Below are positions 1 through 64,000 of a DNA stretch of 64,000 nt, piece after piece. The stretch's first letter is position 1. The number at the start of each line of letters is the position of its first letter. The DNA is from Cupriavidus sp. MP-37 (lineage in GTDB: Bacteria > Pseudomonadota > Gammaproteobacteria > Burkholderiales > Burkholderiaceae), in contig NZ_CP085344.1 in assembly GCF_020618415.1 (NCBI RefSeq), forward strand, positions 2,751,001-2,815,000, given 5' to 3'. A program made the translations under genes and the position numbers. Under the pieces are notes generated by a model. That model was not told the origin of the DNA, searched no databases, and worked only from the letters and a program-made list of their open reading frames with translations.

Positions 1-43
1 CACCCCCTGCCCCTCTCCCGCAAGCGGGAGAGGGGAGCAAACC
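1..43. repeat. REP palindrome, cut by window edge
   Basis: This is the right part of the REP family seen elsewhere in the window, with core CTCTCCCGCAAGCGGGAGAG followed by GGAGCAAACC. It lies just downstream of the carboxypeptidase gene. Any partner copy would be outside the window. Confidence 0.85.
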
Positions 44-54
44 GATCGCCGGCC

Positions 55-1188
55 TCAGCCCAGATAATCCAATATCGCCTGCAGCATCGCCGTCCCCAGC
101 AGCGCACTGCGCGCACCATTCCAGCCAACCGCCGGATCCGGCATATCAGCGTTGTCCTTGAACGGCATCTCCAGCGTCAGTGCCAGGCAGCCGAAGGTAT
201 GGCCGATGTACTTGGACGCCAGCTTGAGCGCATCGGCGTTGTACTTGCTGGCCGCGTAGCCGTGCACGTCCTGGAAGTCCGGCGAGGCCCGCTTGAAGGC
301 CTCGATAAAGCGCTGCTGCTCGCGCCGGCGCGCTTCGGTGAAGCCCGGCAGCATCTCGCTGCCGGCGACGAAGTTGTACGGCAGGCCCTCGTCGCCGTGG
401 ATATCGAAGAACATGTCGCAGCCGCTGGCCTCGATCGCGCGGCGCACATGGTAGACCTCGGGGCTGGTATCCGGGCTGGGCGCCATCCACTCGCGGTTCA
501 GGTTGGCGCCGGCGGCGTTGGTGCGCAGGTTGCCGCGCGCCGAGCCGTCGGGGTTCATGTTGGGCACGATATGGAACACCGCGCGCTCGAGCAGCTTGCG
601 CGCGACCGGATCGCCCGCCCACATGCCGGTGCCGGTCAGCCGCTGCAGCACGCCCTCGACAAACCACTCGGCCATGCTCTCGCCCGGGTGCTGGCGCGCG
701 ATCATCCAGATGGTCGACTTGCCCGGGCCGGGCTCGCCGACGGTGACGCGCGTCATGTCGCGCCCCTCGACGGTGCTGCCCAGGTGCGACAGCCGCGCCA
801 GCGGCGAGCGCTGGCAGCTTGCCAGCAGCGACAGGTGGCGCTCATCCGGATACGGCTCGAAATACGCGAACCAGATGCTGTCGTGCTCGGGCGTGACCTC
901 GACGGTCAGCACCTGGCCGTCGAAGCGCGTCGGCACGCGGAACCAGTTGGCGCGGTCGTACGACGCCACCGCGCGGTAGTCGCGCCAGCCGTCCGGATAG
1001 GTGCAGTCACCGGCGTTCAGGAAATGCATGCGGCAGGCCTGCCCGGCCGCACCCTGCAGGCGGAAATGGAACCACTGGCGGAAGTCGGCGTGCGAATCGG
1101 CACGGATGCGCAGGCGGATATCGTCGGCGCGGTCGAGCGCCTCGACTTCGATGGCGCCGGAATCGAAATGCGAAGAGATATGCAGCAT
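55..1188 (-). CDS. M14-family zinc carboxypeptidase
   Basis: A predicted 377-residue cytosolic metallopeptidase. The first ~130 residues form a beta-rich domain typical of the Nna1/AGTPBP-like branch of M14. The catalytic domain shows the zinc ligands HPGE (about residue 165) and the third ligand in FFDIHGDEG. It also has the substrate-binding NMNPDG and NLNREW segments and the catalytic glutamate in LTLEMPFKD. No signal peptide is visible. I chose the ATG at 1188 because the open frame continues upstream only as low-quality sequence antisense to yaaA. The family removes C-terminal residues from peptides; the substrate here is unknown. It is co-oriented with yaaA 38 bases upstream. Confidence 0.88.
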   Translation of the reverse strand: MLHISSHFDSGAIEVEALDRADDIRLRIRADSHADFRQWFHFRLQGAAGQACRMHFLNAGDCTYPDGWRDYRAVASYDRANWFRVPTRFDGQVLTVEVTPEHDSIWFAYFEPYPDERHLSLLASCQRSPLARLSHLGSTVEGRDMTRVTVGEPGPGKSTIWMIARQHPGESMAEWFVEGVLQRLTGTGMWAGDPVARKLLERAVFHIVPNMNPDGSARGNLRTNAAGANLNREWMAPSPDTSPEVYHVRRAIEASGCDMFFDIHGDEGLPYNFVAGSEMLPGFTEARRREQQRFIEAFKRASPDFQDVHGYAASKYNADALKLASKYIGHTFGCLALTLEMPFKDNADMPDPAVGWNGARSALLGTAMLQAILDYLG

Positions 1189-1226
1189 GGCTGGCGGGCT
1201 CGTGGCGAGGGTTTCGGGACGCGTTC

Positions 1227-2012
1227 TCAGTCTTCCAGGCGGCGGCGGAACACCCAGCGGGTCGCATCCGAGGCCGCCTTGTCGAAGGCATAGCCGTCTT
1301 CGGCGAAGCGCTTGAGTTTCTCCGGCTCGGTCACGCGGTGCGTCACCGCGTAGCGCGCCATGGTGCCGCGCGCCCGCTTGGCGTGGAACGAAATGATCTT
1401 GTAGCGGCCGCCCTTCCAGTCCTCGAACACCGGCGTGACGATGCGCGCCTGCAGCACCTTGGGCCGCACCACCTTGAAATACTCTTCCGAGGCCAGGTTG
1501 ACCAGCACCGGCGCGCCCTCCTGCCGGAGCCCGGCCATGTCGGCGTTGAGCATCTGCGTGACGTCGTCGCCCCAGAACGCGTACAGGTCCTTGCCGGCGG
1601 CATTGTCCAGGCGCGTGCCCATTTCGAGCCGGTACGGCTGCATCCAGTCCAGCGGGCGCAGCACGCCGTACAGGCCGGACAGGATGCGCAGGTGCTTCTG
1701 CGCAAAGGCAAGCTCTTCGGGCGCCAGCGATTTCGCGTCGAGGCCGTCGTAGACATCGCCGTTGAAGGCCAGCACCGCCTGCTTGCTGTTGGCCGCGGTG
1801 AACGTCGGCGACCAGTCGGCGTAGCGCGTCACGTTGAGCACCGCGAGCTTGTCGGAGATGTCCATCAGCGCGCCCACGTCCTGCGGCGCCAGCCGGCGCA
1901 GGCGCTCGATCAGCGCGGCGGAACGGTCGATGAAGCGCGGCAGCGTGTGGGTCTTGATGCGGGCGGGAGTCTCGTAGTCCAGCGACTTGGCGGGAGACAA
2001 AACGATGAGCAT
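1227..2012 (-). CDS. yaaA: Peroxide stress protein YaaA (DUF328)
   Basis: A 261-residue protein with the family N-terminus [14 protein letters not shown], the central [22 protein letters not shown] segment split over a helical region, and a C-terminal basic stretch. In Escherichia coli, YaaA is induced by OxyR and limits intracellular free iron during hydrogen peroxide stress. The length matches the family (about 257-260). It starts 49 bases from the divergent PIN-domain gene, so both promoters must share that short gap. No OxyR site was resolved by eye. Confidence 0.92.
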
Positions 2013-2061
2013 GGCAAAATCGCGGCATTAGCCAAGGACAAACCAGCCCAGATTGTAGCGA

Positions 2062-2595
2062 ATGCGCCTCGACACCACCGCAACCAACCCGCCCGCCGGC
2101 ACCTCCGACCGGCCCGCCGGCGTCACATCTGCGCCGCGCGTGGTGCTCGACTCCAATATCTGGGTCGACCTGCTGGTGTTCCAGGACCCGCACGTCGAGC
2201 CGATCCGCGCCGCGCTGGAAGCCGGCACCATCGCCCCGGTGATCCGCGCCGACTGCCGCGAGGAACTGCGCCGGGTGCTGGCCTATCCGCAATTTGCCCG
2301 CTTCGACGTCGATATCGGCGCGGCGCTGGCCACCGTCGACCGCCTCGCGCGCCTGGAAGCGGCGCCGCCGCAGGCCGACAGCGACGCGATTCGCCTGCCG
2401 CGCTGCAAGGACACCGACGACCAGAAGTTCGTCGAGCTGGCCCACTTTGCCGGCGCCGCCTGCCTGGTATCGAAGGACAAGGCGGTGCTCAAGCTGCGCA
2501 GCCGGCTGCGCCGCAGCAGTGGCGTCGAGGTGATGACGCCGCCGGCCTTCGGCGCCTGGCTGGCCACGCTGGACCCGGCCGCCGATCCGCGTTAG
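2062..2595 (+). CDS. PIN-domain protein, COG1569-type putative toxin
   Basis: A 177-residue protein. After a ~25-residue Pro/Thr-rich leader, a PIN fold begins at VVLDSNIWVDLL. Acidic residues that would bind metal appear in DSN, in REELRRVL and in DTDDQKFVEL. PIN proteins are Mg2+-dependent ribonucleases and many are toxins of toxin-antitoxin pairs. No small antitoxin-like gene lies next to it: upstream is divergent yaaA and downstream is an aminotransferase. It may therefore be an orphan or a housekeeping nuclease. The family call is firm; the toxin role is only inherited from the family name. Confidence 0.82.
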   Translation: MRLDTTATNPPAGTSDRPAGVTSAPRVVLDSNIWVDLLVFQDPHVEPIRAALEAGTIAPVIRADCREELRRVLAYPQFARFDVDIGAALATVDRLARLEAAPPQADSDAIRLPRCKDTDDQKFVELAHFAGAACLVSKDKAVLKLRSRLRRSSGVEVMTPPAFGAWLATLDPAADPR

Positions 2596-2691
2596 GGCCG
2601 ATCCGCTTTAGAATGGCGGCTCGCGGCGCCGCGCTGCGCGCTGCCGCACGCCTGACCGCCTACCGTTCCCATCGCATCGACACCCTGCCCC

Positions 2692-3864
2692 ATGTCCGCA
2701 GACACCACGCTCGCCCCACTGACGCCGCCGCCGTCGCGCCTGCCCGGCGTCGGCACCACCATCTTTACCGTGATGTCGGCGCTTGCCGCCGAAAAGAACG
2801 CGGTCAACCTGGGCCAGGGCTTCCCGGACTTCGACTGCGACCCCAGCATCGTCGATGCGGTCGCCGGCGCCATGCGCGCCGGCCATAACCAGTACCCGCC
2901 GATGGCGGGCGTGCCGCGCCTGCGCCAGGCCATCGCCGCCAAGATCGCCAGCCTGTATGGCCACCAGTACAGCTGGGACACCGAGATCACGGTCACCGCG
3001 GGCGCCACCCAGGGCATCCTGACCGCGATCCTGTGCGCGGTGCATCCGGGCGACGAAGTCATCGTGCTGGAGCCGTGCTACGACAGCTACCTGCCCGCGA
3101 TCGAACTGGCCGGCGCCACCGCGGTGCCGGTCGCGCTGGAAGCGCCGGCGTTCCGCGTGCCCTTCGACAAGCTCGCCGCCGCGATCACGCCGCGCACGCG
3201 CATGATCCTCGTCAACACGCCGCACAACCCCACCGGCACGATCTGGCGCGCGGCCGACATGGACCAGCTGGCGCAGATCCTCGCCGGCACCGACATCCTG
3301 CTGCTGTCGGACGAGGTCTACGAGCATATGGTCTACGACGGCCAGCAGCATGAATCGGTGTCGCGCCACCCGGAGCTGGCGCGCCGCAGCTTCGTCATCT
3401 CCAGCTTCGGCAAGACTTATCACGTGACCGGCTGGAAGGTCGGCTACGTCGCCGCGCCCGCCGCGCTGATGGCCGAGTTCCGCAAGGTGCACCAGTTCAA
3501 CGTGTTCACGGTGAATACGCCGGTGCAGCACGGCCTGGCCGACTACATGGCCGATCCCGCCCCCTACCTGCAGCTGCCGGCGTTCTACCAGGCCAAGCGC
3601 GATTTTTTCCGTGCGGGGCTGGCGGGCTCGCGCTTCAAGCTGCTGCCGTCGGACGGCACGTATTTCCAGTGCGTCGATTATTCCGCCATTTCAGACCTGA
3701 GCGAGGCCGACTTCGCCATGTGGCTGACACGCGAGATCGGCGTGGCCGCGATTCCGGTCTCGGCGTTTTACTCGCAGCCGCGTGAATCGGGCGTGGTGCG
3801 GTTCTGCTTCGCGAAGAAGGAAGAGACGCTGGCGTTGGCGCTGGATAGGTTGGGGAAGCATTGA
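2692..3864 (+). CDS. PLP-dependent class I/II aminotransferase (YbdL/methionine aminotransferase-like)
   Basis: A 390-residue fold-type I aminotransferase. The N-terminus has VNLGQGFPDFDC, typical of the kynurenine/methionine aminotransferase branch. NTPHNPTGT and LSDEVYEHMVYDG form the cofactor pocket. SSFGKTYHVTGWKVGY carries the Schiff-base lysine, and VRFCFAKK ends the small domain. YbdL-type enzymes transaminate methionine with 2-oxo acids. The start ATG at 2692 is close to the family N-terminus. It is 96 bases downstream of the PIN gene and followed by a clear terminator. Confidence 0.9.
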   Translation: MSADTTLAPLTPPPSRLPGVGTTIFTVMSALAAEKNAVNLGQGFPDFDCDPSIVDAVAGAMRAGHNQYPPMAGVPRLRQAIAAKIASLYGHQYSWDTEITVTAGATQGILTAILCAVHPGDEVIVLEPCYDSYLPAIELAGATAVPVALEAPAFRVPFDKLAAAITPRTRMILVNTPHNPTGTIWRAADMDQLAQILAGTDILLLSDEVYEHMVYDGQQHESVSRHPELARRSFVISSFGKTYHVTGWKVGYVAAPAALMAEFRKVHQFNVFTVNTPVQHGLADYMADPAPYLQLPAFYQAKRDFFRAGLAGSRFKLLPSDGTYFQCVDYSAISDLSEADFAMWLTREIGVAAIPVSAFYSQPRESGVVRFCFAKKEETLALALDRLGKH

Positions 3865-3875
3865 AGTGAAATGGG

Positions 3876-3901
3876 AACGCCCGCAGACTGCGGGCGTTTT
3901 T
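3876..3901 (+). terminator. Rho-independent terminator of aminotransferase gene
   Basis: A perfect 9-bp stem AACGCCCGC / GCGGGCGTT with a 5-base loop is followed by a T-run, 11 bases after the stop codon. Confidence 0.85.
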
Positions 3902-3930
3902 GCAGGTGGGAGTTCTCTCGCAAGCCGCTG

Positions 3931-3977
3931 GTTTGCTTCCCTCTCCCGCGCGCGGGAGAGGGGCCGGGGGTGAGGGC
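3931..3977 (-). repeat. REP palindrome, first of a pair
   Basis: Core CTCTCCCGCGCGCGGGAGAG, followed on the plus strand by GGGGGTGAGGGC. It is inverted relative to the split copy that starts at 4021. The 43-base linker contains, on the minus strand, GGAGCATCAACGAAGT, which recurs between other REP pairs in this window. Confidence 0.85.
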
Positions 3978-4020
3978 AGGCGGTGGCATGCCGACGACCT
4001 TTACTTCGTTGATGCTCCGG

Positions 4021-4036
4021 CCCTCACCCCAACCCT
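4021..4036 (+). repeat. Left half of REP interrupted by the insertion sequence
   Basis: CCCTCACCCCAACCCT is the left flank of a REP whose right half resumes at 5475. Joining 4036 to 5475 restores the consensus found at 10661-10698 and 24610-24653. Confidence 0.88.
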
Positions 4037-4039
4037 TAT

Positions 4040-4052
4040 ATGAACACCGCCC
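4040..4052 (+). repeat. Subterminal inverted repeat, transposase-distal end
   Basis: ATGAACACCGCCC, an exact reverse complement of 5455-5467. Confidence 0.92.
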
Positions 4053-4316
4053 CGGTTGCAAGGTTTTGGAACCAGCTTGACGTCGCAGGATGGGGCTGCT
4101 GCCTTATATCCGGCCTGGAGCGAGTACTTGTTCTCGCGGGCCACAATGGAAGCTGCTGAGAACCGTCCTCAATCTCTCGCCACGGGCTTGTAAGCCGCTT
4201 GGGTTGGGGCAGGTTTGGGTTCCCACGGTCCTACCTGTTTCGTCATTGCTGTTTCTTGCCTGTGCAGCCGTGAAGGTTAATCAAGCGCTGGTTAAGGGAA
4301 GGTGATGCCCCCCGGC
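4053..4316 (-). ncRNA. Candidate seek/bridge guide RNA region of the IS1111-type element
   Basis: This ~264-base non-coding stretch lies between the transposase stop and the terminal repeat. In IS1111 elements the guide RNA is known to come from the non-coding region downstream of the transposase. The minus-strand transcript would contain CCCCAACCC (complement of 4201-4209), identical to the target bases next to the insertion point. About 20 bases further along it has GCGAGAGA (complement of 4173-4180), which is 7 of 8 identical to the other side of the REP. RNA ends and fold are not established here; the call is inference from position and these matches. Confidence 0.5.
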
Positions 4317-5339
4317 TCAGGCCGGGCGCAAGCTCACATGTCCGGGATCGTATTGGCGCCCATGGGCCATTAATGCCCAGGCTGTCCGGGCGATCTTGTT
4401 GGCCAGCGCCACGACCACCACGTTCTTGGGGCGCCGCTGCAGCATGGACAGTGCCCAGGCCGGCGGATGTTTGGTGCGCGTGAGCATCGTGCGTCCGGCG
4501 TTGACCAACTGTCGTCGCACGTAAGCGTCGCCGCGCTTGCTGATGTGACCGAGCCGTACGTTGCCGCCCGTGCCGGTCTGCGCGGGAACCAGTCCCAGGC
4601 TTGCAGCGAAGGCTCTGCCTGAGCGGAAGGCCTGGGCACAGCCCATGGTCGCGACCAAGGCGGTGGCGGTAATGGGGCCGACGCCGGGAATCTTCTCCAC
4701 GATCTGCGCGGCCGGATCAGACCTCAGCCATTCCTGGAGGTCACGCTCAACCAGTTGGATCTGTTCGTCGAGTTCGCGCAGCGCACAGACCTGCCGCTCC
4801 AGCGCGCGCATCAACAAGGGCGGTACGACCTGAGCGACCTCAGCCCAGCGCTGGCGCAGCTCGGCCCGGAAGGCCAGCCGCCCCGTGCGGAAGTGCAGGC
4901 CATATTCGCCCAGCAGCCCGCGCATCTGGTTGCTCTGCCGGGTGCGCGTCTTGACCAGCCCGTCCCGTATACGATGCAACGAGAGCACAGCCTGCTGCGC
5001 TTCGGTCTTGACCGACACGACCGGCATGTCGGGTTGCCGGGCTGCAGTCCAGATGGCTCGGGCGTCCGCCGCGTCGTTCTTGTTCGTACGCACGAAGGCG
5101 CGTACGTAACCCGGGTTGAGCAACACCACTTCGTGGCCAAGGCTCTGGATCTTGCGCGCCCACCAGTGGGCACCGCCACAGGCCTCCAGTGCGATCTGCC
5201 CAGGCTGGCAATTGGACAGGAATTCGATGAGCGCGGTGCGGCTGAATCGCCGGTTCTGGGGCTTCCCCGTAATGGGGTCTATCCAGTACATCTGGAACAC
5301 TGTCTTTGCAATGTCCAGCCCATATGTCATAGCATTCAT
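4317..5339 (-). CDS. IS110/IS1111-type DEDD transposase
   Basis: A 340-residue recombinase. The N-terminal RuvC-like DEDD domain shows GLDIAKTVF, then EACGGAHWWAR, then NKNDAADARAIW. The C-terminal Tnp20 domain shows IPGVGPITATALVA, followed by GRAFAASLGLVP and ISKRGDAYVRRQLVNAG, which contains the serine-bearing helix region. IS110 enzymes excise the element as a circle and reinsert it by guide-RNA-directed recombination. I chose the ATG at 5339 because GAGGAGA sits just upstream; an upstream in-frame extension to 5390 lacks such a site. The gene is intact, so the element may be active. Confidence 0.92.
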   Translation of the reverse strand: MNAMTYGLDIAKTVFQMYWIDPITGKPQNRRFSRTALIEFLSNCQPGQIALEACGGAHWWARKIQSLGHEVVLLNPGYVRAFVRTNKNDAADARAIWTAARQPDMPVVSVKTEAQQAVLSLHRIRDGLVKTRTRQSNQMRGLLGEYGLHFRTGRLAFRAELRQRWAEVAQVVPPLLMRALERQVCALRELDEQIQLVERDLQEWLRSDPAAQIVEKIPGVGPITATALVATMGCAQAFRSGRAFAASLGLVPAQTGTGGNVRLGHISKRGDAYVRRQLVNAGRTMLTRTKHPPAWALSMLQRRPKNVVVVALANKIARTAWALMAHGRQYDPGHVSLRPA

Positions 5340-5454
5340 TTGGGCTCTCCTCGACCTTGAGTGTTGGATCGAACTTTCACTCTGGCACATCGATGCCGTC
5401 GGTCAAGCGAGAGCCCCTTTGTTTTCTAGGCCGCGGCCTGGCTTGGCGGTAGAT

Positions 5455-5467
5455 GGGCGGTGTTCAT
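5455..5467 (-). repeat. Subterminal inverted repeat, transposase-proximal end
   Basis: GGGCGGTGTTCAT, an exact reverse complement of 4040-4052. Confidence 0.92.
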
Positions 5468-5474
5468 TCCATCT

Positions 5475-5500
5475 CTCCCGCAAGCGGGAGAGGGAGCACA
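5475..5500 (+). repeat. Right half of the interrupted REP
   Basis: CTCCCGCAAGCGGGAGAGGG continues the REP broken at 4036 by the insertion sequence. It ends 20 bases before the glutathione transferase stop codon. Confidence 0.88.
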
Positions 5501-5519
5501 CAAGTGGTAGTCGAACCGA

Positions 5520-6164
5520 TTACTTCCTGCTCCGGCTCATCATCAACTCAGTATTCGCCTTGCGGTCCGCATTGACCTTCTGCACCGACTCGCGCTGCGA
5601 CAGCGTCTTCAGGTAGTCCTTGACCGGCAGGTCCGCCAGCATGTCGGTGCCGTAGATGATCTTGGTGCACGACGACACCAGCGGCAGGTGCGCCGCTGCA
5701 GCGCAATCGGCCAGCGTGAAGGTATCGCCGGCGATATACGGCGAGAACTTCGCCAGCGTGGCGAAGGCGGGGATATAGCGGCTCAGCAGCTTGTGCTGGC
5801 GCTCCTTGACGTTGTCGCTGACCTTGCCGCCGAAGAACGCCTCCGGGTACAGCTCGCGCGCGGTCAGTTCCAGGTAGAGCTCCAGGAACACGATGAGCTC
5901 GCGCACCTTGGCCGCCTGGTACGGGTCGGCCGGCAGCAGCGGCGTCTGCGGATAGGCCGCTTCCACGTATTCGGCGATGGCTTCGGACTCGCACAGCGGG
6001 CCGGATTCGGTGATGATGTAGGGCACCTTGCCCGCGGGCGTGGCCGCCGGGTCGGTCTCGCCGATCCAGGCCAGCACCTCTTCGAACGGCACGTTCTTTT
6101 CCAGCAGCGCCAGCTTCACTTTGTTGTAGTAGTTGCTGGCGGCAAATCCGCAGAGCTTCAGCAT
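5520..6164 (-). CDS. Glutathione S-transferase family protein
   Basis: A 214-residue cytosolic protein. The thioredoxin-like N-terminal domain starts MLKLCGFAASNYYNKVKLAL, with the cis-proline GKVPYI and the glutathione-binding CESEAIAEY (about residues 60-70). The all-helical C-terminal domain includes FTLADCAAAAHL, the usual helix-6 capping motif. The start at 6164 is preceded by GGAG and fits the family N-terminus; the open frame extends further without support. The gene is divergent from the 3-hydroxyacyl-CoA dehydrogenase gene across 183 bases. The substrate is unknown. Confidence 0.9.
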   Translation of the reverse strand: MLKLCGFAASNYYNKVKLALLEKNVPFEEVLAWIGETDPAATPAGKVPYIITESGPLCESEAIAEYVEAAYPQTPLLPADPYQAAKVRELIVFLELYLELTARELYPEAFFGGKVSDNVKERQHKLLSRYIPAFATLAKFSPYIAGDTFTLADCAAAAHLPLVSSCTKIIYGTDMLADLPVKDYLKTLSQRESVQKVNADRKANTELMMSRSRK

Positions 6165-6347
6165 GTCGTCTGTCTCCGTTATGGGAAGGGTCCCCGCGTT
6201 GCAACGCGTGGTGCGGGGATTGTGGACCATCCGGCGTCTGCAATGTACCGGCTGGCCGATCAGCGCACGCGGCCTGCCCTGCCGGTCTGTCGCGGAAGGT
6301 GCAAAAAACGTACGATCGTGCTAATTTAACCACAACTTTTGGGACGA

Positions 6348-7874
6348 ATGATGAGCACTTTCACCATCGATACGCTGGGTATCGTCGGCACCGGCGCCAT
6401 GGGCCGGGGCATCGCGCAGATCGCCGCGCAGGCAGGCCTGACCGTCAACCTGTACGACGCCAACCCGCAGGCGGTGGAAGCCGCGCGCAAGTATCTGCAG
6501 GACACGCTGGCCAAGCTGGCCGACAAGGGCAAGCTCAGCGCCGCCGACGCCGAGGCCACGCTGGCCCGCGTCAAGCCCTGCGGCGCGCTCGAAGATCTGG
6601 CCGGCTGCGACATGGTGCTCGAAGCCATCGTCGAGAAGCTGGAAGTCAAGCGCGACCTGATCGCAAAGCTGGAAGCGATCCTGCGCGAGGACGCCATCAT
6701 CGCCTCGAACACCTCGTCGCTGTCGATCACCGCGATCGCCGTGGGCGCGAAGTATCCGGGCCGCATCGCCGGCTACCACTTCTTCAACCCGGTGCCGCTG
6801 ATGAAGGTGGTCGAGGTCATCGACGGCCTGTCGGGCAATCCGGCGGTGGGCGATGCGCTGATGGCGCTGTCGCGCCGCATGGGCCATACGCCGGTGCGCT
6901 GCAAGGACATGCCCGGCTTTATCGTCAACCATGCCGGCCGCGGCATGAATATCGAAGGCCTGAAGGTCGCGCAGGAAGGCGTGGCCGAGTTTGCCGATAT
7001 CGACAACATCATGCGCGAGCAGGCCGGCTTCCGCATGGGGCCGTTCGAGCTGATGGACCTGACCGGGCTGGATGTGTCGCACCCGGTGATGGAATCGATC
7101 TACAACCAGTTCTACCAGGAACCGCGCTACCGTCCGTCGCCGATCACCGCGATCCGCGCGGTCGGCGGGCTGATCGGGCGCAAGGCCGGGGCCGGCTTCT
7201 ATGCCTACGCCGATGGCCAGAAGCAGGTGCCGGCCGCCGCCGCGGTGCCGGGCGCGCGCCCGTCGAGCGTATGGGTCAGCCACGCCAGCGAGCGCGGCCA
7301 TGCCATGGTGACCAAGCTGCTGGGCGCGCTCGGCGTGACGCCGGAAGGCGGCAACCAGCCCTCGGCCGACGCGCTGATCATCGTCACCCCGCTGGGCCTG
7401 GACGCCACCACCAGCGCGCTGCAGCAGGGCCTGGACCCGGCCCGCACCGTCGCCATCGACACGCTGCTGCCGTTCGAGGCCACCAAGCGACGCACGCTGA
7501 TGACCACGCCGGCCACCAGCGCAGCCGCGCGCGATGCCGCGCATGGCTTGTTCGCCAGCGACGGCGTACCGGTCACGGTGATCCGCGACTCGGCCGGTTT
7601 TGTGGCCCAGCGCGTGCTCTGCTGCATCATCAATATCGCCAGCGATATCGCGCAGCAGCGCATCGCCACGCCGGCCGACATCGACCTCGCCGTGAACCTC
7701 GGCCTGGGCTACCCGAAGGGCCCGCTGGCGCTCGGCGACGCGGTCGGCCCGCAGCTGGTGCTGGAGACGCTGCGCAACATGGCAGCGCTGACCGGCGACA
7801 TGCGCTACCGTCCGAGCCCGTGGCTGTGGCGCCGTGCCGGCCTGGGCCTGTCGCTGCTGGCCGAAGAGCAGTAA
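6348..7874 (+). CDS. 3-hydroxyacyl-CoA dehydrogenase, PaaH-like
   Basis: A 508-residue NAD-dependent dehydrogenase that oxidises 3-hydroxyacyl-CoA to 3-oxoacyl-CoA. The Rossmann motif GIVGTGAMGRGIAQIAAQAG sits at the N-terminus. SNTSSLSIT and GYHFFNPVPLMKVVEV carry the catalytic region, and GFIVNHAGRGMNIEG starts the C-terminal 3HCDH domain. A second 3HCDH unit follows (VAQRVLCCIINIASDIAQ, near residue 420), giving the ~500-residue layout of the phenylacetate-pathway enzyme PaaH/PaaC. No other paa genes are nearby, so general beta-oxidation is equally likely. Two ATGs occur in tandem at 6348 and 6351. The downstream neighbour is an enoyl-CoA hydratase. Confidence 0.88.
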   Translation: MMSTFTIDTLGIVGTGAMGRGIAQIAAQAGLTVNLYDANPQAVEAARKYLQDTLAKLADKGKLSAADAEATLARVKPCGALEDLAGCDMVLEAIVEKLEVKRDLIAKLEAILREDAIIASNTSSLSITAIAVGAKYPGRIAGYHFFNPVPLMKVVEVIDGLSGNPAVGDALMALSRRMGHTPVRCKDMPGFIVNHAGRGMNIEGLKVAQEGVAEFADIDNIMREQAGFRMGPFELMDLTGLDVSHPVMESIYNQFYQEPRYRPSPITAIRAVGGLIGRKAGAGFYAYADGQKQVPAAAAVPGARPSSVWVSHASERGHAMVTKLLGALGVTPEGGNQPSADALIIVTPLGLDATTSALQQGLDPARTVAIDTLLPFEATKRRTLMTTPATSAAARDAAHGLFASDGVPVTVIRDSAGFVAQRVLCCIINIASDIAQQRIATPADIDLAVNLGLGYPKGPLALGDAVGPQLVLETLRNMAALTGDMRYRPSPWLWRRAGLGLSLLAEEQ

Positions 7875-7912
7875 CCGGCCGTCGTCCGCCCCACCCCACC
7901 GAGCCCCCGCCC

Positions 7913-8692
7913 ATGCCCGCACAGCTGCTTTCCCGCCGCGTCGATTCGACGCTGGTGCTGACCATCTCGAACCCCGAGGCGCGCAACGCGCTGCACCCCG
8001 ACATCTACGCGGCCTCGCAGCAGGCGCTGGAGCAGGCCGCGGCGGATGACTCGCTGCGCGCGGTCATCTTCACCGGCGCCGACGGCATCTTCTGCGCCGG
8101 CGGCAACCTGAACCGGCTGCTCGGCAACCGCAGCCAGCCGCCCGAGGTGCAGGCCGCCAGCATCGCGCTGCTGAACGGCTGGATCGAATCGCTGCACGCC
8201 TTTCCCAAGCCGATCATCGCAGCGGTCGAAGGCGCGGCCGCGGGCGCGGGCTTCTCGGTAGTGCTGGCGTGCGACTTCGTGGTGGCGGCGAGCGATGCCA
8301 AGTTCGTCATGGCCTACGTCTCGGTGGGGCTGACGCCCGACGGCGGCGGCTCGTACGAGATCGCGCGCGCGCTGCCGCGGCCGCTGGCCAGTGAGCTGAT
8401 GATGGAAGGCAAGCCGGTCGACGCCGGCCGGCTGGCGCAGTTCGGGCTGGTCAACCGCGTCACCGAGCCGGGCCAGGCGCTGGATGAAGCGCTGCGCCTG
8501 GCGACGAGCCTGGCGCGGCAGTCGCCGCACGCGGTGGGCCGCATCAAGGCGCTGATCAACCATGCCGCCACCGCGTCTCGCGCCGAGCATCTGCTGGCCG
8601 AGCGCGACAGCTTCGTCGCCGCGCTGCACCACCCGGACGGCGGCGAAGGCATCAGCGCCTTCCTGGAGAAGCGCAAGCCGCAATACCGCTGA
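7913..8692 (+). CDS. Enoyl-CoA hydratase/isomerase family protein
   Basis: A 259-residue crotonase-fold protein. FCAGGNLNRL and AAVEGAAAGAGFSVVLACD form the oxyanion hole and CoA pocket. VGLTPDGGGSYEIARALP has Asp where the second catalytic Glu of hydratases would stand, which makes isomerase or other crotonase chemistry possible. It starts 38 bases after the 3-hydroxyacyl-CoA dehydrogenase and is probably cotranscribed with it. Together they would carry consecutive beta-oxidation steps. Confidence 0.87.
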   Translation: MPAQLLSRRVDSTLVLTISNPEARNALHPDIYAASQQALEQAAADDSLRAVIFTGADGIFCAGGNLNRLLGNRSQPPEVQAASIALLNGWIESLHAFPKPIIAAVEGAAAGAGFSVVLACDFVVAASDAKFVMAYVSVGLTPDGGGSYEIARALPRPLASELMMEGKPVDAGRLAQFGLVNRVTEPGQALDEALRLATSLARQSPHAVGRIKALINHAATASRAEHLLAERDSFVAALHHPDGGEGISAFLEKRKPQYR

Positions 8693-8765
8693 TCCGCGCG
8701 GGCGGATCACCCACACGGCGAGCCCGCGCAGACGGGCATGCCGGCACAATGCAAGGAGACCACGC

Positions 8766-9494
8766 ATGGAATTGCCGCCGTCCTCGCGTCGCCGCATCTA
8801 CCTGATGCGGCATGGTGCGGTTTCCTACTTCGACGACGCCGGGCGCCGCACCGCGCTGCCCGAGCTGGTGCCCCTGAACGAGACCGGCCGCATGCAGGCC
8901 ACCGCCGCCGGCCGCGCCTTTGCCGCCGAGCAGATCCGCTTCGACCGCGTCATCGTCAGCGGCCTGCCGCGTACGGTCGAGACCGCGGAACGCGTGCTGG
9001 CCGAGCTGCCGGAAATGGACGGCATCGTCGCCGAAGTCTGGCCGGAACTGCAGGAAATCCGCGGCGGCGACCTGTCGGCGATTGCCAGCGAAGACCTGCG
9101 CGATGCCTTTGTCGGCGCCTTCGAAGGCGAAGTGCCGGAACATAAGCAATTTCTCAACGGCGAGACCATCGGCGCCTTCCTGGACCGGGTGTTGCCCGCG
9201 CTGGCGCGCCTGCGCGACGACCCCGACTGGGATACCGTGCTGATGGTGCTGCATGGCGGCACCAACCGCGCCATCCTGTCGCAGGCCATCACCTGCGGAC
9301 GGCGCGTGTTCTTCGGCTCGCTGCTGCAGACCGCCGGCTGCATCAACGTGCTCGACATGGGCGACGGCCCGCTCGACTGGGTCGTGCGCATGACCAACTA
9401 TTCGCCGCCCACGCCGGTGCACAGCGGCTCGCGCCACACCACCATGGAAGTGCTGCTGCACCAGTATTTGCGCGGACGCCAGCCGCCCGGCTGA
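8766..9494 (+). CDS. Histidine phosphatase (phosphoglycerate mutase-like) family protein
   Basis: A 242-residue protein with the phosphoacceptor motif LMRHGAVSYF near residue 14 and the second catalytic block VLMVLHGGTNRAI near residue 160. SGLPRTVETAERVL carries the conserved arginine. Members remove phosphate from small molecules or proteins through a phosphohistidine intermediate. Its position between acyl-CoA enzymes and an ACAD10/11-like phosphotransferase suggests it works on the same phosphorylated metabolite, but that is inference. Confidence 0.86.
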   Translation: MELPPSSRRRIYLMRHGAVSYFDDAGRRTALPELVPLNETGRMQATAAGRAFAAEQIRFDRVIVSGLPRTVETAERVLAELPEMDGIVAEVWPELQEIRGGDLSAIASEDLRDAFVGAFEGEVPEHKQFLNGETIGAFLDRVLPALARLRDDPDWDTVLMVLHGGTNRAILSQAITCGRRVFFGSLLQTAGCINVLDMGDGPLDWVVRMTNYSPPTPVHSGSRHTTMEVLLHQYLRGRQPPG

Positions 9495-9549
9495 GGTTCC
9501 CGCCCCCGCTTCCCTCATCGAACCCGATCAGAAAACCAACGGAGACAGC

Positions 9550-10626
9550 ATGACCAGCAACGTATCGCACTTCGAGGGCACGCGCCCGGTGGCCGACCAG
9601 CAGCGTTTCGACACCGCCGCGCTGGAAGCCTGGATGCGCCAGCACGTGGAGGGCTTTGCCGGCCCGCTGACCGTGGAGCAGTTCAAGGGCGGCCAGTCCA
9701 ACCCGACCTTCAAGCTGGTCACGCCGGGACAGACCTACGTGATGCGCGCCAAGCCCGGCCCCAAGAGCAAGCTGCTGCCGTCGGCGCACGCAATCGAGCG
9801 CGAGTACCGCGTGATGGCTGCGCTGGCCGGCACCGATGTGCCGGTGGCGCGCATGTATGCGCTGTGCGAGGACGAATCCGTGATCGGGCGCGCCTTCTAC
9901 ATCATGGAATTCGTCGCCGGCCGCGTGCTGTGGGACCAGTCGCTGCCCGGCATGGGCACGGCCGAGCGCAGCGCCATCTACGACGAGATGAACCGCGTCA
10001 TCGCCGCGCTGCACTCCGTCGACTACAACGCCATCGGCCTGGGCGACTATGGCAAGCCCGGCAATTACTTCCAGCGCCAGATCGAACGCTGGACCAAGCA
10101 GTACAAGCTGTCCGAGACCGAATCGATCCCGGCCATGGATGCGCTGATGGACTGGCTGCCGCAGCATATCCCGCAGCAGGACGCCGACCTGACCTCGATC
10201 GTGCATGGCGACTACCGGCTCGACAACCTGATGTTCCACCCGACCGAGCCGCGCGTGCTGGCAGTGCTGGACTGGGAGCTGTCGACGCTGGGCCACCCGA
10301 TGGCCGACTTCAGCTACCACTGCATGAGCTGGCATATCGCCCCGGGCCAGTTCCGCGGCATCGCCGGCCTCGACTTCGCCGCGCTCGGCATCCCCGACGA
10401 AGCCAGCTACCGCCGCCTGTACGAGCAGCGCACCGGCCGCGCCATCACCGGCGACTGGAACTTCTACCTGGCCTTCAGCATGTTCCGCATCGCCGGCATC
10501 CTGCAGGGGATCATGAAGCGCGTGGTCGACGGCACCGCCTCGTCGGCACAGGCCACCGACGCCGGCAAGCGCGCGCGGCCGATGGCCGAGATGGGGTGGG
10601 AGTATGCGAAGAAGGCGAAGGGCTGA
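9550..10626 (+). CDS. Phosphotransferase family protein (ACAD10/11 kinase-like)
   Basis: A 358-residue APH-fold kinase. FKGGQSNPTFKL and YVMRAKPGPKSKLLPSAH form the N-lobe (about residues 45-80). SIVHGDYRLDNLMFHP is the Brenner catalytic loop and VLDWELSTLGHPMADF carries the metal-binding aspartate. This is the domain fused to acyl-CoA dehydrogenase in mammalian ACAD10/11, where it phosphorylates 4-hydroxyacyl-CoA; Pseudomonas LvaA is a stand-alone relative. The gene follows a histidine phosphatase gene by 55 bases and ends in a short GGCTGAGG tandem repeat that spans the stop codon. Confidence 0.87.
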   Translation: MTSNVSHFEGTRPVADQQRFDTAALEAWMRQHVEGFAGPLTVEQFKGGQSNPTFKLVTPGQTYVMRAKPGPKSKLLPSAHAIEREYRVMAALAGTDVPVARMYALCEDESVIGRAFYIMEFVAGRVLWDQSLPGMGTAERSAIYDEMNRVIAALHSVDYNAIGLGDYGKPGNYFQRQIERWTKQYKLSETESIPAMDALMDWLPQHIPQQDADLTSIVHGDYRLDNLMFHPTEPRVLAVLDWELSTLGHPMADFSYHCMSWHIAPGQFRGIAGLDFAALGIPDEASYRRLYEQRTGRAITGDWNFYLAFSMFRIAGILQGIMKRVVDGTASSAQATDAGKRARPMAEMGWEYAKKAKG

Positions 10627-10660
10627 GGGCTGAGGGCGGCTGAGGGCTGCCCCCGGTGTA

Positions 10661-10788
10661 CTCCCTCTCCCGCTTGCGGGAGAGGGTTGGGGTGAGGGCC
10701 GGAGCTTCTACGAAGTCAAGCCTGCGGTATGCCACCGCCTGCCCTCACCCCCTGCCCCTCTCCCGCAAGCGGGAGAGGGGAGCAAACC
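10661..10788. repeat. Composite REP pair with conserved linker
   Basis: Two inverted REPs, 10661-10700 and 10741-10788, flank a 40-base linker that begins GGAGCTTCTACGAAGT and ends CGGTATGCC. The palindrome cores are CTCTCCCGCTTGCGGGAGAG and CTCTCCCGCAAGCGGGAGAG. It lies between two convergent genes. Confidence 0.87.
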
Positions 10789-10821
10789 ATCGGTGCCCGG
10801 GAGGGCAACCTAGCGTCCGCT

Positions 10822-12702
10822 TCAATCCCCCAGCGCCACCCCTTCCCGCCGCGGATCCGCCCCACCGGCCCACACCGTCTTCCCGTCCGGTCCCTGGCGA
10901 CGCACGATGGCCTGCGTGCCACTGGTCATCTCGATCGCCGTCACCTGATGGCCGCGCGCCTGCAGCGCCTGCACCAGGCCTGGCGACACCAGGCCCTGCT
11001 CGACTTCGGTCGGGCCGTTGCGGCTGCCGAAGTTGCCCATGCCGATCGCCGCCTGCAGGTCGAGGTTCCAGTCGAGCATGCCGACCAGCGCCTTGGATAC
11101 GTACTCGATGATCTGCGAGCCGCCCGGCGAACCGACCGTTGCCACCAGCTGGCCGCTCTGGCGGTCGAACACCAGCGTCGGCGCCATCGATGAACGCGGG
11201 CGCTTGCCCGGCTGAACGCGGTTGGCCACCGGCTTGCCGTTTTCGCTGGGCACGAAGGAGAAATCGGTGAGCTGGTTGTTGAGCATGAAGCCGCGCACCA
11301 TCAGATGCGAGCCGAAATACGATTCGATCGTGGTGGTCATCGAGATGGCGCCGCCGCGGTCGTCGACCGCGACGATCTGCGAGGTGGAAATGCGCGGTGG
11401 CGAGCGGTCCGGCGCGTAGGCCATCGTGGCGCCCGGGGGCGTACCCGGCTGGGCCTTGCCCATGCTTTGCTCGCCGATCAGTTCGGCGCGCGCGGCGAGG
11501 TAAGACGGGTTGACCATGCCGCTGACGTCGACCGGCACGAAGTCAGCATCGGCGACGTAAAGGCCCCGGTCGGCATAGGCCAGGCGGTCGGCCTCGGCAA
11601 TCGCATGGACCGCGTCGGGGTGGGCTTCCAGCTGCGCCGGCGTGTTCACCGCCTGCGGCTTGAGCGCCGCCAGCGCGTATTTGGGATTCTTGGTTTCCAG
11701 CGCCTGCAGGGTACCGAGGATCTGCGCGATGGCGATGCCGCCCGACGACGGCGGCGGCATGCCGCAGATCTTCCAGCGCTTGTAGTCGGTGCACACCGGC
11801 ACGCGCTGCTTGGCGCGGTAGCTGCCCAGGTCGGCCAGCGACAGGGAGCCGGCATTGCTGCCGCTGTTCACCTTGGCCACGATATCGCGCGCGATCGGGC
11901 CGCCGTAGAGCACGCCCGCGCCGCGCCGGGCAATGTCGCGCAGCGTCTGCGCTAGCTTCGGGTTCTTCAGCACCGTGCCGGCCGGCTTGGGCTTGCCCTG
12001 GGCATCGAGGAAGTAGGCGGCCATCTCCGGCGAACCGGCCAGGAACTTGTCGGCGGCGACCTGGGTGTAGAGCCGTTGCGAGATCGGGAAGCCCTTTTCC
12101 GCCAGGTCGATGGCGGGCTGGAACAGCCTGGCCCAGGGCAGGCGGCCGTGCTTGCGGTGCACCATCTCGAGCGCGCGCAGCACGCCCGGCGTGCCGACCG
12201 AGCGCCCGCCGATCTGGGCCTCGCTGAACGACATCGGCTTGCCGTCCGGGCGCAGGAACAGGTTCTCGGTGGCGCCGGCGGGCGCGGTCTCGCGGCCGTC
12301 GAAGGCCTGCACGTTCTTGCCGTCCCAGTACATGATGAAGGCGCCGCCGCCGATGCCGGTGGCCTGCGGCTCGACCAGCGTCAGCACCGCCTGCATGGCG
12401 ATGGCGGCGTCGATGGCCGAGCCGCCCTGGCGCAGCATGGCGCGCCCGGCCTCGGTGGCGAGCGGATTGGCCGCGGCCGCCATATGGCGCTGCGCGTAGA
12501 CGGTGGCCATGCCCGGGCGATAGCCCGAGGCCACCTCCGGCGCCGGCGGCATCGCGGTGGGCGGAGCCGCGGCCGCCGGCGCACTGGTGGCGGCCGGCGT
12601 GTCCGTACCTGTGCCCGCGGTACCACAGGCACCGAGCAGCGCCGACAGGGCCAGCGCCAGCGCGCCGCGCCACGCCATCGAAGTAAGGTCAGGGTGAGCC
12701 AT
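10822..12702 (-). CDS. ggt: Gamma-glutamyltransferase lipoprotein, copy 1
   Basis: A 626-residue predicted secreted lipoprotein with a lipobox ending LSALLGAC near residue 25. GGT features in order: GIGGGAFIMYWDGK, FDGRETAPAGA, CGMPPPSSGGIAIAQIL, then the autoprocessing site in RISTSQIVAVDD, and GSPGGSQIIEYV near the C-terminus. GGT cleaves itself to expose an N-terminal threonine, then hydrolyses or transfers gamma-glutamyl groups, for example from glutathione. The usual TTHxS at the processing site reads TSQIV here; the threonine is kept but the next conserved residues are not. Start at 12702 gives the signal peptide. Confidence 0.9.
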   Translation of the reverse strand: MAHPDLTSMAWRGALALALSALLGACGTAGTGTDTPAATSAPAAAAPPTAMPPAPEVASGYRPGMATVYAQRHMAAAANPLATEAGRAMLRQGGSAIDAAIAMQAVLTLVEPQATGIGGGAFIMYWDGKNVQAFDGRETAPAGATENLFLRPDGKPMSFSEAQIGGRSVGTPGVLRALEMVHRKHGRLPWARLFQPAIDLAEKGFPISQRLYTQVAADKFLAGSPEMAAYFLDAQGKPKPAGTVLKNPKLAQTLRDIARRGAGVLYGGPIARDIVAKVNSGSNAGSLSLADLGSYRAKQRVPVCTDYKRWKICGMPPPSSGGIAIAQILGTLQALETKNPKYALAALKPQAVNTPAQLEAHPDAVHAIAEADRLAYADRGLYVADADFVPVDVSGMVNPSYLAARAELIGEQSMGKAQPGTPPGATMAYAPDRSPPRISTSQIVAVDDRGGAISMTTTIESYFGSHLMVRGFMLNNQLTDFSFVPSENGKPVANRVQPGKRPRSSMAPTLVFDRQSGQLVATVGSPGGSQIIEYVSKALVGMLDWNLDLQAAIGMGNFGSRNGPTEVEQGLVSPGLVQALQARGHQVTAIEMTSGTQAIVRRQGPDGKTVWAGGADPRREGVALGD

Positions 12703-12908
12703 GCGATATCTCCGGGCAGATGGATCAAACGATTGTAGTGGCGATCGCGGCATCCCGCGAGGAAGGAAGTCTGGCGTTGGCCACATCTGTATCGGACGGC
12801 CGGCGGCAGAAATATTTCGCCCCGCCTCAACCCCACCGGCCCGCATCGCCCGTTACATCGACAGGCGGTCACGCCGGCGCCCTGCCCGCGGCCTTCCAGG
12901 AGAACAAC

Positions 12909-14630
12909 ATGCAACCACGCGCACCGGTCATCCTTTCCAGCCTTGCCGCAGCCCTCGCGCTGGCGCTGGCCGCATGCGGCGGCCCTTCGCAGCCGCTGCC
13001 CGAGCAGGCCTCCCAGCCGGTGTCCCCGCCGGTGTCCCCGGCAATGGCCCCGGCTCCGCACGCGGACCACGCCAGGGCAGCGCAGTCCAAACCCGTCGCG
13101 GAAATGCACAGCATCGAGCCGCACGCCACGCTGGCAATGCAGCACCCTTACCCACTGCCGGCACCCGCGCCGGAGGAGCGCGAACGCTACGGCGCCATCG
13201 AAGAGAACGGCGTCCGGCTGGTGGCGCAGGCGCCGGTATCCACCTTCAGCATCGATGTCGATACCGGCAGCTACAGCAACGTGCGGCGCCTGCTCAATGC
13301 CGGCCGGGTGCCGCCGGCCGATGCGGTGCGCGTGGAAGAACTGCTCAACTACTTCCCCTACGACTACGCCCCGCCCGCCGACGGCCGCCCGTTCGCCGTG
13401 CACACCGCGCTGGCGCCCGCGCCATGGCATCCGTCCAATGTGCTGCTGCGCATCGGCATCAAGGGCAAGGACGTCGCCAGCGGCGCGCTGCCCGCCGCCA
13501 ACCTGGTGTTCCTGGTCGACGTGTCGGGCTCGATGAACTCGCCGGACAAGCTGCCGCTGCTGAAGTCCTCACTCAAGCTGCTGGTGAACCAGTTGGGCGC
13601 GCAGGACCGCATCACGCTGGTCACCTACGCCGGCAGCACGCGCGTCGCGTTGCCGCCCACGCCGGGCAGCGACAAGGCCGCCATCAGCGCCGCCATCGAC
13701 CAGCTGGTGGCGGGCGGCAGCACCGCCGGCGCCAGCGGCATTGCACTGGCCTACCAGGCCGCGCAGCAGAGCTACATTACCGGCGGAATCAACCGCGTGC
13801 TGCTTGCCACCGACGGCGACTTCAACGTGGGCGTGACCGACTTCCGCCAGCTCAAGAGCATGGTCGAGGAAAAGCGCAAGTCGGGGGTGTCGCTGTCGAC
13901 GCTGGGCTTCGGCACCGGCAACTACAACGAGCAGCTGATGGAGCAGCTGGCCGATGCCGGCGACGGCGCGTACTCCTACATCGACAACCTGATGGAAGGC
14001 AACAAGGTGCTGGTCAGCGAGATCAGCTCGACGCTGGCCACCATCGCGCGCGACGTGAAGATTCAAGTGGAGTTCAACCCGGCCACGGTGAGCGAGTACC
14101 GGCTGATCGGCTATGAGAACCGCATGCTGGCGCGCGAGGATTTCAACAACGACAAGGTCGATGCCGGCGATATCGGCGCGGGCCATACCGTGACCGCGCT
14201 GTACGAGCTGACGCTGGCGGGTCAGCCCGGGCTGGTCGACCCGCTGCGCTACCAGCGCGCGGCGCCGGCAACGGGGCGCGCTGGCGAACTGGCGCACGTG
14301 CGGCTGCGCTACAAGCTGCCGGCGGCCAGCACCAGCCAGTTGCTCGATGTCACCGTCGCGCGGCAGGCGCTGCGCCCGCTGGCGCAGGGCGACGACGACT
14401 TCCGCTTTGCCGCGGCGGTGGCCGGCTTCGGCCAGGTGCTGCGCGGCGGCAAGTTCACCGGCGCCTGGCGCTACGCCGATGCGCGCGCGCTGGCGCAAGG
14501 CGCGCGCGGCGCCGACCGCTTCGGCTACCGCGGCGAGTTCGTCAAGCTGGTGGACCTGGCGCAAAGCCTGGCTTCGGCAACGCCGGCCGCCTCTCATGGC
14601 AGCGCACCGGCCGGACATGCGGCACGCTGA
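12909..14630 (+). CDS. von Willebrand factor type A lipoprotein (YfbK-like)
   Basis: A 573-residue predicted lipoprotein with signal ending LALAACGG near residue 22 and a Pro/Ser-rich spacer to about residue 80. Next comes a YfbK-type N-terminal block (STFSIDVDTGSYSNVRRLL). The VWA domain has an intact MIDAS motif, VFLVDVSGSMNSPDKLPLL, plus LLATDGDFNVG. The C-terminal DUF3520-like region ends the protein. VWA domains bind partners through a metal ion, usually at a surface. It is divergent from ggt copy 1 and lies 76 bases upstream of an ECF sigma factor gene, so the three genes may be one envelope-signalling unit. Confidence 0.88.
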   Translation: MQPRAPVILSSLAAALALALAACGGPSQPLPEQASQPVSPPVSPAMAPAPHADHARAAQSKPVAEMHSIEPHATLAMQHPYPLPAPAPEERERYGAIEENGVRLVAQAPVSTFSIDVDTGSYSNVRRLLNAGRVPPADAVRVEELLNYFPYDYAPPADGRPFAVHTALAPAPWHPSNVLLRIGIKGKDVASGALPAANLVFLVDVSGSMNSPDKLPLLKSSLKLLVNQLGAQDRITLVTYAGSTRVALPPTPGSDKAAISAAIDQLVAGGSTAGASGIALAYQAAQQSYITGGINRVLLATDGDFNVGVTDFRQLKSMVEEKRKSGVSLSTLGFGTGNYNEQLMEQLADAGDGAYSYIDNLMEGNKVLVSEISSTLATIARDVKIQVEFNPATVSEYRLIGYENRMLAREDFNNDKVDAGDIGAGHTVTALYELTLAGQPGLVDPLRYQRAAPATGRAGELAHVRLRYKLPAASTSQLLDVTVARQALRPLAQGDDDFRFAAAVAGFGQVLRGGKFTGAWRYADARALAQGARGADRFGYRGEFVKLVDLAQSLASATPAASHGSAPAGHAAR

Positions 14631-14706
14631 GCCGCACCGCGGCGCACAGCCGGCGCAGGGTGGCGCGGACTGTCGTGCCGCGCTGCGCTCTCCTATACTC
14701 GGGCGC

Positions 14707-15321
14707 ATGCAGGCTGCCGCCCCCGCCCCATCCGCTGCCCCCGCCGACGCGCTGCGTACGCTGCCGGACCACGACCTGATGCTGCTGGTCGCGGGCGGCA
14801 TCATCGAGCAGCCGGTCACCGAGCTGTTCCGCCGGCATAACGCCGGCCTCTACAACTACCTGGCCTGGCTGTGCCAGGGCAATACCGGCGAAGCCGAGGA
14901 CCTCGCGCAGAAGACCTGGGTCAAGCTGATGACCCGCTGCGGCGACTACCAGCCGAGCGCGGCGTTCCGCACCTTCCTGTTCCAGATCGCGCGCAATGCC
15001 TGGCTGGACCAGGTGCGCAGCGCCGATGCGCGCCAGCGCGACGCGCTGGACGACCACCTGCCCGAGCTGCCCGCCGACGACCTGTCGCCGGAAGCGGAAC
15101 TGCAGCTGCGACAGCACGCGCAGCACGTCCACCGCGCGCTGCTGCAGTTGCCGGTCGCGCAGCGCGAAGTGGTGGTGCTGCGCTTCTTCAGCAATATGAG
15201 CGTCGAAGAGATTGCGGCGATGCTGGGCGAGAAGTTCGAGACCGTGAAGAGCCGGCTACGCTATGCCTTTGCACGACTGCGCGCGGATCTGGCCGGCAGC
15301 GTGCCGGAGTCGCGGCCATGA
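14707..15321 (+). CDS. ECF-type RNA polymerase sigma factor
   Basis: A 204-residue sigma factor. Region 2 spans about residues 40-105 with AEDLAQKTWVKLM and FRTFLFQIARNAWLDQVR. Region 4 is at about residues 140-190 with LPVAQREVVVLRFF and MSVEEIAAMLGEKFETVKSR, a clear helix-turn-helix. The ~25-residue Ala/Pro N-terminal extension is unusual but modest. Its stop codon overlaps the start of the next gene (ATGA), which encodes a one-helix membrane protein and probable anti-sigma factor. Its own promoter was not identified. Confidence 0.91.
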   Translation: MQAAAPAPSAAPADALRTLPDHDLMLLVAGGIIEQPVTELFRRHNAGLYNYLAWLCQGNTGEAEDLAQKTWVKLMTRCGDYQPSAAFRTFLFQIARNAWLDQVRSADARQRDALDDHLPELPADDLSPEAELQLRQHAQHVHRALLQLPVAQREVVVLRFFSNMSVEEIAAMLGEKFETVKSRLRYAFARLRADLAGSVPESRP

Positions 15322-16451
15322 GCGCCGCTGACCGTTTCATCGCCGGCGAGGACCGGCTCTCGGCACTGCTGAAAGCCGTGCCGGCCTACCCGCCGCCACC
15401 GGCACTGGAAGCCTCCGTGCTTGCCGCCGCGCGCGCCGCGCAGCAGCAGGCCGACGGCGCCGGGCTGCCCTTTGCTGCGCCGCCGGCACTGGCCGCCGCC
15501 GTGCTGGAAGAAGCCGCGCGGCTGCAGGCCGCCCAGGCGGCGCGGCGCGATGCGGTGCTGGCGCGGGTGGCCGCGGGCGAGGCGGCGGAAGACGTGTTCG
15601 GCGCACGGCTCGGCCCGGCCGCGGCCGGGTGGCTGCAAGCCCGGGCTGCGGAATCCGCCCGGAACACCGCACCGCCATCCTCCACGCCCAGCCTCACGCC
15701 TGCCGCACGCGCGCGCCGGTGGTGGCGTTCGCTCGGGCTGGTCGCCAGCGTCGCCGCGGTGGCCGGGCTGACCACCAGCATCGTGCTGCGGCAGATCGAC
15801 GATGGCGCGCTATCGCCGACGGAGACCGCCGAGATGGCGGCGGCCGAGATCGCCGCGCCCGAGCCAGCGCCGGCAGCGTCGACGGCACCATCGCCACCCT
15901 TGCCGGAGACCGCCGCGGCATCGCCCCCCAAACCCGCAGCGCCAGCCGCCAAGGCCGCTCCGCCTGCGACCCGCCCGGCATCTCGCGCAGCGCCCGGCAC
16001 AGAGGCGACCCGAAGCGTTCCGCACGAACCCGCGCTGGACCGCGAGGCCCCGACACCAGCGAGCCCGGCCGCGCCGCAGGCGCCGGCTGACGCAGCCATC
16101 GCGCAAGCCGCACCATCAGCGCCCGCGCCTGCCGCACCGCCGGCCTTTGCACTCAAGGCTGCCCCAGCGATGGCTGCGCGTGCCCCGGCGGCGGCGTCCG
16201 CCCTCACCGTCTCGACCCGGGACGATCCCGCGGCCATCGCGGCGCGCCTGGGCACGGCAGCGCCGCTCGGGCTGTGGGCAGCCGAGCCCGACCATGTGGA
16301 GATCCGGGAATGGGCGCAACGGCTGTGGCAGGCGATGCCGGCGGGTCTGCGCCCGCCCGTGCCGGTTGCGGTGCAGGCCGATCCCACGCTGGCGCCTGGC
16401 CAGGTACGGATCGAGCTGCGTGGAGAGTTGCCGCCGGGCGCGCCGCAATGA
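15318..16451 (+). CDS. Single-pass membrane protein, probable anti-sigma factor
   Basis: A 377-residue protein translated through a 4-base overlap with the sigma factor gene. The cytoplasmic N-terminal part (about 1-130) is Ala-rich and helical. One membrane segment follows, around SLGLVASVAAVAGLTTSIVL. After it come ~170 residues extremely rich in Ala and Pro, then a small C-terminal region (AAPLGLWAAEPDHVEIREWA onward). No ZAS zinc motif was found. The anti-sigma role rests on topology and coupling, not on sequence homology I can name. The Pro/Ala stretch probably spans the periplasm. Confidence 0.68.
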   Translation: MSAADRFIAGEDRLSALLKAVPAYPPPPALEASVLAAARAAQQQADGAGLPFAAPPALAAAVLEEAARLQAAQAARRDAVLARVAAGEAAEDVFGARLGPAAAGWLQARAAESARNTAPPSSTPSLTPAARARRWWRSLGLVASVAAVAGLTTSIVLRQIDDGALSPTETAEMAAAEIAAPEPAPAASTAPSPPLPETAAASPPKPAAPAAKAAPPATRPASRAAPGTEATRSVPHEPALDREAPTPASPAAPQAPADAAIAQAAPSAPAPAAPPAFALKAAPAMAARAPAAASALTVSTRDDPAAIAARLGTAAPLGLWAAEPDHVEIREWAQRLWQAMPAGLRPPVPVAVQADPTLAPGQVRIELRGELPPGAPQ

Positions 16452-16465
16452 GCGCGCCGCGGCAT

Positions 16466-16493
16466 GGTGGTCAGCGCGTGGTGGTCAGCGCGT
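16466..16493. repeat. 14-bp direct repeat, two copies
   Basis: GGTGGTCAGCGCGT occurs twice back to back. It covers the stop codon of the minus-strand CAP-domain gene and lies in the convergent gap after the anti-sigma gene. Confidence 0.8.
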
Positions 16494-17666
16494 GGTGAAC
16501 GACCAGCTCAGGTCCACCGGCTGCGCGCCGAGACGGCCCGTCACCCGCACGGTATAGCGCTGCTGGCTGGCCAGCGGCGCCACCGGCGTGCACACCGCCA
16601 GGCCGCGCGCCGCGCTGCTCAGGCCCGAGGAACGGCTGTCGACCTTGATGCAGTTGACGTTGTTGCCTGCCGCATCGGTGATGACGAAGTTGTCGGCATC
16701 GAACTGCAGCGAGGTATTGATCGCCTGCAGCGACACCGGGTAGCCCATGGTGCGGTTCTCATAGCCCGGCGCCGGATTGGGGCTTTCGGTGTTGACCCAG
16801 TTGACCGGCACGTCGTTCTGGCCATCGAACGGATAGGCCACCATCTGGTTGTCGCTGCCGCCGCGGACCCGGTCGGCGAGGTCGACGGTCTGGTAGTAGC
16901 TGGCCGAGGTGCCGCTGCCGTCGGCGCCCACGCGCTCGGCAAAGCCGCTGCCGGCCGAGCCATAGCTGCCCAGCAGCGCGGCGCGGTGGAACGGCGCGTC
17001 CACCAGGTCCGACACCAGCGCGTCCTTGGGCGACATCGACAGCTGCGCATTGGCCACCGAGGTCCAGCGGTTGGCGCCGGCCACCACTTCCGCGGTGGCA
17101 TCGGTCGGATAGGCGGCCTGGATGCGCTCGTGGGCAGTGGCGCCGGTGTAGCCCGGATTGCCGCTGCTTTCGTCGTGCGTCAGCGTGGCGTTGGCCAGCA
17201 TGTAGTCGGTATGGGCCTGCGCGGCGGCATTGAGCGGGTCGCGCGCCGCCAGCGGCGGCAGGCCCACCTGCTCGCGGCGATAGTTGGCGTAGCACAGGCC
17301 GGCGCTGCGCGGCTCCTCCAGTACGCGGTAGTTGCTGACCGCGCTGCCGCGCGCCGGCAGCAGCGAGATGCCGCTGCCCGGCGCGGCGGCCGGCGCCGGA
17401 CCGCTGACGGTATAGCAGGCCCCGGCCGTGATAGTGGTTGTGGTAGAACCGGCCGGGGAGGTCGGCGACGGGGACGTGGCTGCGCTCTGGCCGCCAGCCG
17501 GCGCGCTGGCCTGCGCGCCGGACGGCGCCGATCCGCCTGGCGCGGCACTGGCGGTGGTGGCACCGTCGCCGCCATCGCCGCCGCCGCAGGCGGCCAGCGC
17601 CAGCGCCGCGGCGGTACAGAGCGCGGTCAGCGCCAGCGTGGTGTGCCGCGCGCGGCGCGACGGCAT
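16485..17666 (-). CDS. CAP/SCP-domain lipoprotein
   Basis: A 393-residue predicted lipoprotein. The ATG at 17666 gives a compact signal peptide (MPSRRARHTTLALTAL, lipobox LALAAC); an alternative in-frame ATG at 17702 would add 12 residues and neither has a strong ribosome site. A Ser/Pro/Ala-rich linker runs to about residue 95. The CAP domain follows, with CYANYRREQVGLPPL, AAQAHTDYMLAN, LTHDESSGNPGY and PFHRAALLG, keeping the family histidines. The C-terminal ~100 residues look like an immunoglobulin-like domain ending DLSWSFTTR. CAP proteins are extracytoplasmic and mostly of unknown function. Confidence 0.85.
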   Translation of the reverse strand: MPSRRARHTTLALTALCTAAALALAACGGGDGGDGATTASAAPGGSAPSGAQASAPAGGQSAATSPSPTSPAGSTTTTITAGACYTVSGPAPAAAPGSGISLLPARGSAVSNYRVLEEPRSAGLCYANYRREQVGLPPLAARDPLNAAAQAHTDYMLANATLTHDESSGNPGYTGATAHERIQAAYPTDATAEVVAGANRWTSVANAQLSMSPKDALVSDLVDAPFHRAALLGSYGSAGSGFAERVGADGSGTSASYYQTVDLADRVRGGSDNQMVAYPFDGQNDVPVNWVNTESPNPAPGYENRTMGYPVSLQAINTSLQFDADNFVITDAAGNNVNCIKVDSRSSGLSSAARGLAVCTPVAPLASQQRYTVRVTGRLGAQPVDLSWSFTTR

Positions 17667-17955
17667 GGAGTGGCAATCAGCAGGCAGGCGTTTCCCAATC
17701 ATCGGTCTGAGTCGTCGTGGTGGAGTCGGCGAATTGGTCTGCCCCGCGGGATCCGCGAGCGCGGACAGCCGGCGCGATAACCCGTCGCGGGCACCGTGCA
17801 GGACGGGCTCGCGGTGGCTGCGCCGGGGGCAGAAAGACCGGACGATGGTATGGGCCGCGACCGCGAGGGTCTAGCCCGCGAACAATTGCTTACGTGTGAC
17901 CCGCGCGCGCCGCACCTGAATCGAATTGGGCCGCGGCAATGTCGGTCGAGCGCCG

Positions 17956-18894
17956 TCAGCCGGCAGCGGCCACGTCGCCCATGCCGCTGCCGAGCGAGGC
18001 CATCACCGCCATCAGCTGCTCGCGCAGCCAGCGGTTGGCGCCGTCGTTCTCGCCGCCCGCGTGCCAGTACAAATGCAGCTCCAGCGACGGCACCTTGAAC
18101 GGCAGCGACAGCAGCCGGTTGGCATAGGGCTCGTTGGCGATGCGCGCATAGCGCAGCGGCAGCGTGGCGAGCAGGTCGGTGCAGCTGACCACGCGGCACG
18201 CCGCGGCGTAATGCTGGCAGCGCAGCCGCACGCGCCGCGTCAGGCCCATGCGATGCAGGGCCTGGTCTTCGAGCCCCGCGCCGCGGCGGCGCGACGACAC
18301 ATGCACGTGTTCGGCCGCGAGGTAGCGCTCCAGCGTCAGTTCCTTCTTCACCAGCGGATGGTCGCGCCGTGCCAGCACCACCATCGGGTCGGCCATGAAC
18401 GGGGCATGGTGGATCGCCGGCGACACCGGCAGCAGGATGTCGAGCGCGGCGTCGATGGTGCCGGCCAGCAGCTCCGATTCCATCTCGCGCCGGTCGAAGC
18501 GGATCGCGGCGATCTCCACCTGCGGCGCCATCGCCGTGACGCGGCTCATCAGCGGCGGCAGCAGCGTCGACTCGAGCGCATCGCGCATGCCGATGGTGAA
18601 GCGGCGCACGGTGTTGGTGGGATCGAAGTGCGGCGTGTCCTGCAGCGTGCGCGCGAACGATTGCAGCGCGCTGCGGACCTCGGCCGCCAGCGAACGCGCC
18701 AGCGGCGTGGGCGCCATGCCCTGCCCGCGCCGCTCAAACAGCGGATCGTCGAACAGCGTGCGCAGCCGCCCCAGCGCGTGGCTGACCGCCGGCTGCGTCA
18801 GGTTGAGCTGGCGCGCGGCCGCGGTGATGCTGCCTTCGCTGTAGATGGCGTCGAACACGACGAAGAGGTTGAGGTCGATGCGGGAGAGCTGCAT
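17956..18894 (-). CDS. LysR-family transcriptional regulator
   Basis: A 312-residue regulator. The winged helix at residues 5-64 includes ITAAARQLNLTQPAVSHAL and FDDPLFERRGQGMAPT. The remaining ~220 residues form the periplasmic-binding-like effector domain. It is divergent from the acyl-CoA dehydrogenase gene that starts at 19071, the usual arrangement for a LysR regulator and its target. The dehydrogenase is therefore the likely regulated gene, with an acyl-CoA or organic acid as the inferred effector. Confidence 0.9.
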   Translation of the reverse strand: MQLSRIDLNLFVVFDAIYSEGSITAAARQLNLTQPAVSHALGRLRTLFDDPLFERRGQGMAPTPLARSLAAEVRSALQSFARTLQDTPHFDPTNTVRRFTIGMRDALESTLLPPLMSRVTAMAPQVEIAAIRFDRREMESELLAGTIDAALDILLPVSPAIHHAPFMADPMVVLARRDHPLVKKELTLERYLAAEHVHVSSRRRGAGLEDQALHRMGLTRRVRLRCQHYAAACRVVSCTDLLATLPLRYARIANEPYANRLLSLPFKVPSLELHLYWHAGGENDGANRWLREQLMAVMASLGSGMGDVAAAG

Positions 18895-18930
18895 GCTGGT
18901 GATTCTGGCACGGAATGCAGGGAATTGATA

Positions 18931-18943
18931 CTGGCAAATCCAG
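18931..18943. promoter_or_regulatory. Candidate LysR operator
   Basis: The palindrome CTGGCAAATCCAG lies in the 176-base divergent gap, nearer the LysR start. It sits in an AT-richer patch, unlike its surroundings. Assignment to this regulator is inference. Confidence 0.4.
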
Positions 18944-19070
18944 AAAATTCATTTTTCTAATTACCCGCTTTCAGATAGAGTGCATTCCATCGGCAAGGTA
19001 TTGCCTGAAGACCCAGCCAACCGGCGCCGTCGGCAGCCGGCGCCCACCGATCCCGTAGCGAGGAGACCAC

Positions 19071-20333
19071 ATGGATTTCGCGTACAGCCCGAAGGTCAAG
19101 GAGATGCAGGCCAAGCTGCTGGCCTTCTTCGACCAGCACATCTATCCGAACGAAAAGCGCTTCGCCGAGGAGATCGACGCCAACCGCCGCGCCGGCAACG
19201 CCTGGATCCCGACCAAGGTGATCGAGGAACTGAAGCCGCTGGCGCGCGAAGCCGGCCTGTGGAACCTGTTCCTGCCGCGTTCGCCGCGCGCCCCGCAGGG
19301 CCTGTCGAACCTGGAATACGCCACCCTGTGCGAGATCATGGGCCGGGTGCCCTGGTCGGCCGAGGTCTTCAACTGCGCGGCCCCGGACACCGGCAACATG
19401 GAAACGCTGGAGCGCTACGCGTCGGAAGAACTGAAGGACCAGTGGCTGGAGCCGCTGCTGGCCGGCGAGATCCGCTCGGCCTTCCTGATGACCGAGCCGG
19501 CGGTGGCGTCGTCGGACGCGACCAACATCGAATGCCGCATCGAGCGCGATGGCGACCACTACGTGATCAACGGCACCAAGTGGTGGTCGTCGGGCGCCGG
19601 CGACCCGCGCTGCAAGGTCTACATCGTGATGGGCAAGACCGATCCCGATGCCGGCCGCCACGAGCAGCAGTCGATGGTCGTGGTGCCGGCCGATACCCCG
19701 GGCATCACCATCAAGCGCTTCCTGCCGGTGTTCGGCTACGACGACGCGCCGCACGGCCATATGGAGATCGAACTGAAGAACGTGCGCGTGCCGGTCTCGA
19801 ACATCCTGCTGGGCGAAGGCCGCGGCTTCGAGATCGCGCAGGGCCGCCTCGGGCCGGGCCGCATCCACCACTGCATGCGCAGCATCGGCGTGGCCGAGCG
19901 CGCGCTGGAACTGCTGTGCAAGCGCGCGCTGTCGCGGGTGGCGTTCGGCAAGCCGGTGTCAGCCCAGGGCGTGACGCAGGAGCGCATCGCCGAAGCCCGC
20001 TGCGAGATCGAGATGGCGCGCCTGCTGACGCTCAAGGCCGCGTACATGATGGACACGGTCGGCAACAAGGTGGCCAAGGCCGAGATCGCCATGATCAAGG
20101 TGGTGGCGCCCAACGTGGCGCTGAAGGTGATCGACTGGGCCATCCAGGTCCACGGCGCCGCCGGCATTTCCAGCGACTTCCCGCTGGCCAGCTGGTGGGC
20201 GCACCAGCGCACGCTGCGCCTGGCCGACGGTCCGGACGAGGTGCACCGCAACGCCATCGCCAAGCTGGAGCTGGCCAAGCACATGAACGTCAACCCGGAC
20301 ACCATCAAGATGCCGGTGGCGCGCGGCTTCTGA
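19071..20333 (+). CDS. Acyl-CoA dehydrogenase family protein (ACAD10/11-like)
   Basis: A 420-residue flavoenzyme. [18 protein letters not shown] carries the FAD/substrate loop. [16 protein letters not shown] and the C-terminal block [19 protein letters not shown] are typical of the ACAD10/11 group, slightly longer than the usual ~380-residue dehydrogenases. It would oxidise an acyl-CoA to the 2-enoyl-CoA, passing electrons to ETF. A phosphotransferase related to the ACAD10/11 kinase domain lies 8.4 kb upstream at 9550. A good ribosome site (AGGAGA) precedes the ATG, and a strong terminator follows. Confidence 0.9.
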
Positions 20334-20401
20334 GCGCGCGGATGTGCCGGCCGGGCTGGGCCCGGACGCGCCGGCGCGGCCCGCCCCTGCCGGCATTGTG
20401 G

Positions 20402-20431
20402 AAAACGCGCAGCCTGTCTGCGCGTTTTTTT
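20402..20431 (+). terminator. Rho-independent terminator of acyl-CoA dehydrogenase gene
   Basis: A perfect 11-bp stem AAAACGCGCAG / CTGCGCGTTTT with a 5-base loop is followed by a T-run. Confidence 0.9.
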
Positions 20432-20512
20432 CTTCTGTGCTTAAATCGCGCGGTTCGCCACGTCGGTGGTTGACGTGGCCGTTCCCATGAATGCAGCCAG
20501 GAGATCCCTGCA

Positions 20513-21205
20513 ATGATCGACGTCTACACCTGGGCCACGCCCAATGGCCACAAAGTCCACATCATGCTGGAGGAGTGCGGACTGGAGTACAAGGTCCACC
20601 CGATCAACATCGGCGCCGGCGACCAGTTCGGCGAGGACTTCCTGAAGATCAGCCCCAACAACAAGATTCCCGCCATCGTCGACCCGGACGGCCCCGACGG
20701 CAAGCCGATCTCGCTGTTCGAATCGGGCGCGATCCTGCTCTACCTGGCCGGCAAGACCGGCAAGTTCCTGCCCGAGGACGTGCGCGGCAAGTACGAGACG
20801 CTGCAGTGGCTGATGTTCCAGATGGGCGGCGTGGGCCCGATGCTGGGCCAGGCGCACCACTTCCGCATCTATGCGCCCGAAAAGATCGAGTACGCGGTCA
20901 ATCGCTACACCAATGAAGCCAGGCGCCTGTACGGCGTGATCGACACGCAGCTGTCGAAGCACGAATGGCTGGCCGGCGACCAGTACACCATCGCCGACAT
21001 CGCCACCTTCCCGTGGCTGCGCAGCTGGCAGAACCAGGGCGTGGAGCTGGACGACTACCCTCACCTGAAGCGCTGGTTCAACCAGATCGCCGAGCGTCCC
21101 GCGGTCAAGCGCGGCGTGGAGGTGCTGGCCAGCGCGCGCAAGGCGCTGCAGGACGACAAGGCGCGCGAAGTGCTGTTCGGCGCCACGCAGTACAAGCGCC
21201 ACTGA
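20513..21205 (+). CDS. Glutathione S-transferase, YfcG/Ure2p-like
   Basis: A 230-residue protein. The N-terminal thioredoxin-like domain begins MIDVYTWATPNGHKVHIMLE and has ISPNNKIPAIVD with the cis-proline and FESGAILLYLA with the glutathione-binding Glu-Ser. The C-terminal helical domain contains YTIADIATFPWLRSW. The NGHKV motif in place of a catalytic Tyr/Cys is characteristic of the YfcG/Ure2p group, which acts on disulfides rather than conjugating electrophiles. It is transcribed alone after a terminator. Confidence 0.9.
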   Translation: MIDVYTWATPNGHKVHIMLEECGLEYKVHPINIGAGDQFGEDFLKISPNNKIPAIVDPDGPDGKPISLFESGAILLYLAGKTGKFLPEDVRGKYETLQWLMFQMGGVGPMLGQAHHFRIYAPEKIEYAVNRYTNEARRLYGVIDTQLSKHEWLAGDQYTIADIATFPWLRSWQNQGVELDDYPHLKRWFNQIAERPAVKRGVEVLASARKALQDDKAREVLFGATQYKRH

Positions 21206-21270
21206 AGGTTGCGCGGCGGCCGGCGGCTGCGCTGTCCGCGCATGGCGCCGGTCCGCAGCCACGCCGGCCA

Positions 21271-22116
21271 TCAGGCCAGCGCCAGCGCAGCGCGCGCCAC
21301 GGCGTGGCCGCCCGCGCGCCGGCCGCCGCGCGCGGACACGCCATCATGCGGGGCGGCGTCCGCGCCGAAGCAGCACAGCAGGCCGGTGCCGGGCACCAGC
21401 ACGTCGAGCCGGCATGACTCGTGCGCGTCCGGCGCGTAGAGCGCGCCGGGCTGCAGGAAGGCCATGTCGCCGCCGCCAAGCACCAGCGCCCCCTGCCAGT
21501 GCAGGGCAATGGCACCCCGGTAACACAGCGCCCAGCGCAGCCCGCGCGCCTGCAGCTGCCGGCCCCAGTCATCCACCAGGCCATCCAGCAGGACAAACTC
21601 CGGGCGCATCCCCTGCTGCGCAGGCCAGCCATCCGCATCCGGCAGGTCCGCCAGCGCATCCGGCCCGGCCACGCCATCGGTACCAGTACCGGCACCGACC
21701 GGAGCCAGGGCGCCCAGCGCGCACTGCCACGCGCCCGCGGGCATGGCCACGGGGCGCATGGCATCGCCCGGGTCTTGCGGCACCGCGCGCACCAGGATGG
21801 TGTCGGCCACCGCCTGCACCTGCATCGGGACGCCGGGCGCGGGCGCGAACAGTTCGCCGCCGCCCACCAGCAAGCTGCCGCGGCCGGGCGAGGACAGCCG
21901 CAGGCCGCCGCGCAGGCAGCCCCACCATTCATGGCAATCCGCTGAAAATTCAGGCTGGCGCTCGCCGGCGCAGAGGAAGACGTAGTCGCAGGTGCAGCCG
22001 AGACCGGCAGTGGCGGCAAGCAGGCGTGGCTGGAATCCGGGAATGAAATCCGACGGCGCGCGGCGGTCGGCATCGCTGGCGCGCATGCGCGCCTCGAACA
22101 GCGTGAAGATCTGCAT
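21271..22116 (-). CDS. Unrecognised 281-residue protein, possible cupin-like fold
   Basis: I do not recognise a named family. The start at 22116 is supported by the purine-rich AGGGGGA just upstream. The protein is rich in Gly, Ala and Cys. It shows two similarly organised parts, each with a hydrophobic strand pattern and a turn rich in small residues: LLVGGGELFAPAPG near residue 85 and LVLGGGDMAFLQPG near 215. This looks like a duplicated beta-barrel resembling bicupins, but typical metal-binding histidines are sparse. No signal peptide or membrane helix is evident. It is divergent from the XRE regulator gene across 266 bases. Confidence 0.6.
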   Translation of the reverse strand: MQIFTLFEARMRASDADRRAPSDFIPGFQPRLLAATAGLGCTCDYVFLCAGERQPEFSADCHEWWGCLRGGLRLSSPGRGSLLVGGGELFAPAPGVPMQVQAVADTILVRAVPQDPGDAMRPVAMPAGAWQCALGALAPVGAGTGTDGVAGPDALADLPDADGWPAQQGMRPEFVLLDGLVDDWGRQLQARGLRWALCYRGAIALHWQGALVLGGGDMAFLQPGALYAPDAHESCRLDVLVPGTGLLCCFGADAAPHDGVSARGGRRAGGHAVARAALALA

Positions 22117-22382
22117 GGCAATCCCCCTGCAGGGCGACAGGCGCGATGCGCCTGCCCGCGCAGCCGGCGCACGCGTGGCGGCGTGACGCTCAGTCTTGCG
22201 CAATAACCCGTCTGGCGCGGCGCTGCGATGCAGGCCGCCCGGTTGATGCCATCGTGCCGCGCCAATGCCTGGCGCGCCCCTCAATTTGCGGATCGGACAC
22301 CGATAGTGAGGATGAGGATAAGTTGTCGTGGCCTCAAGGTCAAACCCTTAGCCTCAGACCACTCCGAACTTTTGTTGATCCC

Positions 22383-22828
22383 ATGACCTCTCGAAATCTC
22401 AGACTTTTCGGATTGCATCTCGCCTGGCTACGCAAGCAACGCGGCTGGTCCCAGGAGACCCTTTCGCTCGAAAGCGGACTGTCGCGCTCCTACCTGAGCG
22501 GCATCGAAAGCGGCAAGCGCAACCTCGCGCTGGCCAACATCTGCAGGCTGGCCGAGACCCTCGCCGTACCGACCGCCGAGATGCTCGACTTCAGCCGCCA
22601 CGACGCCAGCCAGCTGCAGGTCGAGCAAGCGCGCGCGCCGTTCGGCAACCGCCAGCGCGCGGCGATCGAGGCCACCGTGCACCATATGTCCGAGCTGAGC
22701 GAGCCCGAGCTGAACCTGGTAGCCGCGGTGGCGCGGGCGCTGGCGGGCAAGGGCAGCTTCCGCCCGGCGCTTGGGCACGCCGGTTCCGGCGCACGCTGCG
22801 CGCCCGATGCCGAGGCCAGTCCCGAAAG

Positions 22829-22832
<4 letters not shown>
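22383..22832 (+). CDS. XRE-family helix-turn-helix regulator
   Basis: A 149-residue protein. Residues 8-62 form a Cro/C1-type domain: [20 protein letters not shown], then [20 protein letters not shown]. The C-terminal ~85 residues have no recognised sensor domain. It is divergent from the unrecognised gene at 22116, which may be its target. It overlaps the end of ureG by 4 bases convergently. Confidence 0.85.
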
Positions 22833-23458
<626 letters not shown>

Positions 23459-23472
23459 GGTGCGGGTTCGGT

Positions 23473-24165
23473 TCAGGATCGGAACAGCCGGGAGTACTGC
23501 GTTTCGTGGCGTGCGCACAGCAGTCCCAGCATCGGGGAAAACGTCGACAGTTGCGGCGGCGTGGCATCGGCGCGGTGCGCGGCTTCGTCGACGGTATCGA
23601 GCACCGCGCCGTGCAGACGCCGCAGCATGTGCTGCCCCGCCACCTGCCCCAGCGGCACCGCCTTGATCGCCGCGGCCACCTGGTTCTCGGCCCAGTTGAA
23701 GCAATAGGCGGCCAGGCCGTCGCGCGCGCCGATCTCCAGCGCAACGCAGGCGGCCGTGAACGCGCTCGGCAGGCATACGGGCGACAGCGTCGCGAGCGCA
23801 TCGCGCAGCGACGGCGCGCCCCACTCCATCTGCGCGACCAGCCTGGCCAGCGACCAGCCCATCTGCTCGGTCTCCAGCCGTAACTCCGAGGTCTCGCGGG
23901 TGGCATGGAACCAGTCGTTCCAAGTCCGTACCTGCGCGGCGTCGCCCGCCTGCCAGTGGCGATGCAGCAGCAACCACAACGGCGCCTCGCATTGCGCCTG
24001 GACATGCCGCAGGTTGTCGCGGATCCAGCGCTCGGCGGTGGCGGCGTCATGCACGACACCGGATTCGATTGCGGCTTCGAGGCCTTGTGAATAGCTGAAG
24101 CCGCCGATGGGTAGCGACGGCGAAGCGAGGTGCAGCAGGGCGATGAGTTGGTGGAGGTTGGTCAT
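23473..24165 (-). CDS. ureF: Urease accessory protein UreF
   Basis: A 230-residue all-helical scaffold that bridges UreD and UreG in the nickel-insertion complex. The family N-terminus [20 protein letters not shown] is present, as are [19 protein letters not shown] and the C-terminal SRLFRS. Length matches the family. The start codon overlaps the stop of the upstream DUF559 gene by 4 bases, so translation is probably coupled to that inserted gene. Confidence 0.96.
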
Positions 24166-24512
24166 GGCTCGCCCAGAGGAACGGTGCGCTCCAGCACAAA
24201 CTGACGGATCGTTTCCAATACCGCGTCCGTCTGCCCCAGCACCTCGGAGTTCCAGAAGCGCAAAACATGGAAACCTTGCCGCCGGAACCAGGCATCGCGA
24301 GCCGCGTCCCCGGCGTCGCCGTGCTGACCTCCGTCTGCTTCGATCACAAGCTTGGCGTCGATGCAAACGAAATCGACGATGAATGGTCCTATCTGGTGTT
24401 GCCGCTTGAATTTCAACCCCATGAAGCGGCGGTCGCGTAGTTGATACCAAAGACGCTGCTCAGCGTTGGTCTGGTGCGCACGCAGCAAGCGAGCGAACGC
24501 CGGCTTCGGCAT
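24162..24512 (-). CDS. DUF559 endonuclease-domain protein in the urease operon
   Basis: A 116-residue Vsr-like PD-(D/E)XK protein. It shows [33 protein letters not shown] and [12 protein letters not shown], with the catalytic acids in VDF and IEADG, then [12 protein letters not shown]. This is the full length of DUF559 proteins. It is not a urease component; it lies between ureE and ureF. Its start is 6 bases from a REP array, and it overlaps ureF. The biological role of DUF559 proteins is unclear. The placement suggests it arrived with, or is linked to, the palindromic repeats. Confidence 0.88.
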
Positions 24513-24518
24513 ACGCTC

Positions 24519-24758
24519 GCCCTCACCCCCTGCCCCTCTCCCGCAAGCGGGAGAGGGGAGCAAACCCGCAGCGCCGGACAGCACTGCAGCACCTGATACT
24601 TGCCGATTGTTGGCTCCCTCTCCCGCGCGCGGGAGAGGGTTGGGGTGAGGGCCAGGAGCGTCCACAAGGTCCAGGCCAGCGGTACGTCCGCAAGCGGGCA
24701 GCACGTGCCGATGGTTGGCTCCCTCTCCCGCGCGCGGGAGAGGGCTGGGGTGAGGGCC
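24519..24758. repeat. Triple REP array within the urease operon
   Basis: Three palindromes lie at 24519-24566, 24610-24653 and 24715-24758; the first is inverted relative to the other two. The last two belong to a tandem duplication with a 105-base period that includes the linker GGAGCGTCCACAAGGTCCAG. This array fills most of the 367-base gap between the DUF559 gene and ureE. Nothing else was recognised in the gap. Confidence 0.88.
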
Positions 24759-24879
24759 GGGAGCGTCCACAAGGTCCAGGCTAGCGGTATGCCCGCGAGC
24801 GGAAGACGTCAGTTTGGATGCGTTGAATTCGTTATCTCTGGCCATCGTTCGCGCCCTCCCTCCACACCGACCATACACA

Positions 24880-25470
24880 TCACAGCCGATGCCCACAATG
24901 CTCCCCATGGACATGCTCGCCATCATGACCATGCGAGTGCGAGTGCGAGTGCCCATGATGCTCATGAAACACCGCCTGCGCCGCCGCATAATCCTCCGCG
25001 AACGTCGCATCATGCCCATGCTTGTGCCCGCCGCCATAGGCGCCCGCTTCCGGCTCGAACGGCAGCTCCGCGCGCTCCGCGTGCACGCCCAGCCGCTGCA
25101 GCATGTCGGCCAGCACTGCGTCATATTCGAGCCGCAGGTAGTCGCGCCCGATCTCCACCGGGGTGTGGCGGTTGCCGAGGTGGTAGGCCGCGCGCATCAG
25201 CGCGTGCGGGTCCTGTGCGCGCACTTGCAGCACGGACTCGGCGGCGGCCTGGACCTCGATGAAACTGCCGTCCTCCGCCACCAGCAGGTCGCCGCCGCGC
25301 AGCACGGTGCCGCGCGGCAGGAACAGCGCGGCGTCGGTGCCGTTGTCGAGCACCGCGCGCAGGCGGCTCTTGCTGCGGTCGGCGAACGGCAGCACCAGCT
25401 TGGGGGCGCGGCGCACCAGCACGCTGGCGATGCCGTGCGGCGCGGTCAAATGTTTATCAATCTTCAGCAT
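24880..25470 (-). CDS. ureE: Urease nickel metallochaperone UreE
   Basis: A 196-residue homodimeric nickel carrier. The N-terminal peptide-binding domain includes [15 protein letters not shown]. The metal-binding domain contains [14 protein letters not shown] with the key histidine. The C-terminal tail is very His-rich ([20 protein letters not shown]), adding nickel storage capacity as in Klebsiella UreE. It is separated from ureC by 16 bases and from the next operon gene by a 367-base REP array. Confidence 0.95.
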
Positions 25471-25486
25471 GGCAGCTCCGCCCCCA

Positions 25487-27201
<1,715 letters not shown>

Positions 27202-27202
<1 letters not shown>

Positions 27203-27507
27203 CACAGCGCTCCCATGATCTTGCCGTTGAAGCCGTAGACGATGCGGTCGCCCGCCAGCGCCACCAGTTCCACGGTGCGCGTCTGCCCTGGCTCGAAGCG
27301 CACCGCGGTGCCCGCGGCGATGTTCAGGCGAAAGCCGCGCGCGGCCTCGCGCTCGAACGCGAGCGCGGCGTTGGTTTCGTAGAAGTGGAAGTGCGAGCCG
27401 ACCTGGATCGGCCGGTCGCCGGTATTGGCCACCGTCACGCTGACGGTGGCGCGGCCGGCGTTGAGTTCGATCTCGCCTTCGGCTGGCATTAGTTCGCCGG
27501 GGATCAT
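27202..27507 (-). CDS. ureB: Urease subunit beta UreB
   Basis: A 101-residue structural subunit of the (UreABC)3 trimer. Typical features are the start [27 protein letters not shown] and YGFNGKIMG. The start at 27507 lies 11 bases after the ureJ stop. Separate UreA and UreB, as here, are typical of bacteria other than Helicobacter. Confidence 0.97.
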
Positions 27508-27518
27508 CGCGCTGCTCC

Positions 27519-28139
27519 TCAGGCCACCAGCAGGCCGGCGCCGTACAGCGCCACGCCCGCGCCGGCCGCGCGCGCGAGCCAGCCGGCGCGGCGGTGCAGC
27601 AGCGTGCCGGCGCCGATGCCCAGCAGGTGCAGCGCCATGGTGGCCGCGGCAAAGCCGCCGACGTAGGCCAGCACCGCCGGCAGCGCGCCCGCGCTGGCGG
27701 GCAGTTCCGCGCCATGCGCATAGCCGTGGAACACGGCGAAGCCGCCCACCAGCAGCGTGCCGGCCCACGCCGGCAGCCTGGCGCGCAGCGCCAGCAGCAA
27801 GCCGATCACCAGCAGCGAAGCGGCGATCATGGGCTCCACCGCAGGCAGCGCCAGGCCGGAGAGGCCGAGCGCGGCGCCCACCAGCATCAAGCCCACGAAA
27901 GCCAGCGGCAGGCGCAGCGTATCGGCGGCGGAGCGCGCTACCAGCGCGCTCCATACCCCCACCGCGGCCATTGCCAGCAGGTGGTCGGCGCCGGTGAACG
28001 GGTGCGCCAGGCCGGCCCACAGGCTGGCGCCGACGGTGGCGGCATCGTGGCCGGGATGGGCCAGCGCGGCGCCGGCGGCAACGGTCAGGGAAGCGCCCAG
28101 GGCAAGGCGCAGGCAAGCAGTACGGGTCATCGCGGTCAT
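27519..28139 (-). CDS. ureJ: HupE/UreJ family nickel permease
   Basis: A 206-residue membrane protein with a signal-like N-terminus followed by about six hydrophobic helices. The HupE/UreJ signature [16 protein letters not shown] near residue 45 contains the His/Asp residues associated with nickel transport, and [10 protein letters not shown] appears later. Its position between ureA and ureB is common in Cupriavidus and relatives and supports nickel uptake for urease. ATGs occur at 28139 and 28130; the longer form is given. Confidence 0.9.
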
Positions 28140-28185
28140 CGGCTTGGATTGGAACGGGTTATCGGCTTCGGTGATCAATGCGTAC

Positions 28186-28488
28186 TCAGACAATGGGATG
28201 GTGCACGGTCACCAGCTTGGTGCCGTCCGGGAAGGTGGCCTCGACCTGGATCTCGGGAATCATCTCGGCCACGCCATCCATCACGTCGTCGCGCATCAGC
28301 ACGGTAGTGCCTTCGTGCATCAGCTCGGCCACGGTGCGGCCGTCGCGCGCGCCTTCCATGATGGCGGCGGTGATCAGCGCCACCGCTTCCGGGTAGTTCA
28401 GCTTCAGCCCGCGGGCCTTGCGCCGCTCGGCCAGCAGCGCGGCGGTGAAGATCAGCAGCTTGTCTTTCTCGCGCGGCGTCAGTTCCAT
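28186..28488 (-). CDS. ureA: Urease subunit gamma UreA
   Basis: A 100-residue structural subunit. The family hallmarks are [40 protein letters not shown] and [14 protein letters not shown]. It forms part of the (UreABC)3 complex. It lies between ureD (39 bases upstream) and ureJ (46 bases downstream). Confidence 0.97.
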
Positions 28489-28527
28489 CTGTCGTTCCTG
28501 TCTGGTGTTCGGTTGCGTATTGACGGG

Positions 28528-29409
28528 CTACGTCGCCCACAGCCGCAGCGGTTGCGCGGCGACGCCATGCAGCGGCATGCGCAGCGCCTGCCAGGCGTCG
28601 GTCATGAGGTGGCGCACCGCCTCCATCTGCCGGCCCAGCACGCGCAGCAGCAGCATCGACTGGCCGTTGGCGGCAAGGCAGGTCACGCCGGCGCGCAACG
28701 CGGGCGTATAAGGCAGCCGCTCGGGCAGCCGCTCGGCCAGCGTTTCGGCAAGGTCCTGCGTGGCGCCTGCGCCGACGGCCCACAGCGTGCCGAGCACGTT
28801 CAGCCCGTCCAGCCCGGGCACGGCATTGCGCAGCGGCGATGCCGCCTCGATATGCGATTGTTCGATCCACAGCGCACGCTCGCCGGCGCCGATGCGGGTA
28901 TCCAGCCACAGCGCGCCGCGCGCCCACTGCTCGCCCGACGCTTGCCGGCCCAGCACCACGGCATCCCAGCCGATCGCGCTGCCGCCCGGCGCGATGTCGA
29001 GCACGGTGGAAATCCGCGCACGCGCCTCGTCGAAGACGATGTTCTCCTGCGGCAGCCAGTCCAGCCGCGCGCCCTCGCCCACCGCCAGCCGCACCCGCTG
29101 GACCGCGTCGCGGCCGAGCGACTTGTACCACTTGGTGGCGCCCGGCGTGGCCAGCACCGCATGCGCGCCGGCCTCCACCGTCACATCGATTTCCAGGCTG
29201 TCGCCACCGGCCACGCCGGCCGGCGGATGCAGGATCACCGCGTGGCAGATGCCCCCTTCCGGATACAGCGGCTTCTGCACCAGCAGCGGGCCCTGGTGAC
29301 GCCGCTCGGTCAGCGCGGTACGCTCGCCGCGCCGCGCAAAGCGCAGCTGCAGCGTCGCCTGCCACGCCGCCGGCATGGCGAGGGACGAAGGGAAATCGGG
29401 ATGGCGCAT
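28528..29409 (-). CDS. ureD: Urease accessory protein UreD
   Basis: A 293-residue chaperone that binds apo-urease and UreF and channels nickel from UreG to the active site. Landmarks are QKPLYPEGGICHAVILHPP, GGDSLEIDV, TPGATKWYKS and LPQENIVFDEA. Length and start fit the family. It is the first urease gene after urtE, 25 bases downstream, linking importer and enzyme in one transcript. Confidence 0.96.
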   Translation of the reverse strand: MRHPDFPSSLAMPAAWQATLQLRFARRGERTALTERRHQGPLLVQKPLYPEGGICHAVILHPPAGVAGGDSLEIDVTVEAGAHAVLATPGATKWYKSLGRDAVQRVRLAVGEGARLDWLPQENIVFDEARARISTVLDIAPGGSAIGWDAVVLGRQASGEQWARGALWLDTRIGAGERALWIEQSHIEAASPLRNAVPGLDGLNVLGTLWAVGAGATQDLAETLAERLPERLPYTPALRAGVTCLAANGQSMLLLRVLGRQMEAVRHLMTDAWQALRMPLHGVAAQPLRLWAT

Positions 29410-29434
29410 GGCGAAGAATGGGCTTGCGCGCGTC

Positions 29435-30127
29435 CTACACGGCGATCAGCTCGCGCACGCCGTCCTGCTCCATGCTGGCGCCGGCGCCGCGCGCCACCAC
29501 TTCGCCGCGGCTCATCACCACATAGTGGTCGGCAATGTGCCGCGCGAATTCGTAGTACTGCTCGACCAGCAGCACCGTCATGCCGAACTCGTCGACCAGC
29601 AGCCGCAAGGCGCGGCCGATGTCCTGGATGATCGAGGGCTGGATGCCTTCGGTCGGCTCGTCGAGGATCAGCAGTTGCGGCTCGCTCATCAGCGCGCGGC
29701 CGATCGCCAGTTGCTGCTGCTGGCCGCCGGACAGGTCGCCGCCGCGGCGCAGGCGCATGGTGCGCAGCACCGGGAACAGCTGGTAGATGCGCTCCGGCAC
29801 GCCCGCCGGCCGCGCGCGGCTGGCGGCGCCGATCAGCAGGTTCTCCTCGACCGTCAGCCGCGGAAAGATCTCGCGCCCCTGCGGCACATAGGCCAGTCCG
29901 GCGGCAACGCGCTCATAAGGCGGCTTCTTCTCCAGCGGCCTGCCGTCCCACTGGATGCTGCCGCTGCGCGTCGGCACCACGCCCATCAGGCATTTCAGCA
30001 GCGTGCTCTTGCCGACGCCGTTGCGGCCGAGCAGCGTGGTCAGCTTGCCCGCCGGCACCTCGAAGCTGACGTTGCGCAGGATGTGGCTGCCGCCGTAGAA
30101 CTGGTTCAGTGCATTGACCTGCAGCAT
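29435..30127 (-). CDS. urtE: Urea ABC transporter ATP-binding subunit UrtE
   Basis: A 230-residue ABC ATPase of the branched-chain amino acid/urea class. Walker A is LLGRNGVGKSTLLK, the signature LSGGQQQQLAIGRAL, and Walker B LLILDEPTEGIQPS. It pairs with UrtD to energise urea import through UrtBC. It starts 2 bases after urtD ends. Confidence 0.96.
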   Translation of the reverse strand: MLQVNALNQFYGGSHILRNVSFEVPAGKLTTLLGRNGVGKSTLLKCLMGVVPTRSGSIQWDGRPLEKKPPYERVAAGLAYVPQGREIFPRLTVEENLLIGAASRARPAGVPERIYQLFPVLRTMRLRRGGDLSGGQQQQLAIGRALMSEPQLLILDEPTEGIQPSIIQDIGRALRLLVDEFGMTVLLVEQYYEFARHIADHYVVMSRGEVVARGAGASMEQDGVRELIAV

Positions 30128-30129
30128 GC

Positions 30130-30978
30130 CTATCTCCCCAGGTACGATTCGATCACGCGTTCGTCGCGCTTGACGCTGTCGAGCGTGCCTTCGGCCAGCA
30201 CGCTGCCCTCGGCCAGCACCGTGACCTTGCCGGCGGCACCCGCCAGCGCGGCGACGAACTCCATGTCGTGCTCCACCACCATCATCGAGCAGCTGCCGCG
30301 CAGCCCGTTGAGCAGGCTGGCGAGCTGCATGGTCTCTTCATCGGTCATGCCGGCGACGGGTTCGTCGAGCAGCAGCAGCTGCGGCTGCTGCATCAGCAGC
30401 ATGCCGATCTCCAGCCGCTGCTTCTGCCCGTGCGACAGCAGCCCGGCGGGCCGGTAGGCCTCGGCCTCCAGGCCGGTCAGCGCCAGCGTTTCTTCGATGC
30501 GGCGATGCCCGGCCGCGGTCAGCCGCGCGCGCAGCGACGACCACCAGCGCTTGTCGGCCTGCATCGCCAGCTCCAGGTTCTCCCACACCGCGTGCTGCTC
30601 GAACACGGTCGGCTTCTGGAACTTGCGGCCGATGCCGACCTGCGCGATGCGCGGCTCGGTCATCCGCATCAGGTCGATGGTCTGGCCGAGGAACACGCGC
30701 CCGCTGACGCTGGCGTTGCGCGGCCCGGTCTTGCCGGTGATGACATCCATCATGGTGGTCTTGCCGGCGCCGTTGGGGCCGATCACGCAGCGCAGTTCGC
30801 CATGGTCGATCGACAGGTTCAGCTTGTTGAGCGCGCGGAAGCCGTCGAACTGCACGGTCACGTCTTCCAGGTAGAGGATCGGGCCGTGCGACACGTCGAT
30901 GGTGCCCGGCTCGACGATGCGCCCCAGGCCGGTGGCATCGCCGCTCTCGGCCTGGCTGTGTTCGACTGCGGCGTTCAT
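30130..30978 (-). CDS. urtD: Urea ABC transporter ATP-binding subunit UrtD
   Basis: A 282-residue ABC ATPase. An N-terminal ~30-residue extension precedes the nucleotide-binding domain. Walker A is CVIGPNGAGKTTMMD, the signature LSHGQKQRLEIGMLL, and Walker B LLLLDEPVAGMTDEE. The start overlaps the urtC stop by 4 bases (ATGA). Confidence 0.96.
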   Translation of the reverse strand: MNAAVEHSQAESGDATGLGRIVEPGTIDVSHGPILYLEDVTVQFDGFRALNKLNLSIDHGELRCVIGPNGAGKTTMMDVITGKTGPRNASVSGRVFLGQTIDLMRMTEPRIAQVGIGRKFQKPTVFEQHAVWENLELAMQADKRWWSSLRARLTAAGHRRIEETLALTGLEAEAYRPAGLLSHGQKQRLEIGMLLMQQPQLLLLDEPVAGMTDEETMQLASLLNGLRGSCSMMVVEHDMEFVAALAGAAGKVTVLAEGSVLAEGTLDSVKRDERVIESYLGR

Positions 30979-32177
30979 GCTTCACCTCCGCTGCGGCCTG
31001 CGACCGCCGGCGTGGCATCGGGCTCTGGCGCGGCCGCCTGCGCGCGGCGCTCGCGCCAGCGCTGCCACAGCCCGGTCACGCCGTCGGGCAGGTACAGCGT
31101 CACCAGCACGAACATCGCGCCCAGCAGGAACAGCCAGTATTCGGCGAAGTGCGCGGTGAACAGCGTCTTGGCGCCGTTGACCAGGAACGCGCCGATCACC
31201 GGCCCGACCAGCGTGCCGCGCCCGCCCACGGCTACCCACACCGCCATCTCGATCGAATTGCCGGGCGACATCTCGCCCGGGTTGATGATGCCGACCTGCG
31301 GCACGTACAGCGCGCCGGCGATGCCGCACAGCACCGCCGAGAAGGTCCACACGAACAGCTTGTAGCCGAGCGGGTTGTAGCCCGAGAACATCACGCGCAT
31401 CTCGGCATCGCGCACCGCCGTGACCACGCGGCCGAGCTTCGAGGTGACGATGTAGCGGCAGGCAATGAAGCCGGCCAGCAGCGCCAGGAAGGTCAGCACG
31501 AACAACGCCGTGCGCGTCTGCGGCGCGGCGATGGCAAAGCCGGCGATGCGCTTGAAGTCGGTAAAGCCGTTATTGCCGCCGAAGCCGGTCTCGTTGCGGA
31601 AGAACAGCAGCATCGCCGCATACGTCATCGCCTGCGTGATGATCGACAGGTACACGCCCTTGATGCGCGAGCGGAAGGCAAAGAAGCCGAACAGCCACGC
31701 CAGCACGCCCGGCACCAGCACCACCAGCAGCAGTGCATAGCCGAGGTGGTCGGTGCCGTGCCAGAACCACGGCAGCTCTTTCCAGTCGAGAAACACCATG
31801 AAGTCCGGCAGATCGCTCTGGTACACGCCTTCGCGCCCGATCGACCGCATCAGGTACATGCCCATGGCATAGCCGCCCAGCGCGAAAAAGAGGCCATGGC
31901 CGAGGCTGAGGATGCCGCAGTAGCCCCACACCAGGTCGAGCGCGATCGCCGCCAGCGCAAAGCACATGATCTTTCCCACCAGCGTCAGCGCATACGCCGA
32001 CAGGTGCAGCGGATGGCCCTCCGGCAGCAGCAGCGCGCACACCGGCACGCCGATGCCGACGATCACCGCCAGCGCCAGCAGCGCGCTCCAGCCGCGCGGC
32101 GAAAACAGCGGCTGGCGTTCCGGCACGGCCAGCCGGAACGGTGCCGCGGAAGAATTCGATTGGAATCGATGCATCAT
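30975..32177 (-). CDS. urtC: Urea ABC transporter permease UrtC
   Basis: A 400-residue inner-membrane permease of the LivM type with about ten helices. Visible: YCGILSLGHGLFFALGGYAM, FAFRSRIKGVYLSIITQAMT with the EAA-like coupling region, and VAVGGRGTLVGPVIGAFLVN. It forms the channel with UrtB. Two tandem ATGs exist; the first overlaps the urtB stop by 4 bases. Confidence 0.95.
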   Translation of the reverse strand: MMHRFQSNSSAAPFRLAVPERQPLFSPRGWSALLALAVIVGIGVPVCALLLPEGHPLHLSAYALTLVGKIMCFALAAIALDLVWGYCGILSLGHGLFFALGGYAMGMYLMRSIGREGVYQSDLPDFMVFLDWKELPWFWHGTDHLGYALLLVVLVPGVLAWLFGFFAFRSRIKGVYLSIITQAMTYAAMLLFFRNETGFGGNNGFTDFKRIAGFAIAAPQTRTALFVLTFLALLAGFIACRYIVTSKLGRVVTAVRDAEMRVMFSGYNPLGYKLFVWTFSAVLCGIAGALYVPQVGIINPGEMSPGNSIEMAVWVAVGGRGTLVGPVIGAFLVNGAKTLFTAHFAEYWLFLLGAMFVLVTLYLPDGVTGLWQRWRERRAQAAAPEPDATPAVAGRSGGEA

Positions 32178-33817
32178 GCCTCCGCGCTGCGCCCCTTGAG
32201 CGCGAACAGTCCCTGCGGCCGCTTCTGGATAAACAGCACGATCAGCACCAGGACCAGGATCTTGGCCAGCACCGCGCCATAGAAGGGTTCGATGAACTTG
32301 TTGAGGATGCCCAGCCCGAACGCACCGACGATGGTGCCGGCCAGTTGCCCCACCCCACCCAGCACCACCACCATGAACGAATCGATGATGTAGGCCTGGC
32401 CCAGGTCGGGGCCGACATTGCCGATCTGCGACAGCGCGCAGCCGCCGAGCCCGGCGATGCCGGCGCCGAAGGCAAAGGCGTAGCTGTCGACCTGCCAGGT
32501 GCGCACGCCCACGCACGCCGCCATGGTGCGGTTCTGCGTGGTGGCGCGCACGAACAGCCCCAGCCGCGTGCGGTTGAGCACCGCCCACGCCACCGCCACC
32601 ACGGCCAGCGCGAACAGGATGATGACCACGCGGTTGTAAGGGATCACCAGCCCCGGCAGCCATTCGAAGCCGCCGCTCATCCATGCGGGATTGGACACTT
32701 CCACGTTCTGCGCGCCGAACAGCGTGCGCACTGCCTGCATCAGCAGCAGGCTCACGCCGAAGGTGGCCAGCAGCGTTTCCAGCGGGCGGCCGTACAGGTG
32801 GCGCAGCACCAGCCGCTCCAGCACGAAGCCCACCATGGCGGCGGCCAGGAACGAGGCCGGCAGCGCCGCGGGCAGATACCAGTCGAGCGCGCCCGGCGCA
32901 TGGGCGCGGAACAGCGACTGCACCACGTAGGTGGCATAGGCGCCGATCATCAGGAATTCACCGTGCGCCATGTTGATCACGCCGATCAGGCCATAGGTAA
33001 TGGCCAGGCCGAGCGCGGCCAGCAGCAGCACGCTGCCCAGGCTCAGCCCGGCGAACAGGTTGCCGATCACTTCGGCGCGGCGCTGGTCGGCCTGCAGCGT
33101 GTCCAGCGCCTGCTGCGCGGCTAGCCGCACGCTGCCATCGGGCTCGCGGTAGCGGCCGGCGCTGTCGCGCTCCACCAGCGGCGCCAGCTTCTGGCGGTTT
33201 TGCGGGTTGCTGTCGCGGCCCAGGATGCGGATGGCTTCGACGCGCGCCTCGCGCTCGGTGGCCTCGGGCGTGCCGGCCAGCACCAGGTTGGCCCAGATCA
33301 CGTCCAGGCTGGCGCGCAGGCCGGCATCGGCCTCGGTCTTGCGCGCGGCCTCGACCGCCGCCAGCGACGCGCTTTCCGGCTGGTCGCGCAGCGTGGCCAC
33401 CGCCTGCGCGCGCACCGCGATGTCCGGTGACTGCAGCAGCAGGCTGCTGGCGGCGCTGTCGACCAGCGCGCGCAGGCTGTTGTTCAGGGTCAGGGATGCG
33501 AGTTCGTCCGGCTTGACCGTGACCGGCTTGCCGGTGATGGCGTCGACCACCTTGTCGCCATCCTGGCGCACCATGCCGACCGACGGCGCGTATTGCAGGG
33601 CGTCGTCCTGCAGCGCCTTCAGGATCGGGCCGGCTTCGGCGGGCGCGGCCTTGGCCAACTCGGACAGCGCAGCGGTCTTGGCGTCGAAGTCGTCTCCGGC
33701 CAGCGGCTTCAGGTCGGTCTGCGTCAGTGCTGCTGTCCACGGCGCCGCCGTCAGCAGCAGCGCTGCCAGCAAGGCGCGCAGCCAGGGCATGGCGGTTCGG
33801 GATATCGGATAGCGCAT
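32174..33817 (-). CDS. urtB: Urea ABC transporter permease UrtB
   Basis: A 547-residue LivH-type permease. The N-terminal ~240 residues, after a signal-like segment, form a helical-repeat periplasmic domain (IRILGRDSNPQNRQKLAPLV is part of it). Such an extension is common in UrtB and absent from LivH. The membrane part starts near residue 255 with LGLAITYGLIGVINMAHGEF, followed by the FVRATTQNRTMAACVG cytoplasmic loop. A REP pair separates it from urtA. Confidence 0.94.
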   Translation of the reverse strand: MRYPISRTAMPWLRALLAALLLTAAPWTAALTQTDLKPLAGDDFDAKTAALSELAKAAPAEAGPILKALQDDALQYAPSVGMVRQDGDKVVDAITGKPVTVKPDELASLTLNNSLRALVDSAASSLLLQSPDIAVRAQAVATLRDQPESASLAAVEAARKTEADAGLRASLDVIWANLVLAGTPEATEREARVEAIRILGRDSNPQNRQKLAPLVERDSAGRYREPDGSVRLAAQQALDTLQADQRRAEVIGNLFAGLSLGSVLLLAALGLAITYGLIGVINMAHGEFLMIGAYATYVVQSLFRAHAPGALDWYLPAALPASFLAAAMVGFVLERLVLRHLYGRPLETLLATFGVSLLLMQAVRTLFGAQNVEVSNPAWMSGGFEWLPGLVIPYNRVVIILFALAVVAVAWAVLNRTRLGLFVRATTQNRTMAACVGVRTWQVDSYAFAFGAGIAGLGGCALSQIGNVGPDLGQAYIIDSFMVVVLGGVGQLAGTIVGAFGLGILNKFIEPFYGAVLAKILVLVLIVLFIQKRPQGLFALKGRSAEA

Positions 33818-33860
33818 AGGGGCTCGCCGTGACGAAAGTGGAAAACCAAGCTGAGGGTGT

Positions 33861-34003
33861 GCTCCCCTCTCCCACGCAGTGGGAAAGGGGCGGGGGGGCG
33901 GGGGTGAGGGCCGGCATCTATGACGAAGTGAGCGCCGTCGCATCGGTCAGCGCCCGCCCTCACCCCCTGCCCCTCTCCCGCAAGCGGGAGAGGGGAGAAA
34001 ACC
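33861..34003. repeat. Composite REP pair between urtB and urtA
   Basis: Inverted palindromes lie at 33861-33912 (a degenerate core, CTCTCCCACGCAGTGGGAAA) and 33956-34003 (standard core). The linker carries GACGAAGT. It fills the 203-base gap between urtA and urtB inside one operon. Confidence 0.86.
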
Positions 34004-34020
34004 GGCGACGAGCGAACGCC

Positions 34021-35277
34021 CTACATCGCCTTGTCCGGCTTCCCTTCATTCCCCGCGATAAACGGACTCCACGGCTGCGCGCGCACCGCCTTCGGCGTCT
34101 TCCACACCACCGCGAACTGGCCGTCGGCCTTGACCTCGCCGATCATCACCGGCTTGTACAGGTGGTGGTTCTCGCCCATGGTCAGGGTGAAGCCGTCCGG
34201 TGCCTTGAAGGTCTGGCCGTACATCGCCGCACGCACCTTGTTGGTATCGGTGCTGCCGGCCTTCTTCACCGCCTGCGCCCACATGTGGATGCCCACGTAG
34301 GTGGCTTCCATCGGGTCGTTGGTCACGCGCTTGTCGCCGCCGGGCAGGTTGTTGGCCTTGACCCAGGCCGCCCACTGCTTGCGGAAGGCATCGTTCTCGG
34401 GATTCTTGACCGACATGAAGTAGTTCCACGCGGCCAGGTGGCCGACCAGCGGCTTGGTGTCGATGCCGCGCAGCTCTTCTTCGCCGACCGAGAACGCCAC
34501 CACCGGCACGTCCTTGGCCTTGAGCCCGGCGTTGCCCAGTTCCTTGTAGAACGGCACGTTGGAATCGCCGTTGATGGTCGAGATCACCGCGGTCTTGCCG
34601 CCCTGCGAGAACTTCTTGATGTTGGCGACGATGGTCTGGTAGTCGCTGTGGCCGAACGGGGTGTAGACCTCTTCGATATCCTTGTCGGCCACGCCCTTGC
34701 TCTTCAAGAAGGCGCGCAGGATCTTGTTGGTGGTGCGCGGGTAGACGTAGTCGGTGCCGAGCAGGAAGAACCGCTTGACGCCGCCGCCCTCCTTGCTCAT
34801 CAGGTATTCCACCGCGGGGATGGCCTGCTGGTTGGGCGCCGCGCCGGTGTAGAAGACGTTCTTCGACATTTCTTCGCCTTCATACTGCACCGGGTAGAAC
34901 AGCAGCGCGTTGAGCTCTTCGTAGACCGGCAGCACCGACTTGCGCGACACCGAGGTCCAGCAGCCGAAGGTCACCGCCACCTTGTCCTTGCTGACCAGCT
35001 GGCGCGCCTTCTCGGCGAACAGCGGCCAGTTCGACGCCGGGTCCACCACCACCGGCTCCAGCTTGCGCCCGAGCACGCCGCCGCTCTTGTTGATCTCGTC
35101 GATGGTCATCAGCGCCACGTCCTTCAGCGACGTTTCCGAGATCGCCATGGTGCCGGACAGCGAATGCAGGATGCCGACCTTGATCGGCTCTTTGGACTGC
35201 GCCAGCGCCAGCGGGCTGGTACCGATCATCGCCGCGGCGGCCAGCGCCGACAGCTTCAGCATGTCACGTCGTTGCAT
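34021..35277 (-). CDS. urtA: Urea ABC transporter substrate-binding protein UrtA
   Basis: A 418-residue periplasmic binding protein. The N-terminus MQRRDMLKLSALAAAAMIG has a twin-arginine followed by a hydrophobic segment ending LALAQS, so Tat export is plausible though the motif is imperfect. The mature part has IKVGILHSLSGTMAISE and NALLFYPVQYEGEE, typical of UrtA. The start at 35277 follows GGGAGC; an upstream in-frame extension was rejected because it would include the predicted transcription start. It is the first gene of the urea unit. Confidence 0.96.
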   Translation of the reverse strand: MQRRDMLKLSALAAAAMIGTSPLALAQSKEPIKVGILHSLSGTMAISETSLKDVALMTIDEINKSGGVLGRKLEPVVVDPASNWPLFAEKARQLVSKDKVAVTFGCWTSVSRKSVLPVYEELNALLFYPVQYEGEEMSKNVFYTGAAPNQQAIPAVEYLMSKEGGGVKRFFLLGTDYVYPRTTNKILRAFLKSKGVADKDIEEVYTPFGHSDYQTIVANIKKFSQGGKTAVISTINGDSNVPFYKELGNAGLKAKDVPVVAFSVGEEELRGIDTKPLVGHLAAWNYFMSVKNPENDAFRKQWAAWVKANNLPGGDKRVTNDPMEATYVGIHMWAQAVKKAGSTDTNKVRAAMYGQTFKAPDGFTLTMGENHHLYKPVMIGEVKADGQFAVVWKTPKAVRAQPWSPFIAGNEGKPDKAM

Positions 35278-35333
35278 TTGCAGCTCCCGTTTATGGTGTT
35301 GGTCAGGGACTACGCTCCCCGGGTGATGCATCT

Positions 35334-35348
35334 GCAACTAGCGTGCCA
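35334..35348 (-). promoter_or_regulatory. Sigma-54 promoter of the urt-ure operon
   Basis: On the minus strand TGGCACGCTAGTTGC matches the sigma-54 consensus TGGCAC-N5-TTGC exactly, with GG and GC 10 bases apart. The predicted transcription start is near 35323, about 45 bases before the urtA ATG. Confidence 0.82.
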
Positions 35349-35417
35349 CGGCGATATCGCACGCGCGGCGCGGCCACAGGCGGTGCGTGCGGCCGGACGC
35401 TGCCTGCGGGTCGCGGA

Positions 35418-35460
35418 CGCACCATCGCCGTGCAAGGAAATGGCGCACTGTGACAGTGCG
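35418..35460. promoter_or_regulatory. Pair of NtrC-like enhancer palindromes
   Basis: CGCACCATCGCCGTGCA at 35418-35434 matches the NtrC consensus TGCACC-N5-GGTGCA at 10 of 12 positions. CGCACTGTGACAGTGCG at 35444-35460 is a perfect palindrome of the same 17-base architecture with 8 of 12 matches. Centres are 26 bases apart and about 80-105 bases upstream of the -24 element, a normal enhancer position. The rest of the 448-base gap up to 35725 holds the promoter region of the next gene, with no further element recognised. Confidence 0.65.
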
Positions 35461-35725
35461 TGTCGGCCAGCGCGGGCAATGACGGTGCATGACGCCTGCC
35501 TGGCGTTGGACGGGCACCGTGGCGCAGTTGGCGAGTGCTAACGTGCCAGCCTGGTGGCCGCGCCAGATTAAGCAGGCGCTTAAACCCGGATTCGAATGCA
35601 TGTAAATCCGTACATTCAATGATTAAGGCCCGCGCCCCGCGGCACTACGGTGGAAGATGGCCGCGGTCCCGCCCGACGACCCGGCCCTGGCATTTCCCGG
35701 ACCCACACAAAAGGAAGGAGAAACC

Positions 35726-37777
35726 ATGCCGTACGCTGCCGACCCCAACGCATCCCCCGCCGAGCCGCAGCCGCAGCCGCGCGCCACCCCGGCCTGGCGC
35801 CAGCGCCGTGGCAAGCTGGCCCTGGCGGCGCTGGCGCTGACCCTGGGCGCCTGCGGCGGCGGCGACGATCCCCCGCCTCCGCCCCCGCCACCGCCGGTCA
35901 CGCCCACCGCCGGCTGCGAGCTCGACGGCAGCACCGGCGGCCAGGCCGTGGTGCTGCCGGGCGACCCCAACGCGCCGGAGCAGGCGACCGGCTACGCGCC
36001 CAAGGTCACGGTCTACAGCAAGACCTATATGGCCGTGACCAACAACCCGGTCTCGACCAAGGCGGCGTGCGACGTGCTGAAGGCCGGCGGCACCGCCATC
36101 GACGCCGCCGTGGCGGCGCAGATGGTGCTGAACCTGGTCGAGCCGCAATCGTCCGGCATCGGCGGCGGCGCCTTCATCCTGCACTACGACGCGGCAACCC
36201 GGCAGGTCACCGCCTACGACGGCCGCGAGACCGCGCCGGCCGCCGCCGACGAGAACTACCTGCGCTGGAAGTCCGCGGCCGACCAGACCGCGCCGCTGCC
36301 CAACCCCCAGCGCAGCGGCCGCTCGATCGGCACCCCCGGCACGCTGCGCGTGCTCGAGCTGGCCCACCGCGACTACGGCAAGACCGCCTGGAAGGAACTG
36401 TTCGCGCCGGCGATCAGGCTGGCCACCGACGGCTTCGCGATCCCGCCGCGCATGGCCGCCGCGATCTCCGACAGCGCCACCGTCGCCAACATCAAGCGCG
36501 ATCCGGAAATGGCCGCCTACTTCCTGAATCCCGACGGCACCCCGCGCGCAGTCAACACCGTGCTGCGCAACCCCGCGCTGGCGGCGGTCTTCAGCGCCGT
36601 CGCCGCCGACGGCGCCGACGCCTTCTACAAGAACGGCCCGATCGCGCAGGCCATCGTCGCCAAGATCCAGACCACCTACGACGGCAATACCACGCCGGGC
36701 GTGACCGCGCTGGACGACCTGGCCAACTACCAGGCCAAGAAGCGCACGCCGGTGTGCACCACCTACCGGCAGTATGAGGTGTGCGGCATGCCGCCGCCGT
36801 CTTCGGGCGGGATCGCGGTGGCGCAGATCCTGGGCATCGTCGAGAACTTCGACATGGCCGCGCACAAGCCCACGCTGGTCGACCAGAACGGCGGCCGGCC
36901 CAGTGTGCTGGGCGCCCACCTGATGGGCGAGGCCGGGCACCTGGCCTATGCCGACCGCAACAAGTACGTCGCCGACACCGACTTCATCCCGTTGCCCGGC
37001 GGCACCTGGGACACCATGCTGAACAAGCCCTACCTGAGCCAGCGCGCCAGCCTGATCAGCACCACCGGCTCGATGGTCACGCCGGTGGCGGCGGGCAACC
37101 TCGGCGACGTGCCGCTGGCGCCGTCGATGGTGCAGGAGCGCGGCACCACGCACCTGTCGCTGCATGACAAGTACGGCAACGTGGTGGCGATGACCACCAC
37201 CATCGAGGCCGGCCTGGGCTCGTACCACATGACCAACGGCTTCCTGCTCAACAACGAACTGACCGACTTCAATGCCGATCCTGCGCCGGGCGGCGTGCTG
37301 GTGGCCAACCGGCTGCAGCCGGGCAAGCGCCCGCGCAGCTCGATGGCGCCGACGCTGGTGTTCAAGCGCAACGGCGACGGCTCGCGCGACTTCTACATGA
37401 CCACCGGCTCGCCGGGCGGCGCCACCATCATCCAGTTCGTCGCCAAGACCCTGGTGGCTTCGCTGGACTGGGGCCTGGATGCGCAGCAGGCGGTGTCGAT
37501 GATCGACTTCGGCGGCTCCAACGGCGCCGGCTCGGCCATGATCGTCGGCGGCGAGCATCCCAACGTCGACACCAGCGCGCCGGCCGGCGGCCTGCCGGGC
37601 GACAACGACCCGCTGGTCAGGGGCCTGCGCAACCTCGGCCACACCGTCAACACCGCGGCGCAGTCGAGCGGGCTGAGCGCGATCATCCGCACCACCATCG
37701 GCGGCTCGGCGGTGCTGGTGGGCGGTGCCGATCCGCGCCGTGAAGGGGTCGTGCTGGGGGATACGTTCAAGCCCTGA
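35726..37777 (+). CDS. ggt: Gamma-glutamyltransferase lipoprotein, copy 2
   Basis: A 683-residue predicted secreted lipoprotein. The N-terminal ~30 residues precede a signal ending LALTLGACGGG, unusually far from the start, then a run of nine prolines. GGT landmarks: GIGGGAFILHYDA, YDGRETAPAAADE, CGMPPPSSGGIAVAQILG, and the processing site RGTTHLSLHDKYG with catalytic threonine in a canonical TTH. GSPGGATIIQFV follows near the C-terminus. It has the same role as the copy at 10822 but with the standard active-site motif. The ATG at 35726 is preceded by AAGGAAGGAG. Confidence 0.91.
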   Translation: MPYAADPNASPAEPQPQPRATPAWRQRRGKLALAALALTLGACGGGDDPPPPPPPPPVTPTAGCELDGSTGGQAVVLPGDPNAPEQATGYAPKVTVYSKTYMAVTNNPVSTKAACDVLKAGGTAIDAAVAAQMVLNLVEPQSSGIGGGAFILHYDAATRQVTAYDGRETAPAAADENYLRWKSAADQTAPLPNPQRSGRSIGTPGTLRVLELAHRDYGKTAWKELFAPAIRLATDGFAIPPRMAAAISDSATVANIKRDPEMAAYFLNPDGTPRAVNTVLRNPALAAVFSAVAADGADAFYKNGPIAQAIVAKIQTTYDGNTTPGVTALDDLANYQAKKRTPVCTTYRQYEVCGMPPPSSGGIAVAQILGIVENFDMAAHKPTLVDQNGGRPSVLGAHLMGEAGHLAYADRNKYVADTDFIPLPGGTWDTMLNKPYLSQRASLISTTGSMVTPVAAGNLGDVPLAPSMVQERGTTHLSLHDKYGNVVAMTTTIEAGLGSYHMTNGFLLNNELTDFNADPAPGGVLVANRLQPGKRPRSSMAPTLVFKRNGDGSRDFYMTTGSPGGATIIQFVAKTLVASLDWGLDAQQAVSMIDFGGSNGAGSAMIVGGEHPNVDTSAPAGGLPGDNDPLVRGLRNLGHTVNTAAQSSGLSAIIRTTIGGSAVLVGGADPRREGVVLGDTFKP

Positions 37778-37794
37778 CGAAGCCGCGACCAAAG

Positions 37795-37823
37795 AAAAAG
37801 GGGCCCCGCAGGGCCCCTTTTTT
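37795..37823. terminator. Bidirectional terminator between ggt copy 2 and cyoD
   Basis: A perfect 11-bp stem AAAAGGGGCCC / GGGCCCCTTTT with a 4-base loop has an A-run on one side and a T-run on the other. It can end both the plus-strand ggt and minus-strand cyo transcripts. Confidence 0.9.
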
Positions 37824-37843
37824 CGATGCCAGGACGCCAGTCC

Positions 37844-38212
37844 TTACATCACCATCATGTTGGCGTTCAGGTTGTGCATGATCCACAGCGAACCCGCCAC
37901 CACGATCACCAGGATCAGCGCCGTGAACAGCAGCGCGATCACGTTGCTGCGCTGTTCGGACGACGAGTCCAGGTGCAGGAAGTACTTCAGGTGCACGATC
38001 ATCTGGACCACGGCCATGCCCAGGATGGTCCACAGGATGGTGCCCTTGTCCATGGTGCCGTCCATCACGATCTTGAACGGGATCACGGTCAGGATCACCG
38101 CCAGGATGAAGCCGATCGCGTAGCCCTTGAAGCTGGCGTGGCCGCCAGCGTGGCTGTCGTGCGCGTGCGAGTCGTGGGCGCCGTGCGCCGCCGGTGCGTT
38201 GTGTTGTGCCAT
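37844..38212 (-). CDS. cyoD: Cytochrome o ubiquinol oxidase subunit IV CyoD
   Basis: A 122-residue small membrane subunit with three helices: GYAIGFILAVILTVIPFKIV, LGMAVVQMIVHLKYFLHLD, and the C-terminal ALLFTALILVIVVAGSLWIM. The His-rich N-terminus (AAHGAHDSHAHDSHAGGH) precedes the membrane part. It supports assembly of the CyoABC core. Its start shares a base with the cyoC stop. Confidence 0.95.
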   Translation of the reverse strand: MAQHNAPAAHGAHDSHAHDSHAGGHASFKGYAIGFILAVILTVIPFKIVMDGTMDKGTILWTILGMAVVQMIVHLKYFLHLDSSSEQRSNVIALLFTALILVIVVAGSLWIMHNLNANMMVM

Positions 38213-38850
38213 CACAGATGTCCCATCAGGTAGACCACGGTAAACACGCCGATCCAGACCACGTCCAGGAAGTGCCAGAACAGCGACAGGCACATCAGGC
38301 GCTTGCTGAGCGTCGGGGTAATGCCCTTCTTGCCCAGCTGCCACATCAGCACGATCATCCACAGCATGCCGCTGGCGACGTGCAGGCCGTGGGTGCCGAC
38401 CAGCGTGAAGAACGACGACAGGAACGCGCTGCGGCCCGGGCCGGCGCCTTCGGCGATCAGGTGGTGGAACTCATTGATTTCCATCGCCATGAACGCCAGG
38501 CCGAGCAGGAAGGTGATGCCGAGCCAGGTCTGCACGTGCTTGAGGCTGCGGTTCTGCAGCGAGATCATCGCCATGCCGTACGTGATCGACGAGAACAGCA
38601 GGATGAAGGTCTCCACCAGCACGTAGTTGAGCTCGAACAGCTCCTTCGCCGACGGGCCGCCTGCCACTTCGCCGCGCAGCACGGCGAAGGCCGCGAACAG
38701 CCCGGCGAAGATGATGCAGTCGCTCATCAGGTAGATCCAGAAGCCATACACCGTATTGGCACTGGTATCGTGGTGCGCATGGTCATGCGCGTCGGCGAGG
38801 GCCGATGCGCCTGCCTGCGCGGGGATGCGGTCTAGGACTTGAGTCGACAT
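38212..38850 (-). CDS. cyoC: Cytochrome o ubiquinol oxidase subunit III CyoC
   Basis: A 212-residue five-helix subunit of the heme-copper oxidase subunit III family. Visible: [55 protein letters not shown] and [18 protein letters not shown]. It starts 5 bases after cyoB ends. Confidence 0.96.
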
Positions 38851-38855
38851 GGTTC

Positions 38856-40832
38856 TCAGGCTTGCGAAGCAATGCGCTGCAGATGGCGCGTTTCGATCTG
38901 CTCGACCTCGGTGGCCGGCACGTAGTAGTCGATATGGTCGTCGTTGCTGCGGTGGATGAACGCCCAGATCATGCCCACCAGGCCAACGATGGCCAGCCAC
39001 CAGATATGCCAGGTCAGGGCAAAGCCGAACACCAGGCTGAAGGCGCCGATGATGAAGCCCGCGCCCGTGTTCTTGGGCATGTGGATCTTCTCGTAGCCTT
39101 CGGTCGGCAGGGTCTCGCCGCGGGCCTTCATGTCGGCGAACGCGTCCAGGTCACGCACCACCGGGGTGTGCGCGAAGTTGTAGAACGGCGGCGGCGACGA
39201 GGTGGCCCACTCCAGCGTGCGGCCGCCCCACGGGTCGCCGGTCACGTCGGCCAGCTGCTTGCGGTCGCGGATCGAGACGACGATCTGCAGCACCTGGAAG
39301 AAGATGCCCAGCGCGACGAACACCACGCCCACCACGGCCAGGTACAGCCACGGCGTCCAGGCCGGGTTGTCGGTGTGGTTCAGGCGGCGCGTCATGCCCA
39401 TCAGGCCCAGCACGTACAACGGCATGAAGGCGAAGTAGAAGCCCACCAGCCAGCACCAGAACGAAGCCTTGCCCAGGCGCTCGTTCAGCTTGAAGCCGAA
39501 CGCCTTCGGCCACCAGTAGGTGATGCCGGCCAGGTAGCCGAACAGCACGCCGCCGATGATCACGTTGTGGAAGTGGGCGATCAGGAACAGGCTGTTGTGC
39601 AGCACGAAGTCGGCCGCCGGCACCGCCATCAGCACGCCGGTCATGCCGCCGATCACGAAGGTGATCATGAAGCCCAGGGTCCACAGCACCGGCGAGGTCA
39701 TCTGCACGCGGCCGCGGTACATGGTGAACAGCCAGTTGAAGATCTTCACCCCGGTCGGGATGGAGATGATCATGGTGGTGATGCCGAAGAACGCGTTGAC
39801 GTTGGCGCCCGAGCCCATCGTGAAGAAGTGGTGCAGCCACACGATGAACGACAGCACCATGATCGCGGCGGTCGCGTACACCATGCCCTTGTAGCCGAAC
39901 AGCTTCTTGCCCGAGAACGTGGCGATGACTTCAGAGAAGATGCCGAACGCCGGCAGGATCAGGATGTACACCTCGGGGTGACCCCAGATCCAGATCAGGT
40001 TCACGTACATCATGGCGTTGCCGCCACCGTCGTTCGTGAAGAAGTGCATGCCGAGGTAGCGGTCCAGGCCCAGCAGCGCCAGGGTCACGGTCAGCACCGG
40101 GAAGGCGGCGACGATCAGCACGTTGGTGCACAGCGCGGTCCAGGTGAACACCGGCATGCGCATCAGCGTCATGCCAGGCGCGCGCATGCGCAGGATCGTC
40201 ACCAGGAAGTTCACGCCGGTCAGCAAGGTGCCAAGCCCCGAGATCTGCAAGCTCCAGAGGTAGTAGTCCACCCCTACGCCAGGGCTGTAGTCGATGCCCG
40301 ACAGCGGCGGGTACGCCAGCCAGCCGGTCTTGGCGAACTCGCCGACGCCCAGCGAGATGTTGACCAGCATGGCGCCCGCCACGAACAGCCAGAACGACAG
40401 CGTGTTCAGGAACGGGAAGGCCACGTCGCGCGCGCCGATCTGCAGCGGCACGACCAGGTTCATCAGGCCGGTCATCAGCGGCATGGCCACGAAGAAGATC
40501 ATGATCACGCCGTGGGCGGTGAAGATCTGGTCGTAGTGCTCGGGCGGCAGCACGCCGGTGGCGCCGTTGGTGGCCAGCGCCAGCTGGGTGCGCATCATGA
40601 CCGCGTCGGCGAAGCCGCGCAGCAGCATGATCAGCGCCACCAGGCAGTACATCACGCCGATCTTCTTGTGGTCGACGGACGTGAACCACTCGTTCCAGAG
40701 GTAGCCCCACTTCTTGAAATACGTGATCGCGCCCAGCAGCGCGGCACCGCCCACGGCGACACCGGCCAGCACGACCATGATGATCGGCTCATGAAACGGA
40801 ATCGCCGACAAACTCAACTTGCCAAACATCAT
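38856..40832 (-). CDS. cyoB: Cytochrome o ubiquinol oxidase subunit I CyoB
   Basis: A 658-residue catalytic subunit that oxidises ubiquinol, reduces oxygen to water and pumps protons. The histidine ligands are all present: [10 protein letters not shown] (low-spin heme), [12 protein letters not shown] with the His-Tyr cross-link pair, [10 protein letters not shown] (copper B) and [12 protein letters not shown] (both hemes). The 15-helix length matches the family. Tandem ATGs occur at 40832 and 40829. It is encoded between cyoA and cyoC. Confidence 0.97.
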
Positions 40833-40843
40833 TGCTCCCAGGA

Positions 40844-41806
40844 TTACGCGCCTGCCGGCAGCGCGGCCGGCGTGGTCAAGGACAGCTGCTCTTCACCGAG
40901 GGTGTTGCGCGACGTGCAGATCGGGCCGCCCTTGAACCCGTCGGCGGCCAGTGCGGCGCCGCCGTGGCCCATGTACTTGTGCAGGATGTGGCGGAACAGC
41001 TGGTCTTCCACCTTGCCGTAGTACGCGACCGGCTCCTTCTCGCTCGGTTGTGCCAGCGTCTGGTAGCCATCGACGCCCAGTTCGGTCGACGAGGCGCGAA
41101 CCTTGGCCACCCACTGGTCGAACTCGTAGTTCGACATGGCGATGGCCTTGAACTTCATGCCCGAGAAGCCGCCGCCGCTGTAGTTGGCGGACACGCCGTC
41201 ATAGCTGCCGGCTTCGTTGGCGATCAGGTGGAGCTTGGTTTCCATCCCGGCCATGGCGTACACCTGGCTGCCCAGTTGCGGGATGAAGAACGAATTCATG
41301 ATCGAATCCGAGGTGATCTTGAAGTTCACCGGGGTGTCGACCGGGAAGGCGATCTGGTTGACGGTGGCGATCTTCAGTTCCGGATAGATGAACAGCCACT
41401 TCCAGTTCAGCGCCACCACTTCGACCGTGACCGGCTTCTTGCTCGATTCCAGCGGCTTGTACGGGTCGAGGTCGTGCGAGGACTTCCAGGTGATGATGCC
41501 CAGCGCGATGATGATCAGGCAGGGAATCAGCCACACCACCACTTCGATGGCGGTCGAGTGCGACCAGTCGGGTTCATAGCGTGCCGAGGTATTGCTGGCG
41601 CGGTACTTCCAGGCGAACACCAGCGTCAGCACGATCACCGGCACCACCACCAGCAGCATCAGCCAGGTGGCGATCAGGATGATGCCTTTGATGTCGACGC
41701 CGACCTGCCCCTTCGGGTCGAGCAGCGTCATGTTGCAGCCGGCGAGCAGGAGCAGGCCAAGGCAAGGCAGGAACCGCGTCCACCGCGGCAGTATGGGTTT
41801 CTTCAT
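40844..41806 (-). CDS. cyoA: Cytochrome o ubiquinol oxidase subunit II CyoA
   Basis: A 320-residue lipoprotein subunit with lipobox LLLLAGCN near residue 17, two membrane helices ([20 protein letters not shown] and [18 protein letters not shown]), then a periplasmic cupredoxin-like domain. The copper A ligands of cytochrome c oxidases are absent, as expected for a quinol oxidase. Start at 41806 (MKKPILPRW) gives a proper lipoprotein signal; a longer frame was rejected. No cyoE heme-O synthase gene lies downstream, so it must be elsewhere. Confidence 0.96.
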
Positions 41807-42320
41807 GTCACGACTGGTTTGGTTACACCGCGCTTTGGGCAAAAGCGTGGCTAAACCGCCTGATGCTCGCGCAAGAGGCGTGGGGCTATGGGAAAACCGG
41901 AAGGACGTGTCCTTAGCTGGCGTTGCGGTCGGGCGGCGGATCTAACGCCGAAGGACCATGCGGCCTTGCAACGCCATGAACACGGAAGGACAACTGACTG
42001 CGCGCGCTGCAGGCCCTGTGGGACCTTGCCGGCGCTGCGGCACCTGGTGGCCGAAACCGCGAACGGTCCCGGCTCAGTACAGCGGCCGGGTAGCGTTGGA
42101 ATACGAGGCTTTTGCGCCTCCCGACGGACCTGCCATCAGGGCAGGCGCAGTTTTCGGCCGGGGAGCGCAACACGTAAAACATCGTGGGCGCGACTGTACC
42201 GCAACGCAACATTAGGGGTAAACCCAACGCCACGGAACACACTGTTCATTTAAACGGACAATCAGCAGCTTGGTGCACTGCGCCGTCTTTGATCCACGTC
42301 AACATCACAAAAACGCAGTT
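41807..42320. other. Long non-coding gap upstream of cyoA
   Basis: This 514-base stretch holds the cyo upstream region. No credible coding region was found: small open frames lack ribosome sites and family features. An FNR-like box lies at 42289-42302. A firm sigma-70 promoter could not be assigned by eye. Confidence 0.6.
42289..42302. promoter_or_regulatory. FNR/Anr-like box upstream of cyoABCD
   Basis: TTGATCCACGTCAA matches TTGAT-N4-ATCAA at 9 of 10 positions. It is ~480 bases upstream of cyoA. Oxygen-responsive control of cyo genes is well known in other bacteria; assignment here is inference. Confidence 0.5.
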
Positions 42321-42352
42321 AAATATGCAGAAAGCCGCGCTTTGCGCGGCTT
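42321..42352 (-). terminator. Terminator after the MaoC gene pair
   Basis: A perfect 9-bp stem AAGCCGCGC / GCGCGGCTT with a 3-base loop is followed on the minus strand by a moderately T-rich tail. It lies 60 bases after the MaoC stop codon. Confidence 0.7.
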
Positions 42353-42411
42353 CCCGGGGTGCGACACAACGCTGTGGCATATTGTCGCAGTGCCGCAAGC
42401 GGCGCCGCAAC

Positions 42412-42888
42412 TTAGCCGTAGCGGCGGGTAATGGACTCGGCAATGCACACCGGCCGCTCGCTGCCCTCGCGCTCCACCGTAACCTCCCAGGTGGACTGCG
42501 CGCCGACCAGTTCGGGCGACTTCGGCAGCGGGTCAAGGCGCTCGACCTTGAGCAGCTTGATGCGCGCGCGCAGCTTGCTGCCCACCGGCACCGGTGCCGT
42601 GAAGCGCACCCGGTTCAGCCCGTAGTTGACGCCGATCTTGGACGGCATGCTGAGCGCGTTGTGCATGAACTTGGGCAGCAGCGACAGCGTCAGGAAGCCG
42701 TGGGCGATCGGGCCGCCATAGGGCGATTCCTTTTTCGCGCGCTCCACGTCGATGTGGATCCACTGGTGATCGCCGGTGGCCTCGGCGAACTGGTTGACCT
42801 GCTGCTGGGTCACCTCGATCCAGTCGCTGACCGCGACTTCCTGGCCCTGCAGCCCTTCCAGTTCTTCCAGCGTTGCGATGGTACGCAT
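42412..42888 (-). CDS. MaoC-family (R)-specific enoyl-CoA hydratase-like protein
   Basis: A 158-residue single hot-dog protein. The hydratase-2 motif appears as FAEATGDHQWIHIDVERAK, with catalytic Asp and His, then GPIAHGFLTLSLLPKF. This matches the NodN/MaoC subgroup that hydrates 2-enoyl-CoA or enoyl-acyl intermediates. It lies downstream of another MaoC gene, 32 bases apart, and of two acyl-CoA dehydrogenases, so it likely performs the hydration step of an acyl-CoA pathway. Confidence 0.9.
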   Translation of the reverse strand: MRTIATLEELEGLQGQEVAVSDWIEVTQQQVNQFAEATGDHQWIHIDVERAKKESPYGGPIAHGFLTLSLLPKFMHNALSMPSKIGVNYGLNRVRFTAPVPVGSKLRARIKLLKVERLDPLPKSPELVGAQSTWEVTVEREGSERPVCIAESITRRYG

Positions 42889-42920
42889 GTCAATCGTCTC
42901 CTCGTGACGGTTAAGTGTGG

Positions 42921-43364
42921 TTACGCCGGCCGGCGGCCGTACATGCCCATGCCCTTGACGGTGCACACCAGCTCGCCGCGCTGGTTGGTGGCCTCCCACT
43001 GGGTGTGCACGATGCCGCGGTCGGGCTTGGACTGCGACGGGCGGGTGTCGAGCACGTTCAGCACCACCGTCAGCGTGTCGCCGGCATAGACCGGCTTGAG
43101 CCAGCGGATCTCGTCGACGCCGGGCGAGCCCATGCTGGCCGACTTGCCGGTGGTGCTCAGCACCAGCAGGCGCATCATGATCGAGCATGTCATCCAGCCG
43201 CTCGAGATCAGCCCGCCGTAGATACTGTTGGCGGCGGCTTCCTTGTCGATATGGAACGGCTGCGGATCGTACTGGCGCGCGAAGTTCAGGATCTCTTCCT
43301 CGGTGACGAGGTAGGAGCCCAGCTCGCGCCGGCTGCCGACTTCAAAATCTTCGAAATACAGCAT
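42921..43364 (-). CDS. MaoC-family dehydratase-like protein
   Basis: A 147-residue hot-dog protein. [17 protein letters not shown] has the catalytic Asp-Pro-Gln-Pro-His-His-type pattern (D and H kept), followed by [19 protein letters not shown]. It differs enough from the adjacent MaoC protein that they may form a heterodimer or serve different chain types. It is the first gene after a terminator that separates it from the upstream acyl-CoA dehydrogenases. Confidence 0.9.
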
Positions 43365-43474
43365 CGGTTGTCTACTCCGTTGTGGTTGGCCATGGCCTTG
43401 TGTTGAGGATGATCGCATGCCTGCCAGGACCGGATGTCCGTATTTGCCGAACCCGCCCCTAACATCTCGCAAAG

Positions 43475-43511
43475 AAAAAACCGCGCCAAGGCCTGGGGCC
43501 TATGGCGCGGT
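43475..43511 (-). terminator. Terminator after the acyl-CoA dehydrogenase pair
   Basis: A 9-bp stem ACCGCGCCA / TGGCGCGGT with a 14-base loop is followed on the minus strand by a T-run (43475-43480). It separates the dehydrogenase transcript from the MaoC pair. The surrounding 347-base gap (43365-43711) otherwise holds only a REP pair. Confidence 0.82.
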
Positions 43512-43547
43512 CAGGATGCTGGATGTAAGCCGCCGCCGCTGGCGGAC

Positions 43548-43680
43548 GCTCCCCTCTCCCGCGAAGTGGGAGAGGGGTGGGGGTGAGGGCGGGAGCGTCG
43601 ACGAAGTACCGTCCGTCGGTATGCCTGCGCCCGCCCTCACCCCCTGCCCCTCTCCCGCAAGCGGGCGAGGGGAGCAAACC
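43548..43680. repeat. Composite REP pair with conserved linker
   Basis: Inverted palindromes lie at 43548-43590 and 43633-43680. The 42-base linker has GGAGCGTCGACGAAGT and CGGTATGCC, nearly the same as at 10701. The second core has one mismatch (GCGGGCGAGG). Confidence 0.87.
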
Positions 43681-43711
43681 AGCGGTGTGCATCGCTTCCC
43701 GGCAAACTGAG

Positions 43712-44830
43712 TCAGGCAGCTTCCTGGAACCCCGGCTGGGCGGCAAACCTGCCCAGGTGATGGTCCACGTCGCCGAAGGTAGTGTTGATCATGGTCAGCC
43801 GCTTGAACATGTGCGCGGCCGGCAGTTCGTTGGTCACGCCCATGCCGCCGTGGATCTGCACCGCCTCCTGGCCGACCGTGCGCGCGGCCTGCCCCACGCG
43901 CGCCTTGGCGGCGGACACGTAGCGGCGGCGCTGTTCCGGCGTCGCTTCCTCGAAGCGCGCCGCGGCCAGCAGCGTGATCGAGCGCGACTGCTCGGCGTGG
44001 ATGAACATCTCGACCATGCGGTGCTGCAGCGCCTGGAAGCGCGCGATCGGCACGCCGAACTGCTGGCGCGTCTTGGCGTATTCGAGCGTCGCGGCGTTGA
44101 GCGTGTCCATCACGCCGACGGCCTCGGCACACAGCAGCACCGCGGCGTAGTCGGCCACCTGCTCGACCAGCGCGAAAGCCTTGCCGGCCTCGCCCAGCAA
44201 TTGCGCCGGTGCGTCCTGGAAGGTGATATCGGCGGCGCGCAGGTTGTCGATGGTGCGGTAGTCCTTGATGCTGACGCCGGCACCCTTAGCATCCACCAGG
44301 AACAGCGAGATGCCATCCTGGTCGGCTTCGCCGCCGCTGCTGCGCGCCGACACGATCAGCCGGTCGGCCTGGCCGCCGTGCACCACCACGGTCTTGCGGC
44401 CGTTGAGCTTGCCGTCGCGGGCGGTGACGCGCACGTGGTTCAGCTCATAGCGCGCCTGCGGCTCGTTGAAGGCCACCGCCAGCTTCAGCTCGCCGCCGGC
44501 CACCTGCTCCAGCAGCGCGTCCTGGCCGCCGGCCAGGCCCAGGGCGTAGGCGCCCACCACGGTCGCGAGGTACGGCTCGACGATCAGGCCGCGGCCCAGT
44601 TCCTGCTGCACCACCATCATGTCGAGCGCCTTGCCGGCAAAGCCGCCCTGCGCTTCCGGCACCGGCAGCGCGGTCAGGCCGAGCTCGGCCAGCGCGCCCC
44701 ATGCGGCCTCGCCATAGCCGGCGGCGCTCTCGTAGCGCTTCTTGCGCTCTTCGAAGCCATAGTCCTTGTCGATGAAACGGCGCACGGCGTCGGCCAGCTG
44801 CTTCTGTTCGTCGCTGAGATTGAAGTTCAT
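43712..44830 (-). CDS. Acyl-CoA dehydrogenase family protein
   Basis: A 372-residue flavoenzyme. The N-terminal helical domain begins MNFNLSDEQKQLADAVRRFI. The C-terminal helices have QVADYAAVLLCAEAVGVMD, TRQQFGVPIARFQALQHRMV and AVQIHGGMGVTNELPAAHMF. It is divergent enough from its neighbour that the two may form a heteromeric dehydrogenase, a pattern seen in steroid and acyl-CoA degradation in actinobacteria and proteobacteria. It starts 13 bases after the upstream dehydrogenase gene. Confidence 0.9.
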   Translation of the reverse strand: MNFNLSDEQKQLADAVRRFIDKDYGFEERKKRYESAAGYGEAAWGALAELGLTALPVPEAQGGFAGKALDMMVVQQELGRGLIVEPYLATVVGAYALGLAGGQDALLEQVAGGELKLAVAFNEPQARYELNHVRVTARDGKLNGRKTVVVHGGQADRLIVSARSSGGEADQDGISLFLVDAKGAGVSIKDYRTIDNLRAADITFQDAPAQLLGEAGKAFALVEQVADYAAVLLCAEAVGVMDTLNAATLEYAKTRQQFGVPIARFQALQHRMVEMFIHAEQSRSITLLAAARFEEATPEQRRRYVSAAKARVGQAARTVGQEAVQIHGGMGVTNELPAAHMFKRLTMINTTFGDVDHHLGRFAAQPGFQEAA

Positions 44831-44843
44831 GATGCGTGTCTCC

Positions 44844-46046
44844 TCACAGCCCCAGAATCATCTGGCTGATGATGTTCTTCTGAATTTCGTTGGACCCGCC
44901 GTAGATGGAGGTCTTGCGATAGTTGAAGTAGTACGCGGCCAGCGGCGCGGCGTCGTCGTAGCCGGTGACAGCGTGCTCGGTCTCGCACTCCAGGTACGCG
45001 GTGTCGAACGGCTGCGCGTACGGGCCGACCGCCTCGACCATCAGTTCGGTCAGCATTTGCTGGATCTCGGTGCCCTTGATCTTCAGCATCGAGGCCTCGG
45101 GGCCGGGGCCCTTGCCCGCCGCTTCGCTCGACACCACGCGCAGCACGGTGATCTCCAGCGCCATCAGTTCGATTTCCAGCGCGGCCACCTTGGCGCCGAA
45201 CACCGGGTCTTCCAGCAACGGCTTGCCGTTCTTCTGCTGCTGGCGCGCCACGCGTTTGAGGAAGCCCAGCTCGCGCTTGGAATTGCCGACGCGGGCAATG
45301 CCGGTGCGCTCATGGCCGAGCAGGTACTTGGCGTAGGTCCAGCCCTTGTTCTCTTCGCCGACGCGGTTCTCGACCGGCACCTTGACGTTGTCGAAGAAGA
45401 CTTCGTTCACCTCATGCTCTTCGTCGAGCATGATGATCGGGCGCACGGTGATGCCCGGGGTCTTCATGTCGATCAGCAGGAACGAGATGCCCTCCTGCTT
45501 CTTGGCCTCGGGATCGGTGCGCACCAGGCAGAAGATCATGTCGGCGTGCTGGCCGAGCGTGGTCCAGGTCTTCTGGCCGTTGACGATGTAATGCTTGCCG
45601 TCCGAAGTCAGCTCGGCGCGGGTCTTCAGCGAGGCCAGGTCGGAACCCGAGCCCGGCTCCGAATAGCCCTGGCACCACCAGTCGGTGCAGTCGAGGATGC
45701 GCGGCAGGTAGTACGACTTCTGCTGTTCGTTGCCGTACTTCATGATCACCGGCGCGACCATCGCCACGCCGAACGGCAGCACGCCGGGCGCGCCGACGCG
45801 GGCATTCTCTTCGTCCCAGATATGGCGCTGGGTGGCGTTCCAGCCGGTGCCGCCGTACTGCACCGGCCAGTGCGGCGCCGACCAGCCCTTGCCAGCCAGG
45901 ATCTTGTGCCAGCGCACGAGGTCGTCGCGGTTCGGACGGCGGTGGTTGAGAATCTTGCTGCGGATGTCCGCCGGCAAGTTGGCTTCGAGCCAGCTACGCA
46001 CTTCCTCGCGGAAGGCATCGTCGGACGCCGAGTAGTTGAGATCCAT
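44844..46046 (-). CDS. Acyl-CoA dehydrogenase family protein
   Basis: A 400-residue flavoenzyme that would transfer electrons to ETF. Visible: WCQGYSEPGSGSDLASLKTR (FAD loop), YIVNGQKTWTTLGQHADMIF, and NYRKTSIYGGSNEIQKNIIS at the C-terminus, where family members bind FAD across the dimer. The start at 46046 (MDLNYSASDDAFREEVR) fits the family. It lies 93 bases after the DUF1178 gene and is followed by a second dehydrogenase gene. Confidence 0.92.
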   Translation of the reverse strand: MDLNYSASDDAFREEVRSWLEANLPADIRSKILNHRRPNRDDLVRWHKILAGKGWSAPHWPVQYGGTGWNATQRHIWDEENARVGAPGVLPFGVAMVAPVIMKYGNEQQKSYYLPRILDCTDWWCQGYSEPGSGSDLASLKTRAELTSDGKHYIVNGQKTWTTLGQHADMIFCLVRTDPEAKKQEGISFLLIDMKTPGITVRPIIMLDEEHEVNEVFFDNVKVPVENRVGEENKGWTYAKYLLGHERTGIARVGNSKRELGFLKRVARQQQKNGKPLLEDPVFGAKVAALEIELMALEITVLRVVSSEAAGKGPGPEASMLKIKGTEIQQMLTELMVEAVGPYAQPFDTAYLECETEHAVTGYDDAAPLAAYYFNYRKTSIYGGSNEIQKNIISQMILGL

Positions 46047-46139
46047 GCCCGTCTCCAGTGGTGCCGGCATGGCGCAGGCCGCCGGCGGTTTGTTCTGCCT
46101 GCGCGTCATGCGCCGACAGCAACGGGCACACGACGCAAT

Positions 46140-46586
46140 TCAGTGAGCCGTCTGCTTCAGCGCATCCGGCACCACGAGCGGAAAGGTCTCGATGCCCTCC
46201 TCGGCCAGCGCCTGCACTTCTTCCGGCGAGGCCGAACCGCGGATGCCGCGTTCCGGCGCCTCGTCATAGTGCATGCGCCTTGCCTCCTCGGCAAAGCGGT
46301 CGCCAACGTCCTCGGTCTGCGCCAGCACCTGCTTCACTGCCTTCATATAGAGCGCTTGCAGTGTCACCGGTGCGGCGGCCGGCTGCGCCGGCCTGGACTT
46401 GCCCTCGCGCGCGGTCGCACCCGACAGGTTCAGGCGCGGCGCACTGGGCAGCCGGGTCACGGCGTGGTCGCCACAGACCGGGCATTGGACCAGGTCACGC
46501 GAGATTTGCGACTGCGCCTCTTCCTCCGAGGCAAACCAGCCCTCGAAACGATGGTCATGCGCGCAGCGCAGGTCGAGCACCTTCAT
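46140..46586 (-). CDS. DUF1178 family protein
   Basis: A 148-residue protein of unknown function. The N-terminal zinc-ribbon-like part shows LRCAHDHRFEGWFAS and VQCPVCGDHAVTRLPSAPRL (two Cys pairs). The C-terminal part has DVGDRFAEEARRMHYDEAPE and RGIRGSASPEEVQALAEEGI, the conserved DUF1178 block. It is the first gene of the acyl-CoA dehydrogenase unit and carries the TetR-like operator in its promoter. Confidence 0.92.
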   Translation of the reverse strand: MKVLDLRCAHDHRFEGWFASEEEAQSQISRDLVQCPVCGDHAVTRLPSAPRLNLSGATAREGKSRPAQPAAAPVTLQALYMKAVKQVLAQTEDVGDRFAEEARRMHYDEAPERGIRGSASPEEVQALAEEGIETFPLVVPDALKQTAH

Positions 46587-46603
46587 GATCTTTCCAGCCC
46601 GTC

Positions 46604-46671
46604 AAAAGCTATATTATCCGCGAATCCAAATTTTGTGAACGGTCGTGCTAAATTTTTTAGAACGACCGTTC
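46604..46671 (-). promoter_or_regulatory. Sigma-70 promoter with paired TetR-like operators
   Basis: On the minus strand a -35 TTCACA (46634-46639) and -10 TAATAT (46611-46616) are 17 bases apart, with a start near 46604. GAACGACCGTTC (46660-46671, palindrome GAACG-N2-CGTTC) and GAACGGTCGTGC (46637-46648, one mismatch) lie 23 bases apart, the second overlapping the -35. Such short spaced palindromes are typical TetR-family operators, and TetR repressors often govern acyl-CoA genes. The regulator is not in the window. Confidence 0.62.
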
Positions 46672-46703
46672 GGAACTCCGCTGCGGCGCCTTCGCCGCCC
46701 GGC

Positions 46704-47357
46704 TCACCATTGTGCTGTGCCATACGCCGGCATGGGTTGTTCGCCCGGCTGCCAAGCTCCCGAGATCACTTTTTCCAGCCAGAACGCCCCGATGATGGTC
46801 TTCACGTCGGTGATGCGGCCGCCGCGGACCCAGTCGATCACCTGTCCCGCCGGTGCAATGAAGGTTTCCAGGAACTCGCCGTCGTCGAGCTGCGCCTCGC
46901 CGTGCGTCAGGTCACGCGCCAGCAGGATATCGATGAACTCGGTCGAATACGAAATGACGGGATGGATGCGGGTCAGGTAGTCCCAGCGCGCGGCGCGGTA
47001 GCCGGTTTCCTCGAGCAGCTCGCGTTCGCCGCAGCGCTGCGCGCCCTCTTCGGGGTCGAGCTTGCCTGCCGGGAATTCGACCATCACCTCGCCCACCGGG
47101 TAGCGGAACTGGCGCTCCAGCAGCACGCTACCGTCGTCGAACAGCGGGATCATCATCACCGCGCCGGGATGGACCACGTACTCGCGCCCGGTCTGCTTGC
47201 CGTCGGGCAGCCTGACGATGTCCTGCTTGAGGGTAAGGAACTTGCCGCGATGGACCGTGGCCGACGCCACGCACACTTCCTTCAGTGCGTCGTCGTTCCC
47301 GGACAGGCCGGCGGATGCGGCGGGAAGTTGGGTACCGCGTTGGATCTTGTCGGTCAT
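46704..47357 (-). CDS. NUDIX hydrolase, ADP-ribose pyrophosphatase-like
   Basis: A 217-residue enzyme. The Nudix box is intact: GKLDPEEGAQRCGERELLEE followed by TGYRA. QDIVRLPDGKQTGREYVVHP and VMMIPLFDDGSVLLERQFRY are typical of the NudF/ADP-sugar diphosphatase group. It hydrolyses ADP-ribose-like nucleotide sugars. It lies 44 bases downstream of the DUF2818 gene and is probably the tail of the nuo transcript. Confidence 0.9.
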   Translation of the reverse strand: MTDKIQRGTQLPAASAGLSGNDDALKEVCVASATVHRGKFLTLKQDIVRLPDGKQTGREYVVHPGAVMMIPLFDDGSVLLERQFRYPVGEVMVEFPAGKLDPEEGAQRCGERELLEETGYRAARWDYLTRIHPVISYSTEFIDILLARDLTHGEAQLDDGEFLETFIAPAGQVIDWVRGGRITDVKTIIGAFWLEKVISGAWQPGEQPMPAYGTAQW

Positions 47358-47401
47358 GGACGCTCCGGATCAGGCAGGGCCCGGCGCCGACAAGACCGGC
47401 T

Positions 47402-47710
47402 TCAGGCCGTTCGGTGTTTGACGAGGTATTGCCAGGTGAAGCCGGGGAAGGCAAACACCAGCATCATGCAGGCGGTGATGGCGTAGAACTGCCAGCCCTG
47501 CGCAAACGTGCCGCCCAGGTTGGCTTCCACCGCGAAGCCGGCTGCGCCGGCCACCGCGAACCAGACCACCAGTTCGAGCAGGCGCAGCCACAGCGGCTTG
47601 CGCGCCTGCCGCAGCGGGATCACCACGAACAGGCGCTGGTTGACGAACGGCAGGTTCGCACAGACCAGTGCCAGCAGGATGACAAACCAGCCGCTTGCGG
47701 AGGCGCTCAT
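47402..47710 (-). CDS. DUF2818 small membrane protein after nuoN
   Basis: A 102-residue protein with about three hydrophobic helices: GWFVILLALVCANLPFVN, LLELVVWFAVAGAAGFAVEA and QFYAITACMMLVFAFPGFTW. DUF2818 proteins are typically encoded at the end of the nuo operon in beta-proteobacteria. It lies 13 bases after nuoN. A role in complex I is inferred only from this synteny. Confidence 0.9.
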   Translation of the reverse strand: MSASASGWFVILLALVCANLPFVNQRLFVVIPLRQARKPLWLRLLELVVWFAVAGAAGFAVEANLGGTFAQGWQFYAITACMMLVFAFPGFTWQYLVKHRTA

Positions 47711-47723
47711 GTCGCGTGGCGGA

Positions 47724-49199
47724 TCAGGAACCCAGGGTCGAGCGGATGGCCTGGTAGCACAGGTTCATCAGCGCGGCCGGGAACAGGCCCAGCAGGATCA
47801 CGGCGGCGCCGTTCACGCTCAGCATCGAGCGCAGGCCGAAGGTGGCTTCCAGTTCCTCTTCGCCGGCGGGGGCGTCGAAGTACATCAGCTTGACGATGCG
47901 CAGGTAGTAGAACGCGCCGATCAGCGAGAACAGCACCGCTACCACCGCCAGCCACGTCATGCCGGCCTTGACCACCGCGTCGAGCACGGCCAGCTTGGCA
48001 TAGAAGCCCACGGTCGGCGGGATGCCCGCCAGCGAGAACATCATCACCAGCATCAGGAAGGCAAACCACGGGTTGCGGCGCGACATGCCCTTCAGGTCTT
48101 CCAGGGTCTCGGCCTCGAAGCCCTTGCTGGTGCGCAGCAGGATGATGCCGAAGGTGCCCAGCGTGGTCAGCAGGTAGGTCACCGAGTAGAACATCGCCGA
48201 GCTGTAGGCATCGGCGGCGCCGTCCGCCTTGTTGGCGACCACGCCCGAGAGCAGGCCCAGCAGCACGAAGCCCATGTGCGAGATGGTCGAGTACGCCAGC
48301 ATCCGCTTCAGGTTGCTCTGCACGATGGCGGTCAGGTTGCCGATCGCCAGCGAGATGATCGACAGCACCACCAGCATCATCTGCCAGTCGCCGGCCAGCG
48401 GCAGCAGGCCTTCCACCAGCACGCGGATGAACAGCGCGAACGCCGCCACCTTCGGGCCGCCGGCGATCAGCAGCGTCACCGCGGTCGGCGAGCCCTGGTA
48501 GATGTCCGGGATCCACATGTGGAACGGCGCGGCGCCCAGCTTGAACGACAGGCCGGCGACGATGAAGACCACGCCGAAGGCCAGCATGGTGGTGTTGATG
48601 CGGCCGGACTCGACCGCGCGGAACACCTCGCCCAGGTTCAGCGAGCCGGTGGCGCCGTACATCATCGAGATGCCGTACAGCAGGAAGCCCGAAGCCAGCG
48701 CGCCCAGCACGAAGTACTTCATTGCCGATTCGGAGGTCACGCGCGACTCGCGGCGCAGCGCCACCAGCGCGTACGACGACAGCGACAGCAGTTCCAGGCC
48801 CAGGTACAGGGTCAGGAAGTTGTTGCCGGTGATCATCACGATCTGGCCGCCCAGCGTGAACAGCGCCAGCATGTAGAACTCGCCGGCGAACATGTCGCGC
48901 TCGGCCAGGTAGCGGCGCGTATAGACCAGCGTGATGAACAGGCCGGCGGCGCAGAAGGCCGACAGCACGTTGGCCATCGGGTCGATCACGACCAGGTTGG
49001 CGAACGCGTAATGGGTCTCGCCGGTGGCGGCGTTCATGCCGAACCACACCGTCAGTACCAGCGTGGTCAGCAGCGACAGCGGATACGCCACGCTCTGCTT
49101 GCCCTTGCCCCGGGCCAGGTCGATCCAGTTGATCGCGGCGATGGCGATCGCCAGGAAGATGATCGGCGCCACGGGGGCGAGTGTCGAGGACGGTTGCAT
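47724..49199 (-). CDS. nuoN: NADH-quinone oxidoreductase subunit N
   Basis: A 491-residue antiporter-like membrane subunit of complex I with about 14 helices. Visible: FGVVFIVAGLSFKLGAAPFH with the key lysine and NLKRMLAYSTISHMGFVLLG, the Lys-bearing helix shared with NuoL and NuoM. It helps pump protons in the membrane arm. It starts 18 bases after nuoM. Confidence 0.97.
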   Translation of the reverse strand: MQPSSTLAPVAPIIFLAIAIAAINWIDLARGKGKQSVAYPLSLLTTLVLTVWFGMNAATGETHYAFANLVVIDPMANVLSAFCAAGLFITLVYTRRYLAERDMFAGEFYMLALFTLGGQIVMITGNNFLTLYLGLELLSLSSYALVALRRESRVTSESAMKYFVLGALASGFLLYGISMMYGATGSLNLGEVFRAVESGRINTTMLAFGVVFIVAGLSFKLGAAPFHMWIPDIYQGSPTAVTLLIAGGPKVAAFALFIRVLVEGLLPLAGDWQMMLVVLSIISLAIGNLTAIVQSNLKRMLAYSTISHMGFVLLGLLSGVVANKADGAADAYSSAMFYSVTYLLTTLGTFGIILLRTSKGFEAETLEDLKGMSRRNPWFAFLMLVMMFSLAGIPPTVGFYAKLAVLDAVVKAGMTWLAVVAVLFSLIGAFYYLRIVKLMYFDAPAGEEELEATFGLRSMLSVNGAAVILLGLFPAALMNLCYQAIRSTLGS

Positions 49200-49217
49200 G
49201 TTGATATCTCTCCCCGA

Positions 49218-50684
49218 TTACAGCTTCGACTGCGCCGCGTGCTGCAGCAGGTTGACCACGGACGGGTGCATCACGTCGGTAAAGGGCTTCGGGTGCAGGC
49301 CCATGTACAGCGTCATGAGGGCCAGCAGGCCGAGCATGACGAACTCACGCTTGTTCAGGTCGGCCAGCTCGCGCACGTGCTGGTGCACGACGTCGCCGAA
49401 GATCACGCGCTTGACCATCCACAGCGAGTAGGCGGCGCCCAGGATCAGCGCGGTGGCGGCCAGCAGGCCGATCCAGAAATTGAACTTGACCGCGCCCAGG
49501 ATCACCATGAATTCGCCGACGAAACCCGAGGTGGCCGGCAGGCCGCAGTTGGCCATGGCGAAGAACACCGACAGCGCGGCGAACTTGGGCATGGTGTTGA
49601 CCACGCCGCCGTAGTCCGCGATCTGGCGCGAATGCACGCGGTCGTACAGCACGCCGATGCACAGGAACATCGCGCCCGAGATAAAGCCGTGCGAGATCAT
49701 CTGCACGATGCCGCCTTCGACGCCGATGTCGCTGAAGATGAAGAAGCCCAGCGTGACGAAGCCCATGTGGGCGATCGACGAATACGCCACCAGCTTCTTC
49801 ATGTCGGCCTGCACCAGCGCCACCAGGCCGATGTAGATCACCGCGATCAGCGAGATGGTGATGATGAACGGCGCCAGGTAGTGGCTGGCGTCAGGCGCGA
49901 TCGGCAGCGAGAAGCGCAGGAAGCCGTAGGCGCCCAGCTTCAGCATGATCGCGGCCAGCACCACCGAGCCGCCGGTCGGCGCCTCGACGTGGGCGTCGGG
50001 CAGCCAGGTGTGCACCGGCCACATCGGCACCTTGACCGCGAAGGCGACGAAGAAGGCCAGGAACAGCGCGATCTGCTCGTTCATCGACAGCTTGGCCTGG
50101 TGCCACTGCAGGATGTCGAAGGTGCCGGTCTTGTTGTACAGGTACAGCAGCGCGACCAGCGTCAGCAGCGAGCCCAGCAGCGTGTACAGGAAGAACTTGA
50201 AGGCCGCGTAGACGCGGTTCGGGCCGCCCCAGACGCCGATGATGATGTACATCGGGATCAGCGTGGCTTCGAAGAACACGTAGAACAGCATGCCGTCGAG
50301 CGCACAGAACACGCCCACCATCAGGCCCGACAGGATCAGGAACGACGCCATGTACTCGGCCACGCGCTCGGTGATCACTTCCCAGGCCGAGATCACCACG
50401 ATCACCGTGATGAAGGCGGTCAGCACCACGAACCACATCGACAGGCCGTCAACGCCCAGCAGGTAGTGGATGTTGAAGCGCTCGATCCAGTTCGCCTTTT
50501 CGACGAACTGCATCGCCGCGGTGGCGCGGTCGAAGTTGAACACCAGCGGCAGCGTCACGACGAAGCTGGCGATCGAGCCGAACAGCGACATCCACCGCAC
50601 GAAGCCCGGGCTGCGGTCCGAGCCGAAGGCCAGGATCAGCAGGCCGAAAAAGACAGGCAGCCAGATTGAGAAAGACAGAACCAT
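49218..50684 (-). CDS. nuoM: NADH-quinone oxidoreductase subunit M
   Basis: A 488-residue antiporter-like membrane subunit. Landmarks: [20 protein letters not shown] split across the pump helix, [20 protein letters not shown], and a conserved Glu in the [16 protein letters not shown] helix. It starts 27 bases downstream of nuoL. Confidence 0.97.
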   Translation of the reverse strand: [488 protein letters not shown]

Positions 50685-50711
50685 TTCTATGTTTTCCTTG
50701 CTTGGTGCCTA

Positions 50712-52799
<2,088 letters not shown>

Positions 52800-52857
52800 A
52801 GGACGCTTAGTGGTGTGCGGTCGGTGAGTCTTGGGTATCTACGTAGTGCGCCACGGC

Positions 52858-53163
52858 TCAGCCCTTGAGGGTGTCGAGGTCGTCCACGTTGATCGTATCG
52901 AGGTTGCGGAACAGCACAACCAGGATGGCGAGACCGATTGCCGACTCGGCGGCGGCCACCGTGAGGATGAAGAAAACGAAAACCTGTCCTGCCAGGTCGC
53001 CCAGATAATGCGAGAAGGCGACGAAGTTGATGTTGACCGCGAGCAGCATCAGTTCAAGCGCCATCAGCAGCACGATCACGTTCTTGCGGTTCAGGAAGAT
53101 GCCGACGATGCTGATCGCAAACAGGATCGCACCGAGCACGAGGAAATGAGCGAGAGAGAGCAC
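52858..53163 (-). CDS. nuoK: NADH-quinone oxidoreductase subunit K
   Basis: A 101-residue three-helix subunit with conserved membrane glutamates in [20 protein letters not shown] and in [20 protein letters not shown]. These take part in the proton-coupling axis. It lies 17 bases after nuoJ. Confidence 0.97.
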
Positions 53164-53180
53164 AGCGATTTCTCCGGGCT

Positions 53181-53825
53181 TTAGTTCTTATTGGCGGCAG
53201 CCGCGGCTTCCGTCTGCTGGGTCTGGTCTTCGGCGGCCATCGGCACCAGGCGCACGCGTTCGTCGCGGCGGGTGCGCAGCTGCGCCGACACGTCCTGGGC
53301 CTTGACGTCCTTGCGGCGGCGCAGGGTCAGCGCCACGGCGGCGATGATCGCCACCAGCAGGATGATGCCGGCCACTTCGAAGGCGTAGATGTAGTCGGTG
53401 TAGATCAGCTTGCCGAGCGCGGCGGTGTTCGAGTAGCCCGGCTCCTGCGAGCCGCTGGCCGCCACCGGCGTGGTGGTGCCGATGAAGTTGCGCACCAGCA
53501 CGATCGCCATCTCGGCGATGATCAGCGCACCGACGATCGAGGCCATCGGCACGTAGGTCCAGAAGTCGCGGCGCAGGTGCTCGATATCGATATCGATCAT
53601 CATCACCACGAACAGGAACAGCACCATCACCGCGCCGACATAGACCAGCACCAGCAGGATGGCGAGGAATTCCGCCTGCAGCAGCATCCAGATCGCCGCG
53701 GCCGTGAAGAACGACAGCACGAGGAACAGTGCGGAGTGCACCGGGTTCTTCGCGGTGATGACTTTCAGTGCGGAGAGCACCAGCACCAGCGCAAAGACGT
53801 AGAAGATGGTGGTCGTGAGTTCCAT
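53181..53825 (-). CDS. nuoJ: NADH-quinone oxidoreductase subunit J
   Basis: A 214-residue five-helix subunit. The conserved core is [20 protein letters not shown], containing the tyrosine-bearing pi-bulge helix. The C-terminus has a charged tail of ~40 residues. It starts at 53825; the longer frame overlaps the nuoI-nuoJ gap and was rejected. Confidence 0.96.
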
Positions 53826-53944
53826 GGTCCCTATCGGATCCTCTCTGGGCCGTCCGGCACAAGCCAACCCCTCGGGTGGCCCGCTCCTGCGGCATCCTTG
53901 CATTGGCCCCTGGCATTGCAGGGACCGCATTTCAATTCGGTGGC

Positions 53945-53979
53945 GGCGGCTGCCAGGTCTGCTGCTTGCGGCAGCCGCC
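53945..53979. other. Hairpin in the nuoI-nuoJ gap
   Basis: A perfect 10-bp inverted repeat GGCGGCTGCC / GGCAGCCGCC with a 15-base loop lies in a 199-base gap inside an otherwise tight operon. No T-run follows on either strand, so it is not a classical terminator. Confidence 0.7.
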
Positions 53980-54024
53980 AACCGGCGTTACTTCCGTGGC
54001 CGAAACTTCCGGCCGGCATCCGGC

Positions 54025-54516
54025 TTAGCGGTACTTCGCGTCGGCCGCCTTGGCCGCGGCGATCTGCGGCTCGTAGCGGTCGCCCACGGCCAGCAGCATG
54101 TCCTTGGTGAAGTACAGGTCGCCGCGCTTTTCGCCGTGGTATTCCAGGATCTGCGTTTCGACGATGGCGTCGACCGGGCAGGCCTCTTCGCAGAAGCCGC
54201 AGAAGATGCACTTGGTCAGGTCGATGTCATAGCGCGTGGTGCGGCGCGTGCCGTCGGCGCGCGCGTCGGACTCGATCGTGATGGCCAGCGCCGGGCACAC
54301 CGCCTCGCACAGCTTGCAGGCGATGCAGCGCTCTTCCCCGTTGGGGTAGCGGCGCAGCGCGTGCAGCCCGCGGAAACGCGGCGAGATCGGCGTCTTCTCT
54401 TCCGGGAACTGGACCGTGATCTTGCGCGCGAAGAGATAGCGGCCGGTCAGGGCCATGCCCTTGAAGAGTTCCTTCAGGAGCAGGCTGTTGAAGAAGTCCT
54501 TGATGGCGAGCAGCAT
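54025..54516 (-). CDS. nuoI: NADH-quinone oxidoreductase subunit I
   Basis: A 163-residue peripheral-arm subunit carrying two [4Fe-4S] clusters. The two ferredoxin motifs are [12 protein letters not shown] and [12 protein letters not shown]. It passes electrons to NuoB near the quinone site. Start at 54516 ([11 protein letters not shown]) matches the family; an upstream in-frame start at 54537 would add seven residues. Confidence 0.97.
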
Positions 54517-54580
54517 GATGCTTCCTAGTATTTCCACACGGTGCGCGCCCTGCCGGGCAGGCGCACCGTCGTTTGGCCGT

Positions 54581-55645
54581 TCAGTGCCAGATGTTCCACG
54601 GCGACTTGATCCAGATCGCCACGATGATCAGCCAGGCCACGGTCAGGGGAATGAACACCTTCCAGCCCAGGCGCATGATCTGGTCATAGCGGTAGCGCGG
54701 GAACGAGGCACGAATCCAGATGAACACGGACAGCAGCAGGAAAACCTTGATCAGCAGCCAGAAGAAGCCCGGGACCGCGTTGGTCACCACGCTCTCGAAC
54801 GGAGGCGCCCAGCCGCCCAGGAACATCAGCGCGGTCATCGTCGAGATGATGATCATGTTGATGTACTCGGCCAGGAAGAACAGCGCGAAGCCCATGCCCG
54901 AGTATTCGATCATGTGGCCGGCGACGATTTCCGATTCGCCTTCGACCACGTCGAACGGGTGGCGGTTGGTTTCGGCCACGCCCGAGATGAAGTACACGCC
55001 GAACATCGGCAGCAGCGGCAGCCAGTTCCACGACAGGATGTTGATGCCCATGTCGGCGAAGTAGCCGGTGTTCTGGCCGTTGACGATGGCCGACAGGTTC
55101 AGGCTGCCGGCAACCATCAGCACCGTCACCAGGGCAAAGCCCATGGCGATTTCATACGACACCATCTGCGCCGCGGCGCGCATCGCGCCGATGAAGGCGT
55201 ACTTGGAGTTCGAGGCCCAGCCGGCCAGGATCACGCCGTACACGCCGACCGAGCTGATCGCCATCACGTACAGCAGGCCGGCGTTGACGTCGGCCATCAC
55301 CACCTCGGCCTGGAACGGAATCACGGCCCAGATCGCCACGGCCGGCATCAGCACCATCAGCGGGGCGATCAGGTACATGCCCCGGCTGACCTGCGTGGGC
55401 ATCATGACTTCCTTGAGCAGCAGCTTCAGCACGTCGGCGATCGGCTGCAGCAGGCCCAGCGGACCGACGCGGTTCGGGCCGATGCGCACGTGCATCCAGC
55501 CGATCAGCTTGCGCTCCCACAGGATCAGGTAAGCCACGCACAGCAGCAGCGGCACCACGATGATCACGGCGCGGATCAGGATCCACAGCGGCGTCCAGTA
55601 CGCGCCCAGTACGCCCTGCCCTTGCGAGGTAATCCAGTCAATCAT
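54581..55645 (-). CDS. nuoH: NADH-quinone oxidoreductase subunit H
   Basis: A 354-residue membrane subunit that forms the quinone entrance. [18 protein letters not shown] and [19 protein letters not shown] are the conserved cytoplasmic loops. [20 protein letters not shown] is near the C-terminus. It starts 21 bases after nuoG. Confidence 0.97.
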
Positions 55646-55666
55646 GTCTTGTTCTCGCTCTTGTTC

Positions 55667-58030
55667 TTACGCCGTGGCCACGGTGCCGGTGGCCGGCGCC
55701 AGGTCAATGGCCTTCTCTACGGTGACCGTGCCGAACATCGCGCCCAGGCTCATCGCCGCCGGCGTTGCCGCCGGCACGCGCACGGTGTTGGCCGGCAGCG
55801 TGGCTTCGAGCACGGCCGGCAGCACCACGCTGCCCTGCCCTTGCGTGACCCGCACCGGATCGCCCGACTGGATGCCCAAGCTGGCGAACAGGTCGGCCGG
55901 CAGCGCGATCTGCATGGCGCGGCGCGCGGCGGCGCTCAGCTGCAGCGACTCGGCGCGGCGCACGATCGGGTCGGCATGGTAGATGGGCACGTCGGCGATG
56001 CGCTCGATGCCGTTGGCGGCCGCGGCGGACACGCGGATCGGCGCGTCGGTGGCGTTGTCCAGTTGCGCATCGACCGGGGCCGACAGCACTTCGGCGCGGA
56101 CCGCCTCGGCGGTGTCGTAGTCGAAGCCGGCTACGTCGAGCAGGTTGCCCAGCACGCGCAGCACCTTCCAGCCCGGGCGCGCTTCGCCCAGCGCGCGCAC
56201 CACGCCGTTGAAGCTCTGCGGCTTGCCCTCGCAGTTGATGAAGGTGCCCGCGGTTTCGGTGAACGGGGTCACCGGCAGGATTACGTCGGCATACTGCATC
56301 GCCGCTTCCGAGCGGAACGGCGACAGCACCACCACGGTGCCGGCCTGGGCCAGCGCGGCCAGCGCCTGGCGCGGGTCGGCGGCGTCGAACTCGGGTTCGG
56401 TGTTCAGCAGGATGTAGGCCTTGCGCGGCGTGGCCAGCATGGCCTGCGCATCGGCGCCGCCCTGCTTCGGCAGCGCGCCGGCGACATAGCCGCCGACGGT
56501 GTTGGCGGCTTCGGTCAGGAAGCCCAGCGTGGCGCCGGTTTCGGTGGCGATCCACTGCGCCAGCGCGTGCAGCGCCGAGAACTGCGGATGGCGCACGGCC
56601 TCGTTGCCGAGGAACACCGCGCGGCGCTCGCCCGACAGCAGCGCTTCGGCGGCCTTGGCGGCGGCATCGCCGCCGTCGAAGCCGGCGGTGGCGACCGGGG
56701 CGGCCACGCCCTTGGCGGCGGCCACGGCGCGGGCCACGCCGGCCAGCGCGGCAGTCCAGCCCGACGGCGCCACGTCGATACGGGTGGCGGGCATCAGCAG
56801 GTCTTCACCGCCGGCACCCAGCACGGTCACGCGGGCGCCCTTCTTGGTCGCCTGGCGCAGGCGCGAGGCCAGCAGCGGATGATCCTTGCGCAGCGACGAG
56901 CCGATCACCAGCGCGCGCTGCAGGTTGGTCACGTCGGCCACCGGCATGCCCAGCCACGGGGCGCCCTTCGGTGCGGCCGAGAAATCGGTCTGGCGCAGGC
57001 GGAAGTCGACATTGTCGCTGCCCAGGCCGCGCATCAGCTTGCCCAGCAGGAACAGTTCTTCCAGCGTGCTGTGCGGGCTGGCCAGGGCGGCGATCTGGTC
57101 GGCGCCATGCTCGCGCTTGATGCCGGCGAGGCCATTGGCCACGTATTCGAGCGCGGTCTGCCAGTCGGTTTCCATCCATTCGCCGCCCTGCTTCAGCAGC
57201 GGGCGGGTCAGGCGGTCGGCGCTGTTCAGGCCTTCATACGAGAAGCGGTCCTTGTCGGAGATCCAGCACTCGTTGATGTCTTCGTTTTCGAGCGGCAGCA
57301 CGCGCATCACGCGCTGGTTCTTGGTCTGCACCACCAGGTTGGCGCCGAGGCCGTCGTGCGGCGACACCGACTTGCGGCGCGCCAGTTCCCAGGTGCGGGC
57401 CGAGTAGCGGAACGGCTTGCTGGTCAGCGCGCCGACCGGGCACAGGTCGATCATGTTGCCCGACAGTTCCGAATCGACGGTCTTGCCGACGAAGGTGGTG
57501 ATTTCCGAGTGCTCGCCGCGGTTGAGCATGCCCAGCTCCATCACCCCGGCCACTTCCTGGCCGAAGCGCACGCAGCGGGTGCAGTGGATGCAGCGGGTCA
57601 TCTCCTCCATGGAGATCAGCGGGCCCACGTTCTTGTGGAACACCACGCGCTTTTCTTCCTTGTAGCGCGACTCCGAGGCACCGTAGCCCACGGCCAGGTC
57701 CTGCAGCTGGCACTCGCCGCCCTGATCGCAGATCGGGCAATCCAGCGGGTGGTTGATCAGCAGGAATTCCATCACCGACTTCTGCGCCTTGACCGCCTTC
57801 TCCGAATTGGTGAAGACCTTCATGCCGGGGGTCACCGGCGTGGCGCAGGCAGGCAGCGCCTTCGGGGCCTTCTCGACCTCGACCAGGCACATGCGGCAGT
57901 TGGCCGCGATGGACAGTTTGCGGTGGTAGCAGAAGTGCGGGATGTAGGTGCCCAGCTTGCGGGCGGCTTCCATCACCAGGCTGCCCTCAGCAACCTCAAC
58001 CTTCTTGCCGTCGATCTCTAGTTCAACCAT
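55667..58030 (-). CDS. nuoG: NADH-quinone oxidoreductase subunit G
   Basis: A 787-residue peripheral-arm iron-sulfur subunit. The N-terminal [2Fe-2S] domain has FCYHRKLSIAANCRMCLVEV. DCPICDQGGECQLQD and TRCIHCTRCVRFGQEVAGV bind further clusters. The remainder is a molybdopterin-oxidoreductase-like domain that has lost its cofactor, as is usual for NuoG. It lies 12 bases after nuoF. Confidence 0.97.
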   Translation of the reverse strand: MVELEIDGKKVEVAEGSLVMEAARKLGTYIPHFCYHRKLSIAANCRMCLVEVEKAPKALPACATPVTPGMKVFTNSEKAVKAQKSVMEFLLINHPLDCPICDQGGECQLQDLAVGYGASESRYKEEKRVVFHKNVGPLISMEEMTRCIHCTRCVRFGQEVAGVMELGMLNRGEHSEITTFVGKTVDSELSGNMIDLCPVGALTSKPFRYSARTWELARRKSVSPHDGLGANLVVQTKNQRVMRVLPLENEDINECWISDKDRFSYEGLNSADRLTRPLLKQGGEWMETDWQTALEYVANGLAGIKREHGADQIAALASPHSTLEELFLLGKLMRGLGSDNVDFRLRQTDFSAAPKGAPWLGMPVADVTNLQRALVIGSSLRKDHPLLASRLRQATKKGARVTVLGAGGEDLLMPATRIDVAPSGWTAALAGVARAVAAAKGVAAPVATAGFDGGDAAAKAAEALLSGERRAVFLGNEAVRHPQFSALHALAQWIATETGATLGFLTEAANTVGGYVAGALPKQGGADAQAMLATPRKAYILLNTEPEFDAADPRQALAALAQAGTVVVLSPFRSEAAMQYADVILPVTPFTETAGTFINCEGKPQSFNGVVRALGEARPGWKVLRVLGNLLDVAGFDYDTAEAVRAEVLSAPVDAQLDNATDAPIRVSAAAANGIERIADVPIYHADPIVRRAESLQLSAAARRAMQIALPADLFASLGIQSGDPVRVTQGQGSVVLPAVLEATLPANTVRVPAATPAAMSLGAMFGTVTVEKAIDLAPATGTVATA

Positions 58031-58042
58031 GTTCTGCCACGC

Positions 58043-59338
58043 TTAGATGTAGGCCGGAACCATGCACTGCTTGTGTTCGACGTGATATTCGAACTCTTTC
58101 CAGTAGTGCTTGAGCATGCCGCGGACCGGCATCGCCGCGGCATCGCCGAGCGCGCAGATGGTGCGGCCCATGATGTTTTCCGCGACGTTGTTGAGCAGGT
58201 CCAGGTCTTCCTGGCGCCCTTCTCCGTGTTCGATGCGATTGACCATGCGGTACAGCCAGCCGGTGCCTTCGCGGCACGGCGTGCACTGGCCGCACGATTC
58301 CTCAAAGTAGAAGTACGACAGGCGCAGCAGCGAGCGGACCATGCAGCGCGTCTCGTCCATCACGATCACCGCGCCCGAGCCCAGCATCGAGCCGGCCTTG
58401 GCGATCGAGTCGTAGTCCATGTCGGACGCCATCATCAGGTCGCCCGGCACCACCGGCGCCGACGAGCCGCCCGGGATCACCGCCTTGATGCGCTTGCCGC
58501 CGCGCATGCCGCCGGCCAGTTCCAGCAGCTTGGCGAACGGCGTGCCCAGCGGGATCTCGTAGTTGCCGGGACGCTCGACGTCGCCCGAGATCGAGAAGAT
58601 CTTGGTGCCGCCGTTGTTCGGCTTGCCCATCTTCAGGTAGTTCTCGGGGCCGACCGCCAGCAGGAACGGCACCGCGGCGAAGGTCTCGGTGTTGTTGATG
58701 GTGGTGGGCTTGCCGTACAGGCCGAAGCTGGCCGGGAACGGCGGCTTGAAGCGCGGCTGGCCCTTCTTGCCTTCCAGCGATTCGAGCAGCGCGGTTTCCT
58801 CGCCGCAGATATAGGCGCCGTAGCCGTGGTGGGCGTGCAGCTGGAAGCTGAAGCCCGAGCCCAGGATGTTGTCGCCCAGGAAGCCGGCGGCGCGCGCTTC
58901 TTCCAGTGCCTGCTCGAAGATCTTGTATTCGTTCCAGATCTCGCCGTGGATGTAGTTGTAGCCCACGGTGATGCCCATCGCATACGCGCCGATGGCCATG
59001 CCCTCGATCAGCGCATGCGGGTTGTAGCGGATGATGTCGCGGTCCTTGAACGTGCCGGGCTCGCCCTCGTCGGTGTTGCAGACCAGGTATTTCTGACCCG
59101 GGAAGGTGCGCGGCATGAAGCTCCACTTCAGGCCGGTCGGGAAGCCCGCACCGCCGCGGCCGCGCAGGCCCGAGGCCTTGACGTCGGCGATCACCTGCTC
59201 GGGCGGAATCTTCTCGGTCAGGATGCGCTTCAGCTGCTGGTAGCCGCCGCGCTTGACGTAGTCTTCCAGGTGCCAGTTGTTGCCGTCCAGGCCGGCCAGG
59301 ATCAGCGGCTGGATATGGCGGTCGTGCAGACAGGTCAT
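58043..59338 (-). CDS. nuoF: NADH-quinone oxidoreductase subunit F
   Basis: A 431-residue NADH-oxidising subunit carrying FMN and a [4Fe-4S] cluster. [20 protein letters not shown] binds the nucleotide. [19 protein letters not shown] is conserved, and [15 protein letters not shown] carries the cluster cysteines. The ATG at 59338 is 1 base from the nuoE stop. Confidence 0.97.
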
Positions 59339-59339
59339 G

Positions 59340-59843
59340 TTACTTGCCCCCCTTGGCAGCCTCGGCCTTCAGTTCTTCGACCAGGGCGTCGAGCTTGTCG
59401 TCGCTCATCCAGCTGCACATGCGGGTGTTGTTGACGATCATCACCGGGGCGTCGCCGCAGGCGCCCATGCACTCGCCTTCCTTCAGCGTGAAGCAGCCGT
59501 CCGCGGTGGTTTCGTTGTAGTCGATGCCGAGCTTGCGCTTCAGGTAATCGCCAGCCCGCTCGCCGCCCGACAGGGCGCACGGCAGGTTGGTGCACACGGT
59601 GAGCTTGTACTTGCCCACCGGCTTGGTGTCGTACATGTTGTAGAAGGTCGCCACCTCTTCCACCCACACGGGCGGCATCTCGAGGTAGTTGGCGACGAAC
59701 TGCATGACTTCGGGGGAAACCCAGCCCACCTCGCCCTGCGCCACGGCAAGCGCCGCCATCACGGCCGACTGCTTCTGGTCGGCCGGATACTTCGCGATCG
59801 CGCGATCGATTTCCTTGAGAGCTTCTGCTGATAGCATGGTCAT
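59340..59843 (-). CDS. nuoE: NADH-quinone oxidoreductase subunit E
   Basis: A 167-residue thioredoxin-like subunit with one [2Fe-2S] cluster. The cysteines are in [11 protein letters not shown] and in [15 protein letters not shown]. ATGs at 59843 and 59837 are both possible; neither has a strong ribosome site. Confidence 0.96.
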
Positions 59844-59958
59844 TGCAGTAAAACGCCGGAGACAGCGCCACCGGGCGTCTCTCCGCAGGTTTGCAGCCGT
59901 CGCTGCCGTTCCGCCGGCGGGCCTGAGGCCGTGCCGGTCCGCCGCGGGTCTTCCGGGA

Positions 59959-60006
59959 CGCTCCGCCCGGCGGAGCCCCTCGGAAAGCGCCCGGATCGTC
60001 GTCCGG
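59959..60006. other. Two hairpins in the nuoD-nuoE gap
   Basis: GCTCCG / CGGAGC (59959-59975) and CCCGGA / TCCGGG (59989-60006) are adjacent 6-bp stems in a 178-base gap. The rest of the gap is GC-rich with no recognised element. Confidence 0.55.
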
Positions 60007-60021
60007 GCCGGCGGTCCGTGA

Positions 60022-61275
60022 TTAGCGGTCGATCTCGCCGAAGACGATGTCTTGCGTGCCGATGATCGTTACCGCGTCAGCAATCATGTGTCCCTTGGCC
60101 ATTTCGTCCAGCGCGGCCAGGTGGGCAAAACCGGGGGCCCGGATCTTCAGGCGGTACGGCTTGTTCGCGCCGTCCGAGATCGCGTAGATGCCGAACTCGC
60201 CCTTGGGGTGTTCCACCGCTGCGTAGGCCTCGCCTTCGGGCACGTGGATGCCTTCGGTGAAGAGCTTGAAGTGGTGGATCAGTTCTTCCATGTTGGACTT
60301 CATGTCCACGCGCGAGGGCGGCGCCACCTTGTGGTTCTCGGTGATCACCGGGCCCGGGTTGCGGCGCAGCCATTCCACGCACTGCTTGATGATGCGGTTG
60401 GACTGGCGCATCTCTTCCACGCGCACCAGGTAGCGCGCGTAGCAGTCGCCGCCCACGCCCACCGGCACGTCGAAGTCCAGCTTGTCGTAGACCTCGTACG
60501 GCTGCTTCTTGCGCAGGTCCCACGCAATCCCCGAGCCGCGCAGCATCGGGCCGGTAAAGCCCATCTGCAGCGCGCGTTCCGGGCTGACCACGCCGATGTC
60601 CACCAGGCGCTGCTTCCAGATCCGGTTGTCGGTCAGCAGCGTCTCGTATTCGTCGACGTACTTCGGGAACCGGTTGGTGAAGTCCTCGATGAAATCGAGC
60701 AGCGAGCCCGAACGGGCTTCGTTCATGGCCTTGATGGCGCGCTCGTTGTGTACCTTGGACGCGCGATATTGCGGCATCGTGTCAGGCAGGTCGCGGTACA
60801 CGCCGCCCGGACGGTAGTAGGCCGCGTGCATGCGCGCGCCCGACACCGCCTCGTACATGTCGAACATGTCCTCGCGTTCGCGGAACGCGTACAGGAACAC
60901 CGCCATCGCGCCGACGTCGAGCGCGTGCGAGCCGATCCACATCAGGTGGTTCAGCAGGCGGGTGATTTCGTCGAACATCACACGGATGTACTGCGCGCGC
61001 ACCGGCACCTCGAGGCCCAGCAGCCGCTCGATCGCCATCACGTAGGCGTGCTCGTTGACCATCATCGACACATAGTCGAGGCGGTCCATGTAGGGCACGC
61101 TCTGGATCCAGGTCTTCTGCTCGGCCAGCTTCTCGGTGGCACGGTGCAGCAGGCCGATATGCGGGTCGGCGCGCTGGATGACTTCGCCGTCCAGTTCCAG
61201 CACCAGGCGCAGCACGCCGTGCGCGGCCGGGTGCTGCGGGCCGAAGTTCAGGGTGTAATTCTTGATATCTGCCAT
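60022..61275 (-). CDS. nuoD: NADH-quinone oxidoreductase subunit D
   Basis: A 417-residue subunit that lines the quinone site, related to the large subunit of [NiFe] hydrogenases. Visible: [20 protein letters not shown] with the quinone-contacting histidine loop, [14 protein letters not shown], and FGEIDR at the C-terminus. It starts 9 bases after nuoC. Confidence 0.97.
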
Positions 61276-61284
61276 GACGCGTTC

Positions 61285-61884
61285 TCAGTACTCCACGCCG
61301 CCGTACTTGTCCTCGCGGATCACGCGCGGCGTGAGTTCGCGCGGCTCGATCGTGACCGGCTGGTAGATGACCCGCTTCTGGTCGGGGTCGTAGCGCATCT
61401 CGACAAAGCCGGAAACCGGGAAGTCCTTGCGGAACGGATGGCCGACGAAACCGTAGTCGGTCAGGATGCGGCGCAGGTCCGGATGGCCGTCGAACACGAT
61501 GCCGTAGAAATCGAAGGCTTCGCGCTCGAACCAGTTGACCGAATTCCACACGTTAATCAGCGACGGCAGCACCGGGAAGTCATCGTCGCTGGCGAACGCG
61601 CGCAGGCGCAGGCGCCAGTTGTGCGTGACCGACAGCAGCTGCGAGACCGCGGCAAAGCGCAGGCCGTCCCAGGCGCCATCGCCATACTCGGAATAGTCCA
61701 CGCCGCACAGGTCGATCAGCTGCTCGAAGCGCAGCGACGGATCGTCGCGCAGGATCTGCGCCACTTCCAGGTAGTCGTCGGCCTTGACGATCAGCGTCAG
61801 TTCGCCGGTCGCCTCGACCAGCTTCTGCACGCGCTTGCCGAGAGCTTTCTCGAGCGCGGCTTTCAGGGTATCGAGCTTCGCCAT
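61285..61884 (-). CDS. nuoC: NADH-quinone oxidoreductase subunit C
   Basis: A 199-residue hydrophilic subunit. [20 protein letters not shown] followed by [19 protein letters not shown] is the family signature. NuoC and NuoD are separate here, unlike the NuoCD fusion of Escherichia coli. The gene starts 1 base after nuoB ends. Confidence 0.97.
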
Positions 61885-61885
61885 T

Positions 61886-62368
61886 TCAGCCCTTGCGCGC
61901 GATGGTGTTGGTACGCTTGATCTTGTTCTGCAGCTGGATCACGCCGTAGATCAGCGCCTCGGCCGTCGGCGGGCAGCCCGGCACGTAGATGTCCACCGGC
62001 ACGATGCGATCGCAGCCGCGCACCACCGAATACGAATAGTGGTAGTAGCCGCCGCCGTTGGCGCACGAGCCCATCGAGATCACCCAGCGCGGTTCCGCCA
62101 TCTGGTCGTAGACCTTGCGCAGCGCGGGGGCCATCTTGTTGCACAGCGTGCCGGCCACGATCATCACGTCGGACTGGCGCGGCGACGGACGGAAGATCAC
62201 GCCGAAGCGGTCCATGTCGTAGCGCGCGGCGCCGGCATGCATCATTTCCACGGCACAGCAGGCCAGGCCGAAGGTCATCGGCCACAGCGACCCGGTGCGG
62301 GTCCAGTTGATCAGCTTGTCAGCGGTAGTCGTGACAAAGCCTTCGTTGAGAACGCCTTCGATTGCCAT
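61886..62368 (-). CDS. nuoB: NADH-quinone oxidoreductase subunit B
   Basis: A 160-residue subunit carrying cluster N2, the electron donor to quinone. The cysteine ligands are in [21 protein letters not shown] and [13 protein letters not shown], including the adjacent Cys-Cys pair. It lies 6 bases after nuoA. Confidence 0.97.
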
Positions 62369-62374
62369 TTCACA

Positions 62375-62734
62375 TCACTCCCAATCGAGCGCGCCCTTTT
62401 TCCAGATGTAGACGAAGCCCACGATGAATTCCAGCAGAAACACGCCCATGGCGATGAAACCCGGCCAGCCGATATCCTTCAGGGCAACGCCCCACGGAAA
62501 CAGGAAGGCGGTTTCGAGATCGAACAGGATAAACAGGATGGCGATGAGGTAGTAGCGCACGTCGAACTTCATGCGCGCGTCCTCGAACGCTTCGAAGCCG
62601 CACTCGTAGGGAGACAGCTTCGCCGGATCGGGCTTGTTCGGACCGAGGATCCGACCGATCGACATCAGTGCCACGCCAAGCACGACACCGAAGATGATGA
62701 AGATGAGAACGGGGAAGTAGGCTTCGAGATTCAA
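62375..62734 (-). CDS. nuoA: NADH-quinone oxidoreductase subunit A
   Basis: A 119-residue three-helix subunit. The conserved loop is [20 protein letters not shown], which contacts the quinone tunnel. It is the first gene of the nuo operon. The 166-base gap up to tRNA-Leu contains no convincing promoter by eye. Confidence 0.97.
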
Positions 62735-62900
62735 GGTACGGCCAGCCTTATCTGGAATGTTGTCAACAGCACCAGCTGAAGCGGCGTCCTGTTGCCCACC
62801 CCAGGCGCTAAGCCACGAGAATCATGGCGCGCCGCCTTGCGGACTGCCGGAGCCCCATGCGCGGGTGCATTGCCCGGCCAGGGACTCCGATCAAGTTGTT

Positions 62901-62985
62901 TGGTGCCGACGGCGAGACTCGAACTCGCACAGCTTTCGCCACTACCCCCTCAAGATAGCGTGTCTACCAATTTCACCACGTCGGC
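62901..62985 (-). tRNA. tRNA-Leu (GAG anticodon)
   Basis: The minus strand gives an 85-base type II tRNA. Acceptor stem GCCGACG pairs with CGTCGGC, and CCA is encoded at the 3' end (62901-62903). The anticodon stem CTATC / GGTAG encloses TTGAGGG, giving GAG. A long variable arm (TGGCGAAAGCTG region) and the T-loop GTTCGAGTC are present. Confidence 0.95.
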
Positions 62986-63096
62986 TGGGGGAGAAACAAT
63001 ATTGCCTGGCGCCGGGTTTTCAGGCCCTTCAGGTCCGTTACAAAGGCTTTCGTCTTTGCGCGGAACCCCTCGCTGGGGAATCGTTTCAAGCCTTGC

Positions 63097-63126
63097 ATTC
63101 TAACCCAAATTTCTTGCTTTGTTCAA
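63097..63126 (-). promoter_or_regulatory. Sigma-70 promoter upstream of tRNA-Leu and nuo
   Basis: On the minus strand -35 TTGAAC (63121-63126) and -10 TAGAAT (63097-63102) are 18 bases apart, in an AT-rich patch. The start would be near 63090, about 105 bases before the tRNA. Read-through could supply nuo. The remaining bases up to the secG stop hold nothing else recognised. Confidence 0.6.
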
Positions 63127-63172
63127 CGCACAACTGCAAAAAAACTCAGGAATCCGCCGCAAGGCAATCGGA

Positions 63173-63547
63173 TTATTTCGGTACGGCGGGGGCTGCGGGC
63201 GCCGATGCGTCCGCGGCGGCAGCCGGTGCTGCGGCCGGCGCCGAGGCACCGGCCACGGCGGGCGCCGATGCCGGCGCCGCGCCCATCACGCCCAGCGAGG
63301 CAGCGGGCTTGTAGTTGCCCAGCAGCGTCAGCGCCAGCGTGCAGACAAAGAACAGCGTGGCCAGCACGGCGGTGGTGCGCGACAGGAAGTTTGCCGAGCC
63401 GGTCGCGCCGAACAGGCTGCCCGACGCGCCCGAGCCGAAGGCCGCGCCCACGTCGGCGCCCTTGCCATGCTGGATCAGCACCAGGCCAATCACGCCCAGC
63501 GCCGACAACACCTGCAGCACCACCAACAAAGTCTTGAAGATTGCCAT
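63173..63547 (-). CDS. secG: Preprotein translocase subunit SecG
   Basis: A 124-residue membrane subunit of SecYEG. The first ~75 residues are the family core: two helices flanking VLIQHGKGADVGAAFGSGAS and SLFGATGSANFLSRTTAVLA. The C-terminal ~45 residues are an Ala/Pro-rich tail typical of beta-proteobacterial SecG. It lies 63 bases after tpiA. Confidence 0.95.
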   Translation of the reverse strand: MAIFKTLLVVLQVLSALGVIGLVLIQHGKGADVGAAFGSGASGSLFGATGSANFLSRTTAVLATLFFVCTLALTLLGNYKPAASLGVMGAAPASAPAVAGASAPAAAPAAAADASAPAAPAVPK

Positions 63548-63610
63548 TTGATTTAAATAAGCCTTACTGGCTGGTTACTTGCCTGATCGCTCGATCGGAA
63601 CGGCCGGCAT

Positions 63611-64000
63611 TCAGGCGTTGCCGATCGCGAGAAAATCTTCCGACTTCAGCGAGGCGCCGCCGATCAGGCCCCCGTCGATATCGGTCATCGAAAACAGTTC
63701 GGCCGCATTGTCGGGCTTGACGCTGCCGCCGTACAAGATCGCCATGCGCTCGGCCACGCCCGCATCGCGCGCCGCCACCTGGCCGCGCAGGAAGGCATGC
63801 ACGGCCTGCGCCTGCGCGCTGGTGGCGGTCTTGCCGGTACCGATGGCCCACACCGGCTCATACGCCAGCACCACGCGGCCCAGTTGCTCGACGGTCAGCG
63901 CCTCGAGCACGGCCTGCAGCTGCCTGCCGACCACGGCCTCGGTCTCGCCCGCCTCGCGCTGGGCCAGAGTCTCGCCCACGCAAACCACCGGCACGATACC
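63611..64000 (-). CDS. tpiA: Triosephosphate isomerase, C-terminal part (cut by window edge)
   Basis: The last ~129 residues of the glycolytic enzyme that interconverts dihydroxyacetone phosphate and glyceraldehyde 3-phosphate. [14 protein letters not shown] carries the catalytic glutamate, [12 protein letters not shown] is the phosphate-binding loop, and [20 protein letters not shown] ends the protein. The N-terminus is outside the window. Confidence 0.96.

Follow-up and report, generated by a model that had tools for sequence, protein, structure and literature searches.

The minus strand of positions 4053–4316 of the window, the 64,000-nucleotide stretch of Cupriavidus sp. MP-37 DNA that was analysed, very probably encodes the guide (seek/bridge) RNA of an IS1111-type insertion sequence, carrying two target guides and two donor guides that would aim insertion at REP sequences. 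The whole IS lies on the minus strand at 4037–5474 (1438 bp), an extent supported by 11 near-identical copies in the genome, by the empty REP site and by terminal extensions common to relatives. All 11 copies occupy the same arm of the REP palindrome in a single orientation, at GGGAG^AGGG(T/C)(T/C)GGG. The uninterrupted REP site, GGGAGAGGGTTGGGG, is present in 84 exact copies in this genome and a version with one extra G in 6. These counts place the ends of the IS at 4037 and 5474 and define the target, in the transposase orientation, as GGGAG^AGGGTTGGGG; they also rule out a junction with four G residues in the empty site. The left half of the target, the palindrome CTCCCGCAAGCGGGAG, is at 5475–5490, and the right half, which reads AGGGTTGGGGTGAGG on the transposase strand with the core AG first, is at 4022–4036. 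A second, diverged REP copy lies near the IS at 3938–3983 of the window, and tandem REP runs spaced approximately 173–193 bp apart are found in the genome (for example G000:C2:808797-809344).

The ends of the element have an organization shared with its relatives. On the transposase (minus) strand, a 7-bp left-end extension, AGATGGA (5468–5474), begins with the core AG, and a 3-bp right-end extension reads ATA (4037–4039). Internal to these are subterminal inverted repeats at the right (4040–4052) and left (5455–5467) ends that match each other at 13 of 13 positions and that relatives have in the same place. The AG thus starts both the IS and its right flank. Among the 79 distinct elements, 71 begin with the same dinucleotide as their right flank; of the eight that do not, some seem to have had their boundaries misplaced. 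Eight left-end dinucleotides were found among relatives (AG, CG, AA, GA, TG, CA, GG and TA).

The transposase gene (4317–5390, minus strand) encodes 357 amino acids and was identified with Pfam and NCBIfam. The protein matches both DEDD_Tnp_IS110 and Transposase_20 of Pfam, a feature of the IS1111 group, and scores 322.7 bits against a cut-off of 140 with the NCBIfam model for IS110 family RNA-guided transposases; residues 207–349 show sequence similarity to the transposases of ISCro4 and IS621, whose structures are solved. Members of the IS1111 group carry a 3-bp right terminal extension. A 7-bp left terminal extension and the C-terminal motif GL-P----S(t)G are described for the group in PMC11187229, and the translation, read by eye, contains GLVPAQTGTG. 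Non-coding DNA amounts to 264 bases downstream of the gene (4053–4316) and to 64 bases upstream (5391–5454). Subterminal repeats, 7-bp and 3-bp extensions and a long downstream non-coding region are all present. The element is best read as an IS1111-group member with a bridge-type guide RNA.

An earlier note on this DNA had proposed paired short guides in the region downstream of the transposase gene, and the gene does end at 4317 on the minus strand, beside that region. Its 9-base match, GGGTTGGGG, is present at 4201–4209 and corresponds to the putative right target guide (minus strand; RNA CCCCAACCC), which is complementary to positions +1 to +9 of the REP-site top strand. The second match, TCTCTCGC at 4173–4180, agrees at 7 of 8 bases with TCTCTCCC of the right flank as described, but the left target guide is better placed one base along, at 4174–4181 (minus strand). 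There the RNA, GG(C)GAGAG, would equal positions −5 to +1 of the REP-site top strand with one bulged C, matching 7/7 when the bulge is allowed and 6/8 ungapped. When the non-coding region (277 nt with the right-end repeat) was dinucleotide-shuffled, 9-mer matches arose in 3.2% of shuffles for a 20-nt flank and the expected strand and in 10% for a 40-nt flank and either strand; some 7/8 match to the left half-site arose in 64%. Taken alone, the two target matches are thus weak, lying near chance level, and it is the comparison with relatives that raises them above it. Among the 11 copies of the element itself, the right guide fits all nine bases of the target in 9, with one mismatch in L009 and two in L007 (loci are given L numbers).

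A covariance model (R1) built for the RNA covers 4090–4238 on the minus strand, which we take as the modelled core of the bridge/seek RNA. This model gave 12 hits in the genome, 11 of them inside full elements; the twelfth (L161, 25.5 bits) has no transposase nearby, lies in what appears by eye to be coding-like DNA, and was taken as chance. A search of Rfam for curated families gave no match, the sole match to an E-value of 1 being mir-9201 at 21.4 bits against a gathering score of 95.5.

Relatives were drawn from a reference-genome scan (best 80 of 125), from a family-wide search that matched 227 of 398 genomes (30 loci taken, then 5 more) and from plasmids (105 records matched, five regions taken). 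Their ends were placed by a motif-guided finder; a first automatic finder was rejected, because in many loci it had mistaken REP palindromes or unrelated repeats for the ends. Out of 132 loci with a transposase match, 33 had no repeat pair and 6 were dropped for low score or short flanks, leaving 93 elements, of which 79 were distinct in RNA or flank. When the 93 elements, which include identical copies, were searched freely, the longest match to the right half-site reached at least 7 bases in 66/93 own pairings compared with 1044/8412 swapped pairings, and the corresponding numbers for the left half-site were 43/93 and 1751/8412. At fixed alignment positions in the 79 distinct elements, 62.9% of cells matched for the right guide (28.2% when shuffled) and 87.5% for the left guide (33.7% when shuffled), with neither value reached in 1000 shuffles. 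The observed target-guide values were likewise equalled in 0 of 2000 shuffles when one element was kept per 85% cluster (47 elements), and in 0 of 2000 for both guides within the AG-core group alone (15 elements). In a position-by-position table the excess lies chiefly on a single diagonal per target guide, with some spill into the neighbouring register for the right guide. Covariation with targets across the 79 elements thus supports the paired-guide reading, and the bases singled out in the earlier note do change in step with the target among homologues inserted elsewhere. The nearest relative, L012, whose transposase is 75% identical, shares the left half-site and has a different right half-site; its guide TGCTCCCCT fits its target AGGGGAGCA at 9/9 bases, and its left guide fits at just 4/7.

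Departures from agreement were followed row by row. The right guide matched at no more than 4/9 bases in the fixed register in 29 of the 79 rows, 23 of which reached at least 7 in the free search: 20 of the 29 are register slips, shifted by 1–3 bases near the expected place, and in three (L033, L062 and L065) the best match is elsewhere. The six rows below 7 in the free search are L041, L058, L076, L082, L087 and L088. The outcome that would count against guiding, the same guide in front of a different target, was found in scattered cases only, namely the left half-site of L127, single bases in L094 and L123, and two loci, L097 and L105, that are artefacts of the end finder. L127 has the same left guide as L128, and this matches its own half-site at 3/7. 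A one-base guide variant among the Cupriavidus necator N-1 copies is in step with the target for L127, L128 and L122 and out of step for L094; the guide of L123 (strain KK10) fits its target through a G-U pair only. The ends of L097 and L105 were placed at an inner copy of the right end, which is followed by the guide-RNA tail, and their 5/9 matches are therefore artefacts. At the outer copy, the flank of L097 (AGTAACCAA) is a full fit to the guide TTGGTTACT, and that of L105 (GGACTGTGT) holds GACTGTGT of the expected AGACTGTGT; both loci stay uncorrected in every count. A ten-row extra check, for which 17 of 29 loci were unparsed, gave longest matches of 8 (L165), 9 (L168), 8 (L173), 8 (L178), 7 (L187) and 6 (L188) in six further places, and L162, L169, L170 and L177 were already in the set.

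The doubled ends are an observation in themselves. In L097 (near 2837–2915) and L105 (near 2827–2905) the last 68–70 bases of the element occur twice, joined at ATATAAG, the donor-guide/right-end motif, and the outer copy of L105 ends in ATATAGG. Recombination of the right end with the element's own donor guide could have produced this doubling, as could simple slippage.

A consensus structure was obtained with RNAalifold from 42 sequences (alignment A1). It contains 26 predicted pairs, 17 of them with compensatory change, which bears out the expectation in the earlier note of an RNA structure supported by covariation. Paired cells made up 97.0% of the total compared with 80.0% in shuffles, and double-change cells numbered 190 compared with 66.6, neither value being reached in 500 shuffles; the number of further pair types was equalled by 2 of 500. 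Sliding the partners by 1–3 columns abolished the pairing signal, a control that flatters the structure, which had been obtained from these very sequences. Folding of the region as a single sequence was not better than for shuffled sequences (z 0.82 and 0.01). The predicted target loop is closed by a stem (helix 2; 5′ arm 4218–4224, 3′ arm 4158–4164, both on the minus strand) with compensatory changes at all 7 of its pairs, and within this stem the target guides flank a small hairpin (helix 4; 4184–4198, minus strand) in which 3 of 4 pairs show changes on both sides. A further stem-loop (helices 5 and 6; 4112–4142, minus strand) is formed by stems that are conserved and partly covarying. The scaffold is, as judged from the alignment, a structured RNA.

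This last stem-loop separates a second pair of putative guides that were absent from the earlier note and that match the ends of the IS itself. The left-end donor guide (4145–4151, minus strand; RNA TTCCATT) is complementary to positions +2 to +7 of the left end, AGATGGAA, followed by a G-U pair. The right-end donor guide (4103–4109, minus strand; RNA ATATAAG) equals the last bases of the right end, ATATA, plus the core AG. The two donor guides would read the circle junction ATATA^AGATGGAA in the way that the target guides read their own site. With the core taken from the left end, the right-end donor guide equals the element's own right end plus core at 7/7 bases in 75 of 79 elements, across 14 end types (ATATAAG, ATATAAA, ACATACG, ATGTAGA, ACACATG, ATATAGA, ACAGATG, ATATACA, ATAGACG, ATAGAGA, ATATATA, ATAGATG, ACACACG and ATACATG). 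Its match fraction across the 79 elements is 98.9% compared with 72.9% when shuffled, and a weighted match of 97–100%, where 30–66% is expected, is found at the four positions that vary most. The left-end donor guide covaries more modestly (80.7% compared with 72.2%; 0 of 1000 shuffles). Within the AG-core group alone, 122 and 2000 of 2000 shuffles reach the observed donor-guide values; the donor guides are uninformative there because the ends hardly vary. We consider it likely that IS1111 elements use a two-loop bridge RNA with a donor guide that selection keeps matched to the IS end, with the right guide ahead of the left in both loops (the reverse of IS110), and with RNA reading of the two outermost subterminal-repeat bases. 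The covariation of the donor guides would lend comparative support on a point where published accounts of the IS1111 group differ.

The main alternative is a target-only seekRNA of 70–100 nt, in which the first loop alone guides, the transposase reads the ends through the subterminal repeats and 4145–4151 and 4103–4109 go unused. An 82-nt ISEc11 seekRNA with the target matches sufficed for transposition in the work described in PMC11187229, an account that leaves the end-binding domain open. Such an RNA would nevertheless leave unexplained why the right-end donor guide, always at one position in the RNA, tracks the ends, both core bases included, in 75 of 79 elements and 14 end types, and why there is conservation, and some covariation, in the stems that separate the donor guides. 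Selection on the donor-guide bases implies that some function needs them, and we regard the target-only arrangement as unlikely.

Two further explanations were considered. The RNA could serve mainly to regulate expression of the transposase, in the manner of Ssr9 in ISPpu9, an element also found in REP sites: as described in PMC8450116, ISPpu9 has a sense small RNA of approximately 180 nt downstream of its transposase gene, this RNA is presented as a sponge for an antisense RNA, and its deletion had little effect on transposition of an incoming element. A regulator, however, has no need of bases that vary with the insertion site and the IS ends, which makes a mainly regulatory RNA very improbable here; regulation and guiding are not exclusive of one another. 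Alternatively, the protein alone might recognize REP sites and the RNA matches be due to chance. Protein recognition was put forward in 2006 for certain transposases that target REPs, at a time before the guide-RNA work when site choice by IS110-family elements in REPs was credited to the transposase (PMC1525189), and it would suit the near-chance level of the two matches considered by themselves. The same RNA positions covary with targets across 79 elements, unmatched in 1000 shuffles, and protein-only targeting has already been refuted for the family, so that this explanation has almost no chance of being correct.

In the preferred reading, a bridge RNA with target and donor guides, the RNA would present from 5′ to 3′ the right target guide (4209–4201), the hairpin and the left target guide (4181–4174), all within the closing stem of the target loop, and then the left-end donor guide (4151–4145), the stem-loop and the right-end donor guide (4109–4103). 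Base pairing of the target guides would engage both strands of the REP DNA, flanking the core AG; the donor guides would do the same at the point where the ends of the excised circle meet (ATATA^AGATGGAA), for which the junction CATATA^AGATGGAATG is predicted. The DEDD transposase, holding the guide RNA, would exchange strands at the AG, with the consequence that the IS enters one arm of the REP palindrome in one orientation. The sequence matches, the covariation with target and ends, the covarying RNA structure and the site and orientation of insertion were observed directly in the sequences compared; transcription, binding by the transposase, the circular intermediate and strand exchange would operate as in the systems of PMC11187229 and PMC11208160. 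By eye, TTGCAA and TATAAG elements with a 15-base spacing were also seen at 4035–4061 of the window on the minus strand, pointing outward from the right end; at a circle junction they would face the transposase gene and the guide RNA.

The two arms of the REP palindrome offer a natural comparison. The arm that is used provides 84 uninterrupted sites, or 75 by a stricter pattern. The other arm, identical in left half, core and GG but continuing with AGNNC, occurs 108 times when the opposite arms of interrupted REPs are included; 0 of the 11 insertions are found there. By its base sequence the right guide is predicted to tell the two arms apart, and the left guide cannot. Use of a single arm is a prediction of the guide model, although the arms differ further out too. 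In having the top-strand match on the 5′ side of the bottom-strand match, the guides follow the order reported for IS1111 seekRNAs (PMC11187229).

Several other elements were encountered among the relatives. A different IS1111 element is inserted precisely within the right-end donor guide of guide-RNA genes belonging to other IS1111 elements, at GGCCGGATA^TA(A/G).. (L221/L231, L222/L232 and L225/L233, with L225 at about 1828–3230), and its transposase is approximately 45% identical to that of L043. Its own guides, GCAGACTTA (the complement of TAAGTCTGC) and GGATA+TA, read its site at 8/9 bases on the right and 7/7 on the left. The left end of this element occurs once each in 4 of 398 family genomes, in 3 of the 4 within guide genes, and in the fourth (L230) elsewhere, after ..CGGATA. 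The hosts in L231 and L232 look alike, and the insertions thus represent at least two independent events. From these sequences it appears to be an IS that its RNA directs into the guide-RNA genes of other ISs, and its site would be another agreement with the guide positions. L178 (1120–1815, minus strand), an internally deleted relative seen in one copy, has within approximately 700 bp a left and a right end, a piece of the transposase and the guide RNA, whose two target guides fit its flanks; it may be a non-autonomous element that carries its own guide. In L168/L227, L188 and L176 a guide RNA is accompanied by an intact right end, and the right flank fits (less well in L188); no transposase was found in the stretches of these loci that were examined. 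L125, L126, L193 and L195–L198 are fragments of close relatives with approximately 78–86% DNA identity, and such fragments occur in C. taiwanensis plasmids and in other genomes of the genus.

The RNA-guided IS1111/IS110 system is of a kind already known. In the IS621 bridge RNA, the left guide precedes the right guide. This order is in line with PMC11187229, which states that the IS110-type guide order is reversed relative to IS1111. As described in PMC11208160, the bridge RNA of IS621, a member of the IS110 group, resembles the RNA proposed here in its target and donor loops, in having the core dinucleotide in the guides and in working with a related DEDD transposase; it differs in lying upstream of the gene, whereas the present RNA lies downstream of its gene and has the right (top-strand) guide ahead of the left one in each loop. 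IS110-family REP targeting was described in 2006 (PMC1525189), and seekRNAs are reported in PMC11187229 for IS1111 elements that include ISPa11, which has a REP target and a top-strand match 5′ of the bottom-strand match. ISPa11 of Pseudomonas aeruginosa is thus like the present element, as far as its description goes, in IS1111 type, subterminal repeats, downstream non-coding region, two target guides with the top-strand match first, and REP target; its seekRNA was recovered with the transposase and sequenced, whereas the RNA here is a predicted one. The natural redirection between ISEc11 and ISXne4 (PMC11187229) parallels that between the present IS and L012, related elements in both cases having guides that differ to fit their targets; here the left half-site is shared, the right one differs, and both are by a REP-like palindrome.

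ISPpu9, as presented in PMC8450116, similarly occupies REP sites, its junction has AG, and a sense small RNA, Ssr9, is encoded downstream of the transposase gene, in the place expected of a bridge RNA. Ssr9 is described there as a regulatory RNA, and its reading as a bridge RNA would be our own. Orphan Ssr9 copies outside REP sites, with IS-end boxes at their flanks, may be guide-only mobile units. A literature search by title found no Cupriavidus IS1111 element with a REP guide among the matches listed, and we claim no priority for the donor covariation.

IS1111 elements are compact RNA-guided DNA insertion systems made of one protein and one short RNA. The present element and its relatives suggest a comparative answer on the donor guide, and if this answer is true, protein-only recognition of IS1111 ends would be an incomplete view. 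They also provide a natural pair, with transposases 75% identical, that has one half-site in common and the other different, in a setting where the genome offers 84 exact uninterrupted target sites.
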